From Streptomyces sp. NRRL S-87 (GTDB lineage Bacteria > Actinomycetota > Actinomycetes > Streptomycetales > Streptomycetaceae): a DNA stretch of 35,799 bases. The stretch is taken from contig NZ_JOGB01000070.1 of NCBI RefSeq assembly GCF_000719335.1, positions 1 through 35,799 on the forward strand, in the 5' to 3' direction. The notes under the pieces are model-generated. The model was not told where the DNA came from. It saw only the letters and a program-made list of their open reading frames with translations, and searched no databases. The number at the start of each line of letters is the position of its first letter. Positions within the stretch are counted from its first letter, which is position 1. A program made the position numbers and the translations under genes. Shown here piece after piece: positions 1 to 35,799 of the stretch.

Positions 1-36
1 CCCCCCGCCCCCGCCCCCGCCCCCGCCCCCGCCCCC
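1..36. repeat. (CCCCCG)n hexamer run at the window's left edge
   Basis: Six successive CCCCCG-type hexamers start the window. Read in the frame of the gene that follows, they encode an alternating Pro-Ala stretch, so they are probably a coding low-complexity linker. Runs like this are hard to sequence, which may explain why the window begins here. Confidence 0.8.
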
Positions 37-687
37 AGCGCTCACCACGCGTCCGGCCCCGCCGCCCGGGCCACCGCCCGGGCCGGCGGCCGGGCCGAGG
101 ACGCCGACACCGCCGAGGACGCCCGCCTGTCGACCTGGTACCACGCCCACCGCTACGACGGCACCACCGCGATCCTCGAAGTCCCCATGTGGGCCGGTGA
201 CCTGGTGGACGACCCGGCCCCGCACCCGGACCCCCGCGGGACCCTGCGGGCGCTGGCCCGACGGCTCGCCGAGGACGCCCAGCGCGTCGCCGAGGTGCTG
301 GAGCGCACCCGACCGGACCTGCCCGCGGACGGGGAGTCCGCGCTGCTGCGGGCGGTGGACTGGACCCTGGCGCTGATCCCCCGGGTCACCGAGGCCTGGT
401 CCGCTTCCGCGCCGCCGGAGGCGACGGCCGCGTACATCGGCAGCATCGACGCGTTCGCCCGCCGCCTGGCGCTGCGGGCGGCCGCGATGCTGCTGCGCGA
501 GCTGCGCGCCGCCGGGCACCCGGCGGGACCCGAGCTGGACCGGCTTGTGGCGGACTGGTGCGAGGCCTTCGCCTCCAGGTTCCAGGCCCGTTGGGTACCG
601 GTGGCGACCCAGGTCGAGCACCAGTCGCGCACGGCCCTGGCGGCGTACCGCAAGCTCCTGGCACGCGACCTCGGGAGGCGGGCCTGA
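1..687 (+). CDS. C-terminal part of a possible M14-type zinc carboxypeptidase (5' end outside window)
   Basis: The frame is open from the first base and ends with TGA at 685-687, so the true start lies upstream. About 228 residues are visible: a Pro-Ala repeat, an Ala/Gly/Arg-rich segment, then a folded-looking part beginning LSTWYHAHRYDGTTAILEVP and a long helical region. The segment TTAILEVPMW resembles the strand that carries the catalytic glutamate late in M14 carboxypeptidases, followed by a helical tail. The zinc ligands (HxxE and the later His) would be upstream and cannot be checked. An internal ATG at 187 is in frame, but similar coding character continues well upstream of it, so I do not treat it as the start. 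The family call is tentative; a helical protein of unknown function is the alternative. Confidence 0.45.
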   Translation, partial: PPAPAPAPAPAPSAHHASGPAARATARAGGRAEDADTAEDARLSTWYHAHRYDGTTAILEVPMWAGDLVDDPAPHPDPRGTLRALARRLAEDAQRVAEVLERTRPDLPADGESALLRAVDWTLALIPRVTEAWSASAPPEATAAYIGSIDAFARRLALRAAAMLLRELRAAGHPAGPELDRLVADWCEAFASRFQARWVPVATQVEHQSRTALAAYRKLLARDLGRRA

Positions 688-724
688 CCACGGCCCCGGA
701 GCCCGCGCCCGGCCCCGACCCCTG

Positions 725-763
725 CAGGTCCCTCCAGGTCCCTCCAGGTCCCTACAGGTCCCA
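725..763. repeat. Four ~10-bp tandem repeats (CAGGTCCCTC) at a convergent gene junction
   Basis: Copies begin at 725, 735, 745 and 755, the last incomplete. The array lies between the convergent ends of the possible M14 gene (687) and the acetyltransferase (752). It runs through the TAG stop codon (752-754) of the latter into its final codons. It has no strong dyad, so it is not an obvious hairpin terminator. Confidence 0.75.
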
Positions 764-1213
764 GGTGAACCGCAGCTTGCCGCGCGAGCGGGCGCCGAGC
801 CGGTCGTAGAAGCGGACCGCGCCCTCGTTCCACTCGGGGGTCTGCCACTGGACCTGGCTCAGTCCCCGGCTCTCGGCGTACGCGCGGACCGCGTCCATCA
901 CGGCCGTACCGAGCCCCTGGCCGCGGGTGGCCGCGGCCAGGTAGAGGCAGTCCATGTGCAGGTAGCGGCAGCCGTCCCAGAACGCGAACTCGGTGGACAG
1001 GGCGGCGTATCCGACGAGCGCGCGCCCCTCGGTCTCGACGACGAGGACGCGCAGGTCCGGGTCGGCCTCCGGGCCGAACAGCAGCGGGGCGAGCCGCTCC
1101 GCGAGCCCGGGGGCGGGCGGGGCGGCCTTCTCGTACGCGGCGTGCTCGTGGACCAGTTCGACGATGCGGGGCAGGTCCGCGGCGACGGCGGTACGGATCC
1201 GGGGTGCGGTCAT
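752..1213 (-). CDS. GNAT family N-acetyltransferase
   Basis: This 153-residue protein has the length of a single GNAT domain. The acetyl-CoA pyrophosphate-binding motif A (R/Q-x-x-G-x-G/A) is seen as RGQGLGTAVMDAVRAYAE near residues 96-113. It follows a beta-strand segment (YLHMDCLYLA) and precedes the family's C-terminal WNEGAVRFYDRLGA motif. The substrate cannot be predicted; such proteins acetylate small amines, amino acids or protein N-termini in the cytosol. The ATG at 1213 has an AGGAAGG ribosome-binding site about 5 bases upstream. The gene lies just after the FHA/DUF1707 gene on the same strand (40-base gap), so the two may be co-transcribed, though no functional link is evident. Confidence 0.85.
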   Translation of the reverse strand: MTAPRIRTAVAADLPRIVELVHEHAAYEKAAPPAPGLAERLAPLLFGPEADPDLRVLVVETEGRALVGYAALSTEFAFWDGCRYLHMDCLYLAAATRGQGLGTAVMDAVRAYAESRGLSQVQWQTPEWNEGAVRFYDRLGARSRGKLRFTWDL

Positions 1214-1253
1214 GGACGCCTTCCTGTGTGCGTGGCGCGGCGGGTGCGCGGCC

Positions 1254-1805
1254 TCACGGCGCCGAGAGCCGGAACACCATGTGCCCGAACCCCACCTGGT
1301 CGCCGGCCCGGACGATGGCCGAACCGGTGACGCGGCGGCCGTTGACGGTGGTGCCGTTGGTGGAGCCGAGGTCGCGCAGCACCCACAACCCGTCGCTCGG
1401 GCGCAGTTCGGCGTGCCGGCGCGAGACGGTGTCGTGGCTCAGCCGCAGCCCGTTGCCCGGGTCACGGCCGATGGTCAGCGGGTACGGGCCGGTCTGCGGC
1501 AGCATGAGCTTCGGGAGCTTCTCGGCGTGCCAGGCGCGTCGGACACCGACCGCCACGGCGGAGGCGCGGCCGACCCAGCCGAAGAGCCGCTGCGTCCACG
1601 GCGTTTCGGCGCTGCCGAGGTCGGCGGTCAGCGCGGAGAGTTCGTCGGACCTCCGGGCGATCAGCGCGAGTTCCATGCGGCGCAGGAACGTGTCGTGCGA
1701 AAGCTTGCCCTGGGCCGCTCCCTCCCGGAGCAGGCCGAGGGCCCGGTCCCGTTCGGCGTCCGAGAGCCGCGCGGGGTAGGTCTGGAACTCAAAACTCGAC
1801 GTCAC
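1254..1805 (-). CDS. DUF1707 and FHA domain protein, GTG start, probably leaderless
   Basis: A 183-residue protein. Residues about 10-65 form an actinobacterial DUF1707 domain (LSDAERDRALGLLREG, then LSHDTFLRRMELALIAR). Residues about 105-175 form a forkhead-associated domain with the expected phosphothreonine-pocket residues: IGRDP, SRRHAEL and LGSTNGT. FHA domains bind phosphothreonine peptides, so this is probably a soluble reader in Ser/Thr kinase signalling. DUF1707 often sits at the N-terminus of small actinobacterial regulatory or membrane proteins, and its function is unsettled. The frame is open further upstream, but the only sensible start is GTG at 1803-1805. It has no Shine-Dalgarno sequence and lies 6 bases after a -10-like hexamer, which suggests a leaderless mRNA. 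No kinase gene is visible nearby. Confidence 0.88.
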   Translation of the reverse strand: MTSSFEFQTYPARLSDAERDRALGLLREGAAQGKLSHDTFLRRMELALIARRSDELSALTADLGSAETPWTQRLFGWVGRASAVAVGVRRAWHAEKLPKLMLPQTGPYPLTIGRDPGNGLRLSHDTVSRRHAELRPSDGLWVLRDLGSTNGTTVNGRRVTGSAIVRAGDQVGFGHMVFRLSAP

Positions 1806-1811
1806 AGGGTG

Positions 1812-1841
1812 ATTGTCGGCCCGTCGGTGCCGGAGTGTCCA
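1812..1841 (-). promoter_or_regulatory. Vegetative-type promoter for the leaderless FHA gene
   Basis: On the minus strand, TGGACA (1841-1836) is followed by an 18-base spacer and GACAAT (1817-1812). The GTG start codon begins 6 bases later. The spacing fits a housekeeping (HrdB-type) promoter whose transcript starts at or next to the start codon. Confidence 0.55.
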
Positions 1842-1947
1842 GAAGAGGGCCCGCGGGCCCGCGATGATGGGCGCGGGCACGTCGCGGCGTGCCCCGCGCA
1901 CGCGGGTACGGGCAGGTTGGGCACCGTCGGCTGTGAGGGGACCGAGC

Positions 1948-3705
1948 ATGCGGTTCGAGGTGTGGGCACCGGAGGCGGCACGGGTCGCGCTGCGACTGCG
2001 GGAGGAGTCGCTCCCGATGGCGCGGGACCCCGAGCGGGCCGGCTGGTGGGGCGCGACGGCGCCGGCCGCGGACGGGGACCGGTACGGGTTCGTGCTGGAC
2101 GACGGTACCGCGGTCCTGCCCGACCCCCGGGGGCGGCGGCTGCCGGACGGCCCGGACGGGCCGAGCGCGGTGGTCGAGTTCGAGCGCTTCACGTGGCTGG
2201 GGTCCGGTCCCGGGGCCCCGCCGCCGCCCCCGCTGCAGGACGCGGTCCTGTACGAGCTGCACGTCGGCACCTTCACCTCCGAGGGCACGTTCGACGCGGC
2301 CATCTCCCGCCTGCCGCACCTGGTCGGGCTGGGCGTCACGCACGTCGAGCTGATGCCGGTGTGCCCGTTCCCCGGCCGGCACGGCTGGGGTTACGACGGC
2401 ATCGCCCCGTGGGCGGTGCACGAGCCGTACGGCGGGCCGGCCGGTCTCGCCCGGTTCGTCGACGCCGCGCACGCCCACGGGCTGGGCGTCGTCCTCGACG
2501 TGGTGCACAACCACCTGGGTCCGGCGGGCAACCACCTGCCCGCGTTCGGCCCGTACTTCACCGACACCCACCACACCCCGTGGGGCGCCGCGGTGAACCT
2601 CGACGCGCCCGGCTCCGACGAGGTCCGCGCGTACCTGCGGGAGAGCGCGCTGGCCTGGCTGCGCGACTACCGGCTCGACGGGCTGCGGCTGGACGCCGTG
2701 CACGCCCTGGCCGACGACCGGGCGCTGACGTTCCTGGAGGAGCTCTCGGAGGCGGTGGACGCGCTGGCCGCGGAGACCGGCCGGCCGCTGTTCCTGATCG
2801 CCGAGTCCGACCGCTGCGACCCCCGCACCACCTCGCCGCGCGCGGCGGGCGGCACGGGGCTGCACGCGCAGTGGAACGACGACTTCCACCACGCCCTGCA
2901 CACGGCGCTGACCGGCGAGTCCCAGGGCTACTACGCCGACTTCGCCGAGGCCCCGCTGGCCGCCCTGGCCAAGACGCTGACCCGGGTGTTCTTCCACGAC
3001 GGCACGTACTCCTCCTTCCGCGGCCGCGCACACGGCCGTCCGGTGGACCGCCGCCGCACCCCCGCGCACCGCTTCCTCGGCTACGCCCAGACGCACGACC
3101 AGGTCGGCAACCGGGCGCTCGGCGACCGGCTGTCGGCCGGCCTCTCCCCCGGGCTGCTGGCCTGCGCGGCGGCGCTGACGCTGACCGGGCCGTTCGTGCC
3201 GATGCTGTTCATGGGCGAGGAGTGGGGGGCGCGGACGCCCTGGCAGTACTTCACCGACCACACCGACCCGGCGCTCGCCGAGGCGGTACGGACGGGCCGG
3301 CGGCGGGAGTTCGCGGCCCACGGCTGGGCGGCCGGCGACGTGCCGGACCCGCAGGACCCGGCCACCCGCAAGCGCTCCGTACTGGACTGGCGCGAGCCGG
3401 ACCACTCCCCGCACGGCCGGCTGCTGGAGTGGCACCGCACGCTGATCGCGCTGCGCCGGCGCCAGCCGGACCTGCGGGACCCGGACCTGGCGGCGGTACG
3501 GGTGGCGTACGACGAGGAGCGGCGCTGGCTGACGTTCCGGCGCGGCGACGTCCGGGTGGCGGTCAACCTCTCCGCGCACCCGGCGACGATCGCCCTGGGC
3601 CGCAACGGCGTCCGCGTCCTGGCCGCGTGGGACGAGGCCGCCCCGCCCGACCCGGCCGGCCGCCTGCACCTCCCGGCAGAGTCGGTGGTCGTGCTGGGGC
3701 CTTGA
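1948..3705 (+). CDS. treZ: Malto-oligosyltrehalose trehalohydrolase
   Basis: TreZ (585 residues, the usual length) hydrolyses the alpha-1,4 bond next to the terminal trehalose of maltooligosyl-trehalose, releasing trehalose. It works after TreY in the glycogen-to-trehalose route in the cytosol. Visible parts: an N-terminal isoamylase/CBM48-like domain (MRFEVWAPEAARVAL), then a GH13 barrel with VLDVVHNHLG (region II, residues 183-192), GLRLDAVHAL with nucleophile Asp249, LFLIAESD with acid/base Glu286, and QTHDQVGNRA with Asp384. GHGWGYDG-like and PMLFMGEEWGA segments are typical of TreZ. ATG 1948 has GAGGGG seven bases upstream. No treY or treS is in the window. The gene is divergent from the FHA gene, with about 142 bases between the starts. 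Confidence 0.95.
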   Translation: MRFEVWAPEAARVALRLREESLPMARDPERAGWWGATAPAADGDRYGFVLDDGTAVLPDPRGRRLPDGPDGPSAVVEFERFTWLGSGPGAPPPPPLQDAVLYELHVGTFTSEGTFDAAISRLPHLVGLGVTHVELMPVCPFPGRHGWGYDGIAPWAVHEPYGGPAGLARFVDAAHAHGLGVVLDVVHNHLGPAGNHLPAFGPYFTDTHHTPWGAAVNLDAPGSDEVRAYLRESALAWLRDYRLDGLRLDAVHALADDRALTFLEELSEAVDALAAETGRPLFLIAESDRCDPRTTSPRAAGGTGLHAQWNDDFHHALHTALTGESQGYYADFAEAPLAALAKTLTRVFFHDGTYSSFRGRAHGRPVDRRRTPAHRFLGYAQTHDQVGNRALGDRLSAGLSPGLLACAAALTLTGPFVPMLFMGEEWGARTPWQYFTDHTDPALAEAVRTGRRREFAAHGWAAGDVPDPQDPATRKRSVLDWREPDHSPHGRLLEWHRTLIALRRRQPDLRDPDLAAVRVAYDEERRWLTFRRGDVRVAVNLSAHPATIALGRNGVRVLAAWDEAAPPDPAGRLHLPAESVVVLGP

Positions 3706-3816
3706 CGGGGCTCAGAAAGTGCCGGGGGCCCTGACGGGGCTCAGGTGGTGCGGGGCCCCTCACTGAGCTCAGGTCGTGCCGGGGCCCCGACGGGCCCCGG
3801 CCGGTGGCCGGGGGCC
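3703..3816. repeat. Imperfect ~28-bp tandem repeats between convergent gene ends
   Basis: The core TGACGGGGCTCAG occurs at 3703-3715 and 3732-3744, and a degenerate form (TGAGCTCAG) at 3764-3772. Each core is followed by a GTGC-GGGGCCC-type segment, giving a 28-29 base period. The first copy contains the treZ stop codon (3703-3705), and the array runs up to the stop of the convergent acetyltransferase. The GGGGCCCC blocks are self-complementary, so the array could form several alternative hairpins and act as a bidirectional terminator. Confidence 0.7.
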
Positions 3817-4350
3817 CTAACGGGCCTCCGCCACGGCCCCGTCCTCGGCCGGGGCGGGGTCGGTGAGGGCCAGTTCGTAGTACTTGAGCTGGTCGTCCTC
3901 GGCCACCAGGCGCAGGCCCACGGCGGCCATCACGTGCTGGGAGGCCACGTTGTCGTGCGAGGTGTCGCCGCGCACGCTGCGGGCGCCGAGTCGGCGGGCC
4001 AGTTCCACGAGGGCGCGCAGTGCCTCGGTCGCGTAGCCGCGGCCGCGTTCGGAGGGGATCAGCCCGTAGCCGATGGTGACGCTGCCCTCCTCGTCCACCG
4101 GGCCGTGGAAGCCGAGTCCGCCGATCGCGGTCCCGTCGGCGCGCCGCCGTATCTCGTAGGAGCCGAAGGGACCGGGGTCGCCCTGCTCGGTGCAGGTGGT
4201 GAGGAAGTTGCGCGCCCCGACCAGGTCGACCTCCGCCGGATAGCCGGCCGCCCAGCGGTCCCCGGCCCCGGGCGTGCGCGCGAGCAGGCGCTCCGCGTCG
4301 GCGGGGCTCATCGGATGCAGAACCAGTCGCGGGGTCAGTACGTCACCCAT
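3817..4350 (-). CDS. GNAT acetyltransferase, RimJ/RimL-like
   Basis: A protein of 177 residues from the ATG at 4350. A GTG at 4368 is in frame and would add six residues. It starts with the 'L-T-P-R-L-V-L' strand typical of RimJ/RimL-type transferases. Acetyl-CoA motif A is RGRGYATEALRALVELA, and a DNVASQHVMAAVGLRL segment matches the family's 'N-x-x-S-x-x-V-x-x-x-x-G' C-terminal motif. Members acetylate protein N-termini, antibiotics or metabolites; the substrate here is unknown. Neither start has a convincing Shine-Dalgarno sequence. It stands alone between treZ (convergent) and the aminopeptidase gene. Confidence 0.85.
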   Translation of the reverse strand: MGDVLTPRLVLHPMSPADAERLLARTPGAGDRWAAGYPAEVDLVGARNFLTTCTEQGDPGPFGSYEIRRRADGTAIGGLGFHGPVDEEGSVTIGYGLIPSERGRGYATEALRALVELARRLGARSVRGDTSHDNVASQHVMAAVGLRLVAEDDQLKYYELALTDPAPAEDGAVAEAR

Positions 4351-4416
4351 GACACCGTGGACTATCACATCAGACTACGGTTCGCCTACAGAAGTCGCGG
4401 CCTGTCCGAAACGCCG

Positions 4417-5562
4417 TCAGGAGACCGTGGCCAGTTCGCGCGGGGCGTTGTTGAGGCGGCGGCCGGCGGTCTCCGTGACCGTGACGACGTCCTCGATGCG
4501 CACCCCGAAGCGGCCCGGCAGGTAGATGCCCGGCTCGATCGAGAAGCACATGCCGGGGACCAGCTCCCGCTCCTCGCCCTCGACCATGTACGGCGGTTCG
4601 TGCGTGGTGACCCCGATGCCGTGGCCGGTGCGGTGGACGAACCGGTCCCCGTAGCCGGCCGCCGCGATCACGGCGCGTGCCGCCCGGTCGACCTCCTGGC
4701 AGGCGATCCCGGGCCGGACGGCTTCGAAGGCCGCCTGCTGGGCCTCCCGTACGACGTCGTGGACGCGCCGCTCCTCCGCGCCCGGGGCCGGGCCGACGTG
4801 GACGGTGCGGGAGATGTCGGAGCCGTAGCCGTGCTTGAGCCCGCCGAAGTCGAGGACGACCATGTCGCCGGCCGCGATGACCCGGTCGCCGGCCTCGTGG
4901 TGCGGGTTCGCCCCGTTGGGCCCGGAGCCGACCACGGTGAAGTCGACCCGGGAGTGGCCGTGGCGGCGGAGCAGCCGCGCGAGGTCGGCGGCCACCTCGC
5001 TCTCGCGCCGTCCGGCGAACCGCACCTCGAGGACCTCCTCGTACGCCGCGTCGGCCGCCGCTCCCGCGGCCGCGAGCCGCTCCAGCTCCCGGGCGTCCTT
5101 GACGGCCCGCAGCAGCGGCAGCACGTCGGTCAGGGCCGCGTACGTCGTACCGGGCAACTCCCGCTGGATGCCGAGCAGGTGCAGGGCCCAGGTGTTGTCG
5201 CTGACGCCGAAGCGGCCGTCGACGTCGAGGAAGGGGGCGGTCGCCCGGTAGGGGTTCTTCCCGTCGGTCCAGTCCCGCAGCGTCAGCGCGGGCGCGCCCG
5301 GGGCCCGGAACGCGTCCGGCGCCTCCAGCGCCGGCACGACCAGCACCGGTTCCTGGCCCACGGCGAGGACGAGGAGCGTCAGGCGCTCGGTCTCGGCGGG
5401 CGGGCGGTAGCCGGTGAGGTGGTACAGGTCGGGCCCCGGCGAGACCAGCAGTCCGTCGAGCCCGGCGTCGGCTGCGGCCGCGGCGGCCCGCTCCATGCGG
5501 GTGGCGTAGTCGGCGGTGGTGAAGGGGGCGGGCTCGGCCGACTCACGCGTCTGACGTGTCAT
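4417..5562 (-). CDS. Xaa-Pro aminopeptidase / M24 family metallopeptidase
   Basis: A 381-residue cytosolic peptidase expected to remove the N-terminal residue before proline or to cleave Xaa-Pro dipeptides. The N-terminal creatinase-like domain (about 1-165) is followed by the M24 pita-bread domain. All five dinuclear metal ligands are visible: Asp in VVLDFGG, Asp in GYGSDISRTV, His in HRTGHGIG, Glu in FSIEPGIYL and Glu in VRIEDVV. The ATG at 5562 is preferred over the in-frame ATG at 5571 because AGGA lies eight bases before it. The start overlaps the end of the LysR gene by 20 bases, so translation is probably coupled and the two are likely one transcript. PepP versus PepQ cannot be settled from sequence alone. 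Confidence 0.92.
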   Translation of the reverse strand: MTRQTRESAEPAPFTTADYATRMERAAAAAADAGLDGLLVSPGPDLYHLTGYRPPAETERLTLLVLAVGQEPVLVVPALEAPDAFRAPGAPALTLRDWTDGKNPYRATAPFLDVDGRFGVSDNTWALHLLGIQRELPGTTYAALTDVLPLLRAVKDARELERLAAAGAAADAAYEEVLEVRFAGRRESEVAADLARLLRRHGHSRVDFTVVGSGPNGANPHHEAGDRVIAAGDMVVLDFGGLKHGYGSDISRTVHVGPAPGAEERRVHDVVREAQQAAFEAVRPGIACQEVDRAARAVIAAAGYGDRFVHRTGHGIGVTTHEPPYMVEGEERELVPGMCFSIEPGIYLPGRFGVRIEDVVTVTETAGRRLNNAPRELATVS

Positions 5563-6514
5563 GCGTCCCATCCTGGCGGCCCGTCAGGCGCCGCGCCAGC
5601 GCGCCGGCGGCCCCGTCGAGGGTGCCGGAGGAGAGCAGTTCCGTACGGTGCACGAGGCGCGGGGAGGCCAGCCGTACGGCCACCCCGCCACCGGTCCCCC
5701 CGCGCGCGCCGGCCGTCCCGCCGAGGGCGTCGGGCACCTCGCCACCGGTCCCGCCGGCGCCCGCGTACTCCCGCGCCACCCGCTCCGGCAGGAGTACGAG
5801 GCCGTGCCCGGCCGCGGCGAGGGTGCACAGGGTGCGGACGTCCGTGCCCTCGTAGCGCAGCGAGGCGTTGAGGCGGCCGGAGCCGGCCCGGGCGGCGGAC
5901 CAGAGGGCGTCGAGCGGGAGGCCGACGCCGGGCGCGTCGAGCCAGCGGGCGTCCACCAGGTCCTCGAGCCGGACCTCGGTCCGGCGGGCGAAGGGGTGGT
6001 CGGCCGGCAGCAGGACGGCCAGCGGGGCCTCGCCGGCGCCGGCCACGGTCAGCGGCGCGACGTCCGGCAGCCGGAGCGGGTCGCTGGGGGCGGCCACGCC
6101 GTCGACGAGGCCGAGGTCGCACGCTCCGGTGGCGACGGCGGCGGGGATCTCCTCGCGCGGCAGCACCCGCAGTGTCACGCCGGTCGGGGGCAGCGCGGCC
6201 AGCACATCCGGGCCGGTCGCGAGGGGGCTCGCGGCGAGCGTGACCCGGCCGTGCGGGGCGGCGGTGAGGCGGGCGATGTCGGCGCGGGCGGCGTCGAGGC
6301 GCAGCAGGAGGGGCCCGGCGTGGTCCAGCAGCCGGCTGCCGGCCCGGGTCGGGGCGACGGGGCGGCGCGTCAGGAGCGGGGTGCGCAGGTCCCCCTCCAG
6401 TGCGGCGATCTGCTGCGACACCGCGGACTGGGTGTACCCGAGCTCGTGGGCGGCCTCGGAGAAGGAGCGGAGGCGCACGACGGTGACGAAGGTGCGCAGG
6501 AGGTGGGGGTCCAT
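5543..6514 (-). CDS. LysR family transcriptional regulator
   Basis: A 323-residue regulator. The N-terminal winged helix-turn-helix (residues 1-60: MDPHLLRTFVTVVRLRSFSE, AAHELGYTQSAVSQQIAALE) is typical of LysR proteins, followed by a periplasmic-binding-like effector domain. Near the C-terminus is a Gly/Ala-rich insertion (about 275-300) not expected in the compact fold. The start is ATG 6514; the frame is open upstream into a low-complexity Gly-rich run that is unlikely to be translated. The gene follows lysE by 124 bases and overlaps the downstream peptidase. Since LysR genes are often divergent from their targets, this tandem arrangement is less usual. The effector is unknown. Confidence 0.9.
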   Translation of the reverse strand: MDPHLLRTFVTVVRLRSFSEAAHELGYTQSAVSQQIAALEGDLRTPLLTRRPVAPTRAGSRLLDHAGPLLLRLDAARADIARLTAAPHGRVTLAASPLATGPDVLAALPPTGVTLRVLPREEIPAAVATGACDLGLVDGVAAPSDPLRLPDVAPLTVAGAGEAPLAVLLPADHPFARRTEVRLEDLVDARWLDAPGVGLPLDALWSAARAGSGRLNASLRYEGTDVRTLCTLAAAGHGLVLLPERVAREYAGAGGTGGEVPDALGGTAGARGGTGGGVAVRLASPRLVHRTELLSSGTLDGAAGALARRLTGRQDGTHDTSDA

Positions 6515-6549
6515 GCCCCCAGGATCGGGCACGGCTCGGGTACCCCCGC

Positions 6550-6598
6550 ACCCGTCCCCACCCGTCCCGTCCCGTCCCGTTCCCACCCGTCCGTCCCG
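6550..6598. repeat. CCCGT-type pentamer repeats upstream of the LysR gene
   Basis: A run of CCCGT/CCCAC pentamers fills much of the 124-base gap between the lysE-type gene and the LysR start. It lies where the LysR promoter would be expected if the gene has its own. I see no clear -10/-35 pair inside it. Confidence 0.65.
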
Positions 6599-6638
6599 CG
6601 GTGTCGAAGGCTCAGGGGCAGGTGCCGGGCGGCGCCGC

Positions 6639-7286
6639 TCACCGGTCCGAGAGCGCCAGCTCCACGCCGAGGCCGATGAGCACCGACCCGGTCACCGCGT
6701 CGAGCGACCGCCGGGCGGCGCGTCCGCTGACGCGGGCGCGCCGCAGCAGTGCGCGCACCCCCTCGGCGCCCAGGATCAGGAGGGTGAACCAGGCCATGCC
6801 CTCGGCGTCGTGGACCAGCGCCAGCACCAGCCCCATCGCGAGGTGCGGGGTGCCCTCCGGGACGAACTGCGGCAGCACCGCCATGTAGAAGACCCCGATC
6901 TTGGGGTTCAGCAGGTTGGTGGTGAGCCCCCGCCGGTACGAGCCCGACAGCCGCGCCGCCGGCCGCTCGGGGCGCAGCTCCGCCGGGCCGGCCTCCCGGC
7001 GCAGCGCGCGCAGCATCCCGACGCCCATCCACAGCAGGTAGGCCGCACCCGCGATGCGCAGCACGGTGTACGCGGTCTGCGAGGCGGTCAGCAGCGCGGT
7101 CGCGCCGCAGGCCGCGGCCGCGCCCCACAGGAGAGCACCGGTGTTGATGCCCAGCGCGGTGGCGAAGGCGTGGGCGCGGCCGTGGGTCGCCGCACTGCGC
7201 AGGACCAGGGCGGTGTCGAGCCCGGGTACGAGCGTGAGCAGGCCGGCGACGACGGCGAAGGAGGCGACTGCCGAGGGGATGGTCAT
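6639..7286 (-). CDS. LysE/RhtB family amino-acid exporter
   Basis: A 215-residue integral membrane protein with about six hydrophobic segments. It has the family's N-terminal motif with a conserved proline in helix 1 (GLLTLVPGLDTALVLRSA) and the NLLNPKIGVFYMAVLPQF motif near residues 124-141. LysE/RhtB proteins export amino acids or similar small metabolites using the proton gradient. The ATG at 7286 has AGGA about seven bases upstream. It is divergent from the amidotransferase-like gene, and a LysR gene follows on the same strand. LysE-LysR neighbours are common, which suggests the regulator may control export, but the substrate cannot be told. Confidence 0.9.
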   Translation of the reverse strand: MTIPSAVASFAVVAGLLTLVPGLDTALVLRSAATHGRAHAFATALGINTGALLWGAAAACGATALLTASQTAYTVLRIAGAAYLLWMGVGMLRALRREAGPAELRPERPAARLSGSYRRGLTTNLLNPKIGVFYMAVLPQFVPEGTPHLAMGLVLALVHDAEGMAWFTLLILGAEGVRALLRRARVSGRAARRSLDAVTGSVLIGLGVELALSDR

Positions 7287-7410
7287 GGCGTCATCCTGGC
7301 CTGCCGAGGGCCCTTGTCAGTGCCCCCTCGGCGCCCCATCAGTACTGCTTATCGGACCACCAGGAATGATCGTTGGCGCTGAACGCCCTCGGCCCCGCAC
7401 GATGATCCGC

Positions 7411-8136
7411 ATGAAGATCGCACGCATCGCCCTCGTCGGCGACCGCTCCCCCAACGTCAAGGCCCACGTCCGGGTCCCCGCCCTGCTGGCCGCGCTCGCC
7501 GAGCGCGACGGGCTGGTCCTGGACGCGTACTGGATCCCGACCGGCGACGCGCAGGCCGAGGCCGCCTCGGGCGCCCTGGCCGGCTTCGACGCGGTGTGGG
7601 TGCTGCCGGGCAGCCCGTACGCCAGCGAGGCCGGCGCGCTCGCGGCCGTCCGCACCGCCCGCGAGGAGGGCATCCCCTTCCTCGGCACCTGCGGCGGCTT
7701 CCAGCACACCCTGCTGGAGTTCGCCCGCAACGTCTGCGGCCTGGCCGGGGTCGCGCACGCCGAGAACGACCCGGAGGCCACCGACCTCCTCATCGCCCCG
7801 CTGGCCTGCTCGCTCGTGGGGCACGAGGGCGTGGTGACGGCCGCGCCCGGCTCGCTGGCCGAGGAGGTCCTCGGGGCGGAGCGCTCGGTGGAGCGGTACC
7901 ACTGCAACTACGGGCCCGACCCCCGGCACCTGCCGGCGCTGACCGCCCACGGGCTGGTCCTGTCCGGACACGACGAGGAGGGCGGCCCGCGGATCGCGGA
8001 GCTGCCGGGGCACCCGTTCTTCCTCGCGACCCTCTTCCAGCCCGAGCTGTACGGGGACGGCTCGGACCCGCACCCCATCGTGCGGGCCCTGGCCGCGGCG
8101 GCGGTGGCCCACGCCGGGGCGCGGGCGGCCGCGTAG
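7411..8136 (+). CDS. CTP synthase C-terminal-like class I glutamine amidotransferase domain protein
   Basis: A stand-alone amidotransferase domain of 241 residues (an ATG at 7402 would add three). It resembles the C-terminal glutaminase half of CTP synthase; the synthetase half is absent. The nucleophile elbow is FLGTCGGFQH (Cys94), preceded by the oxyanion-strand motif VWVLPGSPY. In ordinary class I amidotransferases the triad His-x-Glu follows as FHPE; here the equivalent segment is TLFQPEL (Gln210, Glu212), so the catalytic histidine appears to be missing. I believe this family is annotated as CTP synthase C-terminal region-related, and the change may be a family trait. Without the His it may not be a normal glutaminase. 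No Shine-Dalgarno sequence is clear. Confidence 0.85.
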   Translation: MKIARIALVGDRSPNVKAHVRVPALLAALAERDGLVLDAYWIPTGDAQAEAASGALAGFDAVWVLPGSPYASEAGALAAVRTAREEGIPFLGTCGGFQHTLLEFARNVCGLAGVAHAENDPEATDLLIAPLACSLVGHEGVVTAAPGSLAEEVLGAERSVERYHCNYGPDPRHLPALTAHGLVLSGHDEEGGPRIAELPGHPFFLATLFQPELYGDGSDPHPIVRALAAAAVAHAGARAAA

Positions 8137-8215
8137 CGGGACGGCGACGGGCCGGCCCGGCCCGGTCCGGACCCCGACCCGACCCGGCGCGGCACCGGCC
8201 CCGGCCCCGGATACG

Positions 8216-8252
8216 CCTGTGGGGCGTACGAGATGCTCGTACGCCCCACAGG
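8216..8252. terminator. Perfect 17-bp stem-loop between convergent gene and tRNA
   Basis: A perfect inverted repeat: 17-base arms (8216-8232 and 8236-8252) around a 3-base ATG loop. It lies between the stop of the amidotransferase-like gene (8136) and the 3' end of tRNA-His (8261), which converge. It would work as a terminator from either side and starts only 9 bases past the tRNA 3' end, as expected for a tRNA terminator. No T-tract follows, which is usual for Streptomyces. Confidence 0.85.
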
Positions 8253-8260
8253 ACCAACAG

Positions 8261-8333
8261 GGTGAGTGACGGGACTCGAACCCGCGGCCACCTGGACCAC
8301 AACCAGGTGCTCTACCAACTGAGCTACACCCAC
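8261..8333 (-). tRNA. tRNA-His (anticodon GTG)
   Basis: Read on the minus strand: acceptor arm GTGGGTG pairs with CACTCAC at the 3' end (one G-U pair). TAGCTCAGTTGGTAGAGC forms the D arm. The anticodon stem CCTGG/CCAGG encloses the loop TTGTGGT with anticodon GTG. The T arm carries GGTTCGAGTCC. The base before position 1 (8334, G on the minus strand) can pair with the discriminator C at 8261, as required for the extra G-1 of tRNA-His. CCA is not encoded. A likely -10 element (TATGCT, 8377-8372) lies about 38 bases upstream. Confidence 0.97.
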
Positions 8334-8338
8334 CACGG

Positions 8339-8356
8339 CGGGCGCCACGGCGCCCG
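8339..8356. repeat. 8-bp perfect palindrome in the tRNA-His leader
   Basis: CGGGCGCC and GGCGCCCG flank a 2-base centre, 5 bases upstream of the mature tRNA 5' end. It would form part of the precursor leader and could affect RNase P processing. It may also be chance in such GC-rich DNA. Confidence 0.5.
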
Positions 8357-8455
8357 TCGATGTGCACGCACAGCATAGCCGATCAGCGGCGGTGGTCCCG
8401 CGCCCGTCCCGTGCCCGGCCCGCGCCCCCACCAGGGGAAGGCCGCTCCCGGGGCG

Positions 8456-9211
8456 TCAGCTCCGCAGGAAGCCCTCGATCTCCGTGACGAGCGTCACGGG
8501 CGTCTCGTGCATCGGGTAGTGGCCGGCGCCCGCGATCGTGCGGATCTCCGCGTTCGGGTACCAGACCTGCCAGGTGGCCCGCATGACCTCTTCCGTCAGT
8601 GCGAGGTCGTACGCCCCGACGAGGACCAGCACCGGCACGGTGCTGCCCTTGACCGCCGCCGACAGGTCGAGGGTCTGCCAGCTGGCGAGGTAGCCGGCGA
8701 AGGCCTCCGGCCGGGAGACCTCCAGCGAGTGGGCGACCATCCGGTCCAGCCAGTGGCGGCTCGCGCGGTTGCCGGTGACCAGGTCGAGGATGGCCAGCCG
8801 CTTGGCGGGGTCCTCGGCGGCCCCGTAGAAGAGGGCGTGGGTCTGGTCGTCCATCTCGTACGGGGCGGCCGGCACCGGCGCGAGGCCGACCAGCTTCTCG
8901 ACGCGTTCGGGGGCCCGGACGAGGACCTGCTGGATCGCCTTGCCGCCCATGGAGTGGCCGATGAGCGAGAACGTGTCCCAGCCGAGCCCGTCGGCCAGCT
9001 CCAGGACGTCGTCGGCGATCTCGGCGAGGCCGTACCGGCCGGTCTCGGCCTTGCGCTGCCCGTAGCCGCGGTAGTCGAGGAACGCGTACGTGAACTCCTC
9101 GGGGTCGAAGTAGTCCAGTACGGAACCCCAGTTGGCGGAGGTGCCGAACCAGTCGTGCAGGACGACGGCGCGGCGGGGTCCGGTGCCGACGGTCCGGTGG
9201 GCGATGGCCAT
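8456..9211 (-). CDS. Alpha/beta hydrolase
   Basis: A 251-residue single-domain hydrolase. The triad is visible: Ser87 in the nucleophile elbow LIGHSMGG, Asp202 in LVGAYD and His231 in AGAGHYPMHE. The N-terminal strand RRAVVLHDWFGTSANW carries the oxyanion-hole region just after the HD motif. No signal peptide, so it is cytosolic. The reaction cannot be told: esterase, lactonase, C-C hydrolase and haloperoxidase-like members all share this fold. ATG 9211 has GGGAG five bases upstream. The gene is 77 bases downstream of the phospholipase C gene on the same strand, with a small dyad between, so it may be separately transcribed. Confidence 0.9.
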   Translation of the reverse strand: MAIAHRTVGTGPRRAVVLHDWFGTSANWGSVLDYFDPEEFTYAFLDYRGYGQRKAETGRYGLAEIADDVLELADGLGWDTFSLIGHSMGGKAIQQVLVRAPERVEKLVGLAPVPAAPYEMDDQTHALFYGAAEDPAKRLAILDLVTGNRASRHWLDRMVAHSLEVSRPEAFAGYLASWQTLDLSAAVKGSTVPVLVLVGAYDLALTEEVMRATWQVWYPNAEIRTIAGAGHYPMHETPVTLVTEIEGFLRS

Positions 9212-9275
9212 ACGGGCTCCCTTTCGAGGGGGACGTGACGTGACGCCGTATGGTCTGCCCACCGGACCGCCGCTC

Positions 9276-9289
9276 ACACCGGGCGGTGT
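9276..9289 (-). terminator. Small dyad at the end of the phospholipase C gene
   Basis: ACACCG and CGGTGT flank a 2-base centre, touching the last base of the phospholipase stop codon. It is too short for a strong terminator alone, but it is in the expected place and could give partial read-through into the hydrolase gene. Confidence 0.35.
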
Positions 9290-11349
9290 CAGACGGTGAC
9301 GATGCCGGGGTCGCTCACGCCCGACGCGCCGGTCTCGACGTGGCCCGCCAGCCGGCGCAGGAACGTGGTGTCGACGTCGGAGACCACGGTCAGGTCGTAC
9401 CAGCTGCGCGAGGCGCGCAGGTCGACGGACTGGGTGAGGGTGGCGCCCTTGCGGACCGTAAAGGTCTGCGCGGAGCCGCCGTAGGCGTTGGTGACGGTCA
9501 GGTGGGCGTCGGCCGTGCCCACGTTGGTGAAGGTCAGGTCGATGTTGCCGGTGCCCGCGTCGTGGCGGGCCGTGACCTCGGTGCCGGCGGTCTTGGCGTT
9601 GCGGAAGCGGCGCAGGAAGCCGTTCGGGCCGTGGACGGTGAGGTCCGTGACGCCCTTGGAGTACGTGGTGTTCCAGGTGTCCGCGATCGACTTGCCCGCC
9701 TCCGTGGTGTAGGTCCACGGGCCGTCGGTGCGGTTGGGGGAGGTGACCAGGAACTGCGCGCCGGCCGTCGGGCCGCCGCTGAAGGTCAGCTGGTACTTGC
9801 CGGTGCTCGTGTTGGCCGCGCCGTCCACGTACGGGGCGTACTTGAGCGGGCGGGTGGGCTTGGTGCCGGCCTCCTGCTTCGGCATGGTGCCCACGGCCGG
9901 GACCGGCGGGACGTAGTCGGGGTGGCGGTTCCTGTCCGGCGGGTAGTAGCCGGCGGTGGGCGGCAGCACGGCGGCGCTGCTGTCGGCCTGGGTGAAGTCG
10001 AAGGCCGAGGTCAGGTCGCCGCAGACGGCCCGGCGCCACGGCGAGATGTTGGGCTCCCGGACGCCGAAGCGGGTCTCCATGAAACGGATGATCGACGTGT
10101 GGTCGAGGGTCTCGGAGCAGGTGTAGCCGCCGCGGCTCCAGGGGGACACGACGAGCATCGGGACGCGCTGGCCGAGGCCGTACGGGCCGGCGACGTAGCC
10201 GGTCTTGCCGGGGAAGTAGTCGAGCGCGGTGGAGACGGTCGACAGGCCCTGGGAGGCCGAGGAGGGCACGTACGGGGGGACGACGTGGTCGAAGAAGCCG
10301 TCGTTCTCGTCGTACGTGATGAACAGCGCGGTGCGGGCCCACACGTCGGGGTTGGAGGTGAGCGCGTCCAGCACCTGCGCGATGTACCAGGCGCCGTAGT
10401 TCGCGGGCCAGTTGGGGTGCTCGGTGAAGGCCTCGGGGGCGGCGATCCAGGAGACCTTCGGCAGGGTGCCGTTCCGGACGTCGGCACGCAGGTTGTCGAA
10501 GAGGCCCTGGCCGGCCTTGGCGTTGGTGCCGGTGCGGGCCTTGTCGTGGAGCGGGCTGCCGGGCTGGGCGTTGCGGTAGCTGTTGAAGTAGAGGAGCGAG
10601 TTGTCGCCGTAGTTGCCGCGGTAGGCATCGTTGATCCAGCCCCAGCCGCCGGCCGCGTCGAGGCCGTCGCCGATGTCCTGGTAGACCTTCCAGGAGATGC
10701 CGGCGGCCTCCAGGCGCTCGGGGTAGGTCGTCCAGCCGTAGCCGGCCTCGGCGTTGTTGAGGACCGGGCCGCCGCCGGTGCCGTCGTTGCCGGTGCACCC
10801 GGTCCACATGTAGTAGCGGTTCGGGTCGGTGGAGCCGATGAACGAGCAGTGGTACGCGTCGCAGAGGGTGAACGCGTCGGCGAGGGCGTAGTGGAACGGG
10901 ATGTCGTCGCGGGTCAGGTACGCCATGGTGGTGGCGGTCTTCGCCGGCACCCACTGGTCGTACCTGCCCTTGTTGAAGGCCTTCTGGCCGCCGGCCCAGT
11001 CGTGGTTGAGGTCCTGGATGAACTGCATGCCGAGGTCGTTCGCCGGCGGGCGGAAGGGCAGGATCTCCTTCTTGTTGGCGTCCGCCTGGTACCAGACCGG
11101 CTTGCCGCTCGGCAGCGTCACCGGGCGCGGGTCGCCGAAGCCGCGGACGCCCTTCATGGAGCCGAAGTAGTGGTCGAAGGAACGGTTCTCCTGCATCAGG
11201 ACGACGATGTGCTCGACGTCCTGGATCGTGCCGGTGGCGCCCTGCGCGGGGATGGCGGCGGCCCGCGCGATGCTGTCGGACAGCATCGTCAGCGCGGCGG
11301 CGCCGCCGCCCGCTATCTGCATGAAGCGGCGGCGATTGAGTTCAGCCAT
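9289..11349 (-). CDS. Phosphocholine-specific phospholipase C, Tat-exported
   Basis: A 686-residue secreted enzyme expected to cleave phosphatidylcholine or sphingomyelin to diacylglycerol or ceramide plus phosphocholine. The N-terminus has a twin-arginine signal (NRRRFMQIAGGGAAALTML, then SIARAAA), as usual for this family. The phosphoesterase domain (about 40-440) shows VEHIVVLMQENRSFDHYFG, the family hallmark with a metal-binding Glu-Asn and Asp-His, then FITYDENDGFFDHVVPP and later RVPMLVVSPWSRGG and LDHTSIIRFMETRFG. Two C-terminal beta-sandwich domains of the bacterial phospholipase C type follow (about 500-680). ATG 11349 has only a weak, distant AGAGG. Such genes are often phosphate-regulated, but I could not identify a convincing PhoP box. 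Confidence 0.93.
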   Translation of the reverse strand: MAELNRRRFMQIAGGGAAALTMLSDSIARAAAIPAQGATGTIQDVEHIVVLMQENRSFDHYFGSMKGVRGFGDPRPVTLPSGKPVWYQADANKKEILPFRPPANDLGMQFIQDLNHDWAGGQKAFNKGRYDQWVPAKTATTMAYLTRDDIPFHYALADAFTLCDAYHCSFIGSTDPNRYYMWTGCTGNDGTGGGPVLNNAEAGYGWTTYPERLEAAGISWKVYQDIGDGLDAAGGWGWINDAYRGNYGDNSLLYFNSYRNAQPGSPLHDKARTGTNAKAGQGLFDNLRADVRNGTLPKVSWIAAPEAFTEHPNWPANYGAWYIAQVLDALTSNPDVWARTALFITYDENDGFFDHVVPPYVPSSASQGLSTVSTALDYFPGKTGYVAGPYGLGQRVPMLVVSPWSRGGYTCSETLDHTSIIRFMETRFGVREPNISPWRRAVCGDLTSAFDFTQADSSAAVLPPTAGYYPPDRNRHPDYVPPVPAVGTMPKQEAGTKPTRPLKYAPYVDGAANTSTGKYQLTFSGGPTAGAQFLVTSPNRTDGPWTYTTEAGKSIADTWNTTYSKGVTDLTVHGPNGFLRRFRNAKTAGTEVTARHDAGTGNIDLTFTNVGTADAHLTVTNAYGGSAQTFTVRKGATLTQSVDLRASRSWYDLTVVSDVDTTFLRRLAGHVETGASGVSDPGIVTV

Positions 11350-11674
11350 GGGGGTTCGACCTCTGCGGTGTGGGAGGGGAGCGGCGTTTCGAGCGCCCCT
11401 AGAACAGCGCTCGAGTGGGACCGCCCGAAGACTCCCCCGTGACGCGCCGCGGTACGCCAGGCGAACGGCTTCCCTGACGGAACGCCGCCCTCCGCAACCC
11501 CCCGCACCCCTACACGCCCCCACCCCGCCAAACCGCCCCAAAACCCTCACCCGTTCGCTCCGCTGAACCCAGCTCCCCCAAACCGCCCGGAACAGCCTTT
11601 CCGGTCAGCGGGCTGAACGCCCGGCCCGGACCGCCCGTTTGGAGCAGCGTCCGGCGGATCAATAGGATCCGCCG
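11350..11674. other. 325-base divergent intergenic region between phospholipase C and the vWA gene
   Basis: No ORF or RNA is supported here. Near the phospholipase start lies an 8-bp perfect dyad, TCGAGCGC (11389-11396) and GCGCTCGA (11407-11414), with a 10-base centre that could be an operator. The middle is C/A-rich and featureless. The right end holds the vWA promoter and a hairpin, listed separately. Confidence 0.6.
11639..11668 (+). promoter_or_regulatory. Leaderless promoter of the vWA gene
   Basis: TTGGAG (11639-11644), an 18-base spacer, and TAGGAT (11663-11668) are followed after 6 bases by the GTG start at 11675. TAGGAT is a preferred -10 in Streptomyces, and no ribosome-binding site precedes the GTG. 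Both facts fit a leaderless transcript. Confidence 0.6.
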
Positions 11675-11675
11675 G
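11651..11675. promoter_or_regulatory. 10-bp perfect inverted repeat across the -10 element and start codon
   Basis: CCGGCGGATC (11651-11660) and GATCCGCCGG (11666-11675) surround AATAG. The right arm covers the end of the -10 hexamer and the first base of the GTG start codon. A protein bound here would block transcription initiation, so an operator is a reasonable reading. Confidence 0.5.
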
Positions 11676-12952
11676 TGATCACTAGAAAACGGCCGGCGGC
11701 GTGGCTCTGGATCCTGTTCGCCGCACTCATCATGGGACTCCAGCCCGGTCCCGCCCTCGCGGACGAACCGGGCGGACGGGCAGCGCCGAAGGTCGACTTG
11801 GTGCTCGACGTCAGCGGCTCGATGCGCACGCGCGACATCGACGGCGGCACGCGCATGGCGGCGGCGAAGCAGGCGTTCAACGAGGTGCTCGACGCCACCC
11901 CGCAGGAGGTCGAGCTCGGCATACGCACGCTCGGCGCCCAGTACCGGGGCAACGACCGGCAGGAGGGCTGCAAGGACACCCAGCAGCTCTACGCCGTCGG
12001 TCCGTTGGACCGGACCGAGGCGAAGACCGCCGTCGCCACGCTCGCACCGACGGGCTGGACGCCCATCGGTCCGGCGCTGCTCAAGGCGGCGGACGACCTG
12101 AACGGCGGTGAGGGCTCCCGCCGCATCGTCCTCATCAGCGACGGCGAGGACACCTGCGCCCCGCTCGACCCGTGCGTGGTCGCCCGGGACATCGCCGCCA
12201 AGGGCATCCACATCACCATCGACACGCTCGGCCTGGTGCCCGACGCCAAGACCCAGGCGCAGCTCAGCTGCATCGCCTCGGCGACCGGCGGCACGTACAC
12301 CGCCGTGCGCCACAAGAAGGAACTCACCGACCGGGTCAACCAGTTGGTGGACCGGACCGCGAAGCCCGAGGTCACCCCGGTCGGCGTGCAGGGCGCGGAC
12401 GAGTGCGCCAAGGCCCCGGTGCTGACCTCCGGGATCTACAGCGACCGCGAGGTGGCGGGCAGCCACCGGTGGTACCGCGTCGCGGTGCGGCCGGGGCAGG
12501 AGCTGCGCGCCTCGGTGAGCGTCGCGGCCGACCGCGCGGTGGCGCGGGACTACGGCGTGCTGCTGCGCGCCACGACCCTGTACGGCCGGGAGATCGTGCG
12601 CGGGCAGGAGTCCGGCGACGGGCGCACCGACGTGATCTCCACCGGTCTGCGCTACCCGCGGCCCGAGGAGGACGATCCGGACGACGCGGACGCCGCGCAG
12701 GCCGCGGAGACCGTCTGCCTGCGGGTGAGCACCTCGTACGCCCCCGCCGCGGGCGTCCCGGCCGCGCCGGGCTTCCCGGTCGAGCTGACGGTCGACCTCG
12801 TGGACGGCCCGGACGAGGCCTCGGACGTGGCCGCCTTCGGGCTCGGTCGCGGCTGGTGGCTGCTGGCGGTGCTGGCGCTGGCCGGCTTCCTCGGCGGCCT
12901 GCTGTGGGGCTGGATCTCGCGCTGGCGCGTGACGGTTTGGAGGACCAACTGA
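11675..12952 (+). CDS. Exported, membrane-anchored von Willebrand factor A domain protein
   Basis: A 425-residue protein. A signal peptide (about 1-30, cleavage after ALA) is followed by a vWA domain (about 38-225). The MIDAS metal motif DVSGSM is at 45-50, a T-P-I-G-PAL segment supplies the second MIDAS loop, and ISDGEDTCAP lies near 150. A beta-rich domain resembling PPC-type domains (GIYSDREVAGSHRWYRVAVRPGQELRASV) follows, and a transmembrane helix near 395-413 leaves a short basic cytosolic tail. vWA domains bind partner proteins through a divalent metal, so this is probably a surface adaptor. Four cysteines in the vWA part may form disulfides outside the cell. The stop codon overlaps the next gene's start (TGATG). 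Confidence 0.88.
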   Translation: MITRKRPAAWLWILFAALIMGLQPGPALADEPGGRAAPKVDLVLDVSGSMRTRDIDGGTRMAAAKQAFNEVLDATPQEVELGIRTLGAQYRGNDRQEGCKDTQQLYAVGPLDRTEAKTAVATLAPTGWTPIGPALLKAADDLNGGEGSRRIVLISDGEDTCAPLDPCVVARDIAAKGIHITIDTLGLVPDAKTQAQLSCIASATGGTYTAVRHKKELTDRVNQLVDRTAKPEVTPVGVQGADECAKAPVLTSGIYSDREVAGSHRWYRVAVRPGQELRASVSVAADRAVARDYGVLLRATTLYGREIVRGQESGDGRTDVISTGLRYPRPEEDDPDDADAAQAAETVCLRVSTSYAPAAGVPAAPGFPVELTVDLVDGPDEASDVAAFGLGRGWWLLAVLALAGFLGGLLWGWISRWRVTVWRTN

Positions 12953-13890
12953 TGGCTCGAACGACGACTCGGACGGCCGACCGGTCCGCCACCCGGGCGG
13001 GGCGGCTGCGCCGCCTCGTGGCCGGCGGCGCGGCGGCCCTGTCCCTGTGGGCCGGCGCGGGGACCGCGCCGGCGCTGGCGGACTCGCCCTCCCCCACCCC
13101 CTCCGGGAGCGCCGACAGCAAGCCGCTGACCTCGGCCGGGACCTCGTTCCGCACCGCGGCCGAGCTCCGCCAGAACGGGCGGGCCGCGGTGTCCGCCTCC
13201 ACCGGCGACTACCTGTACTGGTCGTTCGCCGCGAACGCGGCGCAGCGCTCCACCGTCAAGGCGCGGGTGGAGCTGCCGGAGACGGCGGCCGGCCAGTCCT
13301 CCTCGGTGTGGCAGCTCGACGTGTACGACGGGCTGCGGCGCCGGCAGGCCTGCCGGTACGGGGCCACGACGCGCGGCGCCGCGGCCGGCGCCCGGACCAT
13401 CGACCTGACCTGCGCGCTGCCGACGGTGCGGGCGTGGGCCGAGTCCTGGTCGGGCGACCCGCTGCCGGGCACGTACTACATCCGGCTGACGGCGGTGGGC
13501 CTGAACAAGGCCGACCAGGGCCTGCCGGTGCACGCCGAGGTCGGTGTCACCACCGAGGACATCGGCGGCAGGGCGGCCGTGGACGGCTCGCTGGCCGAGC
13601 CGCTGGTGCCGGGCATCGGCACGTCCGACGGCTCCGGCGCCGCCGGGGACGCGGGGGCCGCGGCCTCGGCGGACCCGTCCGCCTCGGACTCGGCCGCGTC
13701 CCAGGCCAAGGGCTCGGTGGCCCGGCTGTTCTCCGGCGAGCCCGAGGACGGCTGGGGCTGGACCTGGCTGAACGACCGCTGGCTGTGGACGGCCGCGGGC
13801 GGGGTACTGGCCGCGCTGGCGGGCATCTGGGGCTACCGCCTCACCCGCGGCTCCGGCCGCCCGCGCCACGTCCCCCCGCCGGGCGCCTGA
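12952..13890 (+). CDS. Exported, membrane-anchored protein coupled to the vWA protein; function unknown
   Basis: A 312-residue protein that I do not recognise by name. A long basic N-terminal region and hydrophobic segment (RRLVAGGAAALSLWAGAGTA, ending ALA near residue 43) form a signal peptide. The ectodomain (about 55-205) looks beta-sandwich: YLYWSFAANAAQRSTVKARV and LPGTYYIRLTAVG resemble PPC-like folds, as in the neighbour. Two cysteines may pair. An Ala/Ser/Asp-rich linker leads to a transmembrane helix near 285-300 and a basic tail. GGAGG lies eight bases before the ATG, inside the upstream gene, and start and stop overlap. Translational coupling and shared architecture suggest that the two proteins form one surface complex; this is inference. 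Confidence 0.85.
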   Translation: MARTTTRTADRSATRAGRLRRLVAGGAAALSLWAGAGTAPALADSPSPTPSGSADSKPLTSAGTSFRTAAELRQNGRAAVSASTGDYLYWSFAANAAQRSTVKARVELPETAAGQSSSVWQLDVYDGLRRRQACRYGATTRGAAAGARTIDLTCALPTVRAWAESWSGDPLPGTYYIRLTAVGLNKADQGLPVHAEVGVTTEDIGGRAAVDGSLAEPLVPGIGTSDGSGAAGDAGAAASADPSASDSAASQAKGSVARLFSGEPEDGWGWTWLNDRWLWTAAGGVLAALAGIWGYRLTRGSGRPRHVPPPGA

Positions 13891-13940
13891 CCCCCCACCG
13901 GACGGAGCCGGCGCCCGCCGACGTCCGCCGGGACGTCTCG

Positions 13941-13969
13941 GCCCGCTCTCCCCCCTGGGGAGGGCGGGC
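13941..13969. terminator. 13-bp stem-loop terminator after the vWA operon
   Basis: GCCCGCTCTCCCC (13941-13953) pairs with GGGGAGGGCGGGC (13957-13969) across a 3-base loop, with one G-T mismatch. It lies 51 bases past the stop of the second gene, in a 235-base convergent gap. The rest of that gap holds no gene I can support. Confidence 0.75.
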
Positions 13970-14125
13970 CGCGGCGTTCGCGGAGGAGGCGTCCCGGAAC
14001 GCCCCCGGGTCCAGGGCGGTCGCGTCCGCGTAGACCGGTCTCCCCGACACCCGCGCGCCGTCAAGCGCCGAGGGGACCCACACACCACGGGACCCGCCCC
14101 GAAGCGAGCCCACCGAAGCCCCAGT

Positions 14126-14599
14126 TCAACGCCCCCCGAACCGCCCCACGAAGCGCCGCTGCCAGGGCGTTTCGACGGCGCGCGGAGAGTAGTGGCGGCG
14201 TACGAACGCCACGGCCTCGCCGCCCGGCAGCCCGTCGAGCACCGCGAGGCAGGCCAGGGCGGTGCCGGTGCGCCCGTACCCGCCGCCGCAGGCGACCTCC
14301 ACCCGCTCGCCGGCCCCGGCACGGGCGAGCGCCTCGCCCAGCACCGCGGCGAGCGCCGACGGGTCGGCGGGCAGCAGGAAGTCGGGCCACCGGACCCACC
14401 GGGTCTCCCACTCCGGGGCCGGTGGCCGGCGCCCGAGCAGGTGCACCGCGAACTCCGGGCGGGGGCCGGCCGGGAGCGGGCGGCGCAGCCCGCGTACGCG
14501 CACGAGCAGCCCGGAGGGCAGCCGCAGCACACCGGGCGCCCCGGGCGGCCAACCGCCGCCCGGGGCCGCGTCCTTTTCCGTACCGCCACCACCCGCCAT
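14126..14599 (-). CDS. Small tyrosine/dual-specificity phosphatase-like protein
   Basis: A 157-residue cytosolic protein with a C-x5-R phosphatase P-loop, VACGGGYGRTGTA (Cys104, Arg110). Cys would be the phospho-enzyme nucleophile and Arg the phosphate binder. The usual His before Cys is Ala here, and the loop is unusually Gly-rich; I recall this variant in other actinobacterial proteins, so it may still be active. A PDFLLPADP segment 30 residues earlier could supply the general acid. The ATG at 14599 is preferred to the longer frame from 14698, whose extra residues look like read-through of non-coding DNA. The Shine-Dalgarno sequence is weak. The gene lies 141 bases downstream of the conservon and may be read from it. 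Confidence 0.75.
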   Translation of the reverse strand: MAGGGGTEKDAAPGGGWPPGAPGVLRLPSGLLVRVRGLRRPLPAGPRPEFAVHLLGRRPPAPEWETRWVRWPDFLLPADPSALAAVLGEALARAGAGERVEVACGGGYGRTGTALACLAVLDGLPGGEAVAFVRRHYSPRAVETPWQRRFVGRFGGR

Positions 14600-14740
14600 G
14601 GACCCACCGTAGACGGCACAGGAAAAGGCGGTGGAAAAGGCGGGCGCAACCGGCCGGAACGCCCCACCGTACGACCGGCAGGAACGACTGGCGACCATCC
14701 CCCGCCGCAGACTGACGGACCGTCGCCGCCGGCGCGCGCG

Positions 14741-15331
14741 TCAGGCCCCGACGCCGGCCGTCCGGGCCGCGATCAGGGAGTCCAGCAGGGCGAGCAGGGC
14801 GCCGCGCACGTCGCCCCGCTCGCGGGCGTCGAGCATCAGGACCGGGGTGCGCGGGTCCCGCAGGTGGAGCGCCCCGGCGATCTCCTCCGCGGTGTACGAC
14901 TGCTCACCGTGGAAGCAGTTGGCGCCCACGACGAACGGCAGGCCGCGGCTCTCGAAGAAGTCCACGGCAGGGAAGCTGCGGTCCAGCCGCCGGGTGTCGA
15001 CCAGCACGATCGCCCCGAGCGCCCCGTTCAGCAGGTCGTCCCACATGAACCAGAAGCGCTCCTGGCCCGGCGTGCCGAACAGGTACAGCACCACTCCGGC
15101 GTCGTCGAGGGTGAGGCGCCCGAAGTCCATGGCCACCGTGGTGACCTCCTTGGACTCGATCCCGTCGAGGTCGTCGACGCCCACGCCCGCGGCGGTGAGG
15201 CGCTCCTCGGTGCGCAGCGGTTCGATCTCGGAGATCGTCTCGACGAACGTGGTCTTGCCGACGCCGAATCCCCCGGCGACGAGGATCTTGACGGGAGCCA
15301 CCGAGGCGGCCGGGGTGTCATATCCGGGCAA
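14741..15331 (-). CDS. cvnD: Conservon GTPase-like ATP/GTP-binding protein CvnD
   Basis: A 196-residue small G-protein-like protein, the fourth component of a conservon. Walker A GGFGVGKTT is at residues 20-28. The G3-equivalent is LYLFGTPGQERFWFMWDDLL, and VLVDTRRLD and VVGANCF stand in for G4-like elements. The start is unusual: TTG at 15331 with AGGGA five bases upstream overlaps cvnC by 14 bases. The alternative GTG at 15301 has no ribosome-binding site. Conservon GTPases are proposed to be switched by the CvnA sensor and CvnB roadblock protein at the membrane. No cvnE cytochrome P450 gene follows; the phosphatase-like gene comes next instead. Confidence 0.93.
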   Translation of the reverse strand: MPGYDTPAASVAPVKILVAGGFGVGKTTFVETISEIEPLRTEERLTAAGVGVDDLDGIESKEVTTVAMDFGRLTLDDAGVVLYLFGTPGQERFWFMWDDLLNGALGAIVLVDTRRLDRSFPAVDFFESRGLPFVVGANCFHGEQSYTAEEIAGALHLRDPRTPVLMLDARERGDVRGALLALLDSLIAARTAGVGA

Positions 15332-15746
15332 GGTTGTCCCTGATTCTCATGAGCAGGTGGACGTTGGTGGTCTCGGCGCCCTCCAGGGGCGGCCGGTGGT
15401 GGATGAGCCCGCGCTCGGCGAGTTCGCCGAGCAGCAGCGTCATCGGGGTGAGGCGGATGCCGGTGCGCGCCGCGAGTTCGGCGACCGCGCGGCCGTCCGG
15501 TGGCTGGCACAGGGCGAGCACGGCCAGCCACTCGGTCGGCAGGCCGGCGTCGGCGTCCGCGGCGACCGCGGCGGTGATCGTGGTGTCCATGGTCAGGACG
15601 GTGTCCGGCGCGGAGGTACGGCCGTCGGTGAGGGCGTACAGCCGCGTCCGGCGCGGCGCCCGGGGCCGGCGCGGGGGTCCCGCGTCGGCCCCGGGCTCCG
15701 GTCTGGCCGCGGGGGCCGGCTCCCGCGGCGCGTCGTCGTCCGGCAT
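15318..15746 (-). CDS. cvnC: Conservon DUF742 protein CvnC
   Basis: A 142-residue DUF742 protein. A disordered Pro/Ala/Arg-rich N-terminus (1-38) precedes RTRLYALTDGRT, the DUF742 hallmark. A winged-helix-like region then ends TTNVHLLMRIRDNLARI. DUF742 proteins act as adaptors in conservons, probably between the roadblock protein and the GTPase. The ATG at 15746 overlaps the cvnB stop (ATGA), so translation is coupled. Confidence 0.93.
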   Translation of the reverse strand: MPDDDAPREPAPAARPEPGADAGPPRRPRAPRRTRLYALTDGRTSAPDTVLTMDTTITAAVAADADAGLPTEWLAVLALCQPPDGRAVAELAARTGIRLTPMTLLLGELAERGLIHHRPPLEGAETTNVHLLMRIRDNLARI

Positions 15747-16150
15747 CAGGCCGCGGGCCCCTGGCCGCGCTCCGGGGTGTCCAGCCACTCGCCGAGCGCC
15801 TGGGCCGTCCGGACGGCCTCGCCGCCCAGCTCGCCGAGCCGGGCCTTGCGGGAGGTGACGACGATGAGCGTGCTGCCCTCGCCGCACCCGACGATGCACA
15901 GGTACCGGTCGTCCATCTCGACCAGCTGGCGGATGACCCGGCCGCCCTCGATCTCCCGGGAGATCGCCCTCATGGTGGCCGCGACCCCGGAGGACGCGGC
16001 GGCGATGCGCTCGGCCTGGTCCCGGTCGAGGAGGTAGGGGCTGAGCATGATGCCGTCGTTGGACAGGAGCACGGCGCCCTGGATGCCGGCGATCCTGCTG
16101 AGGTTGTTGTCCAGGACGCTGTAGATCACGTCGTTGGCTGTCGTCGTCAT
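15746..16150 (-). CDS. cvnB: Conservon roadblock/LC7 domain protein CvnB
   Basis: A 134-residue roadblock/LC7 domain protein. The core IYSVLDNNLSRIAGIQGAVL, LLSNDGIMLS, IAAASSGVAATMRAIS and YLCIVGCGEGSTLIVVTS is typical of actinobacterial CvnB. In this fold family the domain regulates small GTPases (as MglB does for MglA), which fits regulation of CvnD. The start overlaps the cvnA stop (ATGA), and GGGA lies about eight bases upstream within cvnA. Confidence 0.95.
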   Translation of the reverse strand: MTTTANDVIYSVLDNNLSRIAGIQGAVLLSNDGIMLSPYLLDRDQAERIAAASSGVAATMRAISREIEGGRVIRQLVEMDDRYLCIVGCGEGSTLIVVTSRKARLGELGGEAVRTAQALGEWLDTPERGQGPAA

Positions 16151-18561
16151 GGCTGATCCCGTCGGAGCTCTCGTTCCACTGTCTGCGTCCCCTGTTCGTA
16201 GTCGGCCCAGGCGTCCGCCACCTCTTCGGGTGTCGCCTCGTCCGGGGCGGGGGCGGGCTCGGGGGCGCGCGGTCCGCGCAGCCGGTCCGTCATGTGGGTC
16301 TGCGGCACGCGCTCGGGGAGCGGCGGCCGGCCGCCGCCCGCGGTCGCCCGTACCGGCAGGGTCGCGGGCGCGGCCACGGCCGCGACGGGCGCGGGGCCGG
16401 TCGGGGCGGGCTCGGGGCGGAGCACCGCGGACGCGGGGCCGGCCGGGGCGGGAGCGGCTGCCGCGGGCTCGCGGACGTGCTCCCGGGCCGGTTCGCGGCG
16501 CGCGGGCCCCGGTACCGGGCGCACCGGCTCGCGGCCGGGCCGCGCGGTCGCGCGTACGGGTCCGCGGGTGGCCCCGGCCGCGCCGCCCTCGGCCCGCTCC
16601 GCCGCCAGCAGCGCGGCCGGCAGGATCACCACGGCCGACGTCCCGCCGTACACGGAGCGGCGCAGGGTGACCCGGGCGCCCAGCTGGTCGGCGAGGTGGC
16701 CGACGACGAAGAGGCCGAGCCGGTGGGCGTTGTCGGCGAGGACGGAGTACGGCGGCGCGCTGTGCAGGCGCGCGTTCATCTCCTCGTAGCGCTCGCCGGA
16801 GACCCGCGGCCCGCGGTCCTCGATCTCGACCGACAGGCCGTCCGCGACGCGTTCGGCGCGGATGACGACCGTGGACCGGGGCGGGGAGAACCGGGTGGCG
16901 TTGTCCAGGAGTTCGGCCAGCAGGTGGCTGGTCTGGCTGATCACGTGCGGTTCGATGCTCGCCTCGTCGAGTGCCTGGCGCTCGATCCGCCGGAAGTCCT
17001 CGACCTCCGCGGCGGCCTCGCGCAGCAGGTCGGCGATGCGCATGGGGTTGGTGTGCGGGTCCGGGATCTCGCCGCCGGACAGGATGAGGAGGTTCTCGAT
17101 CTGCCGCCGCATGCCGACCGTCAGCTGGTCGGCGCGCATGAGCTGGGCGAGCAGCGCCTCGTCGTGGCCGAAGGCGTCCTGGATGTCCTCGGTGAGGCTG
17201 AGCTGGCGGCTGACGAGGTTGCCGGTGCGGGCGGCGAGGCCCGAGGCGAACATGCCGAAGCCCTGCCGTTCGGCGGCCAGCTGCCGGTGCCCGTCGACGG
17301 ACACGGCGACGACCCGGGCGAACGCGTCGTTGATGCGGCCGACCTCGTCGTCGTGCCCCCGCACCTGCGGCAGGGCCGTGTCGTCGACGTCCTGGCCGCG
17401 GTGCAGCCGGGCCACCACCTCGGGCAGGGTCCGCTCGGCGACGGCCACGGTGCGCCGGTGCAGTCCGTCCAGGCGGCGCAGTACGGACCGGGTGGTGAGC
17501 ACGACGAGGGTGACGACCGCCAGCAGCAGGGCGGCGCTGCCGCCGACCAGCAGGAACACCTCCCGCTCCAGCTCGCCGGCCTTCGCGTCGGCCTCGGCCA
17601 GCACGGCCCGGCCGCGGTCCGATCCGAGTTTGGCCAGCTGCGGGGCGAACCACTCGTGCGCGGCGCGCCAGTCGGTGACCTCGAAGGGCAGCCGTACGCC
17701 GGTGTTCGTGTCCTTGTGGTTGGACCGGACCGAGCCCTCGATGCGGAGTTTGGTCTGCCACGGCCCGGACCCGGTGATCCGCTCGTACCTCTCCCGGTCG
17801 GCGGGGGGTAGGAACGGCACGATCGAGGTGCCGAACAGGTACGGCTGGGACCCGGAGGCCTCGAGGAAGGAGGCGAAGCCGACGGCCGTCAGCTCCCTGG
17901 CCGGCCCGGCGAGCGCGAGCAGCGCGTCCTCGCGGGCCACCATCTCCGAGGCCGTCAGGAGCGCGACGGCCGCGCGGCCGTCCTCGCTGACGCGGCCGTC
18001 GTCACCGTGGCTGAACTCGTCCTGGGAGAACCGCAGCAGCCCGTCGATCAGTTCGGTGTAGTAGCCGACCGTCCGGTCCGGACCGCCGGTGCGGTCGTCC
18101 GCGCGCTTGCGCTGCGAGGCCAGGTCGTCGAGGCCGCTGGTGACCTCGACGAGCAGCTTGCGGGTCGCCTCGGACCGCTCGGCGCCGGTGGCGGCCGGGC
18201 CCCGGAAGGCGGCCACGGCGAAGTCGGCGGAGTTCCGGGCCTCGCGCAGGTCGGAGTCCCACAGGGAGCCGCCCGACCGCGCGGCGGCGGTCAGCGTCCG
18301 CTCGGACTGCAGCGCGGCCACCAGCTGGAACAGTGGTTCGCCGAGCCGCTGTCCGGCCTCCACGTCGGCCCGCAGGTTCTGCGCCTGGGTCAGCAGGCGG
18401 TCGGCGGTCAGCACGGTCTGGGTGCCCATCGCCACGGTGGGGACGACCGCCAGCCAGATCAGCAGCGTGCGCAGGCGCACGGTCCGGATCCGTCGGCGCA
18501 CGGCCCGCAGCCGGCGGTGGGGGGCCGGCGCGGGAGCGCCTTCGGGTTCGCTGGCGGGCAT
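16147..18561 (-). CDS. cvnA: Conservon sensor histidine kinase-like protein CvnA
   Basis: An 804-residue membrane sensor. The first transmembrane helix is about 31-50. A large extracytoplasmic nitrate/nitrite-sensor-like (NIT) domain follows (about 55-325), and a second helix lies near 333-357 (EVFLLVGGSAALLLAVVTLV). Next come a HAMP-like linker, a dimerisation-like helix (RADQLTVGMRRQIENLLILSGG) and a GHKL ATPase domain with the N-box HLLAELLDNATRF near 545-557. No typical H-box histidine is evident, as in other conservon kinases. The last ~150 residues are Ala/Pro/Arg-rich and presumably disordered. The ATG at 18561 has GAGGA close by; a GTG at 18597 is in frame but lacks a ribosome-binding site. 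The ligand is unknown. Confidence 0.93.
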   Translation of the reverse strand: MPASEPEGAPAPAPHRRLRAVRRRIRTVRLRTLLIWLAVVPTVAMGTQTVLTADRLLTQAQNLRADVEAGQRLGEPLFQLVAALQSERTLTAAARSGGSLWDSDLREARNSADFAVAAFRGPAATGAERSEATRKLLVEVTSGLDDLASQRKRADDRTGGPDRTVGYYTELIDGLLRFSQDEFSHGDDGRVSEDGRAAVALLTASEMVAREDALLALAGPARELTAVGFASFLEASGSQPYLFGTSIVPFLPPADRERYERITGSGPWQTKLRIEGSVRSNHKDTNTGVRLPFEVTDWRAAHEWFAPQLAKLGSDRGRAVLAEADAKAGELEREVFLLVGGSAALLLAVVTLVVLTTRSVLRRLDGLHRRTVAVAERTLPEVVARLHRGQDVDDTALPQVRGHDDEVGRINDAFARVVAVSVDGHRQLAAERQGFGMFASGLAARTGNLVSRQLSLTEDIQDAFGHDEALLAQLMRADQLTVGMRRQIENLLILSGGEIPDPHTNPMRIADLLREAAAEVEDFRRIERQALDEASIEPHVISQTSHLLAELLDNATRFSPPRSTVVIRAERVADGLSVEIEDRGPRVSGERYEEMNARLHSAPPYSVLADNAHRLGLFVVGHLADQLGARVTLRRSVYGGTSAVVILPAALLAAERAEGGAAGATRGPVRATARPGREPVRPVPGPARREPAREHVREPAAAAPAPAGPASAVLRPEPAPTGPAPVAAVAAPATLPVRATAGGGRPPLPERVPQTHMTDRLRGPRAPEPAPAPDEATPEEVADAWADYEQGTQTVERELRRDQP

Positions 18562-18620
18562 CGGTCCTCGGGGGCGGCGCGGAGCGGGCGGGGGCACGTA
18601 CGTACGAGCGGAAGGCGCCG

Positions 18621-18650
18621 ATCATAACCAGCCACAGAGGCTCTACGGAA
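18621..18650 (-). promoter_or_regulatory. Possible promoter of the conservon operon
   Basis: On the minus strand, TTCCGT (18650-18645), an 18-base spacer and a good -10, TATGAT (18626-18621), lie about 60 bases before the cvnA ATG. The -35 is weak. The position between the katG end and cvnA fits an independent operon start. Confidence 0.45.
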
Positions 18651-18716
18651 CGGCAAGGGGCGTCCGGAACGGTCACGAAATGTGCCGCCCCAGACGCCCC
18701 CTGTGCGTCCCTGCCT

Positions 18717-18729
18717 ACCGGCGAACCGG

Positions 18730-18730
<1 letters not shown>
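18717..18730 (-). terminator. Short hairpin at the end of katG
   Basis: ACCGG and CCGGT surround a four-base loop reading TTCG on the transcript strand, a stable tetraloop. It touches the last base of the katG stop codon. A longer-range GGGGCGTC/GACGCCCC pairing lies just downstream. Either could end katG transcription before cvnA; I see no strong classical terminator. Confidence 0.35.
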
Positions 18731-21036
<2,306 letters not shown>

Positions 21037-21046
<10 letters not shown>

Positions 21047-21064
21047 GGACATAATCTAAGTCAA
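21037..21064 (-). promoter_or_regulatory. Strong vegetative-type katG promoter
   Basis: On the minus strand, TTGACT (21064-21059), a 16-base spacer and TAGGAT (21042-21037) give a near-consensus housekeeping promoter. The predicted transcript would have a leader of about 100 bases. It sits in an unusually A/T-rich pocket for this DNA, which would suit a Fur-type operator. Confidence 0.7.
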
Positions 21065-21107
21065 GATGACAACCAGACCTGACCTGGTTGATGTTGTCTT
21101 GAGACGC
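21063..21107. promoter_or_regulatory. Interrupted inverted repeats between katG and fur, possible regulator site
   Basis: AACCAG and CTGGTT flank a short centre (about 21071-21089). Outside them, CAAGA..ACAAC on the left mirrors GTTGTCTTG on the right. The dyad lies downstream of the Fur gene's predicted promoter and upstream of the katG -35. It could be the autoregulatory operator, but I cannot match it to a known Fur box. Confidence 0.4.
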
Positions 21108-21125
21108 ACCGGGAGGTGGTGAGGC

Positions 21126-21545
21126 ATGAGCACACTGCTGGAACGGCTTCGTGGCCGGGGCTGGCGGATGACCGCCCAGCGCCGGGTGGTCGCCGAGGTC
21201 CTCAGCGGCGAGCACATCCACCTCACGGCGGACGAGGTCCTGGTCCGCGCGGCCGAGCGACTGCCGGAGATCTCCCGGGCGACGGTCTACAACACCCTCG
21301 GGGAGCTGGTCGCGCTCGGCGAGGTCACGGAGGTCGCCACCGACGGCCGCGCCAAGCGCTACGACCCGAACGCGCACCGCCCGCACCATCACCTGGTCTG
21401 CGGGGGCTGCGGAACCATCCGCGACGTCCAGCCCGACGGCGACCCGCTGGCCGCCCTCCCCGCCTCCGAACGCTTCGGCTTCACGGTCTCCGACGCCGAG
21501 GTCACCTACCGCGGCCTCTGCCCCGCCTGCGCGGCCGGGGCGTAG
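21126..21545 (+). CDS. Fur-family peroxide/metal-responsive repressor
   Basis: A 139-residue Fur-family regulator. The N-terminal winged helix includes RMTAQRRVVAEVLSG and the recognition helix ISRATVYNTLGELVALGEV. The C-terminal half has the metal-sensing HRPHHHLVCGGCG segment and two CxxC pairs (Cys92/95 and Cys132/135) that would hold a structural zinc. Divergence from katG suggests a peroxide sensor (FurA/FurS/CatR/PerR type) rather than an iron-uptake regulator. Which of these it matches cannot be settled here. GGAGG lies nine bases before the ATG at 21126. It probably represses katG and itself. Confidence 0.93.
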   Translation: MSTLLERLRGRGWRMTAQRRVVAEVLSGEHIHLTADEVLVRAAERLPEISRATVYNTLGELVALGEVTEVATDGRAKRYDPNAHRPHHHLVCGGCGTIRDVQPDGDPLAALPASERFGFTVSDAEVTYRGLCPACAAGA

Positions 21546-21569
21546 CGCCTTCGGGTGCCCCGGACATGC

Positions 21570-21607
21570 CGAAGGCGGCCGCCCCGGGGTCCGGGGGGCC
21601 GCCTTCG
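21570..21607. terminator. Bidirectional 11-bp hairpin between fur and msrB
   Basis: CGAAGGCGGCC (21570-21580) and GGCCGCCTTCG (21597-21607) form a perfect stem around a G/C-rich 16-base loop. It fills the 69-base gap between the convergent stops and can end transcripts from both sides. Confidence 0.85.
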
Positions 21608-21614
21608 CGTCGGC

Positions 21615-22022
21615 TCAGGCCTCGTCGGGCGTGAGGCGCAGGGAGATCGAGTTGATGCAGTAGCGCTGGTCCGTGGGGGTCGGGTAGCCCTCGCCCTCGA
21701 AGACGTGGCCCAGGTGCGAGCCGCAGCGGGCGCAGCGGACCTCGGTGCGGACCATGCCGTGCGAGGTGTCGGCGAGCAGCTCGACCGCGTCGGAGTCCTT
21801 CGGGTCGTAGAAGGACGGCCAGCCGCAGTGCGACTCGAACTTGGTGTCCGAGCGGAACAGCTCCGCACCGCAGGCGCGGCAGGAGTAGACACCCTCGGCC
21901 TTGGTGTCGGTGTACTCACCGCGGAAGGCCGGCTCGGTGCCGCCCAGGCGCAGCACCTGGTACTCGGACGGGGTGAGCTCGGCCTGCCACTGCTCGTCCG
22001 GCTTCTCGACCTCGTACGACAT
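21615..22022 (-). CDS. msrB: Peptide-methionine (R)-S-oxide reductase
   Basis: MsrB (135 residues) reduces the R-epimer of methionine sulfoxide in proteins. Visible features: zinc-binding Cys48/Cys51 (SCRACG) and Cys97/Cys100 (RCARCG), the GWPSF substrate motif, GSHLGHVF, and catalytic Cys122 in QRYCINSISL. Cys66 in SHCGWPS may be the resolving residue. The ATG at 22022 has GGGAG eight bases upstream; the frame continues upstream but into the end of murC. It begins 13 bases after murC on the same strand, so the two are almost certainly one operon. Its place near katG and Fur puts two oxidative-damage functions side by side. Confidence 0.96.
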   Translation of the reverse strand: MSYEVEKPDEQWQAELTPSEYQVLRLGGTEPAFRGEYTDTKAEGVYSCRACGAELFRSDTKFESHCGWPSFYDPKDSDAVELLADTSHGMVRTEVRCARCGSHLGHVFEGEGYPTPTDQRYCINSISLRLTPDEA

Positions 22023-22035
22023 GACGCGCGCTCCC

Positions 22036-23445
22036 TCAGTTCGACAGGCGGGCAAGGCCCTCGAGAATGACCGGGCCCAGGTCGGTCACGTCGCCCGCGC
22101 CCATGGTGAGAACGAGGTCGCCGGGCTTCGCCATTCCCGCCACGACCTCGGGTACCGAGGTGGCGTCGTGCTGGGCGGCGACGTCGGCACCCGCGGCCCG
22201 CGCCGCGTCGATGATGATCTCGCTGGTGACGCCGGGGACCGGGTCCTCGCGCGCCGGGTAGATGTCGAGGACCACGGAGGCGTCGGCGAGCGCGAGGGCC
22301 TGGCCCATCTCCTTGCCCAGTTCCTGGGTGCGGGAGAAGAGGTGCGGCTGGAAGACGACCAGGATCCGGGAGTCCCCGGCGGCGCCGCGGATGGCCTCCA
22401 TGTCGGCGGTCATCTCGGTGGGGTGGTGCGCGTACGAGTCGATGACCTGCACCCCCGCGGCCTCGCCCTTGAGCTGGAGGCGGCGCTTGACGCCGGTGTA
22501 CTTGCCGAGCGCGGCGGCCAGGTCGTCGGCGGGGACGCCCAGGGCGACGCCGGCGGCGAGGGCCGCGACGGCGTTGTGCGCGTAGTGGCGGCCGGGCACG
22601 GAGACCGTGAAGGTCAGCTCCCGCCCGTCGAGCAGGACGGTGACCTCGCTGGTCAGGCCGCGCGGGACGACGCGGGTGACGCGGACGTCGGCGCCCTCGG
22701 ACTCGCCGTAGGTGACCACGTTCAGGCCGGCGCGCGCGCCGACGCGGGCGGTCAGCTCGACGGCGCCCTCCTGGTCGGCGGAGACGACCAGGGTGCCGCC
22801 CTCGACGACCTTGCCGACGAAGGTCACGAAGGACTCGTGGATCTCGTCCATCGAGGCGTAGTTCGCGTGGTGGTCGAGCTCGGCGTTGAGGACGATCGCG
22901 ACCTCGGGCGCGTACTTGTGGAAGCTGCGGTCGCTTTCGTCCGCCTCCGCCACGAAGATCTCGCCGGTGCCGTGGTGGGCGTTGGAGCCGGGCGCGTCGA
23001 GGTCGCCGCCGATCGCGTACGAGGGGTCCAGGCCCAGCGCGCCGAGCGAGACGGCCAGCATCGAGGTGGTGGTGGTCTTGCCGTGGGTACCGGCGACCGC
23101 GATCGGGCGCAGGCCGTCCATGAGGGAGGCGAGCGCGTCGGAGCGGTGCACGACGGGGATGCCGAGCTCGGCGGCGCGGGCCAGCTCGGGGTTGTCGGCG
23201 CGGATGGCGCTGGAGACGACGACGCAGCTGGCGTCCTCGGCGAGGTGACCGGCGGCGTGGCCGATGTGGACCGTGGCGCCCTGGGCGCGCAGCGCCGCCG
23301 CGGTCCCGGACTCACGGGCGTCGCTGCCGGCCACCCGGGCGCCGCGCTGGGCGAGGATCTTCGCGATGCCGGACATCCCGGCGCCGCCGATGCCGATGAA
23401 GTGGGGCCGTTCCATGGCGGTCGGCAGGCCGGGCGACGGCGTCAT
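22036..23445 (-). CDS. murC: UDP-N-acetylmuramate--L-alanine ligase
   Basis: MurC (469 residues, normal length) adds L-alanine to UDP-MurNAc in the cytosol, the first amino-acid step of peptidoglycan synthesis. The N-terminal Rossmann part shows HFIGIGGAGMSGIAKIL; the ATP-binding loop is VAGTHGKTTTTSM. The central domain has EADESDRSF and LNAELDHHANY. The C-terminal ligase domain begins GVKRRLQLKGE and includes IDSYAHHPTEM and VFQPHLFSRTQ, all MurC signatures. The ATG at 23445 has GGGAG seven bases upstream. It is apart from the usual division and cell-wall (dcw) genes, as I recall for Streptomyces, and is followed by msrB. Confidence 0.97.
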   Translation of the reverse strand: MTPSPGLPTAMERPHFIGIGGAGMSGIAKILAQRGARVAGSDARESGTAAALRAQGATVHIGHAAGHLAEDASCVVVSSAIRADNPELARAAELGIPVVHRSDALASLMDGLRPIAVAGTHGKTTTTSMLAVSLGALGLDPSYAIGGDLDAPGSNAHHGTGEIFVAEADESDRSFHKYAPEVAIVLNAELDHHANYASMDEIHESFVTFVGKVVEGGTLVVSADQEGAVELTARVGARAGLNVVTYGESEGADVRVTRVVPRGLTSEVTVLLDGRELTFTVSVPGRHYAHNAVAALAAGVALGVPADDLAAALGKYTGVKRRLQLKGEAAGVQVIDSYAHHPTEMTADMEAIRGAAGDSRILVVFQPHLFSRTQELGKEMGQALALADASVVLDIYPAREDPVPGVTSEIIIDAARAAGADVAAQHDATSVPEVVAGMAKPGDLVLTMGAGDVTDLGPVILEGLARLSN

Positions 23446-23549
23446 ACGGGATCTCCCCAGGTGCGGTGCGATACGTGCGGGTACGAGGCTACGCGTGGAC
23501 GGCCGGTCCGTGCGTACGGCGGTGGGGGCGCGGGGCGCCGTCGGTCAGC

Positions 23550-24017
23550 TTATTCGTTGTGGGCGAAGAGCTTCAGCACCGGAACTCCGACCTTGTGCCG
23601 GGCGCGGGAGGCCCAGTCCCGGTGGAAGAACTCCTCGACGAAGTGGGGGGCGGTCAGGACGATCACCTCGTCGGCCCCGCTCTCCTCCACCACGGTCTTC
23701 AGCTTGTCCAGCGGATGGTCCTCGACGATCTGCCCGACGGCCGTGCCGCCCTTGGCCCGCAGGGCCTTCAGCGAGTGCTCGAGGGCCTTCTCGGCCGGGC
23801 CGCGGGCGTCGTCGCCCTCGGGCTCGTCGCCCTCCCGGATCGCCTCGGGGATCTCCCCGAGGGCCACGTCGTCGATGGCCCGCAGGAGCCGGTCCTGGTC
23901 GCCCCGGGGCTGCATGAGCACGATGAAGGAGACCTTGTCGTCTCCGTGCAGGGTCGTGACGAAGTCCACGTCTACGGGTGTCAGAGGCTTCTCGATCATC
24001 AAAACGCTCGTGAACAC
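23550..24017 (-). CDS. Conserved actinobacterial protein with a universal-stress-protein-like end; function unknown
   Basis: A 155-residue protein. The chosen GTG start (24017) has AAGGAG nine bases upstream; ATGs at 24035 and 23999 are alternatives. The first part (SVLMIEKPLTPVDVDFVTTLHGDDKVSFIVLMQPRG) is followed by a helical acidic middle. The C-terminal segment ADEVIVLTAPHFVEEFFHRDWASRARHKVGVPVLKLFAH has the alternating strand-helix-strand look of a universal stress protein end. I recall homologues labelled indole-3-glycerol phosphate synthase in some genomes, which nothing here supports. It lies 104 bases upstream of murC on the same strand and may head that operon. Confidence 0.8.
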   Translation of the reverse strand: MFTSVLMIEKPLTPVDVDFVTTLHGDDKVSFIVLMQPRGDQDRLLRAIDDVALGEIPEAIREGDEPEGDDARGPAEKALEHSLKALRAKGGTAVGQIVEDHPLDKLKTVVEESGADEVIVLTAPHFVEEFFHRDWASRARHKVGVPVLKLFAHNE

Positions 24018-24142
24018 GGACGCCCTCTCCTTCATGGGCCGCTCGGCCCCTGCGGAAACCATCCTGCCCCGCTCTGCCACGGGGCCTGCGCAGGTAAGTG
24101 TGCCCAGTGGAAGCTAAGCGGAACGACAAATTCCGGTAGGTG

Positions 24143-25000
24143 TCAGATCCGACGGTAGCGGGTGAAAAGGAACCCGGCCTCCTCCAGTACGGAGGCCAGC
24201 GCGAGCCGGGTCGGCACCGCGATCCCGGGCCCCCCGGCGATCCGCTGGGCGTCGCCCGCGGTGAGCGTCGGGGAGACGGTCAGGCAGAGCTCGTCGAGCA
24301 CCCCGGCGGCGATGAACTGGCCCAGCATCCGGGGCCCGCCCTCGGTGAGCTGGCGGCGCAGGCCGCGGTCGGCGAGCGCGGCGACCGCGCGCGCCGGGTC
24401 CACGGCCGCCCCGTCGCCGGCGAACAGCACCTCGGCGCCGGCGCCGCGGGCCGCGGCCACCCGGTCGGTGGGCGCGCCGGCCCCGGTGAGCACCAGGGTG
24501 GGGACCAGGGGTGAGGTGAACAGCGGCAGGGAGAAGTCCAGGTCCAGGCTCGCGGTGATCACCGCGATGACGGGGGCCGGTCCCTGGCCCGCGGCCGCCC
24601 GGCGGTCGGCGAAGGCCTCCCGGGCGCGGGCGGGGCGGTAGCCCTCGAGACGAACCGTTTCCGCGCCGACCACGACCACGTCGGCCAGCGCCCGCAGCGT
24701 GCCGAAGATCCGCATGTCGGTGTCGGAGGAGATCGGCTGGGAGCGCCCGTCGTGCTGGGCGGCCCCGTCGAGCGTGGACACCATGTTGGCCCGCAGCCAG
24801 TGGCCGGGGGCGTCACCGGCGGCTCCGTCCGCCGCCCCGGCAGCGGTCCCGGTACCGGCCCCGACACCGGCCGCGAGCAGCGGGTACGCGTAGGCGTCGG
24901 CCAGCTCGTCGAACCCCCACTCCCGGTCCGTGGTCTCGTCGGGCCCCCCGGGGCGGCCGGGCCCGGCTGTCTGATCGGTCACAGGGAACAGGCGTCGCAT
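24143..25000 (-). CDS. Pyrimidine reductase family protein (RibD C-terminal domain)
   Basis: A 285-residue protein with the RibD C-terminal/dihydrofolate-reductase-like fold. Family features: WLRANMVSTLDGAAQ, ISSDTDMRIFGTLRALADVVVVGAETVR, and LTEGGPRMLGQFIAAGVLDELCLTVSP. RibD-C proteins use NADPH to reduce the ribose of 5-amino-6-ribosylaminouracil phosphate in riboflavin synthesis. Stand-alone actinobacterial copies may have other substrates, and the deaminase half is absent. An Ala/Gly-rich insertion at about 45-65 is low complexity. It is divergent from the ZapE gene with only 36 bases between the starts, so the two promoters must overlap the neighbouring coding sequences or give very short leaders. 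Confidence 0.85.
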   Translation of the reverse strand: MRRLFPVTDQTAGPGRPGGPDETTDREWGFDELADAYAYPLLAAGVGAGTGTAAGAADGAAGDAPGHWLRANMVSTLDGAAQHDGRSQPISSDTDMRIFGTLRALADVVVVGAETVRLEGYRPARAREAFADRRAAAGQGPAPVIAVITASLDLDFSLPLFTSPLVPTLVLTGAGAPTDRVAAARGAGAEVLFAGDGAAVDPARAVAALADRGLRRQLTEGGPRMLGQFIAAGVLDELCLTVSPTLTAGDAQRIAGGPGIAVPTRLALASVLEEAGFLFTRYRRI

Positions 25001-25036
25001 GGGGTGAGTGTGGCACGACGCGTAGAGTTGAGGGCT

Positions 25037-26128
25037 GTGTCAACGTCCCTCTCCGCGACCGGGCGGAGCCAGATAGCCGAGGCGGGCCCGCTCTCCCTGT
25101 GCGCCCGTGAACCGCACGTCCCCGCCGAGCGGCTGGTCGCCGAGATGGTGCCGCCCCCGCGCTTCGACTCCGTGCGCTTCTCCACCTACAACCCCGATCC
25201 CGGTCAGCCCAGCCAGGCCGAGGCCGTCACCGTGCTGAGCGGCTTCGCCGGGACCCTCGGCGGCGCCCATGCCAGCGGCGCCGGCAAGAAGCGGTGGTTC
25301 TCGCGCAAGCCCGCGGCCCCCGTGGGGCCGCGCGGCGTCTACCTCGACGGCGGCTACGGCGTCGGCAAGACGCACCTGCTGGCCTCCCTGTGGCACGCCA
25401 CCCCGGCCGCGCCGGAGTACAAGGCCTTCGGCACCTTCGTGGAGCTGACGAACCTGGTCGGCGCCCTCGGGTTCCAGCAGACCGTCCGCACCCTGGGCAA
25501 CCACCGGCTCCTGTGCATCGACGAGTTCGAGCTGGACGACCCGGGCGACACGGTCCTGGTCTCCACGCTGCTCGGCAAGCTCGTCGAGGCGGGCGTGGCA
25601 CTCGCCGCCACCTCGAACACGCTGCCGGGCAAGCTCGGCGAGGGCCGCTTCGCCGCCGCCGACTTCCTGCGCGAGATACAGGGGCTGTCGGCGCACTTCA
25701 AGCCGCTGCGCATCGACGGCCAGGACTACCGGCACCGCGGTCTGCCCGAGGCTCCCGCGCCGTTCTCGGACGAGCAGGTCGCCAAGACCGCGTACGCGAC
25801 CCCCGGCGCGAGCCTGGACGACTTCCCGAACCTGCTCGAACACCTGGCCAGGGTTCACCCGAGCCGGTACGGCGCGCTCAGCGAGGACGTCACCGCGGTG
25901 TGCCTCACCGACGTGGGTCCGGTGCCCGACCAGTCGACCGCGCTGCGCCTGGTCGTGCTCGCGGACCGGCTCTACGACCGCGAAATCCCGGTCCTCGCCT
26001 CCGGTGTGCCCTTCGACCGCATCTTCAGCGAGGAGATGTTGAACGGCGGGTACCGCAAGAAGTACTTCCGCGCCATATCCCGGCTCACGGCCCTGGCGCG
26101 CGACGCGAAGGGCCTGGTGTCCCAGTAG
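25037..26128 (+). CDS. zapE: Cell division protein ZapE (AFG1-like ATPase)
   Basis: A 363-residue AAA-type ATPase. Walker A is GGYGVGKTH (residues 105-113) and Walker B is LLCIDEFELDD near 154-164. A sensor segment VALAATSNTLPGKLGEGRF and the C-terminal FDRIFSEEMLNGGYRKKYFRAISRL are typical of AFG1/ZapE. E. coli ZapE acts on the FtsZ ring and yeast AFG1 on mitochondrial protein quality control; the role in Streptomyces is not clear. A basic insertion (GAGKKRWFSRKP) precedes Walker A. The GTG start at 25037 has no good Shine-Dalgarno sequence. A TAGAGT eight bases upstream could be a -10, suggesting a leaderless or very short-leader transcript. Confidence 0.92.
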   Translation: MSTSLSATGRSQIAEAGPLSLCAREPHVPAERLVAEMVPPPRFDSVRFSTYNPDPGQPSQAEAVTVLSGFAGTLGGAHASGAGKKRWFSRKPAAPVGPRGVYLDGGYGVGKTHLLASLWHATPAAPEYKAFGTFVELTNLVGALGFQQTVRTLGNHRLLCIDEFELDDPGDTVLVSTLLGKLVEAGVALAATSNTLPGKLGEGRFAAADFLREIQGLSAHFKPLRIDGQDYRHRGLPEAPAPFSDEQVAKTAYATPGASLDDFPNLLEHLARVHPSRYGALSEDVTAVCLTDVGPVPDQSTALRLVVLADRLYDREIPVLASGVPFDRIFSEEMLNGGYRKKYFRAISRLTALARDAKGLVSQ

Positions 26129-26208
26129 GTTGGGCACGGCCGGGTCCGAACGGTCCCGGCCGGCCCGCCGCTCCCCGCGGGGGTCCGGACCGCCAGAAGG
26201 GATGCACC

Positions 26209-26634
26209 ATGGCCACCACGCGGCACGCACACACCGTCTGGGAGGGCAACCTGCTGAAGGGCTCGGGCAAGGTGACGCTCGACTCCTCCGGCATCGGCAC
26301 GTACGACGTCTCGTGGCCCGCGCGCTCCGAGGAGCCGAACGGCAAGACCAGCCCCGAGGAGCTGATCGCCGCCGCCCACTCCAGCTGCTTCTCGATGGCC
26401 CTCTCCCACGCCCTGGCGGGCGCGGACACCCCGCCCACCCGGCTCACCACCAGTGCGGCCGTCACCTTCCAGCCCGGCACCGGCATCACGGGCATCCACC
26501 TGACGGTGGAGGGCGAGGTGCCCGGCATCGACGCGGAGGCCTTCCAGGCCGCGGCCGAGGACGCGAAGAAGAACTGCCCGGTCAGCCAGGCGCTGACCGG
26601 TACGACGATCACGCTCGAGGCGAAGCTCGCCTGA
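26209..26634 (+). CDS. OsmC-family peroxiredoxin
   Basis: A 141-residue OsmC-type thiol peroxidase that reduces organic hydroperoxides (and to a lesser extent H2O2) in the cytosol. The two reactive cysteines are present: Cys60 in AHSSCFSMALSH and Cys123 in KKNCPVSQAL. The conserved catalytic Arg may be Arg39, just before the Glu pair (WPARSEE). The spacing and the N-terminal HTVWEGNLLKGSGKV strand fit OsmC better than Ohr. AAGGG lies about nine bases before the ATG. It follows zapE by 80 bases. With katG, Fur and msrB it makes a fourth oxidative-stress gene in about 8 kb. Confidence 0.93.
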   Translation: MATTRHAHTVWEGNLLKGSGKVTLDSSGIGTYDVSWPARSEEPNGKTSPEELIAAAHSSCFSMALSHALAGADTPPTRLTTSAAVTFQPGTGITGIHLTVEGEVPGIDAEAFQAAAEDAKKNCPVSQALTGTTITLEAKLA

Positions 26635-26745
26635 CCCCTTCGGGGTCGACTTCCGGAGCCGGGTGGCCCGCATGAGCCACCGCGCGCGGTGCGCGTGGTA
26701 CCACATGCGGGTCACTTCTCCCCTCCGCACACCGGGAGTTGCCCC

Positions 26746-28257
26746 GTGGAAGCGACCCGACGTCAGATCCTCGCCGGTGCGGGGGCGATCGCCTTCACCG
26801 GAGCCGTCGCCGAACTCCTCGGCACCGCCGCCACCGGTTCGGCCGCCAGCGGTTCGGCCGCCACCGGTTCGGCCGCGGCCCGGGCCGGCGCGTTCCGGAC
26901 CCGCCCCGCGGGCCCGACCGTGCCGCCGGACCACGCCGGCTACGGCCCACTGGTCCCCGACCCGCAAGGACTCCTGGACCTGCCGGCGGGCTTCCGCTAC
27001 GACGTGCTCTCCCGTACGGGCACCCCGATGCGCTCCGGAGAGGGCCCGGTGCCTTCGAACTGCGACGGCATGGGCGCCTTCACCGGTCCCGACGGCCGGC
27101 TGCGCCTGGTGCGCAACCACGAGAACAAGGCCACCGCCGAGTTCCCCGTCCCCCACGTCGACGGCCTGGTGTACGACCGCGGCGGCCGGGGCGGCTGCAC
27201 CGTCCTCGAACCCGACGGCCGCGGGGGCCTGACCGGCGAGCGGGTCGGCATCGCGGGCACGGCGTACAACTGCGCGGGCGGACCTACCCCGTGGGACACG
27301 TGGCTGACCTGCGAGGAGACCGAGGACCTGGCCGGCACCACCGGCTACGAGAAGGACCACGGCTTCGTCTTCGAGGTCGACCCGGTCGACCCGTACCGCA
27401 CCGGAGCCCATCCGCTCACCGCGCTCGGCCGCTTCCAGCACGAGGCCGTCGCCGTCGACCCGCGCACCGGCGTCGTGTACGAGACGGAGGACGCCTGGGT
27501 CGAGCCCTTCGGGCTCTTCTACCGCTTCCTGCCGTACCGTCCGCTCGGCGGCGCCGGCTCGCTGCGGGCCGGCGGGCTGCTGGAGGCGATGCGGGTGCCG
27601 GGGGTGCCCGACCTGTCGGTGGTGCAGGAGCCGGGAACGGTCTTCGAGCGCGTCGAGTGGGTACCCGTGCCCGACCCGTCGGCGCGCCGGACGCCCGTAC
27701 GACTGCAGGACTTCGGCCGCCGGGGCGTCACCCACGCCCAGAAACTGGAGGGCTGCTACTGGGGCGGCTCGCGCGTCTTCTTCGTCTCCAGCTTCGCGCG
27801 TCGCCGCGAGGGGTCGGCGGCGGACCACTTCGGCCAGGTGTGGGCGTACGAGCCGGACCGCCGGCGGCTGACGCTGCTGGTGGTCTTCGGCCCCGCCACG
27901 GACCCGGCGCTGCCCGGGGAGTCCCCCGACAACATCTGCCTGGCGCCGGGCGGCGGGCTGATGGTGTGCGAGGACGGGGGCGGCAACCAGTACGTCCTCG
28001 GACTGGCGCCGGGCGGGCACGTGTACCCGGTCGCCCGCGGCCGCCAGGCCCTGGCCCCGGCCGCCGGCGCGGCGGGCGGATCCACCGGGCAGCCGGAGTA
28101 CGGCGAGTTCGCGGGCGTCACCTTCGCGCCCGACGGGTCGGTCATGTTCGTCAACTGCTACACCCCGGGCACCACGTTCGCGGTCACCGGCCCCTGGGGC
28201 CGGCCGACTGCTGCCGGAGCACCCGGAGGAGTCGGATCCGCGCCGTCCGGCGGGTGA
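26746..28257 (+). CDS. PhoX-like (DUF839) phosphatase with Tat-type signal
   Basis: A 503-residue protein of the PhoX/DUF839 family, whose known members are calcium- and iron-dependent phosphatases exported by the Tat system. The N-terminus TRRQILAGAGAIAFTGAVAEL is a twin-arginine-like signal. After a low-complexity linker the beta-propeller part begins LLDLPAGFRYDVLSRTG. It contains RNHENKA, TWLTCEETED, GRFQHEAVAVDP, and LAPGGGLMVCEDGGGNQYVLG with EFAGVTFAPDGSVMFVNCYTPGTTF near the end, all family landmarks. The GTG start at 26746 has GGGAG seven bases upstream; a frame from 26689 is longer but would bury the signal. Three near-identical 15-base units encode the linker. Phosphate limitation is the expected inducer; no PhoP box was identified. 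Confidence 0.88.
   Translation: MEATRRQILAGAGAIAFTGAVAELLGTAATGSAASGSAATGSAAARAGAFRTRPAGPTVPPDHAGYGPLVPDPQGLLDLPAGFRYDVLSRTGTPMRSGEGPVPSNCDGMGAFTGPDGRLRLVRNHENKATAEFPVPHVDGLVYDRGGRGGCTVLEPDGRGGLTGERVGIAGTAYNCAGGPTPWDTWLTCEETEDLAGTTGYEKDHGFVFEVDPVDPYRTGAHPLTALGRFQHEAVAVDPRTGVVYETEDAWVEPFGLFYRFLPYRPLGGAGSLRAGGLLEAMRVPGVPDLSVVQEPGTVFERVEWVPVPDPSARRTPVRLQDFGRRGVTHAQKLEGCYWGGSRVFFVSSFARRREGSAADHFGQVWAYEPDRRRLTLLVVFGPATDPALPGESPDNICLAPGGGLMVCEDGGGNQYVLGLAPGGHVYPVARGRQALAPAAGAAGGSTGQPEYGEFAGVTFAPDGSVMFVNCYTPGTTFAVTGPWGRPTAAGAPGGVGSAPSGG
26831..26877. repeat. 15-bp in-frame tandem repeat encoding the PhoX linker
   Basis: Three copies of a 15-base unit of the form GGTTCGGCCGCCAxC lie just after the signal peptide and encode repeated GSAA(T/S) residues. 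It is probably a flexible linker that varies in copy number between strains. Confidence 0.65.
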
Positions 28258-28303
28258 CTTCGACGCCGAGGAGTGCCGTAAGCGTCCGATCGCCACATAG
28301 TCA

Positions 28304-28317
28304 TATATTTTGCCTGG
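28304..28317 (+). promoter_or_regulatory. A/T-rich -10 element next to the deacetylase GTG start
   Basis: An AT-rich pocket (TATATTTT, 28304-28311) ends six bases before the GTG start, a leaderless spacing. No convincing -35 is present, so the sigma factor is unclear. Confidence 0.4.
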
Positions 28318-29328
28318 GTGACCTTCACCGTACGAAGAGTCGCGGCCGCCGCCGCGCTCACCGCCGCCCTCGGCGCGGCCCTCGCCGGCTGCGGGGGCGG
28401 ATCCGGCGCCGGCTCGGCGGCCCTCGGCTCCAGGACCGGCCGGACCGACGGGCCGGCCGGCCCGGCCGCCTCCGCCCCCGCCTCCGCCAACGCCTCGCCC
28501 GTCGCCTCGCCCGTCGCCTCGGCGTCCGCCGCCGTGTCCGCCCCGCCCCCGGGGTCGACGGGCGGAGCCGGTGCCGGCGCCGGCGCCGGGCTCGCCGTCG
28601 GGCCCGGATCCGGCACCGGACGCCTGTCCGTACCCACCCTGGCGCCCGGGCCCGGCGGCCTGACCGCCGTGTTCGAGCGGGCCCGGAACAGCACCGACAA
28701 GGTCGTCGCGCTGACCTTCGACGCCGACATGACCGCCGATCAGGGGCCGCGCGCGGCCGGCGGCGAGCATTTCGACAACCCGCAGCTGATCGCCACCCTT
28801 CGGCGGCTGAAGGTGCCGTCGACGGTCTTCATGACCGGCCGCTGGGCCGAGGAGTACCCCGACCAGGCGCGGTCCATCGGCACCGACCCGATGTTCGAGA
28901 TCGCCAACCACTCGTACAGCCACTACGCGTTCAAGGAGCCCTGCTACGGGCTGCCCGCCCTCGACGCGGCCGCCGCGCGGGCCGACGTGGACCGGGCCTT
29001 CGAGGCCTTCCGCAAGGCGGGCGCGCGCGAGGTGGTCCCGTACTTCCGCTTCCCCGGAGGGTGCTACGACGACGACGCGCTGCGCGCCCTGTCCACCGCG
29101 AACGTCACGGCGGTGCAGTGGGACGTGGTGAGCGGCGACGCCTTCGCCAAGGACCCGGACGCGGTGGCCCAGGAGGTGCTCGACGGTGTGAAGCCGGGCT
29201 CCGTGGTGGTCATGCACTGCACCCGCAGCGCGGCGCCTGTCACCGAGACGGCCGTCCGGCGGATCGTCCCGGAGCTGCGCAGGCGCGGCTACCGGTTCGT
29301 GAAGGTCTCGCAGCTCATCGGGAACTGA
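28318..29328 (+). CDS. NodB-type polysaccharide deacetylase lipoprotein
   Basis: A 336-residue exported lipoprotein. The signal peptide ends in the lipobox LAGC (Cys at residue 25). An Ala/Pro/Ser/Gly-rich linker runs to about residue 110. The NodB domain follows: motif 1 TFDAD (Asp135 base, Asp137 metal ligand), motif 2 NHSYSH (His198, His202 metal ligands), motif 3 RFPGG, then VQWDVVSGD and SVVVMHC. This family removes N-acetyl groups from peptidoglycan, chitin or poly-GlcNAc. A surface role in cell-wall modification is likely; the substrate is not known. The GTG start lacks a Shine-Dalgarno sequence and is probably leaderless. It follows the PhoX gene by 60 bases. Confidence 0.9.
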   Translation: MTFTVRRVAAAAALTAALGAALAGCGGGSGAGSAALGSRTGRTDGPAGPAASAPASANASPVASPVASASAAVSAPPPGSTGGAGAGAGAGLAVGPGSGTGRLSVPTLAPGPGGLTAVFERARNSTDKVVALTFDADMTADQGPRAAGGEHFDNPQLIATLRRLKVPSTVFMTGRWAEEYPDQARSIGTDPMFEIANHSYSHYAFKEPCYGLPALDAAAARADVDRAFEAFRKAGAREVVPYFRFPGGCYDDDALRALSTANVTAVQWDVVSGDAFAKDPDAVAQEVLDGVKPGSVVVMHCTRSAAPVTETAVRRIVPELRRRGYRFVKVSQLIGN

Positions 29329-29345
29329 CAGGATCCCCCGGGGCG

Positions 29346-29436
29346 GTGGTCACGACCTGCGGCCCCGGGGCGGTGGTCACCACCTGGACCGGGGGCCGTG
29401 GTCACCACCTGGACCCGGAGCCGTGGTCACGACCTG
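29346..29436. repeat. Four 25-27-bp repeats with a GTGGTCAC(C/G)ACCTG palindromic core between convergent genes
   Basis: The core occurs at 29346-29359, 29373-29386, 29398-29411 and 29423-29436, so the period is 27, 25 and 25 bases. The middle two cores contain the perfect dyad GGTGGTCACCACC or nearly so. Spacers are G/C-rich and vary. The array fills most of the 139-base gap between the deacetylase and AIM24 gene ends. Confidence 0.85.
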
Positions 29437-29467
29437 GCCCCGGGGCGGTCGGACCGCGTGGACCGGC

Positions 29468-30145
29468 TCAGTGACCGGCCTTGATCACCGGCACGTGCTC
29501 GCTCGGACGGACGATGACGAAGCCCTCGCCCTGGAGCATCAGCTGCACGGCCTCGCCGGAGCCGCCGCGCAGCATCGAGCCGATGGACTGCGAGCGGTGC
29601 AGCGACGTGTCGAGGTGCGCGCTCCAGCCGACCACCGCGTCGGTGTCCACGTACACGGGGTACTGCGGCGAGACCGGTATGACGATCGGGTTGCCCTCGC
29701 AGATGACGGCCAGCTTTCCGTGGCCCGTGAAGAGGCTGTTGAACAGACCGCCGCCGGCCATGCCGGCGCCCTTCACCATCTTGATCTCGTACGACAGCGT
29801 GGGGTCGAAGCACAGGACGTTGCGGCCGTTGACGGTGAGCGCGTCGCCCTGCTCGATCTCGACGATGAAGCAGTTGGCCGCCTCGTGCGCGAACCAGGCC
29901 TCGCCCTGACCGCGGACGGACATCAGGGCCAGGCCCTCGCCGGTGACGGCGCGCTTGAGCATGCCGCCGATGCCCTGGCCCTTGCGCTCGAACTGCAGGT
30001 TGCCGCGGAAGGCGATCATGGAGCCCTGTCGGGCCAGCATCTCCCCGTTGACGGCGTACTTGACGGACTTGGCGTTCTGCAGGGTCATACCGGGTGCGGT
30101 GGCCTGCTGTGCCATGTTCTCTGAGGCAAAGAGATCGCTCTTCAT
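29468..30145 (-). CDS. AIM24 family protein
   Basis: A 225-residue member of the AIM24/TIGR00266 family, whose bacterial members are soluble beta-rich proteins of unknown biochemical role (the yeast namesake is mitochondrial). Visible features: KYAVNGEMLARQGSMIAFRG, GEAWFAHEAANCFIVEIEQGD, then LTVNGRNVLCFDPTLSYEI and the glycine-rich GAGMAGGGLFNSLFTGHGKLAVICEG, which is very typical of the family. The ATG at 30145 is used; a GTG at 30160 is in frame and adds five residues. Neither has a strong ribosome-binding site. It is divergent from the Pth2-like gene with an 85-base gap. Confidence 0.88.
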   Translation of the reverse strand: MKSDLFASENMAQQATAPGMTLQNAKSVKYAVNGEMLARQGSMIAFRGNLQFERKGQGIGGMLKRAVTGEGLALMSVRGQGEAWFAHEAANCFIVEIEQGDALTVNGRNVLCFDPTLSYEIKMVKGAGMAGGGLFNSLFTGHGKLAVICEGNPIVIPVSPQYPVYVDTDAVVGWSAHLDTSLHRSQSIGSMLRGGSGEAVQLMLQGEGFVIVRPSEHVPVIKAGH

Positions 30146-30230
30146 GCGGCTGATCTTCACCCGTCCGAGGGAACCGGGACAACAGCCGGTGTGTCACAGG
30201 CTCGCAATACCGCCTGGCAGACTGGGTGGG

Positions 30231-30989
30231 ATGAGCAGCAGCGACCACGACCGCCCCGAGAGCACCACCCACCACACCGCGACCCCCGCCGTCGGCGCCG
30301 ACAGCCCGTTCCGGCCGGCCTCGGCCCGGGACGACGCACCGCAGTACGTCCTGCCGTTGGTGGTGCGCATCGAGAAGGCCGAACCCCCGGCCCGTACCGA
30401 CGCCCTGGAGACGGCGGCGCGCGCGGTGCTCGTCCTGCTCTCGGACGAGCGGGCGCTCGGCGACGGCGAGTGGGCGGCGACGGTGCGCGCCTGGCAGGAC
30501 GCCCGGATCCGCAAGGTCGTGCGGCGGGCGCGCGGCGCAGAGTGGCGCAAGGCGGCGACGCTGCCGGGCCTCACGGTGCACGGCGACGCGGCGGAGGTGC
30601 GGGTCTTCCCGCCGGTGCCGCTGGACGGCTGGCCCAAGGAGTTGGCCAAGCTCCAGGTCTCCGGTACCGAACTCGACGACCCGGGCCCGGTCGAGGCCCC
30701 CGGCAACGGTGTTCCGGTGCTCTGGCTGAGCCCGGAGCTGGAGATGTCGGCAGGCAAGGCGATGGCCCAGGTCGGGCACGGTGCCCAGCTGGCCTGGTGG
30801 GCCCTCGACGACGCGGCGCGCGCCGCGTGGCGGGCCGCGGACTTCCGCCTCGCCGTCCGCACCGCCACCCCCGCCCACTGGGCCCGCCTGACGACGGACG
30901 GCCTGCCGGTCGTCCGTGACGCGGGCTTCACGGAGATCGCCCCGAACAGCGCCACGGTCGTCGCCGACCACCCTGCCCTCTCCCGCTAG
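30231..30989 (+). CDS. Peptidyl-tRNA hydrolase 2-like protein with N-terminal extension
   Basis: A 252-residue protein. Residues about 160-245 resemble the Pth2 domain: LEMSAGKAMAQVGHGAQLAWW matches the family's 'M-x-x-G-K-x-A-x-Q-x-x-H' active-site helix, and a strand-helix-strand order follows. Pth2 frees tRNA from peptidyl-tRNA. The N-terminal ~135 residues (PQYVLPLVVRIEKAEPP, then helices rich in Arg) are unfamiliar, so the real substrate is uncertain. A Ser/His/Thr-rich lead of 35 residues is probably disordered. The ATG at 30231 is preceded by GGGTGGG rather than a clear Shine-Dalgarno sequence. Confidence 0.75.
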   Translation: MSSSDHDRPESTTHHTATPAVGADSPFRPASARDDAPQYVLPLVVRIEKAEPPARTDALETAARAVLVLLSDERALGDGEWAATVRAWQDARIRKVVRRARGAEWRKAATLPGLTVHGDAAEVRVFPPVPLDGWPKELAKLQVSGTELDDPGPVEAPGNGVPVLWLSPELEMSAGKAMAQVGHGAQLAWWALDDAARAAWRAADFRLAVRTATPAHWARLTTDGLPVVRDAGFTEIAPNSATVVADHPALSR

Positions 30990-31005
30990 GCCGGTCAGTT
31001 CTTCC

Positions 31006-31039
31006 AGGCGTCCGTCCGCCAGACGTCCGCTAGGCGTCC
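31006..31039. repeat. Three short AGRCGTCC repeats at a convergent junction
   Basis: AGGCGTCC, AGACGTCC and AGGCGTCC begin at 31006, 31021 and 31032. They fall in the 40-base gap between the Pth2-like gene and the membrane protein gene and include the latter's stop codon. Weak alone, but it repeats the pattern seen at other convergent ends here. Confidence 0.45.
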
Positions 31040-31566
31040 ACGAAGCCGTCTGTCGTCGCGACCTGGGGGCCGCGCAGCCGGCGGCTCTTGGCGAGGAGGA
31101 CCGCGGTGCGCGTGAGGACCATGGCCAGGGCCATGAACACGAAGGCGTTCGAGTAGACGTCCTGCCCGCTCAGCTTGTTCTCGATGCTGAACAGGATGAC
31201 GTCCTGCGCGAACCAGTGCTCGGAGCCGTAGGCGAACAGCACGCGGGAGGCGGACATCAAGGTCCAGACGACCGCGTAGGCGACACCGCCCCTGGTGTAG
31301 ACGTCACCGTCGGAGCCCCGGTGGGCGGGCAGCAGGGCCCCGGCTACCAGACCGCAGACGACTCCCGCACCGACGCCGGCCAGTTGGAGCCAGGGGTCGT
31401 TCCCGCCGAGCGGGAGTGAGCGGACGAAGAGCACCATCACGACTGCGACCGCGATGATCGAGCGCAGCAGCCGCATGCGCGTGATCCGGCGGGTACCCAG
31501 GTCGGTGGACAGGATGATGACCAGGATCACCCCGCTGGCTGTCAAGGCGGTCAGGAACGGGCTCAT
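31030..31566 (-). CDS. Small multi-pass membrane protein, possibly DUF1453-like
   Basis: A 178-residue protein with about five hydrophobic helices: ALTASGVILVIILSTDL, SIIAVAVVMVLFV, LQLAGVGAGVVCGLVAGALL, a helix near AVVWTLMSASRVLFAYG, and AFVFMALAMVLTRTAVLLA. The RRITRMRLLRSI loop gives a cytosolic positive patch. Overall layout recalls DUF1453/CcdC-type proteins, but I am not sure of the family. The ATG at 31566 has AGGGG eight bases upstream. It is divergent from the MNIO operon with a 387-base control region between them. A role with the MNIO system is possible but unsupported. Confidence 0.8.
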   Translation of the reverse strand: MSPFLTALTASGVILVIILSTDLGTRRITRMRLLRSIIAVAVVMVLFVRSLPLGGNDPWLQLAGVGAGVVCGLVAGALLPAHRGSDGDVYTRGGVAYAVVWTLMSASRVLFAYGSEHWFAQDVILFSIENKLSGQDVYSNAFVFMALAMVLTRTAVLLAKSRRLRGPQVATTDGFVDA

Positions 31567-31667
31567 GGGGCCACCCCTCGTTTCGATGAGTACGGGGGCG
31601 CGTGCGGCTCTCCCGGATCTTCCACTCCAACGGTAGGGAGCGGGAGGGGCGGACACGGGCAACCGAC

Positions 31668-31711
31668 CGATGGACCGGCTGTCCACCGACCGGTGGACAG
31701 CCGGTCCATCG
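31668..31711. promoter_or_regulatory. 44-bp perfect palindrome (21-bp arms, 2-base centre)
   Basis: The left arm 31668-31688 (begins CGATGGACCGGC) is the exact reverse complement of the right arm 31691-31711 (ends GCCGGTCCATCG), with AC between. Inside it, TGTCCA and TGGACA form a nested pair of half-sites. It sits about 100 bases from the membrane protein start and 240 from the MNIO start, between divergent genes, where a terminator is not expected. An operator or recombination-type site fits better. Confidence 0.8.
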
Positions 31712-31740
31712 CCGTGGGGGCGGTACCGGGTGGGGAGGGG

Positions 31741-31780
31741 GCGGGAAGGGCCCGGAGGGGGCGGGAAGGGCCCGGAGGGG
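31741..31780. repeat. Perfect 20-bp tandem duplication
   Basis: GCGGGAAGGGCCCGGAGGGG occurs twice in direct succession with no mismatch, so the duplication is probably recent. It lies 30 bases right of the 44-bp palindrome. Confidence 0.9.
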
Positions 31781-31848
31781 GGTGCGGCGGGCCGGTCCGT
31801 GGGGCGGAATCGTAGACTCCGCAGCCGGTGGTTTGTAGGGGCGGCGTA

Positions 31849-31876
31849 AGGAACCTCAAATGTTCCTCTGAACGTC
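31849..31876 (+). promoter_or_regulatory. Possible ECF-sigma-type promoter or operator of the MNIO operon
   Basis: GGAAC (31850-31854) and CGTC (31873-31876) are 18 bases apart, loosely like ECF sigma (SigE-type) promoters. The same GGAAC is the left arm of an AGGAAC/GTTCCT dyad with a 7-base centre. Which reading is right cannot be decided by eye. Confidence 0.35.
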
Positions 31877-31953
31877 CCCCTGGCTGGATTGGCGTCACGT
31901 CGCGCGGGCGATGACAGCGTCACAGACCACGGGGACGGCACGGAGGGGGACGG

Positions 31954-33492
31954 ATGAAGCCCATGGCACGCCTGGGTGTGGGGATCGGCTGGCGGCCGGA
32001 GATCGCCGACGCGGTCGAACGGCTGCCGCGGCTCGACTGGGTCGAGGTCGTCGCCGAGAACCTGTGCCCCGGACACCTACCGGACGCCCTGCGCCGGCTG
32101 CGAGAACGCGGCACGGTCGTCGTCCCGCACGGCGTCTCGCTGGGCCTCGGCGGGGCCGACCGCCCCGACCCGGGCCGGCTGGCGGACCTGGCCGAGCGGG
32201 CGGTCGCCCTGGAGGCGCCGCTGGTGACGGAGCACATCGCGTTCGTGCGGGCGGGGGGCCCGCTGACCGCTTCGCCGCGACTGGAGGCCGGACACCTGCT
32301 GCCGGTGCCGCGCACCCGGGACGCCCTGGCGGTGCTGTGCGAGAACGTACGGATCGCGCAGGACGCGCTGCCGGTCCCCCTGGCCCTGGAGAACATCGCG
32401 GCCCTCTTCTCGTGGCCGGACGACGAGCTGACCGAGGGCCAGTTCCTGGCGGAACTGGTCGAGCGCACCGGGGTACGGCTCCTCATCGACGTCGCCAACC
32501 TGCACACGAACCGGGTGAACCGGGCCGAGGACCCCCTGGCCGTGCTCGACGCCCTGCCGCTGGAAGCGCTGGCGTACGTCCACGTGGCGGGCGGGATCGA
32601 GCGCGGCGGGGTGTGGCACGACACCCACGCGCACCCCGTGCCGCCGGAGGTGCTGGCGCTGCTCGGCGAGCTGCGGGCGCGCGTGGACCCGCCGGGGGTG
32701 CTGCTCGAGCGGGACGACGACTTCCCGCCGGAGCCGGAACTGGCCGCCGAGCTGGCCGCGATCCGCGGCGTCCTGACCGCCGAGGGGGCGCGGCCGACGC
32801 CGGACGCGGCCACCGACGGCCTCCGACCGGCCGACGGGGCGCGGGGCGGGCACCACGACGCGGAGGCCGTGCGTGGTCGGGTGGCGGTCGCGCAGACCGC
32901 CGTGCTGTCCGCGCTCGTCGCCGGGACGCCCGTGCCCGAGGGCTTCGACGCGCCGCGCATGCGCGTGCAGGCCCGGGCGCTCGCCGCCAAGCGGGCCGAC
33001 GTCGTGGCCAAGGTGGCGCCCGACCTGCCGCGCATCCTCGGCGCGGAAGCGTACCGGCAGGCCTTCCTCGGCTACGCGAGGACCCGTCCCATGACGGCCG
33101 GTTACCGGCGCGACGCCCTCGACTTCGCCGAGCACCTGCTGCTCACCGACGGGATCGGCGACGGACTCGCCCGGCGCCGGCTCACCGCCTGGTGGCGTGA
33201 CCGCGCGGGCTCCAAACCCCCCGGTCGGCTCACCCGGCTCGCGCACCGCCTGGTGCCGCCGCCCCGCCCGCGGGGCCGCCGCGCCCGCGCCCGCCTCGCG
33301 GCCCACCCGGGCACCACTACGACCCGCCCGGTCACTGCCACGGACCGCCCGGCCGCCGCCGCGACGGACCACCCGGCCGCCGCCGCGGCGGCCAAGGCAG
33401 TCCCGGCCGCCGCCGCGGCGGCCAAGGCAGTCCCGGCAGTCCCGGCAGTCCTGGCAGTCCCGGCAAGATCAGTGAAGGAGACGGCATCGTGA
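31954..33492 (+). CDS. DUF692 / multinuclear non-heme iron oxidase (MNIO) with fused C-terminal domain
   Basis: A 512-residue protein. Residues 5-275 form the DUF692 TIM barrel with nearly all landmark residues of MNIO enzymes: His59 ([10 protein letters not shown]), His94 (TEHIAF), Glu146 (ALENIAALF), Asp179/Asn182 ([11 protein letters not shown]), His210 (YVHVAGG), Asp223/His225/His227 (DTHAHPV) and Glu252 (LLERDDDF). Characterised relatives (MbnB, TglH) use two or three irons to oxidise residues, mainly cysteine, in ribosomal peptides. The usual IHLAGH reads VHVAGG here. Residues about 300-405 form a second helical domain, possibly the substrate-recognition partner that is separate elsewhere. 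The tail (410-512) is basic, then Ala/Pro repeats. GGAGG lies seven bases before the ATG; the stop overlaps the next start (GTGA). Xylose-isomerase-like activity is the less likely alternative. Confidence 0.9.
33372..33467. repeat. Nested in-frame repeats (30 bp x2, 9 bp x4) in the MNIO gene tail
   Basis: Two exact 30-base units (33372-33401, 33402-33431) encode an Ala-Lys-Ala-Val-Pro pattern. Four 9-base units of the CCCGGCAGT type follow (33432-33467), encoding mostly Pro-Ala-Val. The exact DNA identity suggests recent slippage; this tail is probably a dispensable linker. Confidence 0.85.
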
Positions 33493-34595
33493 ACTACTTC
33501 GCCCTCATCGTCTGGGTCGGAGTCGTCGCCTCCACCCTCGGCCTCGCCGTCGGCGTGTACCGCTCCCGCCGTGCGGGCGGGGCCGGAGCCACCGTGCACG
33601 ACCTGACCGAGGCGGCCTTCCTCGCCGGCGGCCCGCGCCGGGTCGTGGACACCGCCCTCGTCGCGCTCTGCCAGGACGGCCGCATGATGATCGGCGGCCC
33701 CGGCATCGTGCAGGTCCGCTCCGGCGCCCGGGCCGCCGACCCCGTCGAGCGGGCCGTGCTGGCGGCGCACGAGGCGGCGCCCAGCGGCGCGCTCCAGTGG
33801 CTGCGGCTCGCCGTCATGCGCGACGCGGCCGTCCAGGAGACCGGGGACGGCCTGGCCGCGCGCGGCCTGCTCTCCGCCCCCGGCGCGGGTGCCGCCCTGC
33901 GCCGCTGGGGCCTGGTCCAGGCGGTGGTGTGCCTGCTGCTGGTGCCCTCCGCGTTCGTGCTGACGGTCGTCCAGTGGGCGGCCGCGACGCATGAGTACGA
34001 CTTCGACGTGCCGCTCTTCCTGCTCGCCGTACCCGCGCTGTTCCTCGGCCTGATCGCCGGCCTCGTCCTGCGGGCGGTGGCCGGGCGCCGGGTCACCGCC
34101 GCGGGCAAGGCGGCCCTGGCCTCGTACCGCGCCACCCACCTCGCCTCGGGCGACCTCAGCGTGCTGACGGCCCTGCAGGGCCCCCGGGCCCTGCCCGACC
34201 CGCTGCTGCGCAGCCAGCTCCTGATGCTCGTCCCCGGTGCGGCCGGCCGGCCGCGGGGCCACGCCGGCTCGTCCTCCTCGCGTGCGCACGGCAGCCACGG
34301 CACGCACGATTCCGGCAGCGCCTTCGAGACTCCTGTGATGTGGTGCGCGAGCCCGGACACCGGGAGCGGTGGGGGCGGCGGCGACTGGTCGGGCTGCGGC
34401 TCGTCCCGGAGCGGTTGCGGTTCTTCGGGCAGCAGTTGCGGGTCCTCCAGCAGTGGTTGCGGGTCCTCGGGGTCCTCGGGTTCCTCGTGTGGTTCGTCCG
34501 GCAGCAGTTGCGGATCCTCGTCGTCCAGTTGCTCGTCGAGCAGCTCGAGTTGTGGCAGTTCTTCCAGTTCGAGTTGCGGAAGCAGCAGTTCCTGA
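33489..34595 (+). CDS. TIGR04222-like membrane protein with a cysteine-heptad Ser/Gly tail; candidate MNIO substrate
   Basis: A 368-residue protein. Transmembrane helix 1 is at 4-24, followed by RSRR. A cytosolic TIGR04222-type domain (about 35-135; [22 protein letters not shown]) follows. Helices at about 141-163 and 174-194 enclose a short acidic outside loop, then RR and a second cytosolic stretch. From about residue 285 the tail is Ser/Gly/Cys only, with Cys at 286, 303, 310, 317, 324, 334, 341, 348, 355 and 363; six of the eight gaps from 303 onward are exactly seven. The GTG start has AAGGAG eight bases upstream and overlaps the MNIO stop. By the positive-inside rule the tail is cytosolic, reachable by the MNIO enzyme. 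From memory, TIGR04222 proteins commonly adjoin DUF692 genes. Being an MNIO substrate is inference. Confidence 0.85.
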
Positions 34596-34674
34596 TCACG
34601 GGAGCGTCACGAGCTGCTCACACCTGGGCGCCTTGCGCACTGCGCCGGTCCGCCCACGGGGTAGAACCGCCCCC

Positions 34675-35655
34675 ATGTTCTGGGTCCTGTTCCTGCTGCC
34701 GGCGTGGGCCGGGGCGCTGTTCTCCTGCGGGCGGCTGGTGGCCGCCGCCACGGCGGCGGCCGGTCCGGAGAGGTCCGATCCGGAGAGGTCCGGTCCGGAG
34801 AGGTCCGGTCCGGAGGGGTCCGGTGCCCCACTGTCCGGCCGCGGTGAACTGCCTGATGCCGGCGAACTGAGCCTCTACGAAGCGGCCTACCTGGCCGGGG
34901 GCCCGCAACGGGTGGTCGTGCTGACGCTGCTGTCCATGCAGCGCCAGGGACGGCTGCTCCTGGCCCGCAGCGGGTGGGCGACCGTGGTCGACCCGGTGGC
35001 CCGGGACGAGCTGGAGCGCTGCGTACTGGGGGCGTTCGGGCCGGACGGGCAGTCGCCGGTGGCGCAGATACGGTCGGCCGCGGCCGCGGGCACGGCGGTA
35101 CGGGACCTCGCCCACCGGCTCGCCCGGGCGGGGCTCGCGGTCCCGGAGCGGGAGCGGCTGGGCATGGACGAGGCGGTGCGGGGCGTGAAGGCGGCCAGCG
35201 CGCTGATCGCCGTCCTCGGGGCCGCGGCGGTGCTGCTGCCGCAGGCCGGCGAGGACCGGACTCTGATCGGGTGGTGGTTCGCGCTGCCACTCGTGCTGAC
35301 GCTGAGCTGCCTGGGCGTGGCCCGCTTCGAGTCGCACCCGTACTCGCCCTGGGCGTCGCCGGCCGGCCAGCAGCTGCTCGTCCGGCTCGATGACGAGTGG
35401 CGGGGTGGGGACGGGGATGGGGATGGGGACGGGGATCGGTATCGGGGTCGGGATGCGGTTGGTGGGGGGCGGGGAAGGGTTCGGGGGTTGGCGTTGGGGC
35501 TGGGGCTGGGGTTGGGGTGGGGGCTGGGGGACGCTGACGACCGGGCCCTTCTGGCGGCCGTGGCGGTGCGGGGCCTGGCTGCGGTGAAGGACCCGGATCT
35601 CAGGGCCGCCCTGTGCGGTGAGCGCGGGAGCGTGCCTGCCCAGCGGCGGCTGTGA
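34675..35655 (+). CDS. Second TIGR04222-like membrane protein, no cysteine array
   Basis: A 326-residue paralogue of the preceding protein. LSLYEAAYLAGGPQRVVVLTLLSMQRQGRLLL aligns with the TIGR04222 core next door. Hydrophobic helices lie at about 1-25, 170-185 and 198-217. A four-unit PERSG repeat follows helix 1. The C-terminal domain is split by a ~43-residue insertion (about 243-285) of Gly-Asp then Leu-Gly repeats, after which DDRALLAAVAVRGLAAVKDPDLRAAL resumes the alignment. Only four scattered cysteines are present and there is no Ser/Cys tail. The ATG at 34675 lacks a Shine-Dalgarno sequence and is 79 bases after the previous gene. It may form a membrane complex with the first protein. 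Confidence 0.82.
   Translation: MFWVLFLLPAWAGALFSCGRLVAAATAAAGPERSDPERSGPERSGPEGSGAPLSGRGELPDAGELSLYEAAYLAGGPQRVVVLTLLSMQRQGRLLLARSGWATVVDPVARDELERCVLGAFGPDGQSPVAQIRSAAAAGTAVRDLAHRLARAGLAVPERERLGMDEAVRGVKAASALIAVLGAAAVLLPQAGEDRTLIGWWFALPLVLTLSCLGVARFESHPYSPWASPAGQQLLVRLDDEWRGGDGDGDGDGDRYRGRDAVGGGRGRVRGLALGLGLGLGWGLGDADDRALLAAVAVRGLAAVKDPDLRAALCGERGSVPAQRRL
34762..34821. repeat. 15-bp in-frame tandem repeat, four copies
   Basis: The unit GGTCCGGAGAGGTCC, with single-base variants, begins at 34762, 34777, 34792 and 34807. It encodes GPERS-type pentapeptides between the first membrane helix and the TIGR04222 core. Confidence 0.9.
35401..35529. repeat. Simple (GGGGAT)n and (GGGGCT)n hexamer runs inside the second TIGR04222 gene
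   Basis: G-rich hexamer runs encode the Gly-Asp and then Leu-Gly insertion. The coding strand has many G-tracts of four or more, so G-quadruplex formation is possible. The frame survives because the units are multiples of three. Confidence 0.8.
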
Positions 35656-35799
35656 TGGTGGGTGGGGCCGGGCTGGTGGGGCGGGGCGGGGGCTTCGGGT
35701 GGCTCGCTTCGGGGGTGGGTCCCGTGGTGTGTGGGTCCCCTCGGCGCTTGACAGGGGCGGCCTGCAGGCCTCCCCCAGCTACCGCTGGGAGGTACCCCC
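35656..35799. repeat. Right-edge intergenic sequence with two palindromes
   Basis: After the last stop codon there is G-rich non-coding DNA. GCCTGCAGGC (35760-35769) is a perfect 10-bp palindrome. CCTCCCCCAGC and GCTGGGAGG (35769-35792) form a hairpin with a TACC loop and a two-base bulge. From memory, very similar hairpins recur between genes in many Streptomyces genomes. The element is cut by the window edge. Confidence 0.55.

Follow-up and report, generated by a model that had tools for sequence, protein, structure and literature searches.

In a stretch of 35,799 nucleotides from Streptomyces sp. NRRL S-87 (contig NZ_JOGB01000070.1; hereafter, the window), the gene of a DUF692 enzyme (MNIO) overlaps that of a membrane protein ending in a repetitive Cys-rich tail. 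This raised the question of whether the tail is the substrate of the enzyme, what it would be converted into, and on which side of the membrane. We consider it rather probable that one gene of the pair encodes a modifying enzyme and the other its protein substrate, tethered to the membrane, in which the Cys residues of a cytosolic tail would be oxidized, most likely to 5-thiooxazole, to give a metal-buffering or redox polymer. The features of the locus are listed in Table 1.

MNIO-associated TIGR04222 proteins with Ser/Gly/Cys tails were described as likely substrates by Antoine et al. in 2025 (PMC12452194). As far as the available part of that survey goes, both the MNIO/TIGR04222 pairing and the reading of the tail as substrate are thus already published. 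In the literature covered, there was no account of a fused partner, a cytosolic tail or an exchange of carriers, all of which are described below.

Table 1. Coordinates of the features discussed, as positions in the window
Feature	Position	Strand	Details
AIM24 family gene	29468-30160	-	PF01987
PTH2 (peptidyl-tRNA hydrolase type) gene, upstream of MNIO	29943..30989	+	PF01981, E 1.5e-6; start provisional; compare adjamnio-II, for which the available text of PMC12452194 names PF01195
MNIO (DUF692) gene	31954..33492	+	ORF of 512 aa; ATG at 31954, second ATG at 31963
MNIO TIM-barrel domain	31975..32772	+	
C-terminal partner (PME-like) domain fused to MNIO	32866..33240	+	All-helical in model; homologous to separate genes adjoining unfused MNIOs
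Ala/Pro-rich low-complexity end of MNIO ORF	33259..33492	+	Short tandem repeats
TIGR04222 membrane protein with Cys tail	33489..34595	+	368 aa, GTG start; overlaps the MNIO stop by GTGA
TM helix 1, residues 2-28	33492..33572	+	N-terminus predicted outside
Soluble domain, residues 39-125	33603..33863	+	Predicted cytosolic; related to DUF2207_C
TM helices 2 and 3, residues 135-165 and 176-198	33891..34082	+	Acidic loop between them, predicted outside
W-C-A motif preceding the tail	34341..34349	+	W285 and C286 in 58/58 relatives
Ser/Gly tail	34395..34592	+	Nine Cys, 6-10-residue spacing; candidate substrate
Second TIGR04222 gene, lacking a Cys tail	34675..35655	+	122.6 bits

The enzyme is a DUF692 barrel fused to a partner domain

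The DUF692 barrel with His/Asp/Glu/Asn motifs reported in the preliminary description was confirmed. Pfam PF05114 matched residues 8-273 of the ORF with 261 bits, above its cut-off, and H53, H88, E140, D173, N176, H204, D217, H219, E246 and D248 (domain numbering), which we take to be metal ligands, were kept in 158/158 aligned MNIO rows. A fold search with residues 2-278, i.e., the barrel without the partner domain, returned TglH and MbnB as matches. Against the BufB profile NF050167 the protein reached 180.6 bits of the 310 required by the equivalog cut-off, and it is not assigned as a BufB bufferin maturase. The window MNIO has an E-x-D motif at 249/251 in which D251 is invariant, and we infer that this residue corresponds to Asp249 of the fontiphorin enzyme, the proposed catalytic base in the available part of PMC13097082. 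The genome holds one PF05114 match and two TIGR04222 matches, all inside the window.

Past the barrel, the C-terminal half of the MNIO contains a further domain, which the preliminary description had overlooked. It covers residues ~305-430 and is helical, with pLDDT mostly >90 for residues 301-410 in the AF2 model; residues 447-509, in the low-complexity end, have <50. A profile built from the fused Streptomyces domains only retrieved separate ORFs beside unfused MNIOs of other genera (E 9e-14, 8e-13, 3e-12 and 2e-9). In the class sample of 344 genomes, the domain was found in the fetched loci of 80/86 MNIO genomes; those of G310, G472, G477, G490, G523 and G529 lacked it, and G472 and G529 had true DUF2063 proteins. 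Among 90 loci with an MNIO of >150 bits, the partner was fused in 41, separate in 41 and absent in 8, and it was present, fused or separate, in 57/57 loci combining a full-length MNIO (>150 bits) with a local Cys tail. A separate partner was seen in four Streptomyces loci, L081, L084, L090 and L092.

The relation of this domain to DUF2063 (PF09836) is colinear and weak. The window domain scored 20.5 bits (E 6e-4), under the cut-off of 27.2, and does not class as PME-type 1; 4/20 partner-domain members matched DUF2063 at E up to 1. Alignment of partner and DUF2063 with hhalign gave E 0.002-0.005 at a probability of only 7-13%; the score was 23.8, and 60 shuffles went no higher than 16.6. PME-type 2 partners have a gene next to the MNIO and resemble DUF2063 remotely, lacking its signature; with its place beside or within the MNIO gene, the domain may be of this type. 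No MNIO partner emerged when PDB sequences were searched with the partner profile, the best match being an NTF2-like protein (E 0.11). According to the available text of PMC12452194, many MNIO-TIGR04222 clusters have no partner gene and PME-type 2 proteins occur in at least 10%; no mention of an MNIO-partner fusion was found in the passages of that text covered here. A fused partner would answer a point left open by the 2025 survey, namely how TIGR04222 clusters lacking a partner gene could work.

The membrane protein ends in a tail of Cys-Gly sites

The Cys-tailed protein scored 138.4 bits against NCBIfam TIGR04222 (cut-off 43) and belongs to this family. The GTGA overlap with the MNIO ORF is present (33489-33492), and the ten Cys lie exactly where they had been described, at 286, 303, 310, 317, 324, 334, 341, 348, 355 and 363. 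All ten fall in the last 83 residues, whereas residues 1-285 have 2 Cys (binomial P 4e-10, using the body frequency). The spacings from Cys303 are 7, 7, 7, 10, 7, 7, 7 and 8, and 0/20,000 random placements reached six spacings of 7; a degenerate 21-bp DNA repeat underlies part of the tail. The heptad spacing pointed out previously is therefore real in the window protein and beyond chance, but it is not conserved. In 58 aligned relatives the spacings are mostly 6-10 (8, 7, 6 and 10 being the commonest) and, hence, no heptad structure is implied.

What the 58 relatives do share is W285-C286, C303 and C355, all invariant, and the W-C-A motif may act as a recognition site. The residue after Cys in the window tail is Gly eight times, Ala once and Ser once (10/10 Gly/Ala/Ser), and Cys-Gly accounts for 244/288 tail Cys among the 15 commonest contexts. 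By sequence, the tail is a disordered Ser/Gly chain rich in Cys-Gly sites. The tail-less TIGR04222 gene that follows had also escaped the preliminary description.

Cys tails and MNIO genes covary across genomes

The survey of DUF692 and Cys-tailed TIGR04222 genes proposed in the preliminary description was carried out on the 344-genome class sample, with up to 8 TIGR04222 candidates scored per genome. MNIO was present in 86/344 genomes and TIGR04222 (E up to 1e-9) in 97/344. All 53 genomes with a Cys-tailed TIGR04222 had an MNIO, which in one of them (G350) was a contig-edge fragment and in the other 52 was not. The 44 TIGR04222 genomes lacking a Cys tail, including G582, whose match was counted as such with its sequence not inspected, comprised 19 with MNIO and 25 without. 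Thus, co-occurrence was 53/53 (one MNIO fragment), versus a Cys tail in 0/25 of the MNIO-less TIGR04222 genomes (Fisher 2.7e-10, kinship ignored). Both states, Cys tail and none, were found inside families f1, f3, f78 and f86, and in some MNIO-less genomes the TIGR04222 tails were Gly/Ser/Asp-rich with no Cys. Many of the proteins from MNIO-less genomes have low TIGR04222 scores and could represent other subfamilies, so that in part subfamilies are being compared.

The same tail occurs on other carriers

In 10/90 loci (MNIO >150 bits), a Cys tail was found near the MNIO on an ORF other than TIGR04222. These carriers are unrelated proteins, and their tails adjoin MNIO and partner. Eight of the ten carriers have 83-119 residues, counted from the nearest upstream Met, and one hydrophobic helix. 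Longer carriers with no Pfam match, ending in a similar Cys/Gly tail, were seen in L125 and L265. The one-helix mini-carriers might be the very small adjamnio-V proteins of PMC12452194, as these appear in its available part.

We put forward tentatively, at somewhat less than even confidence, that the conserved unit is the tail rather than its carrier. In this proposal, MNIO and its dedicated partner (frequently fused in Streptomyces and part of a Frankia-type family) would act on a portable Cys-Gly tag. Carriers anchored in the membrane, namely TIGR04222 proteins, one-helix mini-proteins and one or more further kinds, would have their Cys-Gly tails turned into an array of thiooxazole-type metal ligands that is membrane-bound and faces the cytosol. 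If true, one type of tail would be movable between proteins.

The tail is predicted to face the cytosol

We have counted charges in 110 of 120 Streptomyces relatives, namely those with three predicted helices of which the first is near the start. Mean K+R was 0 before TM1, 3.3 after TM1, 3.4 before TM2, 0.15 in the TM2-TM3 loop (which has 2.2 Asp+Glu) and 4.0 after TM3. This distribution predicts an N-out protein with the soluble domain and the tail in the cytosol. The first hydrophobic segment of the TIGR04222 protein has no N-terminal positive charge, and the AF2 model shows three long helices; such a three-helix anchor fits the earlier suggestion that the product stays on the membrane. In the one-helix carriers, K+R amounted to 0-1 ahead of the helix and 2-7 behind it (8/8). 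Moreover, TIGR04222 matches the C-terminal module of two DUF2207 proteins (E 3.6e-9 and 2.2e-7), which likewise end in Gly/Ser tails; they differ in that their tails contain no Cys and that a DUF2207 N-terminal domain is added. This added domain is presumably exported, and the homology agrees with an N-out TIGR04222 protein.

The cytosolic placement predicted for the Streptomyces tail goes against the published one, since Antoine et al. put the tail of their modelled TIGR04222 proteins in the periplasm (available part of PMC12452194). A modified tail outside the cell could be accommodated by a fourth hydrophobic segment, which we saw in 13/28 inspected, mostly non-Streptomyces, TIGR04222 proteins. 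However, the segment of the window protein aligned with it is modelled by AF2 as a short confident helix (223-230) and not as a membrane helix, and both the Streptomyces charge pattern and the positive charge behind the helix of all eight one-helix carriers are contrary to it. We regard a periplasmic tail as quite unlikely here.

Part of the close loci keep the enzyme and lack the tail

Loci with an intact DUF692 gene and no Cys tail, which the preliminary description had named as evidence against its proposal, do exist. Among the 80 matches listed closest to the query, 79 of them titled Streptomyces, a TIGR04222 with Cys tail was present in 49 loci, while 26 had just the tail-less form and 5 had no TIGR04222 gene; in 8 of these 31 tail-less loci, <1.2 kb of contig followed the match. 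The claim that the tail is the MNIO substrate is thus backed by the covariation and by the similar tails on other carriers (10 loci), but is weakened by the 31/80 listed close loci with MNIO and no local Cys tail.

The tree of 158 MNIO rows gave the same picture, bearing in mind that its "noCys" label counts TIGR04222 tails only and that several Frankia-type rows so labeled carry the tail on another carrier. One clade of 40 held 39 of the 62 rows lacking a Cys-tailed TIGR04222, and the label needed 16 changes versus 49 in shuffles. The conserved residues given above were kept in 51/51 fused rows lacking a Cys-tailed TIGR04222. Since the tail-less Streptomyces clade keeps MNIO, partner and conserved residues, the enzyme must have a use that does not involve the Cys tail. 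The search of the 31 tail-less loci for another Cys-rich substrate yielded just a zinc-ribbon-like small ORF (17 loci) and apparent wrong-frame ORFs. This clade offers a natural contrast for finding another substrate.

These loci bear on two further explanations. The enzyme could act mainly on a different substrate from the same locus (the TIGR04222 protein without tail, a DUF4142 protein, or a non-Cys residue), with the Cys tail as a lineage-specific extra. The conserved catalytic-type residues of the tail-less rows are compatible with this, as are the listed loci with MNIO and only a tail-less TIGR04222, 13/26 of which have a DUF4142-like gene nearby; in L058, L075, L085 and similar Streptomyces loci the DUF4142 gene sits between the two. 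Yet no conserved Cys-rich short ORF other than the zinc-ribbon-like one emerged from the 31 loci, some of which are cut by contig ends, and we deem this explanation quite unlikely. The tail could also stay unmodified, as a thiol ligand of metal or a chain of disulfides, with MNIO acting on something else in the cell. The large Streptomyces clade with MNIO and partner but no local Cys tail would fit, whereas Cys tails were never seen in a genome of the class sample lacking MNIO, and those on other carriers adjoin MNIO as well, which makes an unmodified tail unlikely. The degenerate DNA repeat under part of the tail and the drift of its spacing among relatives might even suggest a functionless low-complexity expansion. 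The strict covariation with MNIO, the invariance of C303 and C355 and the reuse of the tail on other carriers render this extremely improbable.

A membrane-bound polymer of oxidized Cys is the favored product

We favor the reading in which the repetitive Cys-rich tail is probably modified chemically by the MNIO, the fused enzyme most likely oxidizing its Cys-Gly sites to thiooxazole-type groups by analogy with the captophorins. The three-helix anchor would leave the tail in the cytosol, the partner domain would hold the substrate, and the fused MNIO would oxidize the tail Cys one after another. The products would most likely be 5-thiooxazoles, as in bufferin, oxazolin and fontiphorin. The result would be a membrane-bound polymer of soft-metal ligands at the inner membrane face, which may buffer copper or another metal, or be redox-active. 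Against this reading count the BufB score of the enzyme, the weak tie of its partner to DUF2063 and the immediate surroundings of the gene pair, where neither a metal gene nor a regulator was seen. If true, MNIO enzymes would produce a metal-binding or redox polymer that stays fixed on the membrane and faces inward, not a released peptide.

In the available part of PMC13097082, fontiphorin has seven 5-thiooxazoles, and in double variants with its enzyme all tested residues after Cys were blocking except Gly and Ala, a natural variant providing one Cys-Tyr exception. The captophorins bufferin 1, oxazolin and fontiphorin (same source) resemble the window system in combining an MNIO and a partner on repeated Cys, with small residues preferred after Cys; they differ in having Sec signal peptides and DUF2063-RRE partners, whereas in the window the anchor has three helices and the partner stays under the DUF2063 cut-off. 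In the TglH/TglI and MbnB/MbnC systems, the precursors are small peptides and the partner is a protein of its own. The TIGR04222 proteins of Antoine et al. (available text of PMC12452194) share the enzyme family, the membrane domain, the Ser/Gly Cys tail and the order peptidyl-tRNA hydrolase - MNIO - TIGR04222, there called adjamnio-II; theirs have a periplasmic tail and many lack a partner gene, whereas the window has a fused partner and a tail that is cytosolic by charge.

The DUF692 gene of S. coelicolor is presumably SCO6045. This gene was up 3.0-fold under 0.15 mM H2O2 (available part of PMC4991794), which may point to a connection with oxidative stress.

Neighboring genes

Genes for a peroxidase (KatG-like), a FUR-family regulator and SelR (MsrB) lie at 18730-22055, an oxidative-stress neighborhood within ~13 kb of the MNIO. 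AIM24 was found near the MNIO in 36/49 loci with a Cys tail versus 3/31 without (80 listed), which may only reflect kinship. In many Streptomyces loci, hemQ-like and protoporphyrinogen oxidase-like genes were seen by eye ~4 kb downstream of the MNIO on the opposite strand. Three other Actinomycetes loci (L253, L254 and L255) combine a bufferin-like MNIO with a true DUF2063 partner; upstream lies the gene of a Cys-rich protein, and a larger gene that is conserved follows downstream.
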